DNA of 52,930 nucleotides, from the NCBI GenBank assembly GCA_021849045.1, contig JAJZTK010000010.1, forward strand, positions 1-52,930, written 5' to 3'. The translations under genes and the position numbers were made by a program. This DNA comes from Deltaproteobacteria bacterium. Lineage in GTDB: Bacteria > Desulfobacterota > Desulfuromonadia > Geobacterales > DSM-12255. This document shows, piece by piece, positions 1 through 52,930 of the stretch. The notes under the pieces were generated by a model. That model ran no database searches and had not been told where the DNA came from. It saw nothing but the letters and a program-made list of their open reading frames with translations. Position 1 is the first letter of the stretch, and each line of letters opens with the position of its first letter.

Positions 1-1
1 T

Positions 2-2086
2 GCGGACAGGACATTCGACAAGAAGGCCGATCTGAAGGGGCTCTCCGACCTCTTCTACTGCATCATGACCAACCTGGAATTCCTCCCCAACTCGCCGACC
101 CTGATGAACGCCGGCCGTGAGCTGGGGCAGCTCTCCGCCTGCTTTGTCCTGCCGGTCGGCGACTCCATGGACGAGATCTTCGACGCGGTCAAGTACACCG
201 CCCTGATCCACAAGTCCGGCGGCGGCACCGGCTTCTCCTTCTCGCGCCTGCGGCCGGCCAACGACGTTGTCCAGTCCACCTCCGGCATCTCCAGCGGTCC
301 CCTCTCCTTCATGCGGGTCTTCGACATCGCCACCGACACGGTCAAGCAGGGGGGAACCCGGCGCGGGGCCAACATGGGAATCCTCAGGGTCGACCATCCG
401 GACATCATGAACTTCATCATGTGCAAGGCCGACCAGAAGATGTTCAACAACTTCAACATCTCGGTCGGCATCACCGAGGCGTTCATGGATGCGGTGGACA
501 AGGACCGGGAGTACAACCTGCTCAACCCCAGGACCGGTGAAATCGCCGGCTCACTGAATGCCCGCAAGGTCTTCAACCGGATCGTCAAGCAGGCCTGGGA
601 GAACGGCGAACCGGGCATCATCTTCCTCGACCGGCTGAACAAGGACAACCCGACCCCGCTGGTGGGAGAGATCGAATCCACCAACCCCTGCGGCGAGCAG
701 CCGCTTCTCCCGTACGAGTCGTGCAACCTCGGCTCCATCAATCTGGGAAAGATGGTGAAGGACGGGGACGTCGACTGGTCGCGCCTGAAAGAGGTGGTGA
801 CACTGGCGGTCCACTTCCTGGACAACGTCATTGAGGTCAACAACTATCCCCTGGACCAGATCCGGGACATGACCCGTGGCAACCGGAAGATCGGCCTTGG
901 AGTGATGGGATGGGCCGACCTGTTGATCATGCTCGGCATACCCTATAATTCGCCGGAGGCCATCAGCCTGGGTGAAAAGGTAATGCAGTTCATCAACGAC
1001 GAAGGGCATGCCGCCTCCCGCGAGCTGGCCAAGGTTCGTGGCCCGTTCCCCAACTTCAAGTGGTCGATCTACGACAAGCCGGGGCTGGAGTCGATCAGAA
1101 ACGCCACGGTCACCACCATCGCCCCCACCGGCACCATCTCCATCATCGCCAACGCCTCCTCCGGCGTCGAGCCTCTTTTCGCCGTCTCCTATGTCCGGCA
1201 GGTCATGGACAACAACATCCTGGTGGAGGTGAACCCGATCTTCGAAAAGATCGCCAAGGAGCGGGGTTTCTACTCCGAGGGGCTGATGCAGCGGATCGCC
1301 GAGCACGGCACGGTCCACGGCATCCCGGAGGTGCCGGAGGATGTGCAGCGGGTCTTCGTCACGGCCCACGACATCGACCCCGAGAGCCACATCGAGATGC
1401 AGTCCGCCTTCCAGCGCCACACCGACAACGCGGTCTCCAAGACGGTGAACTTCGCCAACACGGCCACCGTGGAGGACGTGGAGAAGGTCTACCGCCTCGC
1501 CTACCAGACCGGCTGCAAGGGAGTCACCATCTATCGTGACGGCTCGCGGGACGAGCAGGTCCTCTCCACCGGCAAGAAAGAGGAGAAGGGAGCACCGGTG
1601 CCGGCACCGGTGGCGGACGAAAAGCACGTCTTCAAGCGGGACCGTCCCAAGGCACTCAAGGGGTGGACCTACCAGATGCAGACCGGCTGCGGTCCGCTCT
1701 ATGTCACGGTCAACGAGGACAAGAGCGGTCTCTTCGAACTCTTCACCACCATGGGGAAGGCGGGGGGGTGTGCCGCCTCCCAGGCCGAAGCGATCGGCCG
1801 GATGGTGTCGCTGGCCTGGCGGAGCGGGGTGCAGGCGCGGCAGGTAATCAAGCAGCTCCTGGGGATATCCTGCCATTGCCCGGCCGGCTTCGGCGACAAC
1901 AAGGTCCTTTCCTGCGCCGACGCAGTGGCCAAGGCGATCCAGGCCCACATGCATGCCGCCGGTTACGATACCGGCCTGGAGGCCAAGGCGCCGGAACGGG
2001 GTGCCTGCCCCGAGTGCGGCGGGATCGTGGAGCACGAGGGAGGGTGTGCGGTTTGCCGGGTGTGCGGGTATAGTGAATGTGCTTAG
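2..2086 (+). CDS. nrdJ: Adenosylcobalamin-dependent ribonucleotide reductase (class II), 5' truncated
   Basis: Class II reductase that converts ribonucleotides to deoxyribonucleotides with a cobalamin-generated thiyl radical, so it works with or without oxygen. The reading frame is open to the window edge, so the true start lies outside. Visible family motifs include NSPTLMNAG near the start, the catalytic NPCGEQPLLPYESCNLGSINL stretch (Asn-Cys-Glu radical residues) and TGTISIIANASSGVEP. The C-terminal quarter is a TSCPD-type domain followed by a zinc-ribbon tail with CPECGG and CRVCGY pairs, as in many NrdJ proteins. About 694 residues are present. An intrinsic terminator follows directly. 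Confidence 0.95.
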   Translation, partial: ADRTFDKKADLKGLSDLFYCIMTNLEFLPNSPTLMNAGRELGQLSACFVLPVGDSMDEIFDAVKYTALIHKSGGGTGFSFSRLRPANDVVQSTSGISSGPLSFMRVFDIATDTVKQGGTRRGANMGILRVDHPDIMNFIMCKADQKMFNNFNISVGITEAFMDAVDKDREYNLLNPRTGEIAGSLNARKVFNRIVKQAWENGEPGIIFLDRLNKDNPTPLVGEIESTNPCGEQPLLPYESCNLGSINLGKMVKDGDVDWSRLKEVVTLAVHFLDNVIEVNNYPLDQIRDMTRGNRKIGLGVMGWADLLIMLGIPYNSPEAISLGEKVMQFINDEGHAASRELAKVRGPFPNFKWSIYDKPGLESIRNATVTTIAPTGTISIIANASSGVEPLFAVSYVRQVMDNNILVEVNPIFEKIAKERGFYSEGLMQRIAEHGTVHGIPEVPEDVQRVFVTAHDIDPESHIEMQSAFQRHTDNAVSKTVNFANTATVEDVEKVYRLAYQTGCKGVTIYRDGSRDEQVLSTGKKEEKGAPVPAPVADEKHVFKRDRPKALKGWTYQMQTGCGPLYVTVNEDKSGLFELFTTMGKAGGCAASQAEAIGRMVSLAWRSGVQARQVIKQLLGISCHCPAGFGDNKVLSCADAVAKAIQAHMHAAGYDTGLEAKAPERGACPECGGIVEHEGGCAVCRVCGYSECA

Positions 2087-2107
2087 AATGTGATACGGCG
2101 TGATCTG

Positions 2108-2137
2108 AAGGCCCGCAGCGATGCGGGCCTTTTTTGT
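2108..2137 (+). terminator. Intrinsic terminator of nrdJ
   Basis: A GC-rich stem AAGGCCCGC / GCGGGCCTT with a 6-base loop is followed by a T run, 21 bases after the nrdJ stop codon. Confidence 0.9.
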
Positions 2138-2363
2138 TGGTTAAATCCAGGATACATCCAGACCGACACAATCCGGGGACGTTGACCCGGCAGGTCTCAA
2201 CACTGCACCTTCGAAACCGCAGCCTATTAAAACCTGCCCCATCCTGTTCTATTTCCATGAAGTGTAACCCCGAATTGCAAACCAACCTTAACGTGGTAAA
2301 CATACCTTTGTACAGGCAGTTCATAAAATGATTTTTGAAGTGCAGCAGAAAGGAGAACACGCC

Positions 2364-3347
2364 ATGTCCGACCTCACAGTTCGCTCACTCTACCCCGAAG
2401 ATATAGATCAGGTTTCAGAAGTCGAGAGCCGCCTGACAGGCCGGCCGAGAAAAGCCTTTCTGGAAAGCCTGCTTGTCGCGGCAACGGCCGAGCCTGACAG
2501 TTTTATCACCTGTGCCGCCGTTGATAACAAGAAGCTCGTGGGCTATGCATTCGCCAGGATTCTGGAAGGAGAGTTCGGCGCCAGAGGCGCAACTGTGGAA
2601 CTCGATACCCTTGGTGTCGACCTTGACTATCAAGGCAGGGGGATAGGAAAAAAGGTCATGGCCGGGATAGAACAGCGGATGAAACGGAAGAATCTCAGCA
2701 CCTTGCAGACCCAAATTATCTGGTCTAATCACACCATGACCAGGTTTTTCGCATCAACAGGTTTCTCGCTGGCATCCGGCCAAGTCATAGAGCGCGACAC
2801 CTCGCCCCTGAGTGAGGAGATCGCCAAGCCTGCTCCGGCCGACATGACCGGCAGATGGCGGGTTCAGAGCAACGCCGGAGTGAACTATTATGAAACGCTG
2901 GCCAGGGGCAGCGTCATGGTGCGCCCGCTCACGGGAGATGACCTGGTGTCTGTCGATCGAATAGACACGAGGCTCACCGGTCTGGACCGTTCGGCATTTT
3001 ATGCCGCCAAGTTCAGGGAATCGGTCCATGCATCCGGTATCCGTGTCGCCATGGTGGCGGAAGACGACGGCATCGTCACCGGTTTCATCATGGCACGCGC
3101 CGATTACGGCGAGTTTGGCAAAGTCAATAAATCAGCGGCGTTAGATGCGATCGGAGTTCACCCCGCCTATAGTGGGTCAGGTATCGGGCATGCACTTCTC
3201 TCTCAACTGCTGACCGACCTTTCCGCTCTTGAGGTCGAATCTGTCCGGACCAAGGTGGAACACGAGAATTTCGGGCTGCGGGACTTTCTGACCAGACGCG
3301 GGTTCAAACCTTCCCAACGACTGCTGCTTTCCAAGAAGGTAAATTAA
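2364..3347 (+). CDS. Tandem GNAT N-acetyltransferase domain protein
   Basis: Two GNAT acetyltransferase repeats in one 327-residue chain. Repeat 1 has the acetyl-CoA loop region LDYQGRGIGKKVM near residue 95 and repeat 2 has HPAYSGSGIGHALL near residue 265. Both repeats begin with a similar VRSLYPEDIDQVSEVESRLTG / VRPLTGDDLVSVDRIDTRLTG segment, so the gene looks like an internal duplication. The ATG at 2364 is chosen because AGGAG lies 8 bases upstream; the longer frame from 2328 has no such site. The acceptor substrate cannot be told from the sequence. The gene stands alone between a terminator and a long spacer. Confidence 0.85.
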   Translation: MSDLTVRSLYPEDIDQVSEVESRLTGRPRKAFLESLLVAATAEPDSFITCAAVDNKKLVGYAFARILEGEFGARGATVELDTLGVDLDYQGRGIGKKVMAGIEQRMKRKNLSTLQTQIIWSNHTMTRFFASTGFSLASGQVIERDTSPLSEEIAKPAPADMTGRWRVQSNAGVNYYETLARGSVMVRPLTGDDLVSVDRIDTRLTGLDRSAFYAAKFRESVHASGIRVAMVAEDDGIVTGFIMARADYGEFGKVNKSAALDAIGVHPAYSGSGIGHALLSQLLTDLSALEVESVRTKVEHENFGLRDFLTRRGFKPSQRLLLSKKVN

Positions 3348-3683
3348 AAGTCATCAACAAATTGACATTTTTTCTTGACGCGTCCAAAAGTGGATAAACT
3401 CTCGTGAGTTAGCGCCTAACTCTCGCAAAGCGTTCACTGCCGCTGCTTTGTTCCCACATGAACTGTTGAAAAATGTGTGAATAACTTTGGGGATAAGGTA
3501 CCGAGGGAATGAAAAGCTATAGACTTTTCCCTAATTGACTAAATAACAGGCAGCTAATCTTTCCGCGATACAGGAAGCGCCAAATCCGTCCCCCAAAGTG
3601 CGAAGCGCTTCTGATTGCATCTTACCGAAAAAGGTACTATAACCTCCCATGCTGAACCAATCCGTCAGACAGGAAATGATAGC
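3348..3683. other. 336-base spacer with DnaA-box-like motifs and a palindrome
   Basis: I find no convincing gene here. It is AT-richer than its surroundings. It contains a perfect 7-bp inverted repeat GAGTTAG-cgc-CTAACTC at 3406-3422. It also has three matches on the same strand to the DnaA-box complement TGTGGATAA with one mismatch each: AGTGGATAA (3389-3397), TGTGAATAA (3476-3484) and TGGGGATAA (3488-3496). The middle one fits the relaxed consensus TTATNCACA. The promoter of the downstream thioesterase/recQ genes should also lie here, but no convincing -35/-10 pair was found. Confidence 0.5.
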
Positions 3684-4163
3684 ATGACACGGCACCAGAT
3701 CCAGGCCCACTGGCCCGGCTCCTGCTTCGGCTGCTCCAGCGGCAACCCCCACGGGCTGCAGCTCCGCTTCAGCCGCACGCTAGAGGGCTGCACCACTACC
3801 CACACCGTCCCGGAACATCTCTGCGGCTTCGACGGGCTGACCCATGGCGGCATCATCGCCACCCTGCTGGACGAGGTCGCGGCATGGGCTATCATCGCCA
3901 GGCTCAACCGGCTCGGCCTGACCCGGGAGATGACCACCCGCTACCTGATGCCGGTACCGACCAACCGCGAACTGGTGGTGACCGGCACGGTCCTGACCCA
4001 CGACAACCGGAGTGCTACGGTCCGTGCCACCATCCATAGCGATGGCGTGCTGCTGGCCGAGGCCGACAGCAGTTGGTCATTCCCCCGGCTGTCCCGGATC
4101 GCCAACCTGGCCAACGTGCCGGAGGAACGCCTCCAGCAGTTCCTCGACGAGGCAGCGGGATAA
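3684..4163 (+). CDS. PaaI-type hotdog-fold thioesterase
   Basis: A 159-residue single hotdog domain. The segment FDGLTHGGIIATLLDEVAAWA is the HGG-containing signature of the 4HBT/PaaI thioesterase family, which hydrolyses acyl-CoA or aryl-CoA thioesters. An N-terminal CFGCSSGNPHGLQLRF block (two Cys, then NPHGL) is common in this subfamily. The ATG at 3684 has AGGAA 8 bases upstream; the frame could extend upstream to 3615 but without a ribosome site. recQ begins 56 bases downstream on the same strand, so the two may be co-transcribed, though no functional link is evident. The substrate is unknown. Confidence 0.82.
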   Translation: MTRHQIQAHWPGSCFGCSSGNPHGLQLRFSRTLEGCTTTHTVPEHLCGFDGLTHGGIIATLLDEVAAWAIIARLNRLGLTREMTTRYLMPVPTNRELVVTGTVLTHDNRSATVRATIHSDGVLLAEADSSWSFPRLSRIANLANVPEERLQQFLDEAAG

Positions 4164-4219
4164 CCGACTGCTGCCGCAACAGACTGCCACGCCTGCCGTA
4201 CCCCCTGCAAAGGCCCTTC

Positions 4220-6025
4220 ATGATCACTACACCCCGCCAGACCCTCAAGACCATCTTCGGTTACGACGCCTTCCGCCCCCACCAGGAGGAGATCATCGAC
4301 GGCCTGATCCGGGGTGAGGACGCCTTTGTCCTCATGCCGACCGGCGGCGGCAAGTCCCTTTGCTACCAGATCCCGGCCCTGCATCGGCCCGGCGTCGGCA
4401 TCATCGTCTCCCCGCTCATCTCCCTGATGAAGGACCAGGTGGACGCCCTGGTCGCCAACGGGGTGGCCGCGGCCTGTTACAACTCCACCCTCACGGAAAC
4501 CGAGGCGCGCCGGGTCTTGGCCGACCTTCACGCCGGCCGGCTGGAACTTCTCTATGTGGCACCGGAACGGCTGATGAGCGACGCCTTCCTGGAGCGGCTC
4601 CAGGAGCTTCCCATCGCCCTCTTTGCCATCGACGAGGCCCACTGCGTCTCCCAATGGGGTCACGACTTCCGACCAGAGTACGTGCAGTTGGGAAGACTGA
4701 GAAAGCTCTTTCCGGCTGTGCCGCTTATCGCCCTGACCGCCACGGCCGACCCCCAGACGCGCGACGACATCATAGAGCGGCTGGGGCTTAAGGAGGCGAC
4801 CTGCCACGTGGCAGGCTTCGACCGGCCCAACATCCGCTACACTGTCGTGGCCAAGCACAAGCCGGCCCAGCAGTTGGCCGCGTTTCTCCAGGCACGACCG
4901 ACCGAGGCGGGAATCGTCTACGCCCTGTCCCGCAAGCGGGTGGAGGAGGTGGCACAGCGTCTGGCCGCGGCCGGGATCAAGGCCGCCGCCTATCACGCCG
5001 GCCTGCCTGACCGGGAGCGGCACCGGGTGCAGGAGGCGTTTCTGAGGGACGACCTCAGGATCGTGGTGGCCACGGTCGCCTTCGGCATGGGGATCGACAA
5101 GCCAAACGTCCGGTTCGTGGTTCACTACGACCTACCCCGGAACATCGAGAGCTACTATCAGGAAACCGGCCGGTCCGGCCGCGACAGTCTGCCGGCCGAG
5201 GCGCTGCTCCTGTTCGGCTACGGCGACATCGCCATTGGCCGCGCACTGATCGAGTCCGGGAACAACACGGAGCAGAACAGGATCGAGCTGCACAAGCTGA
5301 ACGCCATGGTCGGCTTTGCCGAGGCGCTCACCTGCCGGCGGAGGGTGCTGCTCGGCTACTTCGGCGAACAGCTGGAGGAGGATTGCGGCAACTGCGACGT
5401 CTGCCTCAATCCACCCGAGCGGTACGACGCCACGGTTGAGGCCCAGAAGGCACTCTCCTGCGTCTACCGCACCGGCCAGCGCTTTGGCATGGGACACGTC
5501 ATCGACGTGCTGCGCGGCTCCCAGAACCAGCGGATTCAACAGCTCGGCCACGACCGGCTCTCCACCTACGCTATTGGCCGGGAACTGTCCCAGGATGTAT
5601 GGGGAAGCGTCTTTCGCCAGTTGGTGCATCTGGGGTACCTGGAGCAGGACATGGCGAATTACTCGGTACTCCGTCTGACCGCCAAGGCCCGGCCCCTGCT
5701 GAAGGGAGAGGAACGGCTGGTGCTGGCCAAGCCAAGGCTTCGGCCGGCGCCGGCAAAGCAGCCGGCAAAGCGGGGCAAGGAAGATCTTCCCTACGACGAG
5801 GGGCTGTTCCAGGCCTTGCGGACCCTGCGCAAACGGCTGGCAGACGAACAGCAGGTCCCGCCATTTGTCGTCTTCAGTGACGCCACTCTGGTGGCCATGG
5901 CCGCCCTGCGGCCGACGACCCCGGAGGAGATGGGACGGGTAAGCGGTGTGGGTGCCCACAAGCTCGGACGCTACGGGAGTGACTTCCTGCGGGAGATCAC
6001 GGCCTATTGCAGCGAGGCGGAGTAA
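4220..6025 (+). CDS. recQ: ATP-dependent DNA helicase RecQ
   Basis: 3'-5' superfamily 2 helicase acting in recombination and replication-fork repair, 601 residues as usual for bacterial RecQ. Motif I TGGGKS is at residues 41-46 and the DEAH box with the RecQ aromatic loop (DEAHCVSQWGHDFRPEY) starts at residue 138. Motif VI QETGRSGRD is present. The zinc site is Cys-X16-Cys-X2-Cys-X2-Cys in the segment around CRRRVLLGYF and CGNCDVC. The C-terminus carries an HRDC domain (PPFVVFSDATLVAMA onward). The ATG at 4220 is chosen by alignment to the family N-terminus MxTPxxxLKxxFGYxxFRPxQ, with AAAGG upstream. Confidence 0.97.
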   Translation: MITTPRQTLKTIFGYDAFRPHQEEIIDGLIRGEDAFVLMPTGGGKSLCYQIPALHRPGVGIIVSPLISLMKDQVDALVANGVAAACYNSTLTETEARRVLADLHAGRLELLYVAPERLMSDAFLERLQELPIALFAIDEAHCVSQWGHDFRPEYVQLGRLRKLFPAVPLIALTATADPQTRDDIIERLGLKEATCHVAGFDRPNIRYTVVAKHKPAQQLAAFLQARPTEAGIVYALSRKRVEEVAQRLAAAGIKAAAYHAGLPDRERHRVQEAFLRDDLRIVVATVAFGMGIDKPNVRFVVHYDLPRNIESYYQETGRSGRDSLPAEALLLFGYGDIAIGRALIESGNNTEQNRIELHKLNAMVGFAEALTCRRRVLLGYFGEQLEEDCGNCDVCLNPPERYDATVEAQKALSCVYRTGQRFGMGHVIDVLRGSQNQRIQQLGHDRLSTYAIGRELSQDVWGSVFRQLVHLGYLEQDMANYSVLRLTAKARPLLKGEERLVLAKPRLRPAPAKQPAKRGKEDLPYDEGLFQALRTLRKRLADEQQVPPFVVFSDATLVAMAALRPTTPEEMGRVSGVGAHKLGRYGSDFLREITAYCSEAE

Positions 6026-6098
6026 CCGTCACAAAGTCTCGCACCATGGTAAGCTTGCGACCGCCGAGAAAGCGTCAGGCTCATCCCACCTGCCCCCG

Positions 6099-6401
6099 TC
6101 AGACGGGTTCCACTACCGCATAGCCGGCTTCCTTGCAATGTTTCACGGCAACGATATAAACGACATCAACTTGAATCCGATAACGGAGCAGATACCCGGC
6201 GGACCCGAAGGGAATGACAAGGTCGTGGTAATCCGCCAATCCCTCAACAGGCTTGCCGATGCGCGGGTTGACTTCAAGATGCGCTACCGTCGTTCTGATT
6301 ACCTGCACCGCCCGCTGTGCCGCATCGCTGTTATGGGGCAGAATGAACGACCTGAGCCGCTGCAGGTCGGAAACGGCACCGGGAAACCACTCGACCCTCA
6401 C
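6099..6401 (-). CDS. ParE/RelE-family toxin
   Basis: A 100-residue protein of the RelE/ParE superfamily, the toxin of a type II toxin-antitoxin pair. Family features are the N-terminal helix (FPGAVSDLQRLRSFI), the NPRIGKPVEGL segment and the C-terminal YLLRYRIQVDVVYIVAVKH strands. RelE members cleave mRNA on the ribosome and ParE members poison gyrase; the sequence alone does not decide, although the overall layout is closer to ParE. The start is GTG at 6401 and overlaps the antitoxin stop codon (GTGA), so translation is coupled to the antitoxin. Confidence 0.88.
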   Translation of the reverse strand: MRVEWFPGAVSDLQRLRSFILPHNSDAAQRAVQVIRTTVAHLEVNPRIGKPVEGLADYHDLVIPFGSAGYLLRYRIQVDVVYIVAVKHCKEAGYAVVEPV

Positions 6402-6676
6402 TTGGGTGCCTCATGTTCCTTGTCGGTTCCCCAGGAATCCAGCCATGTCATGACGGAATCGTTCGAGATCGTTTTGCCGTCATGACTGAACGCTTCCCAC
6501 CGGGCAACGCTCTCTTGCCTGAATCGTTCTGCGGCCTCCTCCCGATCCAGGTACTGGCTGATTGCCTCCCTCGCCAGCCAGTGGGGAGTGCGTTTCCTGG
6601 CCTCCCCCAGCCTTTTCAGGCGTTCTTTGTCGCTCTCCGGCAGCTTGATCGCCATGGGTTTCACTTGGGAATGCAT
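6398..6676 (-). CDS. Ribbon-helix-helix antitoxin
   Basis: A 92-residue antitoxin. The N-terminal half (MAIKLPESDKERLKRLGE followed by RKRTPHWLAREAISQYL) is a CopG-type ribbon-helix-helix DNA-binding domain. The acidic and flexible C-terminus would wrap the toxin encoded directly downstream. The ATG at 6676 is preceded by a near-perfect ribosome site AAAGGAGG, better than the upstream ATG at 6694. By family precedent the antitoxin dimer represses its own operon; the inverted repeats upstream fit this. Confidence 0.9.
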   Translation of the reverse strand: MHSQVKPMAIKLPESDKERLKRLGEARKRTPHWLAREAISQYLDREEAAERFRQESVARWEAFSHDGKTISNDSVMTWLDSWGTDKEHEAPK

Positions 6677-6692
6677 GGGCACCTCCTTTAAC

Positions 6693-6744
6693 AAAGGTAA
6701 TACCTAGTATTGAAGAGTATTACCTTTGCGTCACGGTTTGTCAA
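6693..6744 (-). promoter_or_regulatory. Promoter and triple half-site operator of the toxin-antitoxin operon
   Basis: Reading the minus strand, TTGACA (6744-6739) and AATACT (6721-6716) are spaced by 17 bases, a good sigma-70 promoter. Around the -10 box lies a perfect 11-bp inverted repeat: AAAGGTAATAC at 6693-6703 and GTATTACCTTT at 6717-6727. A third half-site forms a second overlapping palindrome, AATAC-cta-GTATT, at 6699-6711. Binding of the RHH antitoxin here would cover the -10 region. Confidence 0.85.
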
Positions 6745-6879
6745 CGCCAATGCCTGTGTCCTCTTCCCCCTCGATCGCTCAGACAGCGATGAAGCGTCGT
6801 CTATTCGTCTCCATCATATGGCCTCAGTATGGCATGAGTAAGACGACAGAGCATGTCGCTCAGGATCGGGAGTGGATGG

Positions 6880-7230
6880 TTATCTTCTGTCCGAACGGAT
6901 GAAGAGGTTCAACAGGAAGCTGACGACGCTGAAGACCAGGGCCGCCACGAAGGCCTGGCCGAAGCCGGCCACATGGAAGCCGCGCACCAGGTGGGAGGCG
7001 AGATAGAAGAGAAAGGCGTTGATGACCAGGGTGAAGAGCCCGAGGGAAAGGATCGTCACCGGCAGGGTGAGCAGAATCAGGATCGGCCTGAGAAAGGCGT
7101 TCAGGAGCCCCAGCACCAGGGCGGCAACGAAGACGGTCACCCAGTTGTCCAGGGCCACCCCGGAAACCAGGTGGGCCACCACCAGAAGTGCTGTGCTGTT
7201 GATTATCCAGCGAACGATGAGCTGTTTCAT
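6880..7230 (-). CDS. YvlD / phage-holin-4 family membrane protein
   Basis: A 116-residue, strongly hydrophobic protein with four predicted membrane segments and a basic C-terminus (LFIRSDRR). The pattern MKQLIVRWIINSTALLVVAHLV ... NAFLRPILILLTLPVTILSLGLFTLVINAFLFYL matches the family often annotated as phage holin family 4 (YvlD-like), which is widespread in chromosomes and is not evidence of a prophage. The function is unknown; envelope-stress roles are reported for some relatives. The start at 7230 follows the family N-terminus; an ATG 12 bases upstream is also possible. Confidence 0.8.
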   Translation of the reverse strand: MKQLIVRWIINSTALLVVAHLVSGVALDNWVTVFVAALVLGLLNAFLRPILILLTLPVTILSLGLFTLVINAFLFYLASHLVRGFHVAGFGQAFVAALVFSVVSFLLNLFIRSDRR

Positions 7231-7365
7231 CCCTGTCCCCATGGTCCATCAATCTGCCGGCGTCGGCCGGTGCAACCATACCACAACTCCGGGCGGATGG
7301 CGACTGACGAGGCGAATCATTTTATCGCCATTGACCTTCCGACGCCCCTCTGACATGATGCCCCC

Positions 7366-8166
7366 ATGTGCCTGATCGTCTTCGCCCTTGATGTTCATCC
7401 CCGCTATCGCCTGGTCCTGGCGGCCAACCGGGACGAATACTTTGCCCGGCCGACCGCACCGGCCGGCTTCTGGCCGGACGCGCCGCAGCTCCTGGCCGGA
7501 CGCGATCTGCAGGGAGGAGGCAGTTGGCTGGGAATAACCAGCGACCGGCGCCTGGCGGCTATCACCAACTACCGGGACCCCCACCACCAACCGGCCCACC
7601 CGCCGTCACGGGGGCGACTGGTGGCCGACTTTCTTACCGGGACCGAGACGCCGGCCGCCTTCCTGGAGAAGCTGGGCCACGAACAAGGGCACTATGGTGG
7701 TTTCAACCTACTGGTCGGCGACGATAACGGGCTGTTCTGGCACTCCAACCGCGGCAGTGGTCCGGAGCGGATACCAGCCGGCATCCACGGCCTGAGCAAC
7801 CATCTCCTGGACTCCCCCTGGCCAAAGGTGACAGCCGCCAAGGCGTGGCTGGCAGAACTCCTCACCTCCGGACAGCCGGACATGGCAGCAATGTTTGCCG
7901 CCCTTGCCGACAGCCGCCAGTTCCCCGATCCGCTCCTCCCGGACACCGGCGTCGGCCTCGACCGGGAGCGGTTCCTCGCCCCGATCTTCATTGCCGGCGA
8001 CACGTACGGCACCCGGTCCACCACCCTCATCCTGATCGACCGGGACAACCGGGTGACCTTCGCGGAACAATGCTACGACAGCCGGCGGCAAGTCACCGCT
8101 ACCATGACCGTCAGCATCGCGCCCGACGGCAGCCATTCCGCACTCCGCACAGGAGAACATCCATGA
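7366..8166 (+). CDS. NRDE (TANGO2-like) family protein
   Basis: A 266-residue protein starting with MCLIVFAL and carrying the name-giving AANRDE motif at residues 24-29, typical of the NRDE/TANGO2 family. The conserved N-terminal cysteine at position 2 resembles an N-terminal nucleophile, but no biochemical activity is firmly established for bacterial members; roles in heme or lipid handling have been proposed for eukaryotic TANGO2. The stop codon overlaps the start of the next gene (ATGA), indicating translational coupling with tag. Confidence 0.88.
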   Translation: MCLIVFALDVHPRYRLVLAANRDEYFARPTAPAGFWPDAPQLLAGRDLQGGGSWLGITSDRRLAAITNYRDPHHQPAHPPSRGRLVADFLTGTETPAAFLEKLGHEQGHYGGFNLLVGDDNGLFWHSNRGSGPERIPAGIHGLSNHLLDSPWPKVTAAKAWLAELLTSGQPDMAAMFAALADSRQFPDPLLPDTGVGLDRERFLAPIFIAGDTYGTRSTTLILIDRDNRVTFAEQCYDSRRQVTATMTVSIAPDGSHSALRTGEHP

Positions 8167-8750
8167 CCGCACCATGCCGCTGCCCCTGGGTCGATCAGAG
8201 CAAGCCGGACTATGTCGCCTACCACGACACCGAGTGGGGGGTGCCGATCCACGACGACCGGTTGATCTTCGAATTCATCACCCTCGAAGGGGCCCAGGCC
8301 GGGCTTTCCTGGTACACGATCCTGCGCCGGCGGGAGGGATACCGTCAGGCCTTTGCCGGTTTCGACCCGGAAGAGGTCGCCCGGTTCAACAATGAACGGG
8401 TCAGCACTCTGCTCCAGGACCCGGGAATCATCCGCAACCGGGCCAAGGTGGAGGCCACGGTCACCAACGCCAGAGCCTTCCTCAAGGTCCAGGCGGAATT
8501 CGGCAGCTTTGCCGCCTACATCTGGCGCTTCGTGGACGGCCGCCCCAGGGTCAGCGAACTGCGCAGTCTGGCGGACTTTCCGGTCACAAGCCCCGCGGCC
8601 GAGGCCCTGTCCCGCGACCTGAAACAGCGGGGATTCCGTTTTGTCGGCCCGACCATCTGTTACGCCCATATGCAGGCCACCGGCATGGTGAACGATCACA
8701 CAATCGACTGCTTCCGGCGAGACGAAATCATTGCGACCTACCGCTTGTAA
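8163..8750 (+). CDS. tag: DNA-3-methyladenine glycosylase I
   Basis: Base-excision repair enzyme that removes 3-methyladenine from alkylated DNA, 195 residues. Family landmarks are CPWVDQSKPDYVAYHDTEWGVP at the N-terminus, the EGAQAGLSWYTILRRR helix and the C-terminal VGPTICYAHMQATGMVNDHTIDC. The N-terminal Cys with His in YHDTEWG, and His/Cys in NDHTIDC, correspond to the structural zinc site of Tag. The start overlaps the NRDE gene stop codon by 4 bases. Confidence 0.95.
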   Translation: MTAPCRCPWVDQSKPDYVAYHDTEWGVPIHDDRLIFEFITLEGAQAGLSWYTILRRREGYRQAFAGFDPEEVARFNNERVSTLLQDPGIIRNRAKVEATVTNARAFLKVQAEFGSFAAYIWRFVDGRPRVSELRSLADFPVTSPAAEALSRDLKQRGFRFVGPTICYAHMQATGMVNDHTIDCFRRDEIIATYRL

Positions 8751-8792
8751 TCGGGCAATGGCCAAGTAAGCTGATACCGATAGGAGGGGATT

Positions 8793-9290
8793 ATGGAAAA
8801 GCGCCTTGGAGAATTTCTGTCGACCGCGGCAGGTTTCTGCCTTCTGGTGATAACGATGCTGGCCGTGGCCGGACCGGCAGGGGCCGAATTCCGGCTATCC
8901 AGGGGGGAAACGGTCTATGTGCCGGTCTATTCCAACGTCTTTGTCGGCCCCAAGGCCCTCCCCTTCAACCTGGCAACCACCCTGAGCATCAGGAACATCG
9001 ATCCGACCCACCCGATGACCGTTACCTCGGTCGACTACCTGGACACCAATGGCAAGCCTGTCCGACGCTACCTGACCAAACCGCTCGGCCTGGCGCCGCT
9101 GGCCACCCATTACATCCACCTGGAGGAAAAGGATACCGCCGGCGGTTTCGGCGCCAAGTTCATCGTCAGGTGGGAGTCGGCACGGGTCATCAACGCCCCG
9201 ATCATCGAGTGCCTGATGATCGGCGCCACCTCCGGCCAAGGGATCTCTTTCGTGAGCCCCGGCCAGGAGATCAAGGACGGCACCCGCTGA
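8793..9290 (+). CDS. Exported DUF3124 protein
   Basis: A 165-residue protein with a signal peptide (hydrophobic stretch at about residues 10-30 ending GPAGAEF) and a single DUF3124-like domain. Typical segments are ETVYVPVYSNVF, TLSIRNIDPTHPMTV and ESARVINAPIIECLMIGAT. It is likely periplasmic. No function is established for the family. AGGAGGGG lies just upstream of the ATG. The gene ends directly on a 16-bp perfect hairpin shared with the convergent cupredoxin gene. Confidence 0.8.
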   Translation: MEKRLGEFLSTAAGFCLLVITMLAVAGPAGAEFRLSRGETVYVPVYSNVFVGPKALPFNLATTLSIRNIDPTHPMTVTSVDYLDTNGKPVRRYLTKPLGLAPLATHYIHLEEKDTAGGFGAKFIVRWESARVINAPIIECLMIGATSGQGISFVSPGQEIKDGTR

Positions 9291-9326
9291 ACAAGCAGGG
9301 GGACCGTCATGGTCCCCCTGCTTGTT
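9290..9326. terminator. Perfect 16-bp hairpin between convergent genes
   Basis: A perfect 16-bp stem (AACAAGCAGGGGGACC and its complement) closes on a 5-base loop gtcat. It begins on the last base of the DUF3124 stop codon and lies 22 bases before the cupredoxin stop codon. There is no clear T run on either side, so it may block read-through or stabilise 3' ends more than act as a classical intrinsic terminator. Confidence 0.65.
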
Positions 9327-9347
9327 ACCTGTTGGTAGCGGCGACCT

Positions 9348-9758
9348 CTACTCAACCACCTCCAGAACCCCTTCCATCCCCTTTTCCCGATGGCTTTCGA
9401 AGAAGAGGAGCTTCTTGCTGCAGTACATGGGATAGCTGCCAATCCTGGTCGGGGTAAAGCGGATGGTTTTGGGATCGGAGGAGAGGCTCTCCTCGAACTC
9501 GATCCCCGCCTCCGGCGCCTTGACCACGATGTTGTGGGGCACGAAGCCCGACTCTTTGCGTACCGTGAGCTCCACCGGCACGTTCACCCTGACGATGATA
9601 TGGTCCGGGTCAAAAAAGTACCCGCCCCCCACCAGCTCCACCCGCTGGACCCCGTCGTCGCCGACCGTGGCCCGGACCAGCCGCTTGGCCTCCCGGGCAC
9701 AAACGGTTACCGCCCCCAGCACGACGAACAGCAGTACCGGAAGTAACCAACGTTTCAT
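9348..9758 (-). CDS. Exported cupredoxin-domain protein
   Basis: A 136-residue secreted protein: signal peptide (MKRWLLPVLLFVVLGAVTVCA) followed by one cupredoxin fold. Candidate copper ligands follow the usual His...Cys...His...Met order: His in FVPHNIVV, Cys in YPMYCSKK, His in ESHREKG and Met in GMEGVLEV. This resembles plastocyanin-like or quinol-oxidase subunit II-like domains. Because the mature domain is small, it is probably a periplasmic electron carrier or copper binder. The partner is unknown. Confidence 0.8.
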   Translation of the reverse strand: MKRWLLPVLLFVVLGAVTVCAREAKRLVRATVGDDGVQRVELVGGGYFFDPDHIIVRVNVPVELTVRKESGFVPHNIVVKAPEAGIEFEESLSSDPKTIRFTPTRIGSYPMYCSKKLLFFESHREKGMEGVLEVVE

Positions 9759-9789
9759 CGCTACCGCCTCCCTTCAGGATACATTTAGA

Positions 9790-10368
9790 CTACGGCAACC
9801 GCGCCGCCACTGCCTGCCAGTCGATGTTCCGGAAAAACGCCTCGATGTAGTCCGCCCGCTTCAGCCCGTAGTCGAGCATGAAAGCGTGCTCGAAGACGTC
9901 CATGATCAAAAGGGGGGTACAACCGGCCGGATTGGCCACGTCGTGCTCGTTGATCCAGAAATTGATCAGCCGGTCCCCGACCGGGTCGAGATAGAGCCCG
10001 ACCCAGCCGATGCCGCGCATGGCGCCGGTGGCCCTGAAATCCTTTTCCCAGAGTTCGACGCTGCCGAACGATGCAGCCAGCTTGCCGGCCAGAGCAGTTC
10101 CCTGGCCCAGAGGGGCACTGCCGCCAAGGTTGCCGAAATAGAGCTCGTGGAGCCGCATGCCATTGAACTCCCACCCCAGGCGGCGCTTCAGCTCGGCATA
10201 TTCCGGAGTCGCCCCCTTGCCGTCCGCGATCAGCTGCGCCAGGGTATCCAACAGTTTGCCACTGTTGGTCACATACCCCTGGTAGAGGGTGAAATGGTTC
10301 TTCAAAAGCGTCTCACTGAAGCCGGGAATGCCGATCAGCCTGCCATAATCCTGTGCCGTGTATGCCAT
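9790..10368 (-). CDS. Iron/manganese superoxide dismutase
   Basis: A 192-residue Fe/Mn-type superoxide dismutase without a signal peptide, so cytoplasmic. Metal ligands are in the expected places: His25, His74 (in MRLHELYF), Asp157 and His161 (in MDVFEHAFMLDYG). Several normally invariant aromatic motifs differ: the second ligand is followed by ELYFGNLGG and the usual GSGW block reads GIGWVGLYLD. A NEHDV segment sits where a second-sphere gating residue is expected. It therefore belongs to a divergent branch, and I do not predict the metal. Confidence 0.9.
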   Translation of the reverse strand: MAYTAQDYGRLIGIPGFSETLLKNHFTLYQGYVTNSGKLLDTLAQLIADGKGATPEYAELKRRLGWEFNGMRLHELYFGNLGGSAPLGQGTALAGKLAASFGSVELWEKDFRATGAMRGIGWVGLYLDPVGDRLINFWINEHDVANPAGCTPLLIMDVFEHAFMLDYGLKRADYIEAFFRNIDWQAVAARLP

Positions 10369-10470
10369 GGTCCTTGCCTCCTTTGGGTTGCAGTGTCGCC
10401 TGTGCGACGTAACGAATCTACCTTTCCGTTTACCACAATCAAGTGCGGATGCAATGCGAGAGGAACAGAA

Positions 10471-10499
10471 TTGACATCGGCCGGCCGGCCGGGTAGAAG
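10471..10499 (+). promoter_or_regulatory. Sigma-70-type promoter of the NUDIX gene
   Basis: TTGACA (10471-10476) and TAGAAG (10494-10499) are separated by 17 bases, about 60 bases before the NUDIX start. The spacer is an unusual run of GGCC repeats forming overlapping palindromes. Confidence 0.6.
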
Positions 10500-10561
10500 G
10501 GAAGCAGCAGAGCGTAAGGTTACCGGAACGGGGAGATCATGTTTCGGGAAAGGATGATTGA

Positions 10562-11023
10562 ATGGAGAGCCCGCGTCATATCGTGGTAGTCGGCTGCCTG
10601 GTGCGCAATGCCGACGACAGGGTGCTGCTGATCCGGCACCACAAACGGGGATGGGAGATTCCACAGGGACGGGTCGAGGAGGGAGAAAGCCTGATCGAGG
10701 CGCTCCACCGCGAACTCCTTGAGGAGACCGGGGTGACGGTGACTCTGGGGCCGCTGGCCTGCGTCTGGTCGAAACTGACGCCTCCGGCAGCGCTCATTTT
10801 TGCCTTTATCGCCCGCTATTGCCGGGGCAACCTGACCCCCAGCGCCGAAACCCCTGAACTCGGCTGGTTTGCCGTAGAGGAAGCGCTGGCCATGGTAGCC
10901 AACCCGGTAAATCGTGATCGCCTGGCAGCCCTGCTGGAGTATGCAGGGAACGTGACGTTCGGCGCCTATACCACCGGCCCCTATCAGAAGGTGGCGGAAA
11001 CCGTTACGGGGCCATTGCCGTGA
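10562..11023 (+). CDS. NUDIX hydrolase
   Basis: A 153-residue NUDIX phosphohydrolase that would cleave a nucleoside-diphosphate-linked substrate. The NUDIX box G-X5-E-X7-REUXEE-X-G-U is intact from GRVEEGESLIEALHRELLEE into TGV at about residues 38-60. The upstream WEIPQGRV segment is typical of house-cleaning pyrophosphatases. The substrate cannot be assigned. The start ATG has an AAAGGA site about 10 bases upstream. The gene diverges from the superoxide dismutase gene. Confidence 0.88.
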   Translation: MESPRHIVVVGCLVRNADDRVLLIRHHKRGWEIPQGRVEEGESLIEALHRELLEETGVTVTLGPLACVWSKLTPPAALIFAFIARYCRGNLTPSAETPELGWFAVEEALAMVANPVNRDRLAALLEYAGNVTFGAYTTGPYQKVAETVTGPLP

Positions 11024-11043
11024 GCCACGGTAAGGCCGGAGGA

Positions 11044-11550
11044 CTACCCGCGCCGTCTCCCCTTAGCTTTAGCTAACGTCCGTTCCTCCACCAGCACAAT
11101 CGGCACTGGTGGCGTCTCCTGGACACCAAGAATGGTCACGAGTTTGTCAAGCCCACCGGCGATCTCCCGAAGCGTATCCATCGACAGCGACCCCAACCCC
11201 TTCAACAGCACCCCTTGAAACACCTCCGGGGCCTCTGCCACTAACGTTACACCCAGCGGGGTAAGGTCGATCTCCACCACCCGCCGGTCGGTCCGGGAAC
11301 GGGTACGCGACACCAATCCTTGCACTTCGAGCCGGTCGATGATTCCCACCACAGTGGCCGGGTGCAGATACATCCGCTTGGCCAGCTCCTACACCCTGAT
11401 CGGGGCGCGCTCGGCGATGACCTTGATGGCCCAGAGCTGGGGGCCGGTCAGACCGGTTTCCCTAACCACCCGCTTCGAGTGTTCGTTGACGAATTGAAAC
11501 ACCCGGCGGATGTTGTCGAGGATCTCCGCAACCATCGGATCATTTGGCAT
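11044..11550 (-). pseudogene. MarR-family regulator interrupted by one in-frame amber codon
   Basis: Both halves of a MarR-type winged-helix repressor lie in the same frame, separated only by TAG at 11391-11389. The first half (MPNDPMVAEILDNIRRVFQF ... GPQLWAIKVIAERAPIRV) holds the dimerisation helices. The second resumes immediately as ELAKRMYLHPATVVGIIDRLEVQGLV with the recognition helix and the wing DRR. A TCG-to-TAG change would account for it, since Ser is usual before ELA. The start ATG at 11550 has GGAGA upstream. No frameshift or other lesion is visible, so this is a recent inactivation, a sequencing error, or a read-through case. Confidence 0.8.
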
Positions 11551-11569
11551 GATGTCTCCAAAAAAATCA

Positions 11570-11584
11570 GCAAAATTATTTTGC
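11570..11584. promoter_or_regulatory. Palindromic operator candidate upstream of marR
   Basis: A perfect 15-base palindrome with one central base, GCAAAAT-t-ATTTTGC, lies 20 bases upstream of the marR start and between marR and the divergent pal gene. MarR proteins commonly repress their own divergent promoter region through such AT-rich palindromes. Confidence 0.55.
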
Positions 11585-11708
11585 ATTCAAATAATATGCG
11601 TAGTAATCTTTTTTAGCATAAACATTCTCGGCAATCAATGTCTACACCAGCTTCCTGGCGACATCCCCGGCGAAGCGGATCGAGACAAGAAAACAAGGAG
11701 GAATATCA

Positions 11709-12293
11709 ATGAAACGCGTAGTTCTGTCTATTCTGGCTCTGACATGTGCAACCATGGTTGCAGGGGGGTGTGCAAAGCAGGAATTGGTCAAGAAGGATGA
11801 CCAGCTTGCCCCTGCGGCAACAGCGACGACTCCCGCAAAGGCGGCCGCCGTCACCCCGGCGCAGTCGGCACAACAGAACCCATCCAGCCAGCAGGCAGCT
11901 GCCAAGGAGGTAGTGACCGACAACGCAAAGCAGGCAAAAGCGTCCGACCAGCTCACGGCATCACTGAACCAGATCTATTTTGCATTTGACTCAAACGCCT
12001 TGAGTGACGAAGCCCGCGCCACCCTGGCAAAAAATGCCGCTTTCCTGAAGCAGAACAAGGCCGCAACCGTCAGGATCGAAGGCAATTGCGACGAGCGGGG
12101 GTCGGACGAGTACAACTTGGCTCTTGGCGAAAAGCGGGCCCAGGCAGCGCGGCAATACCTGGTAACCCTGGGAACAGCTGCAAATCGCCTCTCCGTTATC
12201 AGCTACGGCAAGGAAAAACCAGCCGATCAGGGGCACTCCGAGGAAGCGTGGGCGAAGAACCGGCGCGACGAATTCGTACTGGTTCAACGCTGA
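11709..12293 (+). CDS. pal: Peptidoglycan-associated lipoprotein (Pal/OmpA family)
   Basis: Outer-membrane lipoprotein that anchors the envelope to peptidoglycan in the Tol-Pal system, 194 residues. A signal peptide with lipobox VAGGC puts lipidated Cys at about residue 21. A low-complexity Ala/Gln/Thr linker follows to about residue 80, then an OmpA-C domain with IYFAFDSNALSDEA, IEGNCDERGSDEYNLALGEKRA and RRDEFVL, the peptidoglycan-binding signature. A strong AAGGAGG precedes the ATG. tol genes are not in the window. Confidence 0.92.
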   Translation: MKRVVLSILALTCATMVAGGCAKQELVKKDDQLAPAATATTPAKAAAVTPAQSAQQNPSSQQAAAKEVVTDNAKQAKASDQLTASLNQIYFAFDSNALSDEARATLAKNAAFLKQNKAATVRIEGNCDERGSDEYNLALGEKRAQAARQYLVTLGTAANRLSVISYGKEKPADQGHSEEAWAKNRRDEFVLVQR

Positions 12294-12335
12294 CCGTTTT
12301 TTTCTGCTGCACAGCGCCTCTGAAAGCCGCTTTTC

Positions 12336-12375
12336 GGGCGGGCATGCCGGTAGACTCCGGCTGCCCGCCCTTTCA
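12336..12375 (+). terminator. Hairpin downstream of pal
   Basis: A 9-bp stem GGGCGGGCA / TGCCCGCCC with an inner CCGG/CCGG pair is followed by a short CTTTC. It starts 43 bases after the pal stop and is a probable terminator with a weak T run. Confidence 0.6.
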
Positions 12376-12504
12376 GTACGGACGCCCCTCGTCTTGCCAA
12401 CAAATTTCCACTTATCATTTCCCGAAATATCTGGTATGAACTATGTACTGACTCTCTCGCACCCGGCGAGCATCGTGACCTCACTGGAAAGGCAGGTAAG
12501 CACC

Positions 12505-12657
12505 GTGGCAGAAAACTCAAACGGCTTCGGCTCAGGAACTCTCGTCTTGTCGTTCATCACCGGACTGGCTGCCGGCGTCGCCGCAGTACTCCTCTACACT
12601 GCCAAGGAGCAGTCCCAGGAACATCAGGAACAACAGGAAGAGCACCTGTTCATTTAA
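12505..12657 (+). CDS. Small YtxH-like membrane protein
   Basis: A 50-residue protein: one Gly/Ala-rich membrane segment (GTLVLSFITGLAAGVAAVLLYT) followed by a charged, Gln/Glu-rich tail KEQSQEHQEQQEEHLFI. This is the layout of YtxH-domain general-stress-like proteins. The GTG at 12505 is preceded by GCAGGT and fits the short family N-terminus; an ATG at 12436 would add 23 residues with no strong ribosome site. The function is unknown. Confidence 0.65.
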   Translation: MAENSNGFGSGTLVLSFITGLAAGVAAVLLYTAKEQSQEHQEQQEEHLFI

Positions 12658-12835
12658 GGGACACGGAACAGACGGTTGTTAGTTTGATCCAGGTCCCTCA
12701 GGCTTGCCCAACCCGGCAGTATCGATGGTGTCGACCGTTCCCGGTGGGCACCACCCCCACCTTTGTGCACCAGCGTCTCCATCCCGGTGATCGCAGTGCA
12801 GTGCATGTTCCCCATTTGAAGACATAGGAGGTCCC

Positions 12836-14614
12836 ATGGAAACCAGCACTCCTATCCAGGGCTGGGATACCACCCCGCTCTATGCAGGTCCGGAAGCACC
12901 GGAACTGTCCCGCGATTTCCAGACCGGCGAAGCGGCTGCCCGGCAGTTCCGTGATGCCTGGCTCGGCCGGATCGTTGAACTCGACGCCGGTGCACTGCTC
13001 ACGGCCCTGACTGCCTATGAAGCGCTTCACGAACAGTTGTCAAAACCCCAGATGTACGCCCATCTTCTCTTTGCCGCCGATTCCGAGCACGATCCCCACA
13101 AGCAGCTCTCCCAGCAGGCAATGGAGTTTGGCAACCGGGTGACCCGGGAGATCCTGTTTTTCGAGCTGGAGATCATGCAGATTGCCGACGACCGGTTCGC
13201 TGCACTCCTGGACGATCCGCTGCTGGCCAACTACCGGCACTTCCTGGCCGGGGTCCGCAAGTTCCGCCCCTATGCCCTGCCGGAGCGGGAGGAACAGCTC
13301 CTGAAGCAGAAGAACCTGACCGGCAGCGAGGCGTTTGCCCGGCTGTTTGAAGAGTTGTCCGCCTCCCTCCGTTTCCCCTTCAACCTGGACGGGGAACAAC
13401 GGGAGATGACAGGAGAAGAGCTTCTCGCCCTCCTGCACCACCCGGACGGCACCGTGCGGGAACGCGCCTTTGCCACCTTCCTGGACGGCCATGGCGGGCA
13501 TGCCATCGTCCTCTCCACCATCTTCAACACCGTTGCCCTCGACCACGGGCAGGAACTGGAGCTGCGGGGGTATCGCCACCCCATGGAACCGACCAACATC
13601 GGCAACGAACTCCCGGACCAGGTGGTGGAAAACCTGATGGCCGTTTCCGAGACAAACTACCCGCTGGCCAGGGACTACTTCCGGCTCAAGGCCCGTCTCC
13701 TCGGTCTGCCCCGCCTGAAGAACTCAGATATCTACGCCCCGGTGGGAGAAACCCACCGCACCTACACCTTTGACGAGGCCCGCGACCTGGTGCTGGAGTC
13801 CGTTGAGCGGTTCAACCCCGCCTACCGGCCGATCATCGAGGCATTCTTTGCCGACGCCCGCATCGACGTCCCCCCACGGCCCGGCAAGACCGGTGGCGCC
13901 TTCTGCATGGGGATGACCCCATCGCTCCCACCCTATGTGCTGGTCAACTTCACCGGCACCCTGCGGGACGTCTCCACGCTGGCCCACGAACTGGGACACG
14001 GCCTCCATTTCGTCCTGTCCCAGCAGCAGACCATGATCAACTACCATGCGCCGCTGCCGCTGGCCGAGACGGCCTCGGTGTTTGCCGAAATGCTCCTCAC
14101 CCGGCACCTGCTGGAGCGGGAAAGCGACCCGGGCGTGCGCATCGCCCTGCTCTGCGCCAAGATCGAGGAGATCATTGCCACCACCTTCCGCCAGAATGTG
14201 CTGACCCGTTTCGAGCAGCGACTGCACCTGGAGCGGGCTGACGGGCTCCTGACCGCCGGACGGATCGGCGACCTCTGGTGGGAGGAGAATGCCCGGCTCT
14301 ACGGCGACGCAGTGGAGATGATCGAACCGTATCGCTGGGGGTGGATCTACATCTCCCACTTCATCCACACCCGTTTCTACTGCTACTCATACACCTTTGC
14401 CGAGCTGTTGGTACTTGCCCTGTACCGCCGCTACCAGGAACTGGGCACCGGCTTTGTCCCCAGCTACGAAGCAATCCTCGCCAGCGGCGGCAGCCAGTCG
14501 CCGGCCGACACGGTCCGGCCGGCCGGGATCGACCTCTTTGCCCCGGATTTCTGGCAGAAGGGGTATGACGTGCTGGGAGAACTGCTGGAAGAACTGAAAA
14601 CTTTGGTCAGCTAA
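12836..14614 (+). CDS. pepF: Oligoendopeptidase F (M3 family zinc peptidase)
   Basis: A 592-residue cytoplasmic zinc metallopeptidase of family M3 that cleaves short peptides. The HEXXH motif is H384-ELGH388 within STLAHELGHGLHF, and the third zinc ligand is Glu411 in LAETASVFAE. The N-terminal helical M3 domain (QPMYAHLLFAADSEHDP-like region) and the C-terminal FYCYSYTFAELLVLALY are family-typical. An AGGAGG site lies just upstream of the ATG. An intrinsic terminator starts 3 bases after the stop codon, so the gene is likely monocistronic. Confidence 0.94.
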   Translation: METSTPIQGWDTTPLYAGPEAPELSRDFQTGEAAARQFRDAWLGRIVELDAGALLTALTAYEALHEQLSKPQMYAHLLFAADSEHDPHKQLSQQAMEFGNRVTREILFFELEIMQIADDRFAALLDDPLLANYRHFLAGVRKFRPYALPEREEQLLKQKNLTGSEAFARLFEELSASLRFPFNLDGEQREMTGEELLALLHHPDGTVRERAFATFLDGHGGHAIVLSTIFNTVALDHGQELELRGYRHPMEPTNIGNELPDQVVENLMAVSETNYPLARDYFRLKARLLGLPRLKNSDIYAPVGETHRTYTFDEARDLVLESVERFNPAYRPIIEAFFADARIDVPPRPGKTGGAFCMGMTPSLPPYVLVNFTGTLRDVSTLAHELGHGLHFVLSQQQTMINYHAPLPLAETASVFAEMLLTRHLLERESDPGVRIALLCAKIEEIIATTFRQNVLTRFEQRLHLERADGLLTAGRIGDLWWEENARLYGDAVEMIEPYRWGWIYISHFIHTRFYCYSYTFAELLVLALYRRYQELGTGFVPSYEAILASGGSQSPADTVRPAGIDLFAPDFWQKGYDVLGELLEELKTLVS

Positions 14615-14617
14615 CGG

Positions 14618-14645
14618 AAAAGGCCCGCGGAAGCGGGCCTTTTTG
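14618..14645 (+). terminator. Intrinsic terminator of pepF
   Basis: An 11-bp stem AAAAGGCCCGC / GCGGGCCTTTT with loop ggaa directly follows the pepF stop. The A/T arms give T runs on both strands, so it can also serve the convergent carbonic anhydrase gene. Confidence 0.9.
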
Positions 14646-14666
14646 TATCCGGAGAACCGTGTAGTG

Positions 14667-15335
14667 TTACTTGAGCAGCCGCACCTGGCCATCATCAAGG
14701 TCGTACTTGGCAGCAACGATCTTCAGCTTCCCCTCGTTTACCAGATGCTTGAGGAGCGGCGACTGCTTGGTCAGGTTGGCTGACACCAGTTTCACGTTGT
14801 CGTCGATGGCCGTCTCCACCAGAGCAGCCTTGTCAGCCCCTTTGTACTCCTTGCGGGCCTGCTTGACGGCCGGGGCAATGGTCTTGATGATGGCGCCGAG
14901 GTTCCCCTCCGGCTTCCCCTTGGCTTCCACGGCAGCCGTCACTGCACCGCACCGCTCATGACCGAGCACCACCACCAGCGGTGAACCTAGATGCTCGGCA
15001 GCATACTCGACACTCCCGACGACGACCGGATCGGGCACATTGCCGGCCACCCGCACGACAAAGACTTCACCCAGCCCCTTGTCGAAAACGATCTCCGGCG
15101 GCACCCGGGAGTCGGAACAGGAGAGAATGATGGCATAGGGATGCTGGCTCGTGGCCAGCGACTCCCGGGTGTGGGCATCACTCAGCTTCTGGCCGGTCGT
15201 CTGCTGCTCGACGTAGCGTTTGTTCCCTTCCAGCAGCTTTTGCAGCGCCTCGTCCGCCGAAATCCCGCTGCCGGCTCCGGACCCGAGGGCCAACGCCCCG
15301 GAGAGCACCAGTGAAGCAATTACCACGAAACCCAC
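14667..15335 (-). CDS. Exported beta-class carbonic anhydrase
   Basis: Zinc enzyme interconverting CO2 and bicarbonate, 222 residues from the first conventional start. The beta-class active site is complete: Cys and the Asp-Arg dyad in ILSCSDSRVPPE, then His and Cys in VLGHERCGAV. A hydrophobic signal sequence (VVIASLVLSGALALG) indicates export to the periplasm. The GTG at 15335 is the only standard start, but the in-frame codons upstream encode I-R-K-K-I-L-V, a perfect signal-peptide n-region. GGAGG stands 4 bases before an ATT at 15353, so translation may begin at that unusual codon. Confidence 0.88.
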   Translation of the reverse strand: MGFVVIASLVLSGALALGSGAGSGISADEALQKLLEGNKRYVEQQTTGQKLSDAHTRESLATSQHPYAIILSCSDSRVPPEIVFDKGLGEVFVVRVAGNVPDPVVVGSVEYAAEHLGSPLVVVLGHERCGAVTAAVEAKGKPEGNLGAIIKTIAPAVKQARKEYKGADKAALVETAIDDNVKLVSANLTKQSPLLKHLVNEGKLKIVAAKYDLDDGQVRLLK

Positions 15336-15385
15336 CAGAATCTTTTTCCTAATGATTCCTCCAAAAAAAATTTATTAGGGGACAG

Positions 15386-15414
15386 AAATTAGCATTGTCA
15401 CACCGTAGTGTCAA
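15386..15414 (-). promoter_or_regulatory. Promoter of the carbonic anhydrase gene
   Basis: On the minus strand TTGACA (15414-15409), a 17-base spacer and TAATTT (15391-15386) with an upstream TGC (extended -10). The expected transcript would contain the GGAGG near 15360. Confidence 0.55.
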
Positions 15415-15468
15415 CCCTTGCCGAGATCCGACGCGTGGTTATCAAACGATAGGCGACATCCGGCACAT

Positions 15469-16275
15469 TCATTTCATCTTGGCCTTGATACGGGCAAACG
15501 CCCCTTTGTCGGTCGGACCGCTGTACTTCATGGCAGGAAGCTGGCCAATGGCCGTATTTACCCGCCCCACCCGCTCGGCAGTCAGCGGATGGGAGGAAAA
15601 GAACTGGGCCAGTTGGGACGGCTGCTGCGCCTGCATACTGTCCAGCTTGGTGAAAAAGGTGAGCATCCCCTTGGGGTCGTAGCCGGCCCTGGCCATGGTC
15701 TCCACCCCCAGATAGTCGGCCTGGTTTTCCATTCCCCGACTGTAGGCCATGGTACCGGCCTGACCGAAGAGGGATGCGGCCAGTTGGCTGAGTTGACCGG
15801 AGTTCTGGCCGAGAAGCAGTTGCAGCACAAGGGAGTAGCCGTACTGCTGGGTCATCTGGCGGGTGCCGTGACGCGCCACCCCATGGTTGATCTCGTGGGC
15901 CATGACCCCGGCCAGTTCATCTTCGCTGGCAGCGGTCTTGATCAGGCCGGTATGGACATAGATATGACCGCCCGGCACCGCAAAGGCATTGACACTGTCA
16001 TCCTTGATCACCTTGAAGGTGAACGGGAAGGGTACCTCCCTGGCCCCGGTCAGGAGCCGCTTGCCAACCCGGTCCACATAGCCGTTCACCTCGGGATCGG
16101 TTACCACCTGGCGCTGTTTCTCGATCTCGGCGGTAAACTTGGTTCCCAGCTCCTTCTCCTCGTCCACGGAGATCAGGTTGATCCCCTGTAGGTCGGTCAT
16201 GTTGACGCTACAGCCGGAAAGCAGCCCGGCAAAAACGAGGAGGGCCAATACTAACGAACGAAATAGTGTCATCAT
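15469..16275 (-). CDS. M48-family zinc metalloprotease lipoprotein
   Basis: A 268-residue periplasmic metalloprotease of the BepA/LoiP type, implicated in envelope quality control in relatives. The signal peptide ends in lipobox LLSGC (Cys22). The zinc motif is HEINH within VMAHEINHGVARH, and the downstream Glu ligand lies in MENQADYLGVE. SSHPLTAERV near the C-terminus is another M48B hallmark. A purine-rich AAGGGGGAG precedes tandem ATG codons (16275 or 16272). It is the last gene of the sppA-dppBC run, 13 bases after the preceding gene. Confidence 0.9.
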   Translation of the reverse strand: MMTLFRSLVLALLVFAGLLSGCSVNMTDLQGINLISVDEEKELGTKFTAEIEKQRQVVTDPEVNGYVDRVGKRLLTGAREVPFPFTFKVIKDDSVNAFAVPGGHIYVHTGLIKTAASEDELAGVMAHEINHGVARHGTRQMTQQYGYSLVLQLLLGQNSGQLSQLAASLFGQAGTMAYSRGMENQADYLGVETMARAGYDPKGMLTFFTKLDSMQAQQPSQLAQFFSSHPLTAERVGRVNTAIGQLPAMKYSGPTDKGAFARIKAKMK

Positions 16276-16288
16276 CTCCCCCTTACCC

Positions 16289-16771
16289 TTATTCCTTCAG
16301 GGAGCATTCCCGCTCCCAGGTGTAGTAGCCATCCTCCTCGATGGACCAGAATGAGTCGATCCGGCTGCTGAACCAGGGGAGCGCCTCACACTCCGCTTCG
16401 ACGGTCTGAAGAAACACGGCGGAGATCAATCCCTCCCCATGCAGAAAGTGGTAGAAGGCCCTGATGCCGGCCAGGTGCCGGGCCAGTTCGTCCACGTTCG
16501 GCTCCAGGGTATTGACGATGTACCAGTTGCCGGCAAACTGGCGGATCAGGCCGGGCGGCTCGTCGAACGGGTTACGGCGCATCCGGTCCACCACGAAATC
16601 GCGGAGATAATAGTCCGCACTGTTGGCTAGCAGCGTCGCATCCCGTGGCGTCAACCCTGCCGCAAGCCTGTTGTCGTAGAAACGGCGCAGGAGGGACTGA
16701 CAGAGGCTGTCCACCCGCAGTTCGTCCTCCAGCGACTCGATATCGAAGTCGTTCTTGTTTATGTCAGTCAT
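16289..16771 (-). CDS. Conserved-looking hypothetical protein
   Basis: A 160-residue soluble, acidic protein that I do not recognise. It is rich in aromatic residues near the C-terminus (WFSSRIDSFWSIEEDGYYTW). A segment RDATLLANSADYYLRDFVVDRMRRNPF is predicted helical. There is no signal peptide or membrane segment. It sits 16 bases after dppC and 13 bases before the M48 lipoprotein gene on the same strand, so it is most likely co-transcribed with them. Confidence 0.7.
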   Translation of the reverse strand: MTDINKNDFDIESLEDELRVDSLCQSLLRRFYDNRLAAGLTPRDATLLANSADYYLRDFVVDRMRRNPFDEPPGLIRQFAGNWYIVNTLEPNVDELARHLAGIRAFYHFLHGEGLISAVFLQTVEAECEALPWFSSRIDSFWSIEEDGYYTWERECSLKE

Positions 16772-16787
16772 ACGGGTACCTTTGTTT

Positions 16788-17642
16788 CTATCGGTTCAAA
16801 CGGGGGTCGAGGGCGTCGCGGATCCCCTCCCCCAACAGGTTGTAGGCCACCACCGTAACCAGTATCGCCAGGCCGGGAAAGAGCGACAGCCACCAGGCAA
16901 ACTCCAGGTAATCCTTGCCCGAGGTGAGCATGTTCCCCCAGCTGGCAGTAGGCGGCTGAACCCCGATGCCAAGGAACGACAGGGCCGACTCGGTCAGGAT
17001 CGCCCCGGCAACGCCGAGGGTGGCCGCCACCAGCACCGGCGACAGGGCATTGGGCAGGATGTGGCCGCAGATGATCCTTAAGTCCGATGCCCCCAGCGCC
17101 CGGGCAGCCTGGACAAAGTCCCGCTCCCGGAGGGAAAGGACCTCGGCCCGCACCAGCCGCGCCACCCCCATCCAGCCGGTGAGGCCGATGATGGCCATGA
17201 TGTACCAGATGGAGGGCTCCAGCATGGCAATCACCGCCAGGATCAGGAAAAAGGTGGGAAAGCAGAGCATGATGTCCACCCCACGCATCATGAGGCTGTC
17301 CAGGAAACCGCCGTAGTAGCCGGCCAAGAGACCAATAGCCGTCCCGATGGTGACCGCGATCCCCACGGCGACAAAGCCGACCTTCAGGGAGATGCGGGCC
17401 CCGTACATCATCCGGGTGAAGACGTCCCTGCCCAGTTCGTCGGTCCCGAACCAGTGCTCTGCCGACGGTGGCATCAGGACCCGGTAGGCATCCAGGGTGT
17501 CGGGGGCGTACGGGGTGATGTAAGGAGCCAGAAACGAGAAGAGAAAGAGGATGCCGACCACCAGTGCCCCGGCCATGGCAAAGCGGTTCGACCGGAGCCG
17601 CCGGAGCACGATGGAGTAGAAATAGGAGGTCTTGAACGACAT
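16788..17642 (-). CDS. dppC: Peptide ABC transporter permease, DppC type
   Basis: Inner-membrane subunit of a dipeptide/oligopeptide importer, 284 residues. The N-terminal cytoplasmic piece RRLRSNRFAMAGALVV and HWFGTDELGRDVFTRMMYGARISL are DppC/OppC signatures. The EAA loop reads ...LREREFVQAARALGASDLRIICGHILPN-like around residue 190. About six membrane segments are seen. Start at 17642, one base after the dppB stop codon, in a tight pair. No ATPase or binding-protein gene is nearby. Confidence 0.92.
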   Translation of the reverse strand: MSFKTSYFYSIVLRRLRSNRFAMAGALVVGILFLFSFLAPYITPYAPDTLDAYRVLMPPSAEHWFGTDELGRDVFTRMMYGARISLKVGFVAVGIAVTIGTAIGLLAGYYGGFLDSLMMRGVDIMLCFPTFFLILAVIAMLEPSIWYIMAIIGLTGWMGVARLVRAEVLSLRERDFVQAARALGASDLRIICGHILPNALSPVLVAATLGVAGAILTESALSFLGIGVQPPTASWGNMLTSGKDYLEFAWWLSLFPGLAILVTVVAYNLLGEGIRDALDPRLNR

Positions 17643-17643
17643 A

Positions 17644-18627
17644 CTAAGCGTTCCCCCCGTGCCGGATGCGCGGATCGGCCACGGCATAGGCCAGGTCCGC
17701 CAGCAGATTGCCGACCAGGGTCAGGCCGGCGCCGATGGTCAGTATCCCCATGACCAGCGGGTAGTCACGGGACATGACCCCCATGTAGAACAGCTGGCCC
17801 ATGCCGGGTATGGCGAAGATCGTTTCGAAGATCACACTGCCGCCGATCAATCCGGGCAGGGAGAACCCGAGCAGGGTGATGACCGGCAGGAGGGCGTTAC
17901 GCAGGGCGTGGCGATAGATCACCACCCGCTCCGTGAGTCCCTTGGCCCGTGCCGTGGTGATGTAGTCCTGACCGATCACCTCCAGCATGGTGGAGCGCAT
18001 GTAGCGGGACAGCCCGGCCAGGCTCCCGAAGGTGGCGATTGATATCGGCAGAATCAGGTGCCGGGCCAGGTCACCGAACCAGGCCACGCCATGCAGCTTG
18101 TCGCTTCCCAGGGAATGCAGGCCGGAGATCGGCAGCCAGCCGAGCTTGACGCCGAAGAGATACATGAGGATCAGCGCCAGCCAGAACGTTGGGACCGCAA
18201 AACCGAGAAAGACGAACAGGGTAATCCCCTTGTCCAGCAGGGTATCACGGCGGGTTGCAGCCAGTATGCCGATCGGGATCGCCAGGCCGAATTCCAGCAC
18301 CAGGGCGATCACGTTGAGGGAGAGGGTCACCGGAATCCGCTCGCTGATCTTGTCCATGACCGGCCGGTTGTCCGGGGCGAAGGAGCGGCCGAAGTCAAGT
18401 TTGGCAAGGCGTCCCAGCCAGTTCAGGTACTGGACGTGCAGCGGTTTGTCCAGACCGTAGAATTCCCGGAGTCGCTCCCGCGCCTGGGCGGAGACTTTGG
18501 GGTTCATGGCGGTCTGCATCTCCACCGGCTCACCGGGTGCCAGGTGCATCACCACGAAGGTGATCAGGGTGATCCCGAGCAGGAGGGGAACCAAGGCCAC
18601 CAGACGCTGGAGGAGATAGGCCGGCAT
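17644..18627 (-). CDS. dppB: Peptide ABC transporter permease, DppB type
   Basis: Inner-membrane partner of the DppC-type permease, 327 residues and about six membrane segments. Family hallmarks are the N-terminal [37 protein letters not shown] and LDFGRSF. The EAA loop includes [28 protein letters not shown], and the C-terminus reads [15 protein letters not shown]. It begins 3 bases after the sppA stop codon, so the two are almost certainly on one transcript. Confidence 0.93.
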
Positions 18628-18630
18628 CTC

Positions 18631-19521
18631 CTACTCGCCTGTTCCCAGTTCGTAGTTCAGGCTCAGCCCACGGCTGGTGCCCAGAACCCGGTCGATCCGC
18701 CTGGCACTCTCCTCCACCAGCATATCCAGCAGCAGCTTCTTCTTTTTCGGGGGACGGATGACCTGCGGCTCGCCACTGAGACCGGCAAGACGGCCGGCCT
18801 CGTCAATGGCGTCCTGCAGAGTGCCGAGCCGGTCGACCAGCTTCAGCCCCAAGGCCTGTTCACCGGAAAAGATCCGGCCGTCGGCGATCTCCCGCACCTT
18901 TTCCTCCGGTAGCTTGCGCCCCTCGGCAACGGCCCGGACGAACTGGCCATGGGTACTGTCGATAACCCCCTGGAGCATGGCCCGTTCCTCGTCGGTCATC
19001 GGCCGAACCGGTGAACCGGTGTCCTTGAACTTGCCGGTCTTCAGGGTGAACGACCGCATCCCCACCTTGTCCAGCAGCCCCTCGATGTTGGAGAACTTCA
19101 TCAGCACCCCGATGCTGCCGGTGATGGTACCGGGGTTGGCATAGATAACCGTGGCCGGGACCGCAATGTAGTAGCCGCCCGAGGCAGCCACGCTCCCCAT
19201 GGAAACGATGACCTTTTTGGTGGCGCTGAGCTTTTTGACAGCGGCGTGGATCTCCTGTGACGGCCCGACCACCCCGCCCGGGGAGTCGATGCGCAGGACC
19301 ACCGCCTTGACGTTGTCGTTTTTCTGGAAATCGTGAAGCTGTTTCACCGTTTCCTGCGGATCGAGGATCAGCCCCCGAACCTCCACCAGGCCGATGCCAC
19401 TGCCGACGGTCAGCGAACGGCTCTCACCCAGGAGAGAGCACACTGCCAGGACACCGAACACCATCAGGAGGATTATCATGACGGTCAGGCCAAGCCCGAA
19501 CCAGAGCCATTTACGTTGCAT
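18631..19521 (-). CDS. sppA: Signal peptide peptidase SppA (single-domain form)
   Basis: Membrane-anchored serine protease that degrades cleaved signal peptides, 296 residues, the short one-domain form. The N-terminal membrane anchor is at about residues 5-30. The nucleophile serine lies in GSVAASGGYYIA and the general-base lysine in LKTGKFKDTGSP, giving the Ser-Lys dyad. AVVLRIDSPGGVVGPSQEI is the conserved substrate-groove strand. It is the first gene of a run sppA-dppB-dppC-hypothetical-M48 protease. Peptide breakdown and peptide transport would fit together, but this is inference. Confidence 0.93.
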   Translation of the reverse strand: MQRKWLWFGLGLTVMIILLMVFGVLAVCSLLGESRSLTVGSGIGLVEVRGLILDPQETVKQLHDFQKNDNVKAVVLRIDSPGGVVGPSQEIHAAVKKLSATKKVIVSMGSVAASGGYYIAVPATVIYANPGTITGSIGVLMKFSNIEGLLDKVGMRSFTLKTGKFKDTGSPVRPMTDEERAMLQGVIDSTHGQFVRAVAEGRKLPEEKVREIADGRIFSGEQALGLKLVDRLGTLQDAIDEAGRLAGLSGEPQVIRPPKKKKLLLDMLVEESARRIDRVLGTSRGLSLNYELGTGE

Positions 19522-19591
19522 ATCGCCCCCTCTCCCACAACCGGACCTTGGCAGATTGACCAGGAACCGCTATTTCTGTTACTCTTCCACC

Positions 19592-20077
19592 ATGCGCATC
19601 ATCATTTTTTCCGATACCCATGGCAACTATGCCCGGGCAGTCAAGGCCGTCAACGAGGCTGGGCCAGTAGACCTGGTGATCCACCTGGGGGATGAGTACG
19701 CGGACGGCGTGCTGGTCGGCCAGTTCTGCCAACTGCCGGTACTGGCCGTGCCGGGAAACTGCGATACCGGCTGTGCCGAACCGCGCCTCAGAACAGCCAC
19801 CATGGCCGGCAAGAGGATTCTCATTACCCACGGCGACAGTTATGGTGTCAAAAACGGGCTGCATCACCTGATCAAAAAGGGCTTGGCCGAGCGGGCGGAC
19901 ATCGTCCTCTTCGGCCATACCCATCAATCCCTGGTGCAGCAAGCAGACAGGATCCTCCTGGTCAACCCCGGCACATTGCAGTATCGGGCGACAATCCCGA
20001 GCTACGCTGTCCTTGACATCGCCAACGGTAACGCGTCGGCCGCCATCATTGCGCTCGATCCCGGTGAGACAGCATGA
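19592..20077 (+). CDS. YfcE/MJ0936-type metallophosphoesterase
   Basis: A 161-residue calcineurin-like phosphodiesterase of the YfcE/MJ0936 family, acting on small phosphodiesters in vitro. Metal-binding motifs are in order: FSDTHGN near residue 6, HLGDE, GNCD (replacing GNHD), THGD and FGHTHQ. The ATG at 19592 begins directly with MRIIIFSDTHG as in the family; an upstream frame extension is a shadow over the sppA promoter. It is divergent from sppA. Confidence 0.9.
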   Translation: MRIIIFSDTHGNYARAVKAVNEAGPVDLVIHLGDEYADGVLVGQFCQLPVLAVPGNCDTGCAEPRLRTATMAGKRILITHGDSYGVKNGLHHLIKKGLAERADIVLFGHTHQSLVQQADRILLVNPGTLQYRATIPSYAVLDIANGNASAAIIALDPGETA

Positions 20078-20135
20078 ACGGTGAAACTGACCCGCGTTTC
20101 ACGCCTGCCCCCCGCCCCCTCACCCCTCACTGTTT

Positions 20136-20534
20136 CTAACAACCGCAGCCGCAATTGTGACAGACCCGGCGATTGTGTTCATCGGGCGGAATGGTCTCCG
20201 GCGCGAATGCCACCCTCTTCACGGCCCGCGTGATATCCTCCATGAGGTCCAGGTGCTCGCTCTTGCCGATCAGATGTCCAACGCAGCGATTGGCAAAGCC
20301 ATCCGCCGGTGACGATATTCTGACGGCATTGAGGAGGTCGGCATAGCTCTTGACGTCGATGGTGAACTCAGGATTGAAGGTAGTGCTCAAGTCGATGCCA
20401 AAACGGTGCAGTTCATCGCCCAACCGTTGGCAGAACGCCAGAAAAGCCGGGCCGGCAAGGTCTACCCGCCAGTCGGGCCGGATGTGGTTTTGCCCATAGA
20501 TCGTCAATACGAGCTTTTTCCCGCTCATCGTCAC
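20136..20534 (-). CDS. Hypothetical protein with Cys-rich tail
   Basis: A 132-residue soluble protein that I do not recognise. The body is a mixed alpha/beta pattern (KKLVLTIYGQNHIRPDWRVDLAG at the N-terminus). The last residues, VCHNCGCGC, provide four cysteines and a histidine, a plausible metal or iron-sulfur binding tail. Translation most likely starts at GTG 20534 (GGGAGG 5 bases upstream), with ATG 20528 as an alternative. It closes the gene run that contains the decaheme cytochrome. Confidence 0.7.
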   Translation of the reverse strand: MTMSGKKLVLTIYGQNHIRPDWRVDLAGPAFLAFCQRLGDELHRFGIDLSTTFNPEFTIDVKSYADLLNAVRISSPADGFANRCVGHLIGKSEHLDLMEDITRAVKRVAFAPETIPPDEHNRRVCHNCGCGC

Positions 20535-20564
20535 ACATGCCTCCCTGGCGCCAGGTAAACGGAA

Positions 20565-20972
20565 TTATTCGCCCTGGGCCTGCCTGTCCCTGACCTCCGC
20601 CTTCCTGTTGAGCGAACCGAAGATCATTTCCAGCACTGCCTTTTGTTTTGCTTCGAATTTGTTCAGGACTGCCAGGCAGGTCCCCATGGGAAAGGTATCG
20701 TGCAGAAAGTCCACGTCCCGGCCGGAGAGGATGACGATGCGGTTTTTGTCGATTCCGGCATCCAATGCATAGGCAAAGACCTTCATGCCATCCAGCGTCG
20801 GCATTTCCAGGTCGATTACCAACAGATCGAGCTTCCCCTGCCTGATATCGGCAAGGGCCGTGACCGGATCGTTACAGACCTTCACCGTGAGGTAGGGGTA
20901 ATACTGCCGAATGTACGCGTCCAGGATGCCGGTAAAGGCCTGGTCGTCGTCAATAATCAGGATGTTTCCCAT
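20565..20972 (-). CDS. Stand-alone response-regulator receiver protein
   Basis: A 135-residue single receiver domain with no output domain. The acidic pocket is IIDDDQ, the phospho-acceptor Asp is in LLVIDLEMPTLDGM, the conserved Ser is in VILSGRD and the Lys is in AVLNKFEAKQK. It resembles CheY-like or Spo0F-like relay proteins. The start MGNILIIDDD at 20972 is chosen by family alignment; the ribosome site is weak. It follows the substrate-binding protein gene by 35 bases in the same direction. Confidence 0.88.
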   Translation of the reverse strand: MGNILIIDDDQAFTGILDAYIRQYYPYLTVKVCNDPVTALADIRQGKLDLLVIDLEMPTLDGMKVFAYALDAGIDKNRIVILSGRDVDFLHDTFPMGTCLAVLNKFEAKQKAVLEMIFGSLNRKAEVRDRQAQGE

Positions 20973-21007
20973 AAGTACCGAAGCTCGCTGCACAGGGCGC
21001 GACTATA

Positions 21008-21973
21008 TCACTTTACCACCCGGGTGGCCATACTTAATACCTGGAAAGGGATGTTCAGGTCAAGGGCCTTGGCGACCTTCAGATTGATCACCAGGTCGAT
21101 CTGTCTGGGCTGGCGCATGGCCAGAGCCCCCCCCCCTCCCCTGCCGAGAAGGCGGGAGGCCAGCTCGGCCGCGAGTTCTCCCTGTTCGGTCGGGCTTATT
21201 TCGAGGGACGCCAGTGCTCCTTTTTCGCAGGCACCGGGCATGGTGGAAAGGACCGGGACTTTTGCCTCCCGGGCGAGGTGGACAATTCGGTCGAAGTTTC
21301 TGCTGGCAACCACCGACTCCCCCACAAAAAGGGAGTCGAGTTTCGGCAACTGGGCTATAAGCCTCTCCTCCAGCGCCGCATAGTTCGTAACGTTCAATTC
21401 CTGGACGTTGGCGCCGATTGTGGCGGCATAACGCCGTACTTCCTTCAACTGAACCATTGTCCCGATCTCCCTGGACGAGTAGACAACGCCAATGGTCCGG
21501 TTGGGGCGGTATTCGGTAACGGTCTTCAGCAGGGTTACCAACGGCACCTTTGCGGAGACGCCGACCGCACCCTTGGCCTGGGCAATGCCGGTTTCAATGG
21601 GTCCGTACACATCGGCGTAGACCACATGCGCTCCGCCCCCCTCCCTTACCGCAGCCTGAGCCGCCGGTGCACCGTAGGCAACGATCAGTTCGGCCCCCAG
21701 GGCCGAACACTTCCTGACTGCGTTCCCCCATGAAAGCTGATCAGGGTTCGGCACCTGCAGAAAGATGCCGAGGCTCTCCTGACTGTAGCCCTGCTGGGAC
21801 ATGGACCTGACAAAGGCACGGTGCGCCTCCCGATAGCGGGGAAGATCGCCGCTCAGGACCACGCCGATCATCCGCTCGGCAGTGGTGGCCGGCAGAGCGA
21901 GCGTGAAAAGAAGTACCGCTATCAGGAATGCGATGAAACCATTGCGCATGAACGGGAACCGTTGAACCGTCAC
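21008..21973 (-). CDS. ABC-type substrate-binding protein (ABC_sub_bind family)
   Basis: A 321-residue exported protein with a signal peptide (FIAFLIAVLLFTLALPATTAE) and a periplasmic-binding fold of the ABC_sub_bind family. Recognisable parts are IGVVLSGDLPRYREAHRAFV, ELIVAYGAPAAQAAV, VSAKVPLVTLLKTVTEYRPNRTIGVVYS and the C-terminal INLKVAKALDLNIP. No permease or ATPase gene accompanies it. GTG 21973 overlaps the barrel gene stop codon by 4 bases (GTGA), so it is translationally coupled to the outer-membrane barrel; ATG 21949 is an alternative start. Confidence 0.85.
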   Translation of the reverse strand: MTVQRFPFMRNGFIAFLIAVLLFTLALPATTAERMIGVVLSGDLPRYREAHRAFVRSMSQQGYSQESLGIFLQVPNPDQLSWGNAVRKCSALGAELIVAYGAPAAQAAVREGGGAHVVYADVYGPIETGIAQAKGAVGVSAKVPLVTLLKTVTEYRPNRTIGVVYSSREIGTMVQLKEVRRYAATIGANVQELNVTNYAALEERLIAQLPKLDSLFVGESVVASRNFDRIVHLAREAKVPVLSTMPGACEKGALASLEISPTEQGELAAELASRLLGRGGGGALAMRQPRQIDLVINLKVAKALDLNIPFQVLSMATRVVK

Positions 21974-24135
21974 CAGGTGGCGGTCAGAAAGGCGGTCACG
22001 GAGTGCACCGTGCCTTCGTAACGTGTCGAGACCCTGTCGTTGTAATCACGCAGGCCATAGTGCAGAGTGCAAGAAAAGTTCCTGGTGAACCGATAATCGG
22101 CGCGGGCCGCCAGACTGCTCTCTTCGGTGGAACTCCTGGATATATCGCCGATACCGGCACTGTTTACGGGAGAAAAATCCGCCAGGGAACGGATATGCTG
22201 CAGCTGCAGGGACAGGTCAAGCGGGTCGACCGGCCGGTAACCGGCCCCGAGGGACCACACCTGGGCCTGGCTGGTATAGCTGGCTGTATCCTGCGTCAAT
22301 GGCGCCTGGGCCGTACTCACTGACGTCAGAAGAACCCCCTGTTCGGCCCGGCTTCTGAGCAAGGCATAGCCACCGGAAAGGGTCACCCGTTCGACCGGCA
22401 TGAACCACACGCTGACCGTAACCGTGTCCGAAGCCTGCTCGCGGGCAAGAAGCGTCTGAAAGGGGCGGGTCGTAAACTGTAACGTCTGCTGGGAAGTAAC
22501 CTGCGCAAACAGTTCGGTCCGGCCAATCTCTCCCCGGCTCTCTCTCCGGGCCTGGTAATTGGCATTAGCCCCCCAACGGTTTGGCATGGTATAGGCCAGC
22601 AGCAGTTCGCCGTCGTGGCGCTCGTCGGGAGATGTGTCATAGGACGGGTTCTCGTCCGCCATATAGCTGTATTGTGCCTTGAGCCGCAGCCCCTTGACCG
22701 GCCGGCTCAGGAACGCCACGCTCCCCCGATGGGTCCTGGAGTTTTCAGGAAGCTTCCACCCGACTGCAATGTCAGGATCACGGACAAGATCCCGATTGAC
22801 AAACAGACCACGGTATTCCCCCTTGACCGTCGCGAGGGGGGTCGGATGGATCGTCAGGGTAGTGGTCAGCACGTCCTTACGGGTATCGATGGGATGCCGC
22901 ACCGGGATCGTTGTGGACGGCAGGGCAAAAGAGCTGGTGATCGTTGACGGCGTGTCACTGTCGATCTCCTGCCTACGGTACTTGACCGCCAGCGTAAACT
23001 CCTTGCAGGGGGTATAGGTGAGATCACCGGCAACATTATTCAGCACCTGGGATACGCCGTCCGCCCCGCGGATGTCAGTCAGGGACGATCGGTTCCGGCG
23101 CTTACCGTAGGTGTAGGATGCGGCACCAACCAGTCCGCCGGACAGCGACGTGTGGGCCTTGACCGTATGGGCCAGAAAACGGCTGTCCGGAGCCTCATTG
23201 TGCTGCTGCAGACCGGCGGCTGTATCGGGTCGCATCACAAAGGGATCGCGCGGGATTCCCGCATTGTCCCTGAATTCCCGGATCAGGAACGAATAGATCA
23301 GATCTATCGGCCCGAGGTGGGCATCGAAACCGGCCTCCCCTTCATGGGTCTCCCGGTTGACGGCGCGCGACCGGCCATAGACCGTATTGTGTTCGCCAGG
23401 AATGACGGGTCCTTCAAAGGCGTGATCGGCATAACGAAACTGGGCCGTACCTTCCCGCAGGAGCCGCCAATACCCCAGATTCAGATGGAGCGGCCATTCG
23501 TGGATCTTGATCCGGGCCCGGGCCTGGTCCTGTTCCACCCGCAGGCCGTAGGTGGCTGCCGGATCGGGCGACGCGATATAATCGGCCAGTGAGGCAGAAT
23601 CGGCCCGGCCTGACTTGAAATCGGGCGAAAAAAGCGGTTTTTGGTCAAGGTTGTGCCAAAGCGATTCGGTGCGCAGATGAAAACGATAATCGCCGTTCTG
23701 GTCGAACAGGAAGTCGCCCAGATAATCCCTGTCACTCGTGTAGGTCCCTTCAAGTGAGTATTTCAGCTTCCGGTCGAGGTTGTTGAACAGGAGGCCGCCG
23801 GTGGGTCCCGGACGAAGGTCTTCATAGGGAGCGGCACGTCCGCCGTAACCATCCCGTGAAAAAAGACGGTAGCCGAGGAGACCATCCAGCTGGGTATGAC
23901 GGGGTGTATTACTGGCCTCGGCCGGCTTTTCTCCCTGGTCGATGCCCACCTCCGCATCTTCGTCTTCGGCAATTTCGAGGACCGATTCCCTGTCAGGCAG
24001 TGCAGAGGTCTGTACCATGGCCGCCGCAGCCGGACGAGGGGTGTGAATTACAAGCGCCGGCAGCAAAGACAGCAGCAGTGCACAAACTCTCCCGGCAAAC
24101 AGCGGACTATGCTCTGAATTTCTTCTGGACGACAT
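21970..24135 (-). CDS. MtrB/PioB-type decaheme-associated outer-membrane barrel
   Basis: A 721-residue outer-membrane beta-barrel that would house the decaheme cytochrome encoded just upstream and so carry electrons through the outer membrane. A signal peptide (VCALLLSLLPALVIHTPRPAAAA) is followed by an acidic plug-like stretch EIAEDEDAEVGIDQG and then repeated amphipathic strands such as KYSLEGTYTSDRDYLGDF. It ends in the aromatic strand HSVTAFLTATW. The Cys-X2-Cys pair found near the N-terminus of some MtrB proteins is absent. The ATG at 24135 has GAGGTGA upstream and lies 7 bases after the cytochrome stop codon. Confidence 0.88.
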   Translation of the reverse strand: MSSRRNSEHSPLFAGRVCALLLSLLPALVIHTPRPAAAAMVQTSALPDRESVLEIAEDEDAEVGIDQGEKPAEASNTPRHTQLDGLLGYRLFSRDGYGGRAAPYEDLRPGPTGGLLFNNLDRKLKYSLEGTYTSDRDYLGDFLFDQNGDYRFHLRTESLWHNLDQKPLFSPDFKSGRADSASLADYIASPDPAATYGLRVEQDQARARIKIHEWPLHLNLGYWRLLREGTAQFRYADHAFEGPVIPGEHNTVYGRSRAVNRETHEGEAGFDAHLGPIDLIYSFLIREFRDNAGIPRDPFVMRPDTAAGLQQHNEAPDSRFLAHTVKAHTSLSGGLVGAASYTYGKRRNRSSLTDIRGADGVSQVLNNVAGDLTYTPCKEFTLAVKYRRQEIDSDTPSTITSSFALPSTTIPVRHPIDTRKDVLTTTLTIHPTPLATVKGEYRGLFVNRDLVRDPDIAVGWKLPENSRTHRGSVAFLSRPVKGLRLKAQYSYMADENPSYDTSPDERHDGELLLAYTMPNRWGANANYQARRESRGEIGRTELFAQVTSQQTLQFTTRPFQTLLAREQASDTVTVSVWFMPVERVTLSGGYALLRSRAEQGVLLTSVSTAQAPLTQDTASYTSQAQVWSLGAGYRPVDPLDLSLQLQHIRSLADFSPVNSAGIGDISRSSTEESSLAARADYRFTRNFSCTLHYGLRDYNDRVSTRYEGTVHSVTAFLTATW

Positions 24136-24142
24136 GCTCACC

Positions 24143-25135
24143 TCACTGACGCAGGGTACCGCCACCGGTTACCCCCGGGGAGGGGACATCGGAGCCGTGG
24201 ACCTGGGAGTGGCAGTCGGTGCAGCGGTTGACAAAGAGCTGCCTGACGCCGGATGCACTGTCGACGGTGTGCGCGTTATGGCACTGGAGACAGAGAAACG
24301 GCATGGATGCGTTCAGCATGGGCGGACTCACCGAGCCATGGGGAGCATGGCAATTGGCGCAATTCTCGGTAACATCCCCATGTTCGAAGACAAATGGCCC
24401 CTGCTTTTCCATATGGCAACGGGTACAGGTCTCCTTGGGGGAACTCCCTTTGAGCAGTTTATCCTGTGTCGATCCGTGGACATCATGACAGTCGACGCAG
24501 ACCATCTTTTTTTCCCGCAGGGGATGATGGGATACAAGGCTGTTCTGGGCCTTCACGTCGGGATGGCAGGTATAGCAGAGCTCGGACATCTCGTCGCGGG
24601 TGACCTTCTGGCGTGGCCCTTGATGGAGCTTGTGGCAATCGAAACAGCTGACGTCGTTGAGTGCATGGGGGGAGGCGTTCCAGTGGGCGATGGTCGGGAT
24701 GGATGCCGCGGAATGGCACTTAAGGCAGATAAGGGACTGGGCCTGGGGGGGCAGATGCATGATGTCCAGAAACTTGGAGGTATCGCACTTTGCCTTGGCC
24801 TCGCCGACAGTCTTGATCTGTTCGTCGATCTTTTCGATGGCCAGGCTGCCGGGTCCATGGCACGATTCGCAATTCACCAACGGCAGCCCGGTCTCCGGGG
24901 TAAGTTGCTCACCATGGACGCTGTGAAGGAAATCTTCGGTGAGTTTGTCATGCTTGTGGCACTTGGAGACACAGTTTTCGGTCCCAACGTACTCGGCGTC
25001 CAGCCGCCCCACAATCAGCCGTTCGTACTCGCGTACCGGCAGGATCGGACTGCTCTTCTTCAGTTCGCTGCAGGCGAGGAGCCCGAGGGAGAGCACTGCT
25101 ATGAATACTGCCTGCTGTAAGCGTCGCTGTACCAA
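24143..25135 (-). CDS. DmsE/MtrA-type decaheme c-type cytochrome, lipoprotein
   Basis: A 330-residue multiheme cytochrome. Nine canonical CXXCH motifs are visible (CESCH, CLKCH, CFDCH, CYTCH, CVDCH, CTRCH, CANCH, CLQCH, CTDCH), and the first position is CVSKCH, a CX3CH spacing, giving ten if it binds heme. The signal peptide ends in SLGLLACSE, a lipobox, so the mature protein may be lipid-anchored. The start is TTG at 25135 with GGAGGG upstream. Paired with the MtrB-like barrel it would form the periplasmic half of a porin-cytochrome conduit. No surface cytochrome follows. Confidence 0.92.
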   Translation of the reverse strand: MVQRRLQQAVFIAVLSLGLLACSELKKSSPILPVREYERLIVGRLDAEYVGTENCVSKCHKHDKLTEDFLHSVHGEQLTPETGLPLVNCESCHGPGSLAIEKIDEQIKTVGEAKAKCDTSKFLDIMHLPPQAQSLICLKCHSAASIPTIAHWNASPHALNDVSCFDCHKLHQGPRQKVTRDEMSELCYTCHPDVKAQNSLVSHHPLREKKMVCVDCHDVHGSTQDKLLKGSSPKETCTRCHMEKQGPFVFEHGDVTENCANCHAPHGSVSPPMLNASMPFLCLQCHNAHTVDSASGVRQLFVNRCTDCHSQVHGSDVPSPGVTGGGTLRQ

Positions 25136-25151
25136 TCTTCCCTCCAGTATG

Positions 25152-25215
25152 GTTCGAAGTTCGATGTTCGAAGTTCGAGGTTTAGATTTTCTACATCGAA
25201 CATCGAACTTCGAAC
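25152..25215. repeat. Heptamer mirror element 1
   Basis: Four tandem 7-base units TTCGA(A/T/G)G run from 25153 to 25180. After a 13-base gap, three inverted units (CATCGAA, CATCGAA, CTTCGAA) run from 25194 to 25214. The outer parts pair as a perfect 20-bp inverted repeat, 25152-25171 with 25196-25215. It lies between the mlaF-like gene and the cytochrome ribosome site. Confidence 0.85.
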
Positions 25216-25220
25216 AGCCG

Positions 25221-26099
25221 TTACTCCCCCTTGATCCCCTTGGTGGTGGTGTAGATGAATCCCTTCACCACCGGATTCTGACTCGCCTTGATCTCGGCCG
25301 GCGTTCCCACTTCTTCGATCCGACCGCCGGATATCATGGCGATCCGGTCGGAGATATAGAGGGCAAAATTCAGGTCATGGGTGACGATGACCGTCGTGTT
25401 CCGGGTGGTTTCTTTCAGTTTCAGGATGGTATTGGCCAGTTCATCGGTATTGATCGGGTCGAGTTCGGCTGTCGGCTCGTCATACAGGATCAAGTCCGGG
25501 TTCATGGCCAGGGAACGTGCAATAGCAACCCGTTTTTTCATACCGCCGGAAAGCTCGGCGGTATGAAGCCCCTCCGTCCCTTCCAGGCCGACCAGGGTCA
25601 ATTTTTCGGCAATGATCTGGCGGATCCGCTGCTCCTTGCAGACACGTTTTTCCCGCAGCCAAAGCCCCACGTTCTCCCCGACGGTGAGCGAATTGAACAG
25701 GGCTGATGACTGAAACACCATACTGTAGCGATAGGAGGGCTGCTCGCCGTTGAGCTGACTGAAGATGGGATGCTCGTCGATATAGATTTCCCCGTTGTCC
25801 GGGGCCACCAGTTTGACGATGTGCTTGAGAAGGACGCTCTTGCCGGTCCCGGACGGACCGATAATGGAAAACGTCTCGCCGCTCTTGATCTCCAGATCGA
25901 TATCCTTCAGGACATGGTTGTCGCCAAAGGACTTGTTCAGCTTTTCGATCCGGATGGAGACTCCGCGGGTCTCGGAAAGATTGATGCAGTTGGCTTCGTC
26001 ATCGGAATTGCCGAAGATGGGACGCGTCAGGCCGTGCACAATCTTGGCGAAGAACCCCTCGCCGCTGCCGTTATGTTCTGTTTCGGGATGGTTGACCAT
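25221..26099 (-). CDS. MlaF-like ABC transporter ATPase
   Basis: A 292-residue ATP-binding subunit closest in pattern to MlaF/Ttg2A-type lipid-transport ATPases. Walker A is GPSGTGKS, the signature is LSGGMKKRVAIARSL and Walker B is LILYDEPTAELD, the last two being characteristic of the MCE/Mla branch. About 50 residues precede the usual N-terminus, an extension of unknown role (GFFAKIVHGLTRPIFGNSDDE). The ATG at 26099 has GGAG 9 bases upstream; GTG at 26114 is an alternative. No mlaE permease or mlaD gene is adjacent. Confidence 0.88.
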   Translation of the reverse strand: MVNHPETEHNGSGEGFFAKIVHGLTRPIFGNSDDEANCINLSETRGVSIRIEKLNKSFGDNHVLKDIDLEIKSGETFSIIGPSGTGKSVLLKHIVKLVAPDNGEIYIDEHPIFSQLNGEQPSYRYSMVFQSSALFNSLTVGENVGLWLREKRVCKEQRIRQIIAEKLTLVGLEGTEGLHTAELSGGMKKRVAIARSLAMNPDLILYDEPTAELDPINTDELANTILKLKETTRNTTVIVTHDLNFALYISDRIAMISGGRIEEVGTPAEIKASQNPVVKGFIYTTTKGIKGE

Positions 26100-26137
26100 G
26101 TCAAGCGACTCCACTCATTAAATCTTTCACCTTAGAT

Positions 26138-26584
26138 CTAAAACAGGTACCAGTGCCGATTGGTGAAATAGTCGTCCCGGTGTCGGTAGATGAACTGGGT
26201 CAACAGCAGGATGGCCAGGGCTGCAGCCACGTTGTTGGTCCACAATGCCTCCTGGCTGACCCGCGACCCCAGTTCCCGTTCCAGGTCTGCCATCTTGATC
26301 AGGCTCAGGTTGGCAATGGTGTTCGCCACCTGGAACAGATTGTAGCCGATCAGCAGATACCAGGTAAGACGCTGCCGTTTCGTGATCCCGAGGAACAGGT
26401 AGAGGCAGAAGATGGCATCGGTAAAGGCCAGCATCTTGGCGGGAAAACCGGTATAAATGGTGCCGAGGTACGGGTACGGGTTGCCAAAGGTGGACGCGGA
26501 GACCAGGAAGAAAAAGAGATACAGCCCGGTCAAAAGTGTCAACCCCAGAGGACGGCGTTCTTCGGTTTCATCGATCTCGGTCAT
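26138..26584 (-). CDS. Four-helix membrane protein of unknown function
   Basis: A 148-residue integral membrane protein with about four hydrophobic segments (LTLLTGLYLFFFLVSAST, KMLAFTDAIFCLYLFLGI, TWYLLIGYNLFQVANTIAN, NVAAALAILLLTQFIY) and an acidic N-terminus. I do not recognise the family. The ATG at 26584 has GGAG 6 bases upstream. It is preceded by heptamer element 2 and followed 38 bases later by the MlaF-like ATPase gene, so it might be the membrane partner of that orphan ATPase, although it lacks MlaE features. Confidence 0.7.
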   Translation of the reverse strand: MTEIDETEERRPLGLTLLTGLYLFFFLVSASTFGNPYPYLGTIYTGFPAKMLAFTDAIFCLYLFLGITKRQRLTWYLLIGYNLFQVANTIANLSLIKMADLERELGSRVSQEALWTNNVAAALAILLLTQFIYRHRDDYFTNRHWYLF

Positions 26585-26591
26585 CAATACT

Positions 26592-26660
26592 CCAAAAAAT
26601 GTTCAATGTTCAAAGTTGAGGACTACAAACATTGAACCTTGAACGTTGAACATAGAACAT
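26592..26660 (-). repeat. Heptamer mirror element 2, terminator-like
   Basis: Units ATGTTCA, ATGTTCA, AAGTTGA (26599-26619) are followed by inverted units TTGAACC, TTGAACG, TTGAACA, TAGAACA (26632-26659). On the minus strand the two arms can pair over about 19 bp with one mismatch and one G-U pair, and are followed by TTTTTT at 26598-26593 just before the ribosome site of the downstream gene. Confidence 0.8.
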
Positions 26661-26663
26661 GTT

Positions 26664-26762
26664 TCACCGTTTCTTCCGCATGTCACTGATCGCCACACAA
26701 ACAGCAATCACCACCATGACTCCGGCGATAAATATCCAATCGGCAATGCTGAACCCGAACAT
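26664..26762 (-). CDS. 32-residue single-pass membrane peptide
   Basis: A short open frame, MFGFSIADWIFIAGVM, then VVIAVCVAISDMRKKR. It has one membrane segment of about 20 residues and a positively charged tail, so the C-terminus should face the cytoplasm. GGAGA lies 9 bases upstream of the ATG. It starts 27 bases after the TPR gene stop codon on the same strand and ends just before heptamer element 2. It resembles in layout the small accessory subunits of membrane complexes. No family is recognised. Confidence 0.6.
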   Translation of the reverse strand: MFGFSIADWIFIAGVMVVIAVCVAISDMRKKR

Positions 26763-26789
26763 CGATCCGTCTCCTCGGCCATGTCCCTG

Positions 26790-27764
26790 TCAGAGCGGGA
26801 ATACCACCTTTTTTTGCAGCTCGGCCAGGGCCTTCCCGGCCTCGTCATAATCCGGCCGGAGTTCCAGGGCGTGGCGCAGATAATACTCGGCATCGCGTGG
26901 CATGGCAAGCCGGGAGTAACAGGAACCGAGTACAAAACTGAGCTCGGCCACCGGGAACTCAATGCGGAAGAGTTGATCATCCAGGATGTCACGGAGGATG
27001 GCAGCCGCCTCGTCGTACTCGTGGCGCTCATAGGCATCGAAGGCGATGCCGGCCGCCTCAAGGTAATCAACCACCGCTACCCTGGGAAACTCGCCCCCCT
27101 CCATCCTTGCCAGACGGAACTCGAGTTGTGACCGCTCTACCTCTGACAGTTGCGAAAGTATACCACGCCAGCAGGTGGCGGCATCCGCGTATTTTCCCAG
27201 ACAGTAGAGCACGTGGCCGAGCAGGTTCAACAGTTCCGCATTCCCGGGATCGAGCCGCCGGGCGGCCTGCAGGTACCGCTCCGCCTGATAGATGACCACT
27301 GTGGAATCGGTCAGTCCGGACAGACGCAGACCCCGATCGAAAAGAGCAGCCCCCACTTGGAACGGAAGATGCGGATTGTCAGGCTCCAGCAGGGCCAGGA
27401 TCCGGAGGGCGATGATCTTCCGGTCGAGATAACTCACTTCCACATCCTTCTTGTCCAGCATGATGATGTGGGTTCCCAGTTCGGCGATGATATGGGGATA
27501 CCCCTCCTTGAGGATGGAGGCGTAGCGCTCGGCAAACGGCAGATCCGGATTGGTCCTCAGGGCCTGATAGATCCCGCGGCCAACGGCATCGTACGAGGGA
27601 GCAGCCTCGGCAAGTGATGCAAAATCCTCTTCCAGGAGCGGAATCGGAATTCCGCCGTAGGGGATGCTCACGTTCCCGTCCCTGGCCACCAGGAGGGCAG
27701 TCGCCGTTGGCGTGTAGTAGCGTATTCCCCGGATGGGAAACGTTTCGTGTTTCGTGTCCGTCAT
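26790..27764 (-). CDS. TPR-repeat protein
   Basis: A 324-residue soluble protein. The C-terminal two-thirds carry tetratricopeptide-like helical hairpins, for example YLQAARRLDPGNAELLNLLGHVLYCLGKYADAATCWRGIL and AEYYLRHALELRPDYDEAGKALAELQK. The N-terminal 100 residues (IRGIRYYTPTATALLVARDG) have no recognised domain. There is no signal peptide, so a cytoplasmic scaffold or adaptor role is likely. It follows the deacetylase-like gene by 78 bases in the same direction. Confidence 0.8.
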   Translation of the reverse strand: MTDTKHETFPIRGIRYYTPTATALLVARDGNVSIPYGGIPIPLLEEDFASLAEAAPSYDAVGRGIYQALRTNPDLPFAERYASILKEGYPHIIAELGTHIIMLDKKDVEVSYLDRKIIALRILALLEPDNPHLPFQVGAALFDRGLRLSGLTDSTVVIYQAERYLQAARRLDPGNAELLNLLGHVLYCLGKYADAATCWRGILSQLSEVERSQLEFRLARMEGGEFPRVAVVDYLEAAGIAFDAYERHEYDEAAAILRDILDDQLFRIEFPVAELSFVLGSCYSRLAMPRDAEYYLRHALELRPDYDEAGKALAELQKKVVFPL

Positions 27765-27842
27765 TTCTCTCTCAGCTCCTCTTCACGATCAGGAAAGGTA
27801 TTGATGCCGGCGCTGATGCCAACCATCTTGTAAATCCCCACA

Positions 27843-28991
27843 TCACCCATAAGGGCCGATGATGACCGGAAAGATCCTTTTCCGGATCGTCGCTATGCTT
27901 TTTTCCACTGCATCCAGGGCACGATTCCGCTCATCCTCTTCGGCCCAGTGCATGGCGTCCAGGAGTGACTTGTGCGGATAGCCAAGCGACCGGATCATCG
28001 TCACGAACAGTGCCGGCAGCCGGGGCGACAGCTCCTCCCCGTTCATCACCGCCCAGGCAAGGGTCCAGGCGCGGGCCACATTCATCAGATCATAACCGCC
28101 GCCCCCCATTGCCACCCAGGGAATGCGAAGTGCCTTGAGCTTTCTCAGGATGTACCCGTAGCTGTGGGTGGTGATCTCCAACCGGGTCAACGGATCGGTG
28201 CGGAAGGTATCGGCCCCCAATTGGGTCACCAGCACGTCCGGATCAAAGGCGGCGATCAGGGGATAGGCCACCTCGTCAAAGGCCTTCATGAACAGCGCAT
28301 CGTCCACATGGGCCAGAAGCGGCACGTTCACCGAATAGCCCCGTCCGCGGCCAATGCCGATCTCGTCCTCGAAACCGGTACCGGGGAAGAAATAGATGCC
28401 GCTTTCATGGATCGAGATGGTCAGGACCCGGTCGGTGTCGTAGTACGCTTCCTGCACACCGTCGCCATGGTGGGCATCCAGATCCAGATAGGCCACGCGC
28501 AGTCCTTTGGCCAGCAGCGTATTGATGGCAATGACCGCATCGTTCAGATAGGAAAAGCCGGAAGCCCTGGCCCGGTGGGCGTGGTGCCAGCCGCCGGCCA
28601 GATTGAAGGCGGTGGCGTACCCCTCCTCAGTCACCAGCCGGGCCGCCTCAACGGTGGCAGCGGTGCTGCGTCGCGCCCAGTCGTAAAATCCCGGGAACAC
28701 GGGATTCTCGCTATCCCCAAGGCCATAGAGGAAGTCTGCCCGCGACCCGGCAGAGTCGTTGAACTCCCTCATCCGTGCCAGGTATGCCGGCGCATGGAAG
28801 GAGAGGAGCAGCTCTTCGTTGATTTCACCACCTGGATGAATCGTACTGTTCGGGAGCCGATCCAGGCCGTAGGCCGCAATCAGATCATAGGCCAGGCGAA
28901 ACCGCTGCACCTGGAAGGGATGGTTATCACCGTACGTGTATGCGCTGAACTCCGGCGAATAGATGAGGGCAGTTCTGGCCGGCACGGTCAC
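27843..28991 (-). CDS. AcuC-type histone-deacetylase-family amidohydrolase
   Basis: A 382-residue zinc deacetylase of the arginase/HDAC superfamily. The His-His dyad is in GGWHHAHRARASGFSYLND and the zinc site Asp-X-His is in DLDAHHGDGVQ. The third Asp is in LGADTFRTDPLT and the transition-state Tyr in MGGGGYDL. Close relatives (AcuC) deacetylate acetyl-CoA synthetase; others act on polyamines or polysaccharides. Translation starts near GTG 28991, only 4 bases after prsR, so it is coupled to that regulator. Confidence 0.9.
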   Translation of the reverse strand: MTVPARTALIYSPEFSAYTYGDNHPFQVQRFRLAYDLIAAYGLDRLPNSTIHPGGEINEELLLSFHAPAYLARMREFNDSAGSRADFLYGLGDSENPVFPGFYDWARRSTAATVEAARLVTEEGYATAFNLAGGWHHAHRARASGFSYLNDAVIAINTLLAKGLRVAYLDLDAHHGDGVQEAYYDTDRVLTISIHESGIYFFPGTGFEDEIGIGRGRGYSVNVPLLAHVDDALFMKAFDEVAYPLIAAFDPDVLVTQLGADTFRTDPLTRLEITTHSYGYILRKLKALRIPWVAMGGGGYDLMNVARAWTLAWAVMNGEELSPRLPALFVTMIRSLGYPHKSLLDAMHWAEEDERNRALDAVEKSIATIRKRIFPVIIGPYG

Positions 28992-28995
28992 CTCA

Positions 28996-30375
28996 TCAGT
29001 GGGAGGGAAGCATTATGCCATATTTCTTCAGAAGGTCGTAGAGAGTGGGCCGGCTCACCCCCAACTCCTCGGCAGCCTTCAGCACGTTACCTTCATTGCA
29101 CTCAAGGGCCACAGTGATCATGTTTTTTTCCAGGCGCTCCCGGGCATCACGAAGAGTCACAGCCTCGGCCGGAGACTGATCTGCAACGGCCTCTGTTTCC
29201 GGCGTGAAACCGAGATCAACCGGCTCGATGGCTCCGCCTTCACTCATGATCACGGCACGCTGGATCCGGTTGCGCATCTCGCGCACATTGCCGGGCCAGT
29301 CATACGCCTCGATCTGCTCAATGGCGGCAGCGTTGAAGCGGCGGATACGTTTCTTGTATTCGTCGCTGAAGAGGTTGAGGAAGTAATTGGCCAACAGGAG
29401 GCGATCCCCCTTCCGGTCCCTGAGCGGCAGAAGATTAATGGTGACCACCCCGACCCGGTAATACAGGTCCTCCCTGAGCTTACCCTCCCGGATCGCCCGC
29501 TCGATCTCCACGTTGGTGGCACAGACGATCCGGACGTCCACCGCGATATTCTCCCGGCCCCCGACCCGCTGGATGATGCCGTCCTGGAGAAACCGGAGCA
29601 GCTTCACCTGCAGGTTCGCCGGCAGTTCGCCCAGTTCGTCCAGAAAGAGTGTTCCCTTGTGGGCATACTGGATCTTGCCCATCACCATGGAGTGCGCGCC
29701 GGTGAAGGCCCCCTTCTCGTGACCGAAGAGCTCGGACTCCAGGAGGTTCTCCGGAATCGCCCCACAGTTGATCGGCACGAACGGGCCGCCTTTGCGAAGA
29801 CTCGTCTCGTGAATGGCCCTGGCAACCAGCTCCTTGCCGGTTCCGCTCTCACCGGTGATGAGCACCGGCACATCCGTGGTAGAGACCTTTCGGATCGAGG
29901 TAAAGACCGCCTGCATCTCCGGACACTGACCGACCATCCCCCCCATGCCGACCACCTTGGACTCCGCCGAATGGCGCAACTGGCGGTTCTGCTCCTCGAT
30001 ATTGGCAAGATGAAAGGCCCGGGCGATGATCACTTTCAACTCATCCAGAACCGGCGGTTTCGGGTAGAAGTCGTAGGCTCCGGTCTGAATGGCACGTAGC
30101 GCATTGTCTCGCTCGCTGTTGCCGGTCATGACAATGACCTTGGCTTCCGGGTTCTCGGCCAGCATCTCAGCAAGGCAGCGGAATCCTTCCTCGGAACTGT
30201 CCTCATGGGGAGGCAACCCGAGATCGAGAATGACCACCTTGGGCTGCTGTTTGCGAAACTGGACCATGCCGTCCCGGCCATCAGCGGCCAGCAGCATGGA
30301 GTAGTCGCGAGCAAGTCCCCATTTCAGCTGCTGGCGGATCTCCTCGTTATCGTCGACAATCAGAAGCTTTTCCAT
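28996..30375 (-). CDS. prsR: Sigma-54-dependent response regulator, PrsR type
   Basis: A 459-residue NtrC-type activator: receiver domain (residues 1-120, Asp in VVILDLGLPPHEDS, Lys in YPKPP), AAA+ domain with Walker A GESGTGKE and the sigma-54 contact loop GAFTGA, and a Fis-type HTH (NVLKAAEELGVSRPTLYDLLKKYGI). The extended receiver loop LPPHEDSSEEGFR is characteristic of PrsR of the PEP-CTERM/exosortase regulatory pair. It lies 104 bases after prsK, with heptamer element 3 between them. Confidence 0.92.
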   Translation of the reverse strand: MEKLLIVDDNEEIRQQLKWGLARDYSMLLAADGRDGMVQFRKQQPKVVILDLGLPPHEDSSEEGFRCLAEMLAENPEAKVIVMTGNSERDNALRAIQTGAYDFYPKPPVLDELKVIIARAFHLANIEEQNRQLRHSAESKVVGMGGMVGQCPEMQAVFTSIRKVSTTDVPVLITGESGTGKELVARAIHETSLRKGGPFVPINCGAIPENLLESELFGHEKGAFTGAHSMVMGKIQYAHKGTLFLDELGELPANLQVKLLRFLQDGIIQRVGGRENIAVDVRIVCATNVEIERAIREGKLREDLYYRVGVVTINLLPLRDRKGDRLLLANYFLNLFSDEYKKRIRRFNAAAIEQIEAYDWPGNVREMRNRIQRAVIMSEGGAIEPVDLGFTPETEAVADQSPAEAVTLRDARERLEKNMITVALECNEGNVLKAAEELGVSRPTLYDLLKKYGIMLPSH

Positions 30376-30383
30376 ATCAAATC

Positions 30384-30484
30384 CGTTACTCGTTACTCGT
30401 TACTCGTTACTCGTGACTGGTGACTTGAAAACCATGATTCGTGACTCGCGACTCGAAAATGCCTTTAACCAGTCACCAGTCACG
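30384..30484. repeat. Heptamer mirror element 3
   Basis: Four perfect CGTTACT units (30384-30411) continue as CGTGACT and GGTGACT (to 30425), with further units CGTGACT and CGCGACT at 30440-30453. The pair CGTGACTGGTGACT (30412-30425) has a perfect 14-bp inverted partner at 30471-30484, which overlaps the prsK stop codon. The tandem part forms the leader of prsR. Confidence 0.85.
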
Positions 30485-32528
30485 GCTTTTTAAGCCACAC
30501 GGTGAAAACAGTCCCCTTCCCAACCTCGCTCTGCACCTCCAGCCGCCCGCCATGGGCCTCCACGATCTGCCGCGACTGGTAGAGCCCGATGCCGAGCCCC
30601 TTCTTCTTGGTAGTGGCAAACGGCTTAAAGAGCTCCCGGCGTATGTAGTCTGCAGACATCCCGCTTCCATGATCGACGACCCTGATGTGGGGTGCTCCGA
30701 CCATTGCCACCTCGACGGCAACTGGGCTCCCGTCCGGCGAAGCCTCCAGGGCGTTGAGCAGGAGATTCAGGATGACCTTCTGCAACTCCTCGGCATCGAC
30801 CTTGACCACCAGGGGCTCGCCGGTGACGGTCACCCTGTCGGCCGGCAGGAATGCCATTGCCCGTCGGACCACGGTCAGCAGGTCTACCGGCTGCAGATTG
30901 AGCAGTTCCTTCTCCCCCAGATTCTTCAGCCGGCCGATCAGCCCCTGCATCTTGTTCACCGTGTTGTCGAGGGAGCGGAGCATATCCTGCTGGAACTCTG
31001 GATTATCGATGTAATGGCGGGCATTGTCAACCATGAGGGAGAGTCCGGCCACATGATTCTTCAGGTCGTGGATGACGAAGGTGGCGATATTGCCGATCGC
31101 CTCCATCTCCCGCGACCGGGTAAGCTGGTCGGACAACCGCTGGTTGCGCAGGGCGAACGAGGCCTGGCGGGCGATGGTCTTCATCAGATCGAAGTCCTCG
31201 TACATTACGGTCTCGCTCGGGTTGACCTGCCTGCCGAGAACGATGAACCCCTCCAACTGCTCGCCTGACAACAGAGGAACAACAAAGGAAACCCGGTATC
31301 GTTCCAGGAACGACCGGGTCTCCACAGACACCTCAAGAAAACTGTCGGTATGGCGAAACACCCATCCCCGGCCGGCGACGTAACGGACAAGAGCGTTGTC
31401 GAGTCCGAACGTATCGGACAGCGCTTCCATTTCATACACGGCCGTATTTACGTAAGTTTTCAGATCAGGATCGAGGAGATAGAGGGCGGCGGACTGAATC
31501 CCGAAGGCGTCGCAGTAGGCAGAAAGGATCACCTGTTGGAGGTCCGCCTCACTCTGGCGGCTTGCCAGCCGCTCGGTAAACTGAAGCCACTGGACCCGGT
31601 AATCGTACTTGCTCTGATAAAAGTTTTTGTGGAGAAAGACCCTGATCTCCCGACGGACCTTTCCGGAAAGGAAGAGAATCAGCAGGGCTATCCCGGTGGA
31701 GAGGATGAAGCCGATGGTCACGGAGCGCTGAAACTCTGCGCCGAAATAACGCATTCCTTCGCCAAGGAGACCGATCAGGACCAGGTAGATGCCAACGGCA
31801 ATGAGAATTACCGACTTGAATGCCACCTGTCGGGAAACACGGATTTTTACCCCTTCCCGCTGCCGCAACCTGCCATAGGACATCATCCCTACTGCCAGGA
31901 TCATAAAAAAGGAACGAATCGCGACAAAATGCATGTTTATGGTGCGAAAGAGGAGTGCCTGGCTGTAGTAAAGCGCATAAACCGCCAGGATGGTGCCGAC
32001 CCCTATGGTCTCGAATTTAATCTTCCACAGTTCAGCAGGCGTTGCATTGGCCAGGGTGGTCTCCAGATTGACCAGCGAGATGACCAGATAAACCATGATC
32101 CCGATGTAAAACGCGAAACCGACCGGCGCGAGAAACACCACCTGTTCAAAGGGAAAGTCAGGGGCGTAGAAAAAGCTGGTAAGCGGGAATAACCACGCAG
32201 CCAGGGGGAAACAGAGGGACAGGAACAGCAGCCCCCACTGTAGGCGGGATAGGTTGCGCAGCCCCCCCTGTCGGGTATGGGTTGAGCTGGCAAGCAGCCA
32301 AGTCAGGGGTAATGCTGCCTCGGCAAAGAGCGCCCAGCGTCCCCAGCCGACCCCGCTGCCGGAAAAATTCAATGACAACAGGTTGAACGCTTCCAGAACG
32401 GCTATCATGCCAAGGGCAAGAGAAAGCAAGCTGTCGGCGACAGGACTCCTACGGCTGTAAGCATTCCAGCACGCATACGTCATTGAGACAATAATTGCAG
32501 CGATGCCTGTCACTAGCGGAAAGTCCAT
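30480..32528 (-). CDS. prsK: Membrane histidine kinase, PrsK type
   Basis: A 682-residue sensor kinase. The N-terminal third contains seven or more membrane segments, then a GAF-like domain (residues about 330-450, TYVNTAVYEMEALSDTFGL ... GEQLEGFIVLGRQ). A HisKA-like box follows with phospho-His in FVIHDLKNHVAGLSLMVDNA, then HATPase_c with NLLLNALEASPDG and GLGIGLYQSRQIVEAHGG. The long multi-pass N-terminus and the H-D-L-K-N box match PrsK. Start MDFPLVTG at 32528 has no ribosome site. Confidence 0.92.
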   Translation of the reverse strand: MDFPLVTGIAAIIVSMTYACWNAYSRRSPVADSLLSLALGMIAVLEAFNLLSLNFSGSGVGWGRWALFAEAALPLTWLLASSTHTRQGGLRNLSRLQWGLLFLSLCFPLAAWLFPLTSFFYAPDFPFEQVVFLAPVGFAFYIGIMVYLVISLVNLETTLANATPAELWKIKFETIGVGTILAVYALYYSQALLFRTINMHFVAIRSFFMILAVGMMSYGRLRQREGVKIRVSRQVAFKSVILIAVGIYLVLIGLLGEGMRYFGAEFQRSVTIGFILSTGIALLILFLSGKVRREIRVFLHKNFYQSKYDYRVQWLQFTERLASRQSEADLQQVILSAYCDAFGIQSAALYLLDPDLKTYVNTAVYEMEALSDTFGLDNALVRYVAGRGWVFRHTDSFLEVSVETRSFLERYRVSFVVPLLSGEQLEGFIVLGRQVNPSETVMYEDFDLMKTIARQASFALRNQRLSDQLTRSREMEAIGNIATFVIHDLKNHVAGLSLMVDNARHYIDNPEFQQDMLRSLDNTVNKMQGLIGRLKNLGEKELLNLQPVDLLTVVRRAMAFLPADRVTVTGEPLVVKVDAEELQKVILNLLLNALEASPDGSPVAVEVAMVGAPHIRVVDHGSGMSADYIRRELFKPFATTKKKGLGIGLYQSRQIVEAHGGRLEVQSEVGKGTVFTVWLKKP

Positions 32529-32540
32529 GTTAGGATATGC

Positions 32541-32568
32541 TTTATAGTACAATTTCCGGGCAGTGCAA
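32541..32568 (-). promoter_or_regulatory. Candidate promoter of prsK
   Basis: On the minus strand TTGCAC (32568-32563), a 16-base spacer and TATAAA (32546-32541). The predicted transcript would start only about 6 bases before the prsK ATG, consistent with the missing ribosome site and a nearly leaderless message. Confidence 0.4.
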
Positions 32569-32744
32569 CCACAAAAGTGGACGTCCCCTATGACTCCCTG
32601 ATCTCCTGCATCGCCTCTCAACCCGAGGCGCTTCAACTGTCTAAAAGGCGAATGACTCTATAAAGAGGGTAGATACCAGAAGGCTCTGATGATAACCTGG
32701 TCGTTCTAAGCGCCTGGGCGACTGACGTGACCTAGAGGTAACGA

Positions 32745-33683
32745 ATGGAAGAGTTGGTCAAAATCATGCTGGCATCCGGCAAAGCCGGCCTCGATCTCGC
32801 ACTTTACGTACTGATGCCGGTGCTGGTCATCATGATGGGGATCATGAAGGTGGTCGAGGCCCGTGGGATTCTGGCTCTGGTCGCCAGGCTGCTGCGGCCA
32901 TTTCTGCGACGTTTCGGCATTCCCGGCGCCGGTGCCTTTGCCATCGTGCAGATGCTGCTGGTCAGCTTTGCCGCGCCCCTTGCCACCCTGGCGATCATGG
33001 AGAAGGACGGAACCTCGAAACGGCAGATCGCCGCCACCCTGGCCATGGTCCTGACCCTGTCCCAGGCCAACGTGGTGTTCCCCATGGTGGCCGTGGGGCT
33101 GAACCTGGGCGCTATCATGCTGACCTCCATCGTCGGAGGGCTGGCAGCGGCCGCGCTGACCTACTACCTGTTTGCCCGGTCGGCCGACGACGCCAGCCCC
33201 CCTGAAGCCGGCATCGTTCCCGATCCGGAAAAATGCCGCCGGACCACGACCCTCAACCTCTTGATCGTCGGCGGCCAGGAAGCGATCCAGGTCATCCTCG
33301 GCACGATCCCGATTCTGATCCTGGCCATCTTCCTGGTGAACATCCTGAAGGCCACCGGCGCCATCGCCCTGCTGGAGACCCTGCTGACCCCCCTGTTCCG
33401 CCTGATCGGCTTTCCGCCCGTTGCCGTGCTGCCGCTGGCCACCAAATACCTGGCCGGCGGCACCGCCATGATGGGGGTCACCCTCAACCTGCTGAAGGAG
33501 GGGGCCATCACCACCCGGGAGTTGAACCGGATGGCGGGATTCATCACCAATCCGTGCGACCTGGTCGGGGTAGCCGTGCTGATCTCGGCCGGCAATCGCT
33601 GCGCCTCCGTGGTCCGCCCGGCACTCGCCGGCGCCGTGGCAGGGATACTGATTCGCGGCGTGCTGCATCTGTTGATGTTCTGA
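32745..33683 (+). CDS. Nucleoside-recognition (Gate) domain membrane protein
   Basis: A 312-residue integral membrane protein with two copies of the nucleoside-recognition/Gate fold. The first half includes LDLALYVLMPVLVIMMGIMKVVEARGIL and the second includes AIQVILGTIPILILAIFLVNILKATGAIALLETLL. About eight membrane segments are seen. Relatives are SpoVs-maturation A/B-like and YjiH-like proteins of uncertain transport function. AGAGGTAACG precedes the ATG. It diverges from prsK and is followed after 36 bases by a nitroreductase gene. Confidence 0.82.
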   Translation: MEELVKIMLASGKAGLDLALYVLMPVLVIMMGIMKVVEARGILALVARLLRPFLRRFGIPGAGAFAIVQMLLVSFAAPLATLAIMEKDGTSKRQIAATLAMVLTLSQANVVFPMVAVGLNLGAIMLTSIVGGLAAAALTYYLFARSADDASPPEAGIVPDPEKCRRTTTLNLLIVGGQEAIQVILGTIPILILAIFLVNILKATGAIALLETLLTPLFRLIGFPPVAVLPLATKYLAGGTAMMGVTLNLLKEGAITTRELNRMAGFITNPCDLVGVAVLISAGNRCASVVRPALAGAVAGILIRGVLHLLMF

Positions 33684-33719
33684 GACATTGTGAAGATAAT
33701 TCTATCGCGAGGTATGGGC

Positions 33720-34325
33720 ATGCTGACCACCAAGGAAGCAATCGAAGAGCGACGCAGTATCCGCAAGTTCAAGCCGGAGCCGGTCCCGGATGAACTGCTG
33801 GCAGAACTTCTGGATGCAGCCAGACTGGCTCCTTCCGGGTGCAACGCCCAACCGTGGCGCTTCAAGATCGTCAAGGACGATGAAACGAAAAAGAAGCTGG
33901 CACTGGCGGCCTTTGACCAGCCGTTCATCGCGGCGGCGCCGGTGGTGCTCGTCTGCTGCGCCGACATCAGGGGGTACGTGGAAGGGATGGTCTCCAGCAC
34001 CGAAGACCTCGGCAGGATAGGCGCGGTCGAGGAGCGGGTGGTCAAGATCATTCTGAAGGCATCGGACAGGATGAGCGAGATGCCGCTGGAGCAGATCGGC
34101 CCCCGCATTGCCTTGAACGTCGCCATTGCGGTGGAACATATCGCCTTGCGCGCCCTCGATTTCGGTCTGGGGAGCTGCTGGATCAGGCTCTTTGATGAAC
34201 CGTCGATAAAGGGGATCTTCGGCTGGGACGACAATCTGCACGTCGTAGCCCTCCTGCCGCTCGGCTATCCGGCCGAGGCGCCACTGCCGAGAAAGCGGCG
34301 GGCACTGGCGGAGATCCTGCTGTAG
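33720..34325 (+). CDS. Nitroreductase-family flavoprotein
   Basis: A 201-residue FMN-dependent oxidoreductase of the nitroreductase family. The N-terminal FMN-phosphate site ERRSIRKFKPEPVP, followed by DAARLAPSGCNAQPWRF, is diagnostic. The central helix IALNVAIAVEHIALRALDFGLGSCWI and C-terminal LLPLGYPAEAP are also typical. The ATG at 33720 has GAGGT upstream, better than the GTG at 33690. The physiological substrate cannot be assigned. Confidence 0.9.
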   Translation: MLTTKEAIEERRSIRKFKPEPVPDELLAELLDAARLAPSGCNAQPWRFKIVKDDETKKKLALAAFDQPFIAAAPVVLVCCADIRGYVEGMVSSTEDLGRIGAVEERVVKIILKASDRMSEMPLEQIGPRIALNVAIAVEHIALRALDFGLGSCWIRLFDEPSIKGIFGWDDNLHVVALLPLGYPAEAPLPRKRRALAEILL

Positions 34326-34403
34326 GAAGGCGTTCGGGCTGGAATGCCAGCTGCCTGGTACCCCGGAACATTATTTGTTTCGAATTGCTGAACTCGAATC
34401 AAT

Positions 34404-34511
34404 TCCCTCCCCCCTGGCGGGGGAGGGTGAGGGGGGGGAAAATTGCCATTACCTCGGCCAGTTGCAGCTTCACCCACCCTCCAACCCCCTCCCGTCAAGG
34501 GAGGGGGAGTT
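34404..34511. repeat. REP/BIME-like pair of GC-rich palindromes
   Basis: Two copies of a C-run/G-run palindrome in opposite orientation: CCCTCCCCCCTGGCGGGGG and its GAGGGTGAGGGG tail at 34404-34439, and the inverted copy CACCCTCCAACCCCC / CCGTCAAGGGAGGGGG at 34471-34511. A 31-base AT-richer core separates them. The layout is that of repetitive extragenic palindromes grouped head to tail. It fills most of the 304-base gene-free stretch 34326-34629, which otherwise holds only the leader of the next gene. Confidence 0.7.
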
Positions 34512-34629
34512 TGCGAAATTAAAAGTGTTACAGTGTACTAGCCCCCAATGCCTGCCTGCGTGTGACTCCGCGTACGGCATTCACGGGAAAAGGGAGTTTA
34601 GACAATCACTCCAAGGAGAGAAGAAAATT

Positions 34630-35088
34630 ATGAATGAAATTCTGAGCGGTTTCCCCGTTGTCGTGGCGTTTCCGATTGCATGGGGAGAGATGGATGCCCA
34701 ACAGCACGTCAACAATGTCGTCTACTTTCGCTACATCGAGAATGCCCGCATAGCGTATTACGATAAGATCGGGGCCTGGAAGATGATGGAAGAGTCCGGG
34801 ATAGGAACGGTTCTGGCTTCAACCCAGTGCAGATACAGAATCCCGCTGACCTATCCCGACACCGTTTCGGTGGGGGCAAAAGTCACGAAGGTCGAAGCGG
34901 ATCGCTTCACGATGGAATATCGTGTGGTGAGCCACCGGTTGGGCAAGCTCGCGGCAGAGGGGAAAGGGGTGCTGGTAACCTTCGATTTCCGGGAGAACAG
35001 GAAGACTCCCTTGCCGGAAGAGCTGAGAACAAACATTTCTTCCCTGGAAGCCACGGTCGTGGAGCCAGCCGGGGCCCATGGCGAGTAA
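34630..35088 (+). CDS. 4HBT-type acyl-CoA thioesterase
   Basis: A 152-residue single hotdog domain of the 4-hydroxybenzoyl-CoA thioesterase/YbgC type. The catalytic-region signature is WGEMDAQQHVNNVVYFRYIENARIAYYDKIG, with the Asp and His-Val-Asn-Asn typical of the family. AAGGAGAG precedes the ATG at 34630; a frame extending to 34375 runs through the repeat pair and is not coding. A YkgJ-type gene follows after 20 bases. Confidence 0.88.
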   Translation: MNEILSGFPVVVAFPIAWGEMDAQQHVNNVVYFRYIENARIAYYDKIGAWKMMEESGIGTVLASTQCRYRIPLTYPDTVSVGAKVTKVEADRFTMEYRVVSHRLGKLAAEGKGVLVTFDFRENRKTPLPEELRTNISSLEATVVEPAGAHGE

Positions 35089-35108
35089 CCGCAGCAGGAA
35101 AGTCCACA

Positions 35109-35807
35109 ATGCAGACGACCCTTGCCGCATATGGCGCCCTATTGAGAGAGGTTGACCGCTGGTTCGCCGGCTGCCTGGAGCACCACCCCGGTGAAATCTC
35201 CTGCACCAGCGGCTGCAGCGACTGCTGCTGCAGCCTGTTCGACATCACCCTGCTGGATGCCTGGAATCTGAAGAGTGGCTTCGACCTGTTGCCGGACGAG
35301 CTTCGCCGCCCTGTGATTGCCAAGGCAGAGTCGAGACTGGCCGGACTCCATCAGGTCTGGCCCGATTTCGAAGCGCCCTATATCCTCAATCTGCGGCCGG
35401 AAGAGGAGTGGAACGCTCTCATGTCCGACGAAGATGAGACACCCTGCCCGCTCCTGGCCGACAACGGCACCTGCCTCGTCTACGACCACCGCCCCATGAC
35501 CTGCCGCCTGCACGGCCTGCCGCTGATCGACGGCTCCGGCGAGATCATGCATGACGAGTGGTGCACCATGAATTTTACCGGATGCAACGACCCGCTGACG
35601 CTGCCCGGTCTGGCCGGAGAATTCGAGCGGCTCTTTCGTGAAGAGGTACGTCTCGGCCGTCAGTTTACCGGCCAACTGCTGGGCAAAGTGGTCCATGAAC
35701 TGGACACCTTCATTCCGACAGCCCTGTTGGTTGATTTCACTCGGTTTGACTGGGGTGGGTGGTGGCAAAGACACCGCGACCGGATTATGCGGTTGCAGCA
35801 GCCCTGA
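35109..35807 (+). CDS. YkgJ-family cysteine-cluster protein
   Basis: A 232-residue protein with the CxxCxxCC-type cluster in TSGCSDCCCSLFD at about residue 33-45. A second Cys region follows: CPLLADNGTCLVYDHRPMTCRLHG, the zinc/iron-sulfur binding layout of the YkgJ (UPF0153) family. The function is unknown. AGGAAAG lies upstream of the ATG. It is in tandem with the thioesterase gene and ends 9 bases before the convergent mutL stop codon. Confidence 0.85.
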   Translation: MQTTLAAYGALLREVDRWFAGCLEHHPGEISCTSGCSDCCCSLFDITLLDAWNLKSGFDLLPDELRRPVIAKAESRLAGLHQVWPDFEAPYILNLRPEEEWNALMSDEDETPCPLLADNGTCLVYDHRPMTCRLHGLPLIDGSGEIMHDEWCTMNFTGCNDPLTLPGLAGEFERLFREEVRLGRQFTGQLLGKVVHELDTFIPTALLVDFTRFDWGGWWQRHRDRIMRLQQP

Positions 35808-35816
35808 AATGGACTT

Positions 35817-37688
35817 TCAGGTGCGCTTGAACATCTTCTCGATTTCGGCAAGGGTTATGGTCGCGATGACCGGGCGGCCATGGGGGCAGCGGGTGGCAAA
35901 GTCGATGGCGTCCATCTGCCGGAAGAGCTCCCGGATCTCTATTACCGAAAGGCTCTGCCGGCCGCGCACCACGCTGTGACAGGCGATGGTGGCGAGCAAC
36001 CCCTCGACCAGATCGGCCATGGAGCGGCTGCGGCCAATCCCCTGCAATTCCTCCAGCATGTCGAGCACGGTCCGGTCGGCGGGGAGGCGGGCGATCAGCC
36101 GCGGCACCGCCTTGAGCAGCCAGGTATTGCCGCCGAAATGGTCCAACTCGAATCCGAGACGAAGGAACTCCTCAGAGTGCTCCCGGGCGGTCGCACTCTG
36201 GGCAGGCGAAAGCTCCAGGGTCTCGGGAAACAGCAGCCCCTGCCGCTCGATCCCACCCGAGGCATATTCGGCGCGCAGCCGCTCGAACGCGACCCGCTCA
36301 TGGGCCGCATGCTGGTCGATCATGACCAGATCATCACCTTGCTGGCAGACGAGATAGGCGGCATTGAACTGACCGATGACGGTCAGGGAGGAAAAGTAGC
36401 CCGCTTCCGGGCACGCCTCGCTGGCTGGCTGCTCCGGCAGTGCCACATCTGCCGCGGCACGTTCGGGCTCTTGAGTAGAGAGCGGCCGGTGTTCAACAGT
36501 TGCCGGCGGCTGCACCCGGGGCTCCGGTTTTATGGTGCCGCCAGTGGGCTGCCCGCCTGACCATCCCCGTGGAAAAGATTCCTGGCGGTGGGGTGTCTGC
36601 GCATAGCTCTGGAGCGCATCCCGTACCCCGGCCACCATCTCCCGACTGACAGAGGCCGACGCGTTGTCGCCGGACTCACGCCTGCCGTCCGCAAGCCAGG
36701 GAGCGGAGCGAATGGCAGCCTCAATGCCCCCCAGGATGATGTCGTGCACCCGCCCCTGCTCCCGGAACCGGACTTCATGCTTGGTGGGATGCACATTGAC
36801 GTCCACATCCCCCGGCGGCAGGTCAATAAACAGGACAACGACCGGGTAGCGACCCCGCTCCAGGACCTGACGGTACCCCTGGAGGACGGCATGCTGCACC
36901 ACCCGGTCCCGCACAAAGCGGCCGTTGATATAGGTGTACAGGGCGCTGGCCGACGAGCGACTGCTGGCAGGACCACCCACCAGCCCATGCACCGACACCG
37001 ATTCGTCGCAATAATCGAAATGGTAGAGATCACTGGCCAGTCGTTTGCCCAAGAGCTCCGCCGCGCGGCTCTGCAGTGTGCCGGGAAGGGCACGGAATAC
37101 CATTTTACCGTCGTTCAGATAGGTAAACCGGACATCGGACCTGGAGAGGGCAAGCCTGGTGAGAAACTCCCCCACATGACCGGCCTCGGTCTCAGGGCTT
37201 TTCATGAACTTGAGCCGGGCGGGGGTATTGAAAAAGAGGTTGCGCACCGCGATGACGGTCCCCTCGGCCATGCCGAACTCCTTTACCTCCCTGATCCGCC
37301 CCCCCTCGGCGTAAATCTCCGTTCCGGCCAGGCTTCCCCGCTCACGGCTCTGAATGGTAAAGCGCGAAACCGAGGCGATGGAAGGAAGTGCCTCCCCCCG
37401 GAACCCCAGCGTGCCCAGATTGAACAGGTCGCTGTCGCTGGCGATCTTGCTCGTGGCATGTCGCTCCAGCGCCAGAAGGGCATCATCTCCGGACATCCCT
37501 GAACCGTTGTCCGTCACCCTGATGAGACGCTTCCCCCCCCCCTCGATCTCGGCAACGATATCGGTACTCCCCGCATCCAGGGCATTTTCCACCAGCTCCT
37601 TGACAACCGACGCCGGACGCTCCACCACCTCGCCAGCAGCGATCTTGTTCGTGATTGACTCGGGCAGTATCCTGATACGGGCGGCCAC
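35817..37688 (-). CDS. mutL: DNA mismatch repair protein MutL (endonuclease-competent)
   Basis: Mismatch-repair coordinator, 623 residues. GHKL ATPase motifs are at the N-terminus: ERPASVVKELVENALDAGS, DNGSGM and TSKI/GFRGEALPSI. The C-terminal domain has the endonuclease metal motif DQHAAHERVAFE (D458 onward), ACHSVVRG and CPHGRP, so it should nick DNA, unlike E. coli MutL. The start is GTG 37688, with AAGGAG 6 bases upstream. No mutS is in the window. The yjfB-like gene upstream ends in its own terminator. Confidence 0.96.
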   Translation of the reverse strand: MAARIRILPESITNKIAAGEVVERPASVVKELVENALDAGSTDIVAEIEGGGKRLIRVTDNGSGMSGDDALLALERHATSKIASDSDLFNLGTLGFRGEALPSIASVSRFTIQSRERGSLAGTEIYAEGGRIREVKEFGMAEGTVIAVRNLFFNTPARLKFMKSPETEAGHVGEFLTRLALSRSDVRFTYLNDGKMVFRALPGTLQSRAAELLGKRLASDLYHFDYCDESVSVHGLVGGPASSRSSASALYTYINGRFVRDRVVQHAVLQGYRQVLERGRYPVVVLFIDLPPGDVDVNVHPTKHEVRFREQGRVHDIILGGIEAAIRSAPWLADGRRESGDNASASVSREMVAGVRDALQSYAQTPHRQESFPRGWSGGQPTGGTIKPEPRVQPPATVEHRPLSTQEPERAAADVALPEQPASEACPEAGYFSSLTVIGQFNAAYLVCQQGDDLVMIDQHAAHERVAFERLRAEYASGGIERQGLLFPETLELSPAQSATAREHSEEFLRLGFELDHFGGNTWLLKAVPRLIARLPADRTVLDMLEELQGIGRSRSMADLVEGLLATIACHSVVRGRQSLSVIEIRELFRQMDAIDFATRCPHGRPVIATITLAEIEKMFKRT

Positions 37689-37724
37689 GCTAACTCCTTG
37701 GTGATGATGGTCTGAATCAAGTAC

Positions 37725-37755
37725 AAAAAAAAGCCGGAACCACGGGTTCCGGCTT
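37725..37755 (-). terminator. Intrinsic terminator of the yjfB-like gene
   Basis: On the minus strand an 11-bp stem AAGCCGGAACC / GGTTCCGGCTT with loop cgt is followed by eight T. It lies between the yjfB-like gene and mutL. Confidence 0.9.
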
Positions 37756-37810
37756 ATCATGAGGCTGCAAACGTTGCAATAGTTTCTTGTTGGACTGCCG
37801 AAGAAGGCTT

Positions 37811-38002
37811 CTACGCGTAGGTTGAAAAACCGCCTTTTTCGCTTTGTTGAGGGGGTGCCACGTTCTCGGAGTTCTTGGCCAGCATGGTGGCAACCTGATT
37901 CTGCGCATCGGCACTCTGTTTGAGTGCCACCACACCAAGCTGGGAGTTGTTCATCTGGTCGCGCAGATAGAGGGCTTGGTTCGCTACTGAAGTGATTTCC
38001 AT
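37811..38002 (-). CDS. YjfB-like putative motility protein
   Basis: A 63-residue protein, MEITSVANQALYLRDQMNN then SQLGVVALKQSADAQNQVATMLAKN, matching the small YjfB-type putative motility family found near flagellar genes. It is predicted mostly helical, with heptad-like spacing similar to flagellin or hook-associated terminal helices. GGGAGG precedes the ATG, and a sigma-28-like promoter lies about 40 bases upstream. The molecular role is unknown. Confidence 0.75.
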   Translation of the reverse strand: MEITSVANQALYLRDQMNNSQLGVVALKQSADAQNQVATMLAKNSENVAPPQQSEKGGFSTYA

Positions 38003-38037
38003 GGCATTACACCTCCCATTTGCAGCCTACAGGAACA

Positions 38038-38065
38038 TTATCGAGCCCTGCAAGAACATTCTTTA
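38038..38065 (-). promoter_or_regulatory. Sigma-28-like promoter of the yjfB-like gene
   Basis: On the minus strand TAAA (38065-38062), a 16-base spacer and CTCGATAA (38045-38038). The consensus is TAAA-N15-GCCGATAA; six of eight -10 bases match and the spacer is one base longer than ideal. Confidence 0.5.
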
Positions 38066-38191
38066 GAAATAAATCCCGGATCTGAAAAGGCGGCCAAATA
38101 ATTAGCCACCAACGCCTAATTATTCAGCAGCACAAAGGTATAAACATCCCCACGCCCACTAAAATTATCATATATTCAGCATGTTGCAACT

Positions 38192-38207
38192 TGGCAAAGT
38201 CATTGCT
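38192..38207 (+). promoter_or_regulatory. Sigma-54 promoter of amt
   Basis: TGGCA at 38192-38196 and TTGCT at 38203-38207 place GG and GC exactly 12 bases apart, matching TGGCAC-N5-TTGCW. It lies 54 bases before the amt start. Nitrogen control through NtrC would be expected. Confidence 0.8.
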
Positions 38208-38261
38208 TATCCCTCACAGATTTTCCAACGACGGAAAAGACGCTACCAATGGAGGTAAGCA

Positions 38262-39479
38262 ATGGACGTGTCAATGATGACAACGCTGCGCGCCAGCACG
38301 GATGTACTTTTTCTCATGCTCGGTGCCGTCATGGTCTTTGCCATGCATGCCGGATTCGCCTTTCTGGAGGTGGGGACGGTACGCAAGAAGAACCAGGTCA
38401 ACGCCTTCGTAAAAATCCTCACCGACTGGGCAGTTTCCACCGTTGTCTATTTCCTGATCGGGTTTCCCCTCGCCTACGGCATTTCCTTTTTCAAACCCGC
38501 GGACCAGTTAATGGCGGGCAACCAGGGATATGAACTGGTGCACTACTTCTTCCTGCTCTGCTTTGCCGCCTGCATACCGGCCATCATCTCCGGCGGGATC
38601 GCCGAACGCGCGAAATTCTGGCCACAGGTCTTGGCCGGCGCTATCTTTGCCGGGGTGACCTACCCACTCTTCGAATCGTTTGTCTGGGGCAAGAACTCCT
38701 CAATCCTGCAGGACCTGTGCAAACGGATCGGCGGTGCGGAATTCCACGACTATGCGGGATCGGTTGTCGTGCACTCCCTGGGCGGCTGGCTAGCCCTGCC
38801 GGCAGTCATGATCCTGGGGCCGCGCATGGGTCGCTACCTCCGGGGGAAATCACACCCGATCCCCATCAGCAGCATTCCCTTTCTGGCCCTCGGTTCCTGG
38901 GTGCTGGCGATAGGCTGGTTCGGGTTCAATGTCATGAGCGCCGGCCACTTGGACAAGATATCCGGCCTGGTTGCCGTAAACTCGCTTCTGGCAATGGTTG
39001 GCGGGATACTGGTCGCAGTACTGATCAGCAAGTGCGATCCGGGTTTTGCCCACAACGGTGCACTTGCCGGGCTGATTGCCGTCTGTGCCGGAAGCGACGT
39101 CATGCATCCACTCGGTGCGTTCGTCACCGGAGGGATCGCTTCTCTCATCTTCGTATACGGGTTTCAGTTGGAGCAGGAAAAACTCAAGATCGACGATGTC
39201 CTCGGCGTCTGGCCGCTCCATGGGATTATTGGCTCGTGGGGTGGAATCGCCGCCGGCTTCTTCGGCCTCAAGGAACTGGGAGGGATGGGTGGGGTCTCTC
39301 TCCTGTCACAGTGCATAGGGACCGTTGCCGCCATTCTGTTTGCCCTCGCGAATGCCTTCCTGGTCTACGGCATTCTGGCGAAAACCGCGGGTATCCGTCT
39401 CAGCGACGAAGAGGAGTTTGCCGGCGCCGACCTGAGCATCCACTCCATTGGCGCTTATCCGGAAGAGCACGTGCGCTAG
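38262..39479 (+). CDS. amt: Ammonium transporter (Amt family)
   Basis: An inner-membrane ammonium channel/transporter of 405 residues with about eleven membrane segments. The key Asp and first pore His lie in EFHDYAGSVVVHSLGGW, and the second pore His is in VWPLHGIIGSWGG. It belongs to the shorter Amt branch without a cleaved signal peptide. A GGAGGT site precedes the ATG at 38262. No glnK gene is adjacent, which is unusual for amt. A terminator follows. Confidence 0.94.
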   Translation: MDVSMMTTLRASTDVLFLMLGAVMVFAMHAGFAFLEVGTVRKKNQVNAFVKILTDWAVSTVVYFLIGFPLAYGISFFKPADQLMAGNQGYELVHYFFLLCFAACIPAIISGGIAERAKFWPQVLAGAIFAGVTYPLFESFVWGKNSSILQDLCKRIGGAEFHDYAGSVVVHSLGGWLALPAVMILGPRMGRYLRGKSHPIPISSIPFLALGSWVLAIGWFGFNVMSAGHLDKISGLVAVNSLLAMVGGILVAVLISKCDPGFAHNGALAGLIAVCAGSDVMHPLGAFVTGGIASLIFVYGFQLEQEKLKIDDVLGVWPLHGIIGSWGGIAAGFFGLKELGGMGGVSLLSQCIGTVAAILFALANAFLVYGILAKTAGIRLSDEEEFAGADLSIHSIGAYPEEHVR

Positions 39480-39503
39480 CCGAATCAACAATGACCTGCA
39501 ACG

Positions 39504-39533
39504 AAAAAAGCCCGCGATCGCGGGCTTTTTTCG
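39504..39533. terminator. Bidirectional terminator between amt and flgM
   Basis: A stem AAAAAAGCCCGCG / CGCGGGCTTTTTT with a 2-base centre. The A and T arms serve both the amt transcript and the convergent flgM transcript. Confidence 0.92.
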
Positions 39534-39556
39534 TTTACTCGTTACCGGCAGATATA

Positions 39557-39880
39557 CTATCCGCTCAGGCCATTCTGAAGGAACGAAAGCATCTTCTGGG
39601 CAACATCCTTGCTGTTCACCTGATATTTCCCCGACTCAACCTGCGCCTTCACAGCCTCCACCCGATCGGCCCGGAAACTTGCTTCCTGCTCCTTCCCCTG
39701 GGACACGGCCTGACTGATTTGCTCAGCAGTCTTGGAAATATCGAGTCGGTCTTTCTCAACCTGCGCCTTGGTGCTGCTCGCTGCTTTCTTATCATCCGGT
39801 TCAACCTGCGGTGGCTGTTCGACCCGCTCGGTGCGGGGGGCCTGCAGTCCGGTCTGCGGTAAATTTCCATCAATTTTCAT
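39557..39880 (-). CDS. flgM: Anti-sigma-28 factor FlgM
   Basis: A 107-residue, largely disordered, charged protein. The C-terminal DRVEAVKAQVESGKYQVNSKDVAQKMLSFL is the FlgM sigma-28-binding region, and VEKDRLDISKTAEQI is the preceding conserved segment. It would hold FliA inactive until the flagellar hook is complete and then be exported. GGGAGG precedes the ATG, and a very good sigma-28 promoter stands 40 bases upstream, giving the expected feedback loop. No other flagellar structural gene is nearby. Confidence 0.9.
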   Translation of the reverse strand: MKIDGNLPQTGLQAPRTERVEQPPQVEPDDKKAASSTKAQVEKDRLDISKTAEQISQAVSQGKEQEASFRADRVEAVKAQVESGKYQVNSKDVAQKMLSFLQNGLSG

Positions 39881-39918
39881 AACGACCCGCCTCCCTTCTC
39901 GCCATATACTGCCATACT

Positions 39919-39945
39919 TTTTCGGCCCGACACCCTAAAACTTTA
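39919..39945 (-). promoter_or_regulatory. Sigma-28 promoter of flgM
   Basis: On the minus strand TAAA (39945-39942), exactly 15 bases, then GCCGAAAA (39926-39919). Consensus is TAAA-N15-GCCGATAA, with one mismatch. Confidence 0.85.
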
Positions 39946-39993
39946 GTCAATCATACGCAGATACATATTATATATATTTAATCAAACTCACAA

Positions 39994-40815
39994 TTACTTG
40001 TCCTGTTTGACCAGTATGAGCACCTCTTCCAATCGGGACGTGTTCACGAACGGACGGAGTTCTATGGTCTGAAAGATGCCATACTCACCTTTGCGCACCA
40101 TGGTCACTTCGCCCACGGGAAGCCCTTTGGGAAAGATCTGACCGACACCGGAAGTGACAATCACGTCACCGACCTTGATATCATCGTCCCGCATGGCAAA
40201 TTCCATTGAACAACGACCATCCCCTTTCCCCTTTACCACGCCGCGCCCCCTTGAGCGCTGTGTAATACCGGCTATCGAACTGGCATGGTCCGTCACCAGC
40301 AGGACCCGCGAACTGCCTGCCGCCACTTTTATGAGCTGACCGACAACACCATTGGCGGCAATCACGGGCATTCCCTCCTGAAGACCATCCACGCTACCGC
40401 GATCGATCAGAATGGTTCTGAACCAGGGGGAGCTGTCCTCGCCGACGACATGCGCTGCCAGGATGGCGTTGGGCTGCCCGGCTTTCAGATTCAGAAGCTT
40501 CTGCAGACGGTCGTTTGCCAGCACTGCCTCCTGATCCTGAATGAGCCTGGAGTTGAGCCTTTTGACAGTCTCCCTGAGCTGCAGATTTTCCTGACGAACC
40601 CCCACCAGATCGATGTAATCATTCCAGATAGTCATAATGCCGCGGTTTACATGGTCAACAACACCGATAACAGGGGCAGTAATGGTAAGAACCGCACGCT
40701 CGAATGGATTTGCCCGTTCCTTGTTTTTCAAATTCAGGGAGTAGAAAATCAGAGCGGCCAGGAAAATGAAGCCGATCAAGACGACAATACGATATTTTTT
40801 AAACTGTTCCCACAT
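39994..40815 (-). CDS. mreC: Rod shape-determining protein MreC
   Basis: A bitopic inner-membrane protein of the elongasome, 273 residues. It has an N-terminal membrane helix (RIVVLIGFIFLAALIFYSL), a coiled coil around residues 70-115 (VRQENLQLRETVKRLNSRL) and a periplasmic beta-barrel domain. That domain contains GSVDGLQEGMPVIAANGVVGQL and VGDVIVTSGVGQIFPKGLPVGEV. mreD does not follow; the next gene on this strand is flgM with its own promoter. A terminator-like hairpin precedes the gene. Confidence 0.95.
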   Translation of the reverse strand: MWEQFKKYRIVVLIGFIFLAALIFYSLNLKNKERANPFERAVLTITAPVIGVVDHVNRGIMTIWNDYIDLVGVRQENLQLRETVKRLNSRLIQDQEAVLANDRLQKLLNLKAGQPNAILAAHVVGEDSSPWFRTILIDRGSVDGLQEGMPVIAANGVVGQLIKVAAGSSRVLLVTDHASSIAGITQRSRGRGVVKGKGDGRCSMEFAMRDDDIKVGDVIVTSGVGQIFPKGLPVGEVTMVRKGEYGIFQTIELRPFVNTSRLEEVLILVKQDK

Positions 40816-40830
40816 GGCAATACCTGAACT

Positions 40831-40864
40831 AAAAACAGATATGGGGGGCCTTCCCGCCCCCCAT
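40831..40864 (-). terminator. Terminator-like hairpin just upstream of mreC
   Basis: On the minus strand the stem ATGGGGGGC / GCCCCCCAT with a 6-base loop is followed by ATCTGTTTTT. It lies only about 15 bases before the mreC start and 53 bases after the epimerase gene, so it may terminate or attenuate read-through from the sugar genes. Confidence 0.7.
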
Positions 40865-40917
40865 GCAGCTGCATCTGTTGCCCCGGGTACCGATGGAACC
40901 CGAGGTAAAACAATCGA

Positions 40918-41409
40918 TCAGTCGAGAATAAACGTTGAGCCCGACTCTTCTTCGTGCCGAATCTCGTCAACCGGGCTGCACTTACCCTCACCCGCGTAAA
41001 GTCGATTGGGGGCGTTGAACACCAGACCGTTTTCCATCCCTATGTTGCGGTAGGCATGGACCACTCCCGGAGGGACAATGACCATCAGGGGGCTGTCAAC
41101 ACCGGCATAGAAGAACTGTTTTACACCACAGGTCGGCGAATCTTCCCGGCTATCCCACAGATAGACCTTGAAATTGGATGGCCCCATAAAGCAGAAATAA
41201 TCGGTCTGATCAACATGTTCGTGGGGTCCGCGGGCAACACCGGGCTGGGTCATGGAAAAGTACGCCATGACCGGCATCTGCTCCGGAGCGGTTTCGTCCG
41301 AACGGAACAGTTCGGCCAGCCAGCCCCGCTCGTCCAGATACTTGGTCAGAGGACGGATCACCACATCGTGAATCTTCCCTTTTTGAAATGTCGTTATCGC
41401 GCCCTTCAA
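40918..41409 (-). CDS. RmlC-like cupin (dTDP-sugar epimerase family)
   Basis: A 163-residue cupin related to dTDP-4-dehydrorhamnose 3,5-epimerase ([45 protein letters not shown]). The catalytic-type His in [10 protein letters not shown] is present, but it is shorter than classical RmlC (about 180) and may be a WbmD/FdtA-like sugar isomerase or epimerase. The start is TTG 41409, with GGAGGAG upstream, overlapping the rfbA stop codon (TTGA). It would use the dTDP-sugar made by RfbA. Confidence 0.78.
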
Positions 41410-42305
41410 TGTATCTCCTCCAGACCGCACAGATCGGCCTCGTTGTAAACCCGTTGCAGGTACTCCCGGTAACCCGATTTAGGGGTATTTTCGATGATCG
41501 CCGCCATCTGTTGACAGTTGATGTACCCTTTCCGGAGGGAAATCTCCTCAAGGCAGGCAATCTTCAACCCTTGTCTGGCCTCCAGCGTGCCGATGAAATG
41601 ACTCGCCTCCAGAAGACTTTGGTGGGTTCCGGTATCGAGCCAGGCGATTCCCCGCCCGAGCTTTTCCACCCGCAGCTTTCCACGCCGCAGATACTCGAGG
41701 TTCACATCGGTGATCTCCAGTTCGCCGCGGGGGGATGGCTTCATCTCTTTGGCAAGCTGCACCACCGAGCTGTCATAGAGATACAGACCGGGGACAGCAT
41801 AGTTGGTCCTCGGTCTCGCCGGCTTTTCCTCGATGCCGATGGCCTTTCCCCGGCTGTCGAACTCCACCACGCCATACCGTTCGGGATCGTTCACATAGTA
41901 GCCGAAGATGAGCGCGCCATCCGCAAAATCGGTGGCAAGCCGGTCGAGTCCCATCTTGCCGTAGAAGATGTTGTCGCCAAGGATCAGACAGACCGGATCG
42001 CCGGCTATGAACTCCTCGCCGACGATAAAGGCCTGGGCGATCCCCTTCGGCTCGGGCTGAACCTTGTAGCTGAGCTTGACCCCCCAGCGGGAACCGTCCC
42101 CCAGAAGGGACTGAAAACGCGGAGTGTCGTGGGGTGTGGAGATGATCAGGATCTCGTTGATCCCCGCCGTCATCAGGGTGGCGAGGGGGTAATAGATCAT
42201 CGGCTTGTCGTATACCGGTTGCAGCTGCTTGCTGGCCACCAGGGTCAGGGGATACAGCCTGCTTCCCGCCCCGCCGGCCAGGATGATCCCCTTGCGAATA
42301 GTCAT
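41406..42305 (-). CDS. rfbA: Glucose-1-phosphate thymidylyltransferase
   Basis: Makes dTDP-glucose, the first step to dTDP-rhamnose and related surface sugars; 299 residues. The nucleotide-binding signature [35 protein letters not shown] is at the N-terminus, and the product site includes [14 protein letters not shown] and [17 protein letters not shown]. The ATG at 42305 has CGGAG 6 bases upstream. rfbB and rfbD are absent from the window, so dTDP-sugar synthesis must be completed elsewhere. Confidence 0.94.
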
Positions 42306-42395
42306 GACAGACTCCGTCTCCATAATTTCGAACTATGCGGTTCGCGTACGATTTTTAACATACCCGCCAGACCAGGTCAAACGCAAATCCCGTTG

Positions 42396-42965
42396 TCACG
42401 CGGCCAGAACTATCATCCGGACCGCCTCGGGAAGATCGTCACAGACCGGCACTCCGGGCGGCACCTTTAGCGCGTCAAGAACACCGTAGCCGGTCCGTAC
42501 CAGAACCGGCCGACATCCTGCCGCCAGGGCCGCCTCCACATCGGCAAGCTTGTCCCCCACCAGATAGGAGGCTCCCAGATCAACGCGCCACTCCCGGGCT
42601 GCCGTCAGCAGCATGCCGGGCAATGGCTTGCGGCAGTCACACTCCCTGCGATAGTCGCCCACCCCATGCTCCGGATGATGGGGGCAGAAATAGTAGGCAT
42701 CAATCGCAGCCCCGACCCGTGCCAGTTCACTGTCCATATGGGCGTGCAGACGGGCCAGGGCCGCCTCGTCGTAATAGCCGCGGCCGATGCCCGACTGGTT
42801 GGTGACCACGATAACGAGAAAGCCGGCTCTGCGCAGGTCCCGGATTGCTTCGGGAACCCCGGGAATGAACGCAAACTCTTCCACCCGGTGCAGATACTCA
42901 CGCTCCTCATTAATAGTGCCATCCCGATCGAGAAAAACCGCCCGGTGCAGTTCCTCACTCCTCAC
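42396..42965 (-). CDS. gmhB: Heptose 1,7-bisphosphate 7-phosphatase
   Basis: HAD-superfamily phosphatase of the ADP-heptose pathway for LPS inner core, 189 residues. The nucleophile motif is FLDRDGTIN, motif II is VVTNQSGIGRG and the zinc loop is CPHHPEHGVGDYRRECDCRKP. The acidic motif is LVGDKLADVEAA. Start GTG 42965 lies 3 bases after gmhA. Its first codons lie within a tandem 7-base repeat that spans the gmhA-gmhB junction. Confidence 0.94.
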   Translation of the reverse strand: MRSEELHRAVFLDRDGTINEEREYLHRVEEFAFIPGVPEAIRDLRRAGFLVIVVTNQSGIGRGYYDEAALARLHAHMDSELARVGAAIDAYYFCPHHPEHGVGDYRRECDCRKPLPGMLLTAAREWRVDLGASYLVGDKLADVEAALAAGCRPVLVRTGYGVLDALKVPPGVPVCDDLPEAVRMIVLAA

Positions 42966-42979
42966 TTCTCACTCCTCAC
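42952..42979. repeat. Tandem heptamer array at the gmhA-gmhB junction
   Basis: Four consecutive 7-base units on the plus strand: TCCTCAC, TCCTCAC, TTCTCAC, TCCTCAC. They cover the last codons of gmhA, the intergenic bases and the first codons of gmhB, including its GTG start. Confidence 0.85.
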
Positions 42980-43547
42980 CGGGGAAAAGTCGCTTCTCCA
43001 CCAGGTCACAGATGATATGGATAATGGTGAGATGCCCTTCCTGGATACGTGGAGTGTCAACGCTCGGCACGATCAACGCCAGATCGGCCTCCCCTTTTAT
43101 AGTACCGCCATTTTTTCCTAAAAGGCCGATCGTCCGGCACCCCAGTTCCCTGGCCTTCTCCATGGCAGCAAAGACGTTGGGTGAGTTGCCGCTGGTGGAG
43201 ATCCCGACAACCACATCACCTGCCCGGGCCAACCCTTCCACCTGGCGGGCGAATATCCGGTCAAAACCGTAATCGTTCCCGAGCGCAGTCAGAATGGAGC
43301 TGTCGGTGGTAAGCGCGATGGCAGGGAGCGCCCGCCGCTCAAGCTTGAAGCGACCAATGATTTCCGCGGCAAAGTGCTGGGCGTCAGCCGCCGAACCGCC
43401 GTTCCCCATGATCAGCAGTTTTTTCCCGTCGCCCAGAGCCGCGACCAGCATGTCGACGGCCTCTGCTATCCGACCGCTGAGTGTCCGCTCTATTTCCGCA
43501 ATGACCTGACCATGTTGCTGCAACTGGGCCTGTATTTCCTCATTCAC
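42969..43547 (-). CDS. gmhA: Sedoheptulose 7-phosphate isomerase
   Basis: First enzyme of ADP-heptose biosynthesis, converting sedoheptulose 7-phosphate to heptose 7-phosphate; 192 residues, the usual length. The SIS domain is clear: [43 protein letters not shown] and the C-terminal [25 protein letters not shown]. The start GTG 43547 is preceded by AAAGGAG at 8 bases. It forms a pair with gmhB, and the two stand next to sugar-transfer genes. Confidence 0.95.
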
Positions 43548-43582
43548 GCGCTGCACTCCTTTCCCCGCGGTAAACCCGGCAA

Positions 43583-44680
43583 TCACCCCTGCGCAGCAGT
43601 AATACCGGCAAAGCGTATTGCCTGGTTCTCCTGGATACCACTGGCAAACATCGCGAAGTCCAGGCCTCGATCCAGCCCCGGAACGGCCGCACCATCCGGG
43701 TTCGTAACGAATTCGACCGAAGGAAGCCGCGCAGCCAGATCGTTAGCACTGCGTCGGGCAGCCCGCTCGGGAAACAGCGCAGGGAGGCGAATTATCCGTA
43801 ACCGGTCATGGCGGGTAGTCCAACCGGCATCCCGCAGCCCCCTGAACAGTCCGGAGTGGGCCAGTATGGTGCAGCCGTGCCCCTGCCTGGCCGCCTGCAA
43901 GGCCAGTTCGGCCACAGCGGAAACCGTCTCGGACCGGGTGTTGGCCGGAAGGTAGAGGCAATACTGCCGCTCTAGGCCCCACCGTTCCTCGTAGCGCACC
44001 TTCCCGTCACCCCGGCGCATCTGCCGCGCTGACGGTGAACCGTAGAGTTTGGCCGGGAGGAGATCCACGACCACCCGAGGCGCAACGCCGGTGCGAAACC
44101 CGGCCTGCCAGGCCCGCCTGGAGTAGTCACGCAGGCACCACTCCTCGTCCCACAAATCTTCGTCGAACCCGCCAATCCGGTCGTAAAGCGCCCCCTTCAC
44201 CACCATGGCGCTGAACGAGCCATGATCGCGCTCGGCAACACCGTCTCCGGCTGGGACTTTTTCATCCGCCTGCAGTAGGTTCCCCGGCACGACCATGCCG
44301 ACATCTTCCGCGGAAGCGGCGGCCATAAGCCCATCCAGCCAACCGGGCCGCACCCTGGTAGTGCAGTGGAGGATCACCCGCAGCGCGGCATCGGACCTGG
44401 CCAGGCCGGCATTGATCGCCCGCACATGCCCCAGATTTCGCTCAAATGAGATGAAGAGCGCGCGGTCATCCAGGTGCTCGGCAACGGCCTCTACCAACTG
44501 CTCGGTTTCCCGTTCGCACCCGTTGTTCAGGAAGATGAAACGGGCATCGGGCGTGTTCTCAACGAGACTCGCCAGCGCGCTCCCCACCGAAGCGGCCTCC
44601 CCCCAGATCGGGATGATCAGGTCAACGGTTACGGTCGTATCCACACCGCTATGTGCACTGCCTGTATATGTCGTCTGCAT
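43583..44680 (-). CDS. Family 2 glycosyltransferase
   Basis: A 365-residue GT2-like protein. The nucleotide-sugar fold is seen in [41 protein letters not shown] and [20 protein letters not shown]. The usual DXD region is replaced by [11 protein letters not shown]. The acceptor-side helix reads [22 protein letters not shown]. The C-terminal third ([25 protein letters not shown]) has no recognised domain. The ATG has no ribosome site and sits behind a terminator-like hairpin. Probable acceptor: an LPS or polysaccharide chain, from context. Confidence 0.82.
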
Positions 44681-44689
44681 GGCTATTTA

Positions 44690-44722
44690 GAAAAAAAAGG
44701 GCCAAAGGTGTCCCTTCAGCCC
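44690..44722 (-). terminator. Terminator-like hairpin after mreB
   Basis: On the minus strand GGGC-tga-AGG ... CCT-ttg-GCCC is followed by TTTTTTTT. It lies 25 bases after mreB and only about 10 bases before the glycosyltransferase start. Confidence 0.6.
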
Positions 44723-44747
44723 GTTCGTTCAGATCGCTATACCCGTC

Positions 44748-45806
<1,059 letters not shown>

Positions 45807-46003
45807 TTAATAGTCGTTACGTCCGTAAAAAGAAAAATTTATAACAAAATCACCTGATTGATGCAAGCTTTAATGCCCTTTACCGGCTATTTTACGGCAT
45901 ATAAGGCAAAAAGTGAGAACTGGCGCCGATTCGCAGCCGTTTTGATACCTTGCGACCGGGCGTTCTTATGATACTGTTACTCATATCCCAGTTGGAGAAC
46001 GCC

Positions 46004-47566
46004 ATGGACCAGCGACTCCTCAGTTCGCTCCTCAGGCCCGAAGCCTATCCCGAACCGACCGACTCTGTGTCGCTGCAGCAGACCCACGTCTCCTGGCTCC
46101 TCTTCACCGACCGATTTGTCTACAAAATCAAGAAACCGGTCGATTTCGGTTTTCTCAACTTTACCACCATGGACCGCCGCCGCTTTTACTGTCACGAAGA
46201 GGTGCGCCTCAACCGCCGTCTCTCTCCGGACCTGTACGAAGGTGTCATTGAAATCAGGGAGACCCCTGACGGTGCAGTCTTCGACGGAACCGGACGGGTT
46301 ATCGACTACGCGGTGAAGATGCACCGGCTACCGGCCGAGCGGATGCTTGACCGCCTGGTGGAGACGGAAGGGGTAACTTCCGACCGTATCCGTGAACTTG
46401 GCAGGATCATTGCCGACTTCCATCTGGCTGCGGCCCGGGGAAGCGAAATCAGCCGCCATGGTGAGCTCGGCACCATCCGGAGGAACTGGACCGAGAGCAT
46501 GGAACAGGTGGCACCATTCGTGCCCAACTGCATTCCCGAACAGCACCTGACCACTATCCGCGCCTGGTCGGAGCAATTCATGACCGAACAGGCGCCACTG
46601 TTCGCCAAGCGGCTGGCTGAGGGGTTCATTCGCGACTGCGACGGCGATCTCCATTTGGGAAACATCTGCCTCACGGATCGCTTTCACATCTTCGACTGCA
46701 TCGAATTCAACGAGCGCTTCCGCTATATCGATACCGCGGCGGACCTGGCCTTTCTCCTCATGGATCTCGACTTCCACGGCCGGAGCGACTTTGGTTCGCT
46801 TCTGCTGGAGACCTATATGGCCGAGACCGGTGACGGGGAGATTGCGCTGCTGCTGGATTTCTACCGTGTCTATCGTGCCTTTGTCCGGGGGAAGGTGACG
46901 GCATTCCGCTTGAATGACCCGGCTACACCACAGGAAGAGCGGAGCCGGGTTCAGGAACTGGCAACGGCCTATTTCCGGCTGGCCAGGGGGTACCTCCTGC
47001 GGCCGAACCTCCCCCCTACTCTCTTCATCACCTGTGGCCTGATGGGGAGCGGCAAAAGCAGCATCGCCCGCCTTCTGGCAAGGGAACTGGGACTGGTCTG
47101 GCTCCGCTCGGACAGGACCAGAAAGGAATTGGCCGGCGTCACCGTACCACCCGGCACCGCGGAGGATTTCGGCGCAGGACTCTACACAATTGAGATGACC
47201 GAGGCCACGTACGGGGAGTTGGCCCGGTTGGCAGAAGAACAGCTGAGAGCGGGACGAAGTGTCGTGGTGGACGCCACGTTTTGCAAGACGAAAGATCGCG
47301 ACCGCTTCCGTCAACTGGGTGCCAGAATCGGCTCCCGCTGCATCACCATTGCCGTTGAATGCCCTCTTGACCTGCTCGCAAAAAGACTGCAGAGCCGCTA
47401 CGAGGAGAGATTGGACATTTCCGATGGCAGGCCCGAACTGCTCGACGGGCAGGCCGCGACATTCGAACCACCGAGCCGGGATGAAGGGGACCTGATCCGG
47501 TTGCACTCAGTTGGCCACCCCTTTGCCCTGGCTGAACAGGTACTGCAGGAGCTGAAACTGTCATGA
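46004..47566 (+). CDS. APH-like kinase fused to a P-loop kinase
   Basis: A 520-residue two-domain protein. Residues 1-330 form an aminoglycoside-phosphotransferase-like kinase with DRFVYKIKKPVDFGFLNF, catalytic loop RDCDGDLHLGNIC (Asp, Asn) and metal-site IFDCIEFNERFRYID. Residues from about 340 form a P-loop kinase with Walker A GLMGSGKSSIA and a downstream WLRSDRTRKEL. The combination is known as a bifunctional APH/AAA-type protein; the substrate is unknown. ATG 46004 has GGAG 8 bases upstream. It overlaps the next gene by 4 bases (ATGA) and heads the SLC5-PP2C cluster. Confidence 0.88.
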   Translation: MDQRLLSSLLRPEAYPEPTDSVSLQQTHVSWLLFTDRFVYKIKKPVDFGFLNFTTMDRRRFYCHEEVRLNRRLSPDLYEGVIEIRETPDGAVFDGTGRVIDYAVKMHRLPAERMLDRLVETEGVTSDRIRELGRIIADFHLAAARGSEISRHGELGTIRRNWTESMEQVAPFVPNCIPEQHLTTIRAWSEQFMTEQAPLFAKRLAEGFIRDCDGDLHLGNICLTDRFHIFDCIEFNERFRYIDTAADLAFLLMDLDFHGRSDFGSLLLETYMAETGDGEIALLLDFYRVYRAFVRGKVTAFRLNDPATPQEERSRVQELATAYFRLARGYLLRPNLPPTLFITCGLMGSGKSSIARLLARELGLVWLRSDRTRKELAGVTVPPGTAEDFGAGLYTIEMTEATYGELARLAEEQLRAGRSVVVDATFCKTKDRDRFRQLGARIGSRCITIAVECPLDLLAKRLQSRYEERLDISDGRPELLDGQAATFEPPSRDEGDLIRLHSVGHPFALAEQVLQELKLS

Positions 47567-47817
47567 CGCCTTTCCAGCGCTGGAAACGACGGATGCTCAA
47601 ACACCTCCGCCTCATGGAGTCCTGGGTAATTTTCTTTCTCCTTGGTCTCATCATGATGAACTACCCGTTCATCCACATCTTCAACAAAAATGTGGAGGTG
47701 TTCGGCTTCCCACTACTGTTTCTCTACCTTATGGGGGGGTGGGCAGTCTCCATCTGCGTCATCTACCTCTTCACCAAAGCCATGGAGGATAACAACCACA
47801 AGGAGGAACGCCATTGA
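47563..47817 (+). CDS. Small two-helix membrane protein coupled to the SLC5 receptor
   Basis: An 84-residue protein: basic N-terminus (FQRWKRRMLKHLRLM), two membrane helices (SWVIFFLLGLIMMNYPFI and GFPLLFLYLMGGWAVSICVIYLF) and a charged C-tail. It overlaps the upstream kinase (ATGA) and the downstream receptor (TTGA) by 4 bases each. Small two-helix proteins of this layout accompany SSS-family transporters such as ActP, and the CbrX product precedes CbrA. It is probably an assembly or regulatory partner of the receptor. Placing it in that group is inference. Confidence 0.8.
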   Translation: MTPFQRWKRRMLKHLRLMESWVIFFLLGLIMMNYPFIHIFNKNVEVFGFPLLFLYLMGGWAVSICVIYLFTKAMEDNNHKEERH

Positions 47818-50800
47818 GCGTTGGCCTGGAAACGGTCGTTGGGGTTTCCCTCCTCTATGTGATCCTGCTCTTCCTGGTCGCCTATTACGCCCATGTAAAA
47901 GGAGAACAGGGCCAAAGCATTGTCTCGAACCCCTACATCTACTCACTGTCGATAGCCGTCTACTGCACGTCATGGACCTTTTACGGCAGTGTCGGCAAGG
48001 CTGCCACCACCGGCCTGGATTTCATCCTCATCTACCTGGGCCCATCCCTTACCGCCTTTTCCTGGTGGCTGATCCTGCGAAAGATCATCCGAATCTGCAA
48101 GGAAAACAACATCACTTCCATCGCCGACTTCCTCAGTTCCCGCTATGGCAAATCCCAATGGCTGGGAGCCCTGATCACGGTTATTGCCATTCTTGGCATC
48201 ATCCCCTATGTTGCCTTGCAGTTGAAAGCGGTCTCCACCACCTTCCTGATCATTTGCGGCAACCAGCACATCCATTTCCCCAAAGAGATCATAGGTCAAG
48301 ACGTTGCTCTCCATTCCGGCTTTATTGCCGCCCTCGTCCTCAGTATCTTTGGCATAATCTTCGGGGCACGCAGCCTGAGATCGTCGGAACGGCACGAAGG
48401 GCTGGTGGCGGCCATCGCCCTCGAATCGATCGTCAAGCTGGTGACGTTTCTGATCGTAGGGATATTTGTCACGTTTTTCCTGTTCGATGGGTTCACCGAC
48501 ATATTCTCCCGACTGAAGGCGCAGCAGACCGTGTACGACCACTTGACCACCCTGGGCGGAGAGGGCGAATCCGATTACGCCAACTGGCTTACCATGCTGT
48601 TTCTTTCCATGAGCGGCATCATGCTACTCCCCCGCCAGTTCCACATCATGGTGATCGAAAACTCGTCGGAAGAGCATATCAAGGAGGCGATGTGGCGGTT
48701 TCCGGCCTATCTCTTTGCCATCAACCTCTTTGTCATCCCGATCGCCTTTGGCGGCATCCTGTCCACCGGCAGCACCAAGGGAGCCGACTATTTCGTCCTG
48801 ACGCTGCCGCTGCTGAGCGGTCACTCGTGGATCGCTCTTCTCGCCTTCCTGGGAGGGTTCTCCGCCGCAGCCGGCATGATCATGACCGAATCGGTGGCGG
48901 TATCAACCATGTTCCTGAACCACCTGGTCATGCCGATTGTGGTCAGACTGACTCCGCGATCCTGGTTTCCGCTGCTCCTCATCAACCTCAAGCGGTTCGG
49001 CATCTTCCTCGTCGTCTTTCTCGGTTATGCCTACAACCTGATGCTGGGGGACACCTACACCCTGGTGAACATGGGGCTGATCTCCTTTGCTGCGGCTGCC
49101 CAGTTCGTTCCGGCCATGCTGGGTGGACTCTACTGGCGCCGCGGGAACAAGGCGGGAGCCATCAGCGGCATCCTCTGCGGATTCCTGGTCTGGTTCTACT
49201 CGTTGCTGCTCCCTTCGTTCATCATTTCCGGCTGGTGGAAAACAGATATCCTGGAAAAGGGGCCTTTTGGCATGGCACTTCTGAAGCCAACCGAGCTATT
49301 CGGCCTCTCGGGATTGGATATCTGGACCAATTCCCTCTTCTGGAGCATGTTTTTCAATGCCGGCTGCTACCTCTTCTGCTCGATCGCCCTGAGACAGGGT
49401 GACAAAGAACGGGACCAGGTACGAAAATTCGTGGACGTATTCCGGCCAAAGGGGGAGGAACCCCGATGGGAAACAAAACGCCTGTCAAAGCCGGTAACCG
49501 TCATGCAGTTCGTCACCCTGCTGGCCAAGTTCACCGGCGAGCCCCAGGCATATGCGGCGATCGGCGAATACCTGGGTAACCGCGAGATCGACGAGAAAGG
49601 CGGCGTTTCGGAGTTCGAACTCCCCAACCTCAAACGGTTCGTTGAAAAAACCCTGGCAGGCTCGGTCGGCGCGGCAGCCGCCGGCGCCATCGTTGAAAGC
49701 TACCTGTCGGACGTGGGCTCGAAGATGGAACCTTTTTACGACATCTTCAGTTCGGTACGAACCTCTCTGGAGGAGAGCAGTGAGGCGCTCTACGTCCGGC
49801 TCAAGGCATCCGAGATCATGAACCGGTCCCTCGATCTCCGGATCATTATGGAAGATCTGCTGGAGCTGCTGAACAAGGAGTTCAAGTTCGATCTGGCCGT
49901 AATCAGGACCGTGGACAGTACCGGTGCTCTTCGAGTGCAAAGCTTCAAAGGGATTGAGGTGGACGTAATCCTCGGCAACACCATTGTCCCGGAGGTCGAC
50001 TCTTACATCGGCGAGGCGTTTCTCACCAATAAAGCCCAATTTGTCAACGACGCGAGAAACATCACCAAAGCCTATACCCAGGCGATCCTGGCGCGACAGA
50101 ACTTCAGCTCGTTTGCCCATATCCCCATTGCCAGGGAAGGTGAGCCAGCCACCGGCATCCTGTCGGTCTTCTCGATCAACATCGTCGGCCTCTTTACGGA
50201 ACAATTCCTCGATCTGCTGGCCAGTCTGGCCGGCCAACTGGCCCAGGCGGTCAAGATCGTCGAAGAACGGGAAGCTCGGGAGCAGGAGCGGAAAGAAAAG
50301 GAAAAGGCCCTTCTGGAAACCGCCCGGGTCACCAGGGACATGGAACTGGCCAAGCAGATCCAGCACTCACTCCTCCCCGACGCCCCACCTTCCATTCCGG
50401 GGATAGAGCTTGCCAGCCGCTGCATTCCGGCTACCCACATCGGTGGCGATTATTACGATTACTTCCCGCGAAGCCCTGAGATCATCGACTTCGTGATTGC
50501 CGACGTTTCCGGACACAGTGTCGGTGCGGCACTGATCATGGTAGAAACCAGGTCGGTCCTCAGGGCGCAGGTCATGACCACCTCCAGTACCGGCAACATC
50601 ATCAAACAGCTTAACGCATTGCTTTACGAAGATCTTTCCCGGGCCGAACTCTTTATCAGCATGTTCTACGCCAAATATGACGCCCGGGACAGGACCCTCA
50701 GCTATTCCAGCGCCGGCCACAATCAACCGCTGCTGTACCGGCATTGCGAAAGGAGTTGCGAAGAGCTGGATGCCGAAGGGATGATCCTGGGGGTCAAGCC

Positions 50801-51059
50801 GGATGTGGAGTTCGAGGAAAAACGGCTCGAAATGGCCCCGGGAGATGTCCTCTTGCTGTACACCGACGGAATAACCGAAGCGGAAAACGAAGCCGGGGAG
50901 ATGTTCGGCACAGAGCGGTTGATGGCTGCCCTGAAACGGGAAGTCGATGGGGATGCGACGGCCATCGTGGAGGGGATCTACCGGGAAGTGAGGTCCTTTA
51001 CCCGCATCGAAATTCAGACCGACGACATATCGGTAGTCGTCCTGAAAGTGCTGTTATAA
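47814..51059 (+). CDS. SLC5-STAC-GAF-PP2C transporter-like receptor phosphatase
   Basis: A 1081-residue membrane protein. Residues 1-530 are a sodium:solute symporter (SLC5/SSS) module with about 13 membrane helices. Residues about 536-640 look like a STAC domain (FVTLLAKFTGEPQAYAAIG ... RFVEKTLAGSVGAAAAGAIV). A GAF-like domain spans about 675-810, a coiled coil 810-860 (EEREAREQERKEKEKALLE) and a SpoIIE/PP2C phosphatase 860-1081 with GGDYYD (877), ADVSGHS, YTDGITEAEN and TDDISVVVL metal residues. The start TTG 47814 has AAGGAGG. It probably dephosphorylates the STAS protein encoded next in response to a solute. Confidence 0.9.
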   Translation: MSVGLETVVGVSLLYVILLFLVAYYAHVKGEQGQSIVSNPYIYSLSIAVYCTSWTFYGSVGKAATTGLDFILIYLGPSLTAFSWWLILRKIIRICKENNITSIADFLSSRYGKSQWLGALITVIAILGIIPYVALQLKAVSTTFLIICGNQHIHFPKEIIGQDVALHSGFIAALVLSIFGIIFGARSLRSSERHEGLVAAIALESIVKLVTFLIVGIFVTFFLFDGFTDIFSRLKAQQTVYDHLTTLGGEGESDYANWLTMLFLSMSGIMLLPRQFHIMVIENSSEEHIKEAMWRFPAYLFAINLFVIPIAFGGILSTGSTKGADYFVLTLPLLSGHSWIALLAFLGGFSAAAGMIMTESVAVSTMFLNHLVMPIVVRLTPRSWFPLLLINLKRFGIFLVVFLGYAYNLMLGDTYTLVNMGLISFAAAAQFVPAMLGGLYWRRGNKAGAISGILCGFLVWFYSLLLPSFIISGWWKTDILEKGPFGMALLKPTELFGLSGLDIWTNSLFWSMFFNAGCYLFCSIALRQGDKERDQVRKFVDVFRPKGEEPRWETKRLSKPVTVMQFVTLLAKFTGEPQAYAAIGEYLGNREIDEKGGVSEFELPNLKRFVEKTLAGSVGAAAAGAIVESYLSDVGSKMEPFYDIFSSVRTSLEESSEALYVRLKASEIMNRSLDLRIIMEDLLELLNKEFKFDLAVIRTVDSTGALRVQSFKGIEVDVILGNTIVPEVDSYIGEAFLTNKAQFVNDARNITKAYTQAILARQNFSSFAHIPIAREGEPATGILSVFSINIVGLFTEQFLDLLASLAGQLAQAVKIVEEREAREQERKEKEKALLETARVTRDMELAKQIQHSLLPDAPPSIPGIELASRCIPATHIGGDYYDYFPRSPEIIDFVIADVSGHSVGAALIMVETRSVLRAQVMTTSSTGNIIKQLNALLYEDLSRAELFISMFYAKYDARDRTLSYSSAGHNQPLLYRHCERSCEELDAEGMILGVKPDVEFEEKRLEMAPGDVLLLYTDGITEAENEAGEMFGTERLMAALKREVDGDATAIVEGIYREVRSFTRIEIQTDDISVVVLKVLL

Positions 51060-51151
51060 CAAAAGAACGCGTCAGGGTGTCGCGAAGACGCCAATGATGT
51101 GCAATAATGATTATAGAATTGGAAATCGACGGCCACACAAGGAGGATTGTC

Positions 51152-51487
51152 ATGAACCTGAAATCCGAGATACGAAACAATGTCGTCATTCTGGAAGTGC
51201 AGGAAGAGCGGCTCGATGCCCACAACTCCGGAGACCTGAAAGCGGCCATGCTGAAGTTCTATGAAGAGGGAAACAAGAATATCCTGATCGACCTGAAAGA
51301 TGTCCGGTTCATCGACAGTTCCGGACTCGGCGCCCTGGTATCGGGATTCAAGAATGCCATCTCCCACCAGGGGAACCTCAAGCTGGCCTCTTTACAGCCT
51401 CAGGTCAAGTCGATGTTCGAACTCACCCGTCTACACCGTGTCTTCGAGATATTCCCCTCCCTGACCGAAGCCATTGAAAGCCTCTGA
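51152..51487 (+). CDS. STAS-domain anti-sigma-factor antagonist
   Basis: A 111-residue SpoIIAA/RsbV-type protein. The phosphorylatable serine lies in RFIDSSGLGALVSG, the family site that the partner kinase phosphorylates and the PP2C domain dephosphorylates. EERLDAHNSGDLKAAM and the C-terminal LKLASLQPQVKSMFELTRLHRVFEIFP are typical. AAGGAGG precedes the ATG at 51152, better than the longer frame from 51107. It lies between the PP2C receptor and the ATPase gene, giving the three parts of a partner switch. Confidence 0.92.
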   Translation: MNLKSEIRNNVVILEVQEERLDAHNSGDLKAAMLKFYEEGNKNILIDLKDVRFIDSSGLGALVSGFKNAISHQGNLKLASLQPQVKSMFELTRLHRVFEIFPSLTEAIESL

Positions 51488-51497
51488 GGATATGGTC

Positions 51498-51923
51498 ATG
51501 GGCGACAACTCTATTGCCGTTGAAATCAAGGTGCCAAACCAGACCCGCTACCTCAGCCTGATCGGCCGCATCGGAGAGGACGTGGCGCGGGAGCTGAACC
51601 GCTATTCCGGCGACCGTGAGACCCTGGCCTATCACATCAACCTGGTCCTCACGGAAGCCATGGTGAATGCCATCAAGTATGCCGGCGCCGGAGGGGAGGA
51701 GGAGACGGTCCACATCCGCATCCATATCACCGATGACGCACTGGCCATCAAGGTGTTCGACCATGGCCAGGGATTCGATATCAACAATATTCCGGATCCG
51801 GATTTTGAAACGATAGAAGATCGGGGACGGGGTATCTTCCTGATCAGGTCGCTGATGGATTCGGTCTGCTATCGTAAGGCAGCGGATGGCAACGTACTGG
51901 AGATGATCAAGAAACTGACATGA
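51498..51923 (+). CDS. RsbW/SpoIIAB-type ATPase (anti-sigma factor kinase)
   Basis: A 141-residue GHKL-type serine kinase. The N box is NLVLTEAMVNAIKYA, the G1 box is VFDHGQGFD and the G2 box is EDRGRGIFLIRSLMDSV. By family precedent it phosphorylates the STAS protein and, when not bound to unphosphorylated STAS, sequesters a sigma factor or another target. ATG 51498 has GAGGA 7 bases upstream; it begins 10 bases after the STAS stop. No sigma factor gene is adjacent, so the target lies elsewhere. Confidence 0.92.
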   Translation: MGDNSIAVEIKVPNQTRYLSLIGRIGEDVARELNRYSGDRETLAYHINLVLTEAMVNAIKYAGAGGEEETVHIRIHITDDALAIKVFDHGQGFDINNIPDPDFETIEDRGRGIFLIRSLMDSVCYRKAADGNVLEMIKKLT

Positions 51924-51939
51924 GCGGTACGAACGAGGC

Positions 51940-52722
51940 TTACCGGGTGCCTTGTCCCCGATACAGTTGCCAAAGCATTATCCCACCCACCACGAGCATC
52001 GGCAGGCTCAGCAGTTGGCCCATGGTGGCCACGCTGGCAATGAATCCTATCTGCTGATCCGGCTCGCGGAAGTTTTCGACCACAAATCTGAACAGACCAT
52101 AACCGGCGATAAAGGTCCAAAAGATGGCGCCGTCCGGGTGCCGGCGACCGGAAATCGTCCGCAGGATGGCAAACAGCACAACCCCCTCCAGGAATGCCTC
52201 ATAGAGTTGAGACGGATGGCGGGGCAGTGGGCCGCCGCCGGGAAAGACAATCCCCCACGGCATATCGGTCGTTCTCCCGAACAGTTCGCCATTGATGAAG
52301 TTGCCGATCCGGCCGAGCCCCAGACCGATCGGCGCCGGCAGGAAGCCGAGATCGGCCAGTTGCCAGAAACCGAGCCCCTTCTTTCTGCCGAACAGGTAAC
52401 CGGCAACAATCCCCCCGATGAGCCCGCCGTGGAACGACATCCCACCTTCCCAGACCGCAAACAGCTTCAATGGATGGGCAAGATAGTACGAGAGGTTATA
52501 GAAGAGGATGTAGCCGAAACGGCCGCCGAGTACGATCCCCAGTGCCACTGAGAACACCAGGTCCGCCACATCGTCCTTGGTGAGCGGCAGTTGCTTGCGG
52601 CGCGCTGCATCACGGATCAGAAAGTACGCCGCGGCAAAACCGAGGATATACATCAGTCCGTACCAGCGAAACTCCAGGGGACCGAGACGAAGGAATACCG
52701 GATCTAGTGAAGGAAAGGTCAT
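51940..52722 (-). CDS. lgt: Prolipoprotein diacylglyceryl transferase
   Basis: An inner-membrane enzyme that attaches diacylglycerol to the lipobox cysteine, the first step of lipoprotein maturation; 260 residues, seven membrane helices. The Lgt signature is GLGLGRIGNFINGELFGR. EFRWYGLMYILGF, VWEGGMSFHGGLIGG and RHPSQLYEA are also diagnostic. AGGATAAC precedes the ATG. It would process the lipoproteins encoded here (Pal, M48 protease, decaheme cytochrome). It converges on the ATPase gene with a 16-base gap. Confidence 0.96.
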   Translation of the reverse strand: MTFPSLDPVFLRLGPLEFRWYGLMYILGFAAAYFLIRDAARRKQLPLTKDDVADLVFSVALGIVLGGRFGYILFYNLSYYLAHPLKLFAVWEGGMSFHGGLIGGIVAGYLFGRKKGLGFWQLADLGFLPAPIGLGLGRIGNFINGELFGRTTDMPWGIVFPGGGPLPRHPSQLYEAFLEGVVLFAILRTISGRRHPDGAIFWTFIAGYGLFRFVVENFREPDQQIGFIASVATMGQLLSLPMLVVGGIMLWQLYRGQGTR

Positions 52723-52836
52723 CTGTTATCCTGTAAACGGGTGCACCGAGCACCCATGCAGTTCGTAAACGTTGGGAGCATACCATAGGTCTTCCGCTCT
52801 ACAGCAGGAAAATTTGCACTAACGACATTGGTGCAT

Positions 52837-52873
52837 ACAAAAAAACGGCAGCGCCGATGGGCACTGCCGTTTT
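52837..52873 (-). terminator. Intrinsic terminator of the gene at the right edge
   Basis: On the minus strand the 10-bp stem AAAACGGCAG / CTGCCGTTTT, with an inner GCC/GGC pair, is followed by a T run. It lies 20 bases after the stop codon at 52893. Confidence 0.88.
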
Positions 52874-52892
52874 AGTCGGAAGGAATTGTCTC

Positions 52893-52930
52893 CTAGAACT
52901 TGCCCAGGAGCGGCACGATCAGGAGCGAGA
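52893..52930 (-). CDS. C-terminal tail of a probable membrane protein, truncated by the window edge
   Basis: Only the last 12 codons are visible. The readable residues are SLLIVPLLGKF followed by TAG. A hydrophobic end of this kind before a strong terminator suggests an integral membrane protein; a membrane pyrophosphatase is one possibility, but the fragment is too short to name it. Confidence 0.55.
   Translation of the reverse strand, partial: SLLIVPLLGKF

Follow-up and report, generated by a model that had tools for sequence, protein, structure and literature searches.

We identified a conserved gene cassette that joins two well-known signalling machines, a CbrA-type receptor with a transporter fold and a serine partner switch, in the DNA of a Deltaproteobacteria bacterium (contig JAJZTK010000010.1, positions 1 to 52,930, hereafter the window). 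The cassette is best explained as a CbrA-type transceptor in which the histidine-kinase output has probably been replaced by a partner-switch phosphatase. An earlier note, made from the sequence of the window, had proposed that a single protein combines an SLC5 module, a STAC-like segment, a GAF domain and a SpoIIE-type PP2C phosphatase; homology, predicted fold and domain matches all bear this out.

The features of the cassette are collected in Table 1. The receptor ORF is real, with a near-identical full-length counterpart in a sister genome (95%) and other full-length counterparts across the class at 48-67%. The cassette truly starts upstream of the receptor, at the CbrX-like ORF, whose last 4 nt (TTGA) are shared with the start of the receptor gene. 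The earlier note had recognized the run from receptor to STAS to RsbW correctly, but placed the start of the module at the receptor and missed the CbrX-like ORF. The start of the CbrX-like gene is in turn overlapped by the stop of an APH-like/AAA_33 kinase gene (ATGA), which is often but not always found upstream, and is thus an accessory neighbour. The STAS and RsbW-like genes most likely start at the in-frame ATGs given in Table 1, which follow Shine-Dalgarno-like sequences.

Table 1. Features of the receptor phosphatase cassette and its upstream neighbour
Feature	Position	Strand	Details
APH-like/AAA_33 fused kinase gene	45950..47566	+	overlaps CbrX-like start
CbrX-like small membrane protein gene	47563..47817	+	84 aa; two hydrophobic (predicted TM) stretches
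SLC5-STAC-GAF-PP2C receptor phosphatase	47814..51059	+	1081 aa; TTG start; Shine-Dalgarno AAGGAGG at 47800-47806
SLC5 transporter-like domain	47814..49400	+	residues ~1-529; 13 TM by CbrA homology
STAC-like segment	49461..49757	+	residues 550-648; four predicted helices
GAF domain	49830..50252	+	residues 673-813; Pfam and 2QYB match
Helical linker Q808-Q850, GAF/PP2C junction	50235..50363	+	
SpoIIE-type PP2C phosphatase domain	50490..51050	+	D879, D897, D1018, D1071
STAS anti-anti-sigma-type protein	51152..51487	+	111 aa; DSSGLG motif
RsbW-like kinase/anti-sigma-type protein	51498..51923	+	141 aa; E54/N58, DxGxG, GRG

Residues 1-468 of the receptor matched the cryo-EM chain of CbrA (10ed_A) with an E value of 8.9e-67, and the predicted fold matched SLC5 transporters with a Z score of 32.6 over 464 residues. 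Because a general Pfam scan of the receptor made no SSF call at E<=1, the SLC5 assignment is based on CbrA homology together with fold. The pocket residues (Y50, T52, W54, F70, Y74 and K208) are conserved in PP2C-type and kinase-type proteins alike. K208 is retained in 35 of 36 receptors and aligns with CbrA K196, the lysine that fills the Na2 site. As judged from this alignment, the retention of a lysine at the Na2 position makes Na+ coupling, and with it Na+-driven symport by the SLC5 domain, unlikely. The earlier note had left the input as solute transport or binding; of these, flux is less likely than binding, given the conserved lysine.

The segment that follows was compared with the PDB as a profile. 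With PP2C-type members only, 10ed_A was the best of 177,635 PDB sequences at an E value of 0.21, and with histidine-kinase relatives added it was again the best PDB match at 0.0042, in colinear order, a similarity that is weak by sequence alone. Foldseek searches with the isolated model, which is small and of middling confidence, returned insignificant matches only. Four helices are predicted (563-574, 576-587, 602-618 and 620-632), and the motifs G575-x3-A579 and G619-x3-A623 are invariant across 52 receptors and kinases; the LGPx(x)A-type motif appears in relatives as LGPEKA and LGPVAA, and in the 1081-aa receptor G-x3-A occurs twice. The spacing from STAC to GAF is exactly 67 residues in all 36 receptors. 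The colinear PDB match, the predicted helices and the motifs argue with moderate strength for a four-helix STAC domain directly after SLC5, where the earlier note had placed a STAC-like segment.

The GAF domain was recognized by Pfam (GAF_2, E 1.3e-10) and matched the solved Geobacter sulfurreducens domain 2QYB (E 6e-66), with 62% identity in a structure alignment. The linker between GAF and PP2C is 42, 31 or 28 residues long across the family, so that lengths differ only by 11 or 14 residues, steps compatible with a coiled coil. The PP2C domain matched SpoIIE (E 7e-52), and its four metal-binding aspartates are invariant in 36 receptors. A domain scan of the receptor found neither HisKA nor HATPase_c, and its C terminus is GAF-PP2C, in agreement with the proposal of a switch that works without a histidine kinase.

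The catalytic and phospho-site residues of a PP2C/STAS/RsbW partner switch are intact. The single-domain STAS protein matched TIGR00377 (E 7e-23), and its DSSGLG motif, with S56 and S57, is invariant in 18 aligned proteins. The RsbW-like protein matched HATPase_c_2 (E 2.6e-25) and has intact N, G1 and G2 boxes, with E54, N58, D89xG91xG93 and G111-R-G113 invariant in 25 proteins (numbered on the translation from 51495).

A survey of architectures and neighbourhoods, of the kind that the earlier note had recommended, revealed a distribution that the note had not seen: the whole cassette (CbrX-like, receptor, STAS and RsbW) is conserved through the class Desulfuromonadia. STAS and RsbW genes follow the receptor in this order in 31/31 primary loci examined from several families of the class, and CbrX-like homologues lie directly upstream of all 30 primary receptors with upstream sequence. 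Receptor and RsbW are jointly missing from two near-complete genomes. This co-loss, the operon conservation and the conserved catalytic residues support the partner-switch reading. Five second receptor copies keep the whole receptor with CbrX, STAS and RsbW all absent, which would allow for other phosphatase substrates. Within the Desulfobacterota sample, full SLC5-to-PP2C matches occurred only in the class Desulfuromonadia; in other relatives the match extended no further than SLC5-STAC-GAF, and the ones that were read carry a histidine kinase at the C terminus. Among the matches listed for two other phyla, sampled with 398 and 347 genomes, the full architecture was absent. In a contig scan with PP2C motifs, PP2C-only proteins predominated among the matches listed, and the full architecture was found there only in Geobacteraceae/Desulfuromonadales or in unplaced Deltaproteobacteria records.

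The analogy of the small membrane protein with CbrX is founded on the overlap of cbrX with the start of cbrA (PMC6591292, PMC13022988). Position, overlap and two hydrophobic stretches all agree with CbrX; a profile of the CbrX-like family searched against the PDB matched no CbrX chain. Homologues are also found directly upstream of most of the SLC5-STAC histidine kinases examined from other groups.

Our data are consistent with a model in which the CbrX-like hairpin protein, by analogy with CbrX, packs against the SLC5 domain, and the SLC5 pocket supplies the input through its occupancy or its conformation. The ligand would probably be a small metabolite, bound without Na+ coupling. Beneath the membrane, the STAC segment would read the state of the pocket, the GAF domain could integrate a second cytosolic cue, and the helical linker would pass the signal to a PP2C dimer. 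By analogy with CbrA, solute binding may gate the phosphatase, in either direction. Active PP2C would strip the phosphate placed on Ser56 of STAS by the RsbW-like kinase, and unphosphorylated STAS would then bind RsbW and free the RsbW target.

What that target might be is a question within the transceptor model. As the earlier note had observed, no sigma factor gene lies beside the module in the window, and no conserved sigma, anti-sigma or cyclase gene was found near the class-level loci, the neighbours of which include lgt, TPR, SBP_bac_5 transporter, HAD and Clp genes as well as the kinase gene. Since FliA and RpoS are each absent from near-complete, module-bearing genomes, neither can be the universal target: the module is present but FliA undetected in the near-complete genomes G014 and G017, and RpoS is undetected in G005, G022 and G025, which also have the module (in G022 RpoH is likewise not listed, so missing sequence or missed detection may lie behind the RpoS absence there). 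These absences, and the lack of an adjacent sigma gene, speak for a real switch with a non-sigma target, such as a diguanylate cyclase or other enzyme as in HsbA-HsbD; the STAS protein HsbA also binds a diguanylate cyclase (PMC6482189). We give this somewhat less than an even chance, as RpoD, present in every genome checked for it, could be the target, the housekeeping sigma factor is the target of the Rsb switch in Chlamydia, and the sigma factor used could differ between lineages.

The strongest challenge to the transceptor model itself is that SLC5 is a mere anchor or an independent transporter and that GAF alone controls the phosphatase, which would make the receptor an ordinary membrane-tethered RsbU. 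Shorter proteins matching GAF-PP2C only are common elsewhere, P. fluorescens showed no visible phenotype when STAC was deleted from CbrA (PMC7918813), and overexpressed CbrA lacking its transmembrane part still signals. However, the strong constraint on the pocket residues, K208, the STAC motifs and the fixed STAC-to-GAF spacing, and the retention of the CbrX-like partner together with the switch, make this explanation rather unlikely. Signalling in reverse, with the switch or GAF regulating SLC5 solute transport through STAC, is improbable. The authors who described STAC did propose a role in regulating solute transport (PMC4834066), and the SLC5 domain of CbrA transports histidine; yet CbrA without its cytosolic domains transports histidine equally well (PMC7918813), and a PP2C domain that appears catalytically intact, adjoining STAS and RsbW, has the character of an output module. 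That the STAS and RsbW genes are mere neighbours serving a different pathway, as the gap of ~90 nt before STAS at this locus (47814-51923) and the orphan receptor copies might suggest, is highly improbable given the adjacency in every primary locus and the joint absence of receptor and RsbW.

Several known systems come close to the cassette. With the SLC5-STAC-PAS-histidine kinase CbrA of Pseudomonas, the receptor shares the SLC5 fold and pocket, the lysine at the Na2 position, STAC directly after SLC5 and a small gene overlapping the receptor start that encodes a predicted two-TM, CbrX-like partner; CbrA continues into a PAS-DHp-CA kinase with a response regulator, whereas the Desulfuromonadia receptor has GAF-PP2C with STAS and RsbW. 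The SLC5-STAC-GAF histidine kinases of other Desulfobacterota have ~42-48% identity to the receptor over these three domains, but end in a (sometimes hybrid) histidine kinase; a homologue of the CbrX-like gene lies upstream in most of those read. Coiled-coil linkers have been proposed to allow the exchange of sensors between outputs, and a shared input with differing outputs fits that proposal (PMC12143880).

On the output side, PP2C, STAS and RsbW, with their catalytic and phospho-site residues conserved, are shared with the RsbU-RsbV-RsbW systems of Bacillus and Chlamydia. In Chlamydia, the phosphatase RsbU senses a metabolite and has a periplasmic sensor (PMC11619594), whereas the Desulfuromonadia receptor has a transporter-fold sensor. 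CrsR-CrsA and HsbR-HsbA are likewise Gram-negative partner switches with PP2C, an RsbW-type domain and STAS (PMC6482189), but hold phosphatase and kinase/anti-sigma domains in one response regulator that acts on RpoS; the module described here consists of separate proteins with no receiver domain, and RpoS is not its universal target. In a SMART survey, actinobacterial SSS proteins were combined with HATPase, GAF and PP2C_SIG, although there the HATPase is within the same protein and no STAC, CbrX or operon is described (PMC7918813). No protein of this type was among the matches listed for 347 sampled genomes from the phylum of an Acidimicrobiia record, and our literature search found no paper on the CbrX-like/SLC5-STAC-GAF-PP2C/STAS/RsbW cassette.

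A wider generalization is tentative and, on balance, doubtful: SLC5-STAC with a CbrX-like partner may be a general transceptor input that is independent of output, with SLC5-STAC-GAF in Desulfuromonadia driving a serine partner switch on the housekeeping sigma factor or a non-sigma target without a two-component system, so that global control would depend on whether a transporter fold is occupied by a metabolite. If the transceptor model is true, the family would represent a natural experiment on transporter-fold signalling, in which the same SLC5-STAC-GAF input, with a small membrane partner of the same kind, leads to either a histidine kinase or a serine phosphatase. It would also provide Geobacter-type bacteria, organisms important for metal reduction and current production, with a previously unassigned switch that has a short list of testable targets. 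In Geobacter-like bacteria, this previously undescribed route probably links the sensing of nutrients to the control of genes on a global scale.

The domain analysis bore out the earlier note's reading of a single protein joining an SLC5 transporter module, a STAC segment, a GAF domain and a PP2C phosphatase, followed by STAS and RsbW genes. Receptor residues 1-468 matched the Pseudomonas histidine kinase CbrA (cryo-EM chain 10ed_A) in a sequence search (E 8.9e-67), and the AlphaFold2 model of the full-length receptor (mean pLDDT 79) gave structural alignments of about 450-480 residues (Z 28-33) to human CHT1, SGLT and bacterial SiaT. SSF was not called in the receptor by the Pfam general scan, so the transporter part is overlooked by Pfam annotation alone. 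The model places four helices within residues 550-648, and a profile of this segment ranked the CbrA STAC region first among 177,635 PDB sequences, at E 0.21 with PP2C-type members alone and 0.0042 once histidine-kinase relatives were added. LGPEKA and LGPVAA, instances of the published STAC motif LGPx(x)A (PMC4834066), occupy in aligned relatives the positions of the receptor's G575-x3-A579 and G619-x3-A623, which are invariant across 52 aligned sequences. The GAF domain matched 2QYB of Geobacter sulfurreducens (E 6e-66), and PP2C, STAS and RsbW were found by domain searches.

Aligned with 10ed_A, the CbrA residues Y51, S53, W55, F71 and Y75 correspond to receptor Y50, T52, W54, F70 and Y74, a largely conserved set of pocket residues. 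Because the lysine that occupies the Na2 site in CbrA (K196) is retained as receptor K208 in 35 of 36 receptors (the exception being locus L095), the alignment argues against Na+ symport by the receptor; all 20 kinase-type relatives aligned carry lysine there too. The PP2C aspartates, the STAS DSSGLG motif and the RsbW ATPase boxes are invariant. Spacing from STAC to GAF (A623 to F690) is 67 residues in 36/36 proteins, and the linker joining GAF to PP2C is always 42, 31 or 28 residues long, being 11 residues shorter in the second receptor of this genome. These differences of 11 and 14 residues are coiled-coil-compatible and fit a model in which coiled-coil linkers allow shared sensors to drive phosphatases, kinases or cyclases (PMC12143880); resting on about two events, this reading of register is suggestive only.

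Features of the window and of the same genome (G000; C, contig; L, fetched locus)
Feature	Position	Strand	Remarks
APH-like + AAA_33 fused kinase gene	45950-47566	+	overlaps CbrX-like ORF
CbrX-like small gene	47563-47817	+	84 aa, two hydrophobic stretches; overlooked by earlier note
Receptor ORF	47814-51059	+	1081 aa, TTG start with AAGGAGG 5′ of it
GAF histidine kinase and sigma-54 response regulator genes, adjoining	28996-32636	-	separate two-component system
Second SLC5-STAC-GAF-PP2C receptor	G000:C233, L007:6616-9822	-	49% identical
SLC5-type protein with histidine-kinase C-terminus	G000:C147, L092:5389-8813	+	own CbrX-like small ORF overlaps start
PP2C gene, 455 aa	G000:C199, L009:5691-7993	-	312-aa protein with HATPase_c_2-like region directly 3′

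The last 4 nt of the CbrX-like gene (TTGA) overlap the receptor start, and at its 5′ end the gene overlaps the stop codon of the preceding one. In Pseudomonas, where cbrX overlaps cbrA and is translationally coupled to it, the CbrX protein binds the SLC5 domain as a helical hairpin (PMC6591292, PMC13022988). The profile built from the CbrX-like family matched no CbrX chain in the PDB. It did find, at E 1e-26 to 1e-6, an ORF immediately 5′ of the kinase gene at most of the SLC5-STAC histidine-kinase loci retrieved elsewhere in Desulfobacterota and in the phylum of a Methylothermaceae record; we therefore propose that SLC5-STAC receptors in general have a CbrX-like protein as companion.

The SLC5-STAC region was present in 34 of 38 genomes of the relatives set, this one included. 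Among receptor loci fetched in the class, STAS and RsbW lay 3′ of the receptor in 31/31 primary loci, and the CbrX-like gene lay 5′ in all 30 with upstream sequence; the APH/AAA kinase gene is upstream in many loci, not constantly. Five second copies lack CbrX, STAS and RsbW (L007, L093, L094, L096 and L080, the last with 477 nt downstream covered). The gene beside the L007 receptor resembles shikimate kinase by eye. Two near-complete genomes (G024, G032) lack both receptor and RsbW and keep RpoS.

Phylum surveys scored the top two candidates per genome, and rare cases may be missed; among the matches listed, the full SLC5-to-PP2C architecture was confined to the receptor's own class (17 of 395 Desulfobacterota genomes). 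Matches in other Desulfobacterota end at about residue 630-840, and those read have a histidine-kinase C-terminus, some hybrid. Among the matches listed for the Methylothermaceae-record phylum (398 genomes), SLC5-STAC matches end by residue 728; the Acidimicrobiia-record phylum (347 genomes) gave one SLC5 match, ending at 693, the others listed being GAF/PP2C regions. According to a 2021 review, SSS occurs together with HATPase, GAF and PP2C_SIG in Actinobacteria (PMC7918813), so joining SSS to PP2C is in itself not entirely without precedent.

This genome encodes RpoD, RpoS, RpoH and FliA, along with a sigma-like ORF that is fragmentary and contains sigma region 2. The search of the genome for stand-alone RsbW-type proteins gave one strong match, the module RsbW. 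The L009 PP2C gene and its HATPase_c_2-like neighbour are a possible second partner switch. RpoD, present in each genome where it was looked for, would be a candidate target by analogy with Chlamydia, in which a metabolite-sensing RsbU acts via RsbW on the housekeeping sigma factor (PMC11619594); a non-sigma target may have equal standing. Neither FliA, undetected in module-bearing G014 and G017, nor RpoS, undetected in module-bearing G005, G022 and G025, can be the universal target. The latter three are near-complete genomes of the order, and RpoS is present in close relatives. In the sister genome, FliA lies in two overlapping pieces (G001:C18:60422-61289), reflecting a gene frameshift or an assembly error.

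Overall, our analysis confirms and extends the earlier observation. The receptor falls outside the SLC5/STAC histidine kinases because it contains no kinase, as the earlier note had claimed. A ligand would gate the receptor, positively or negatively, and the STAS protein would be dephosphorylated within the switch. Resembling the CbrA transceptor on its input side and RsbU-RsbV-RsbW on its output side, the cassette represents a well-conserved new joining of two known kinds of signalling.
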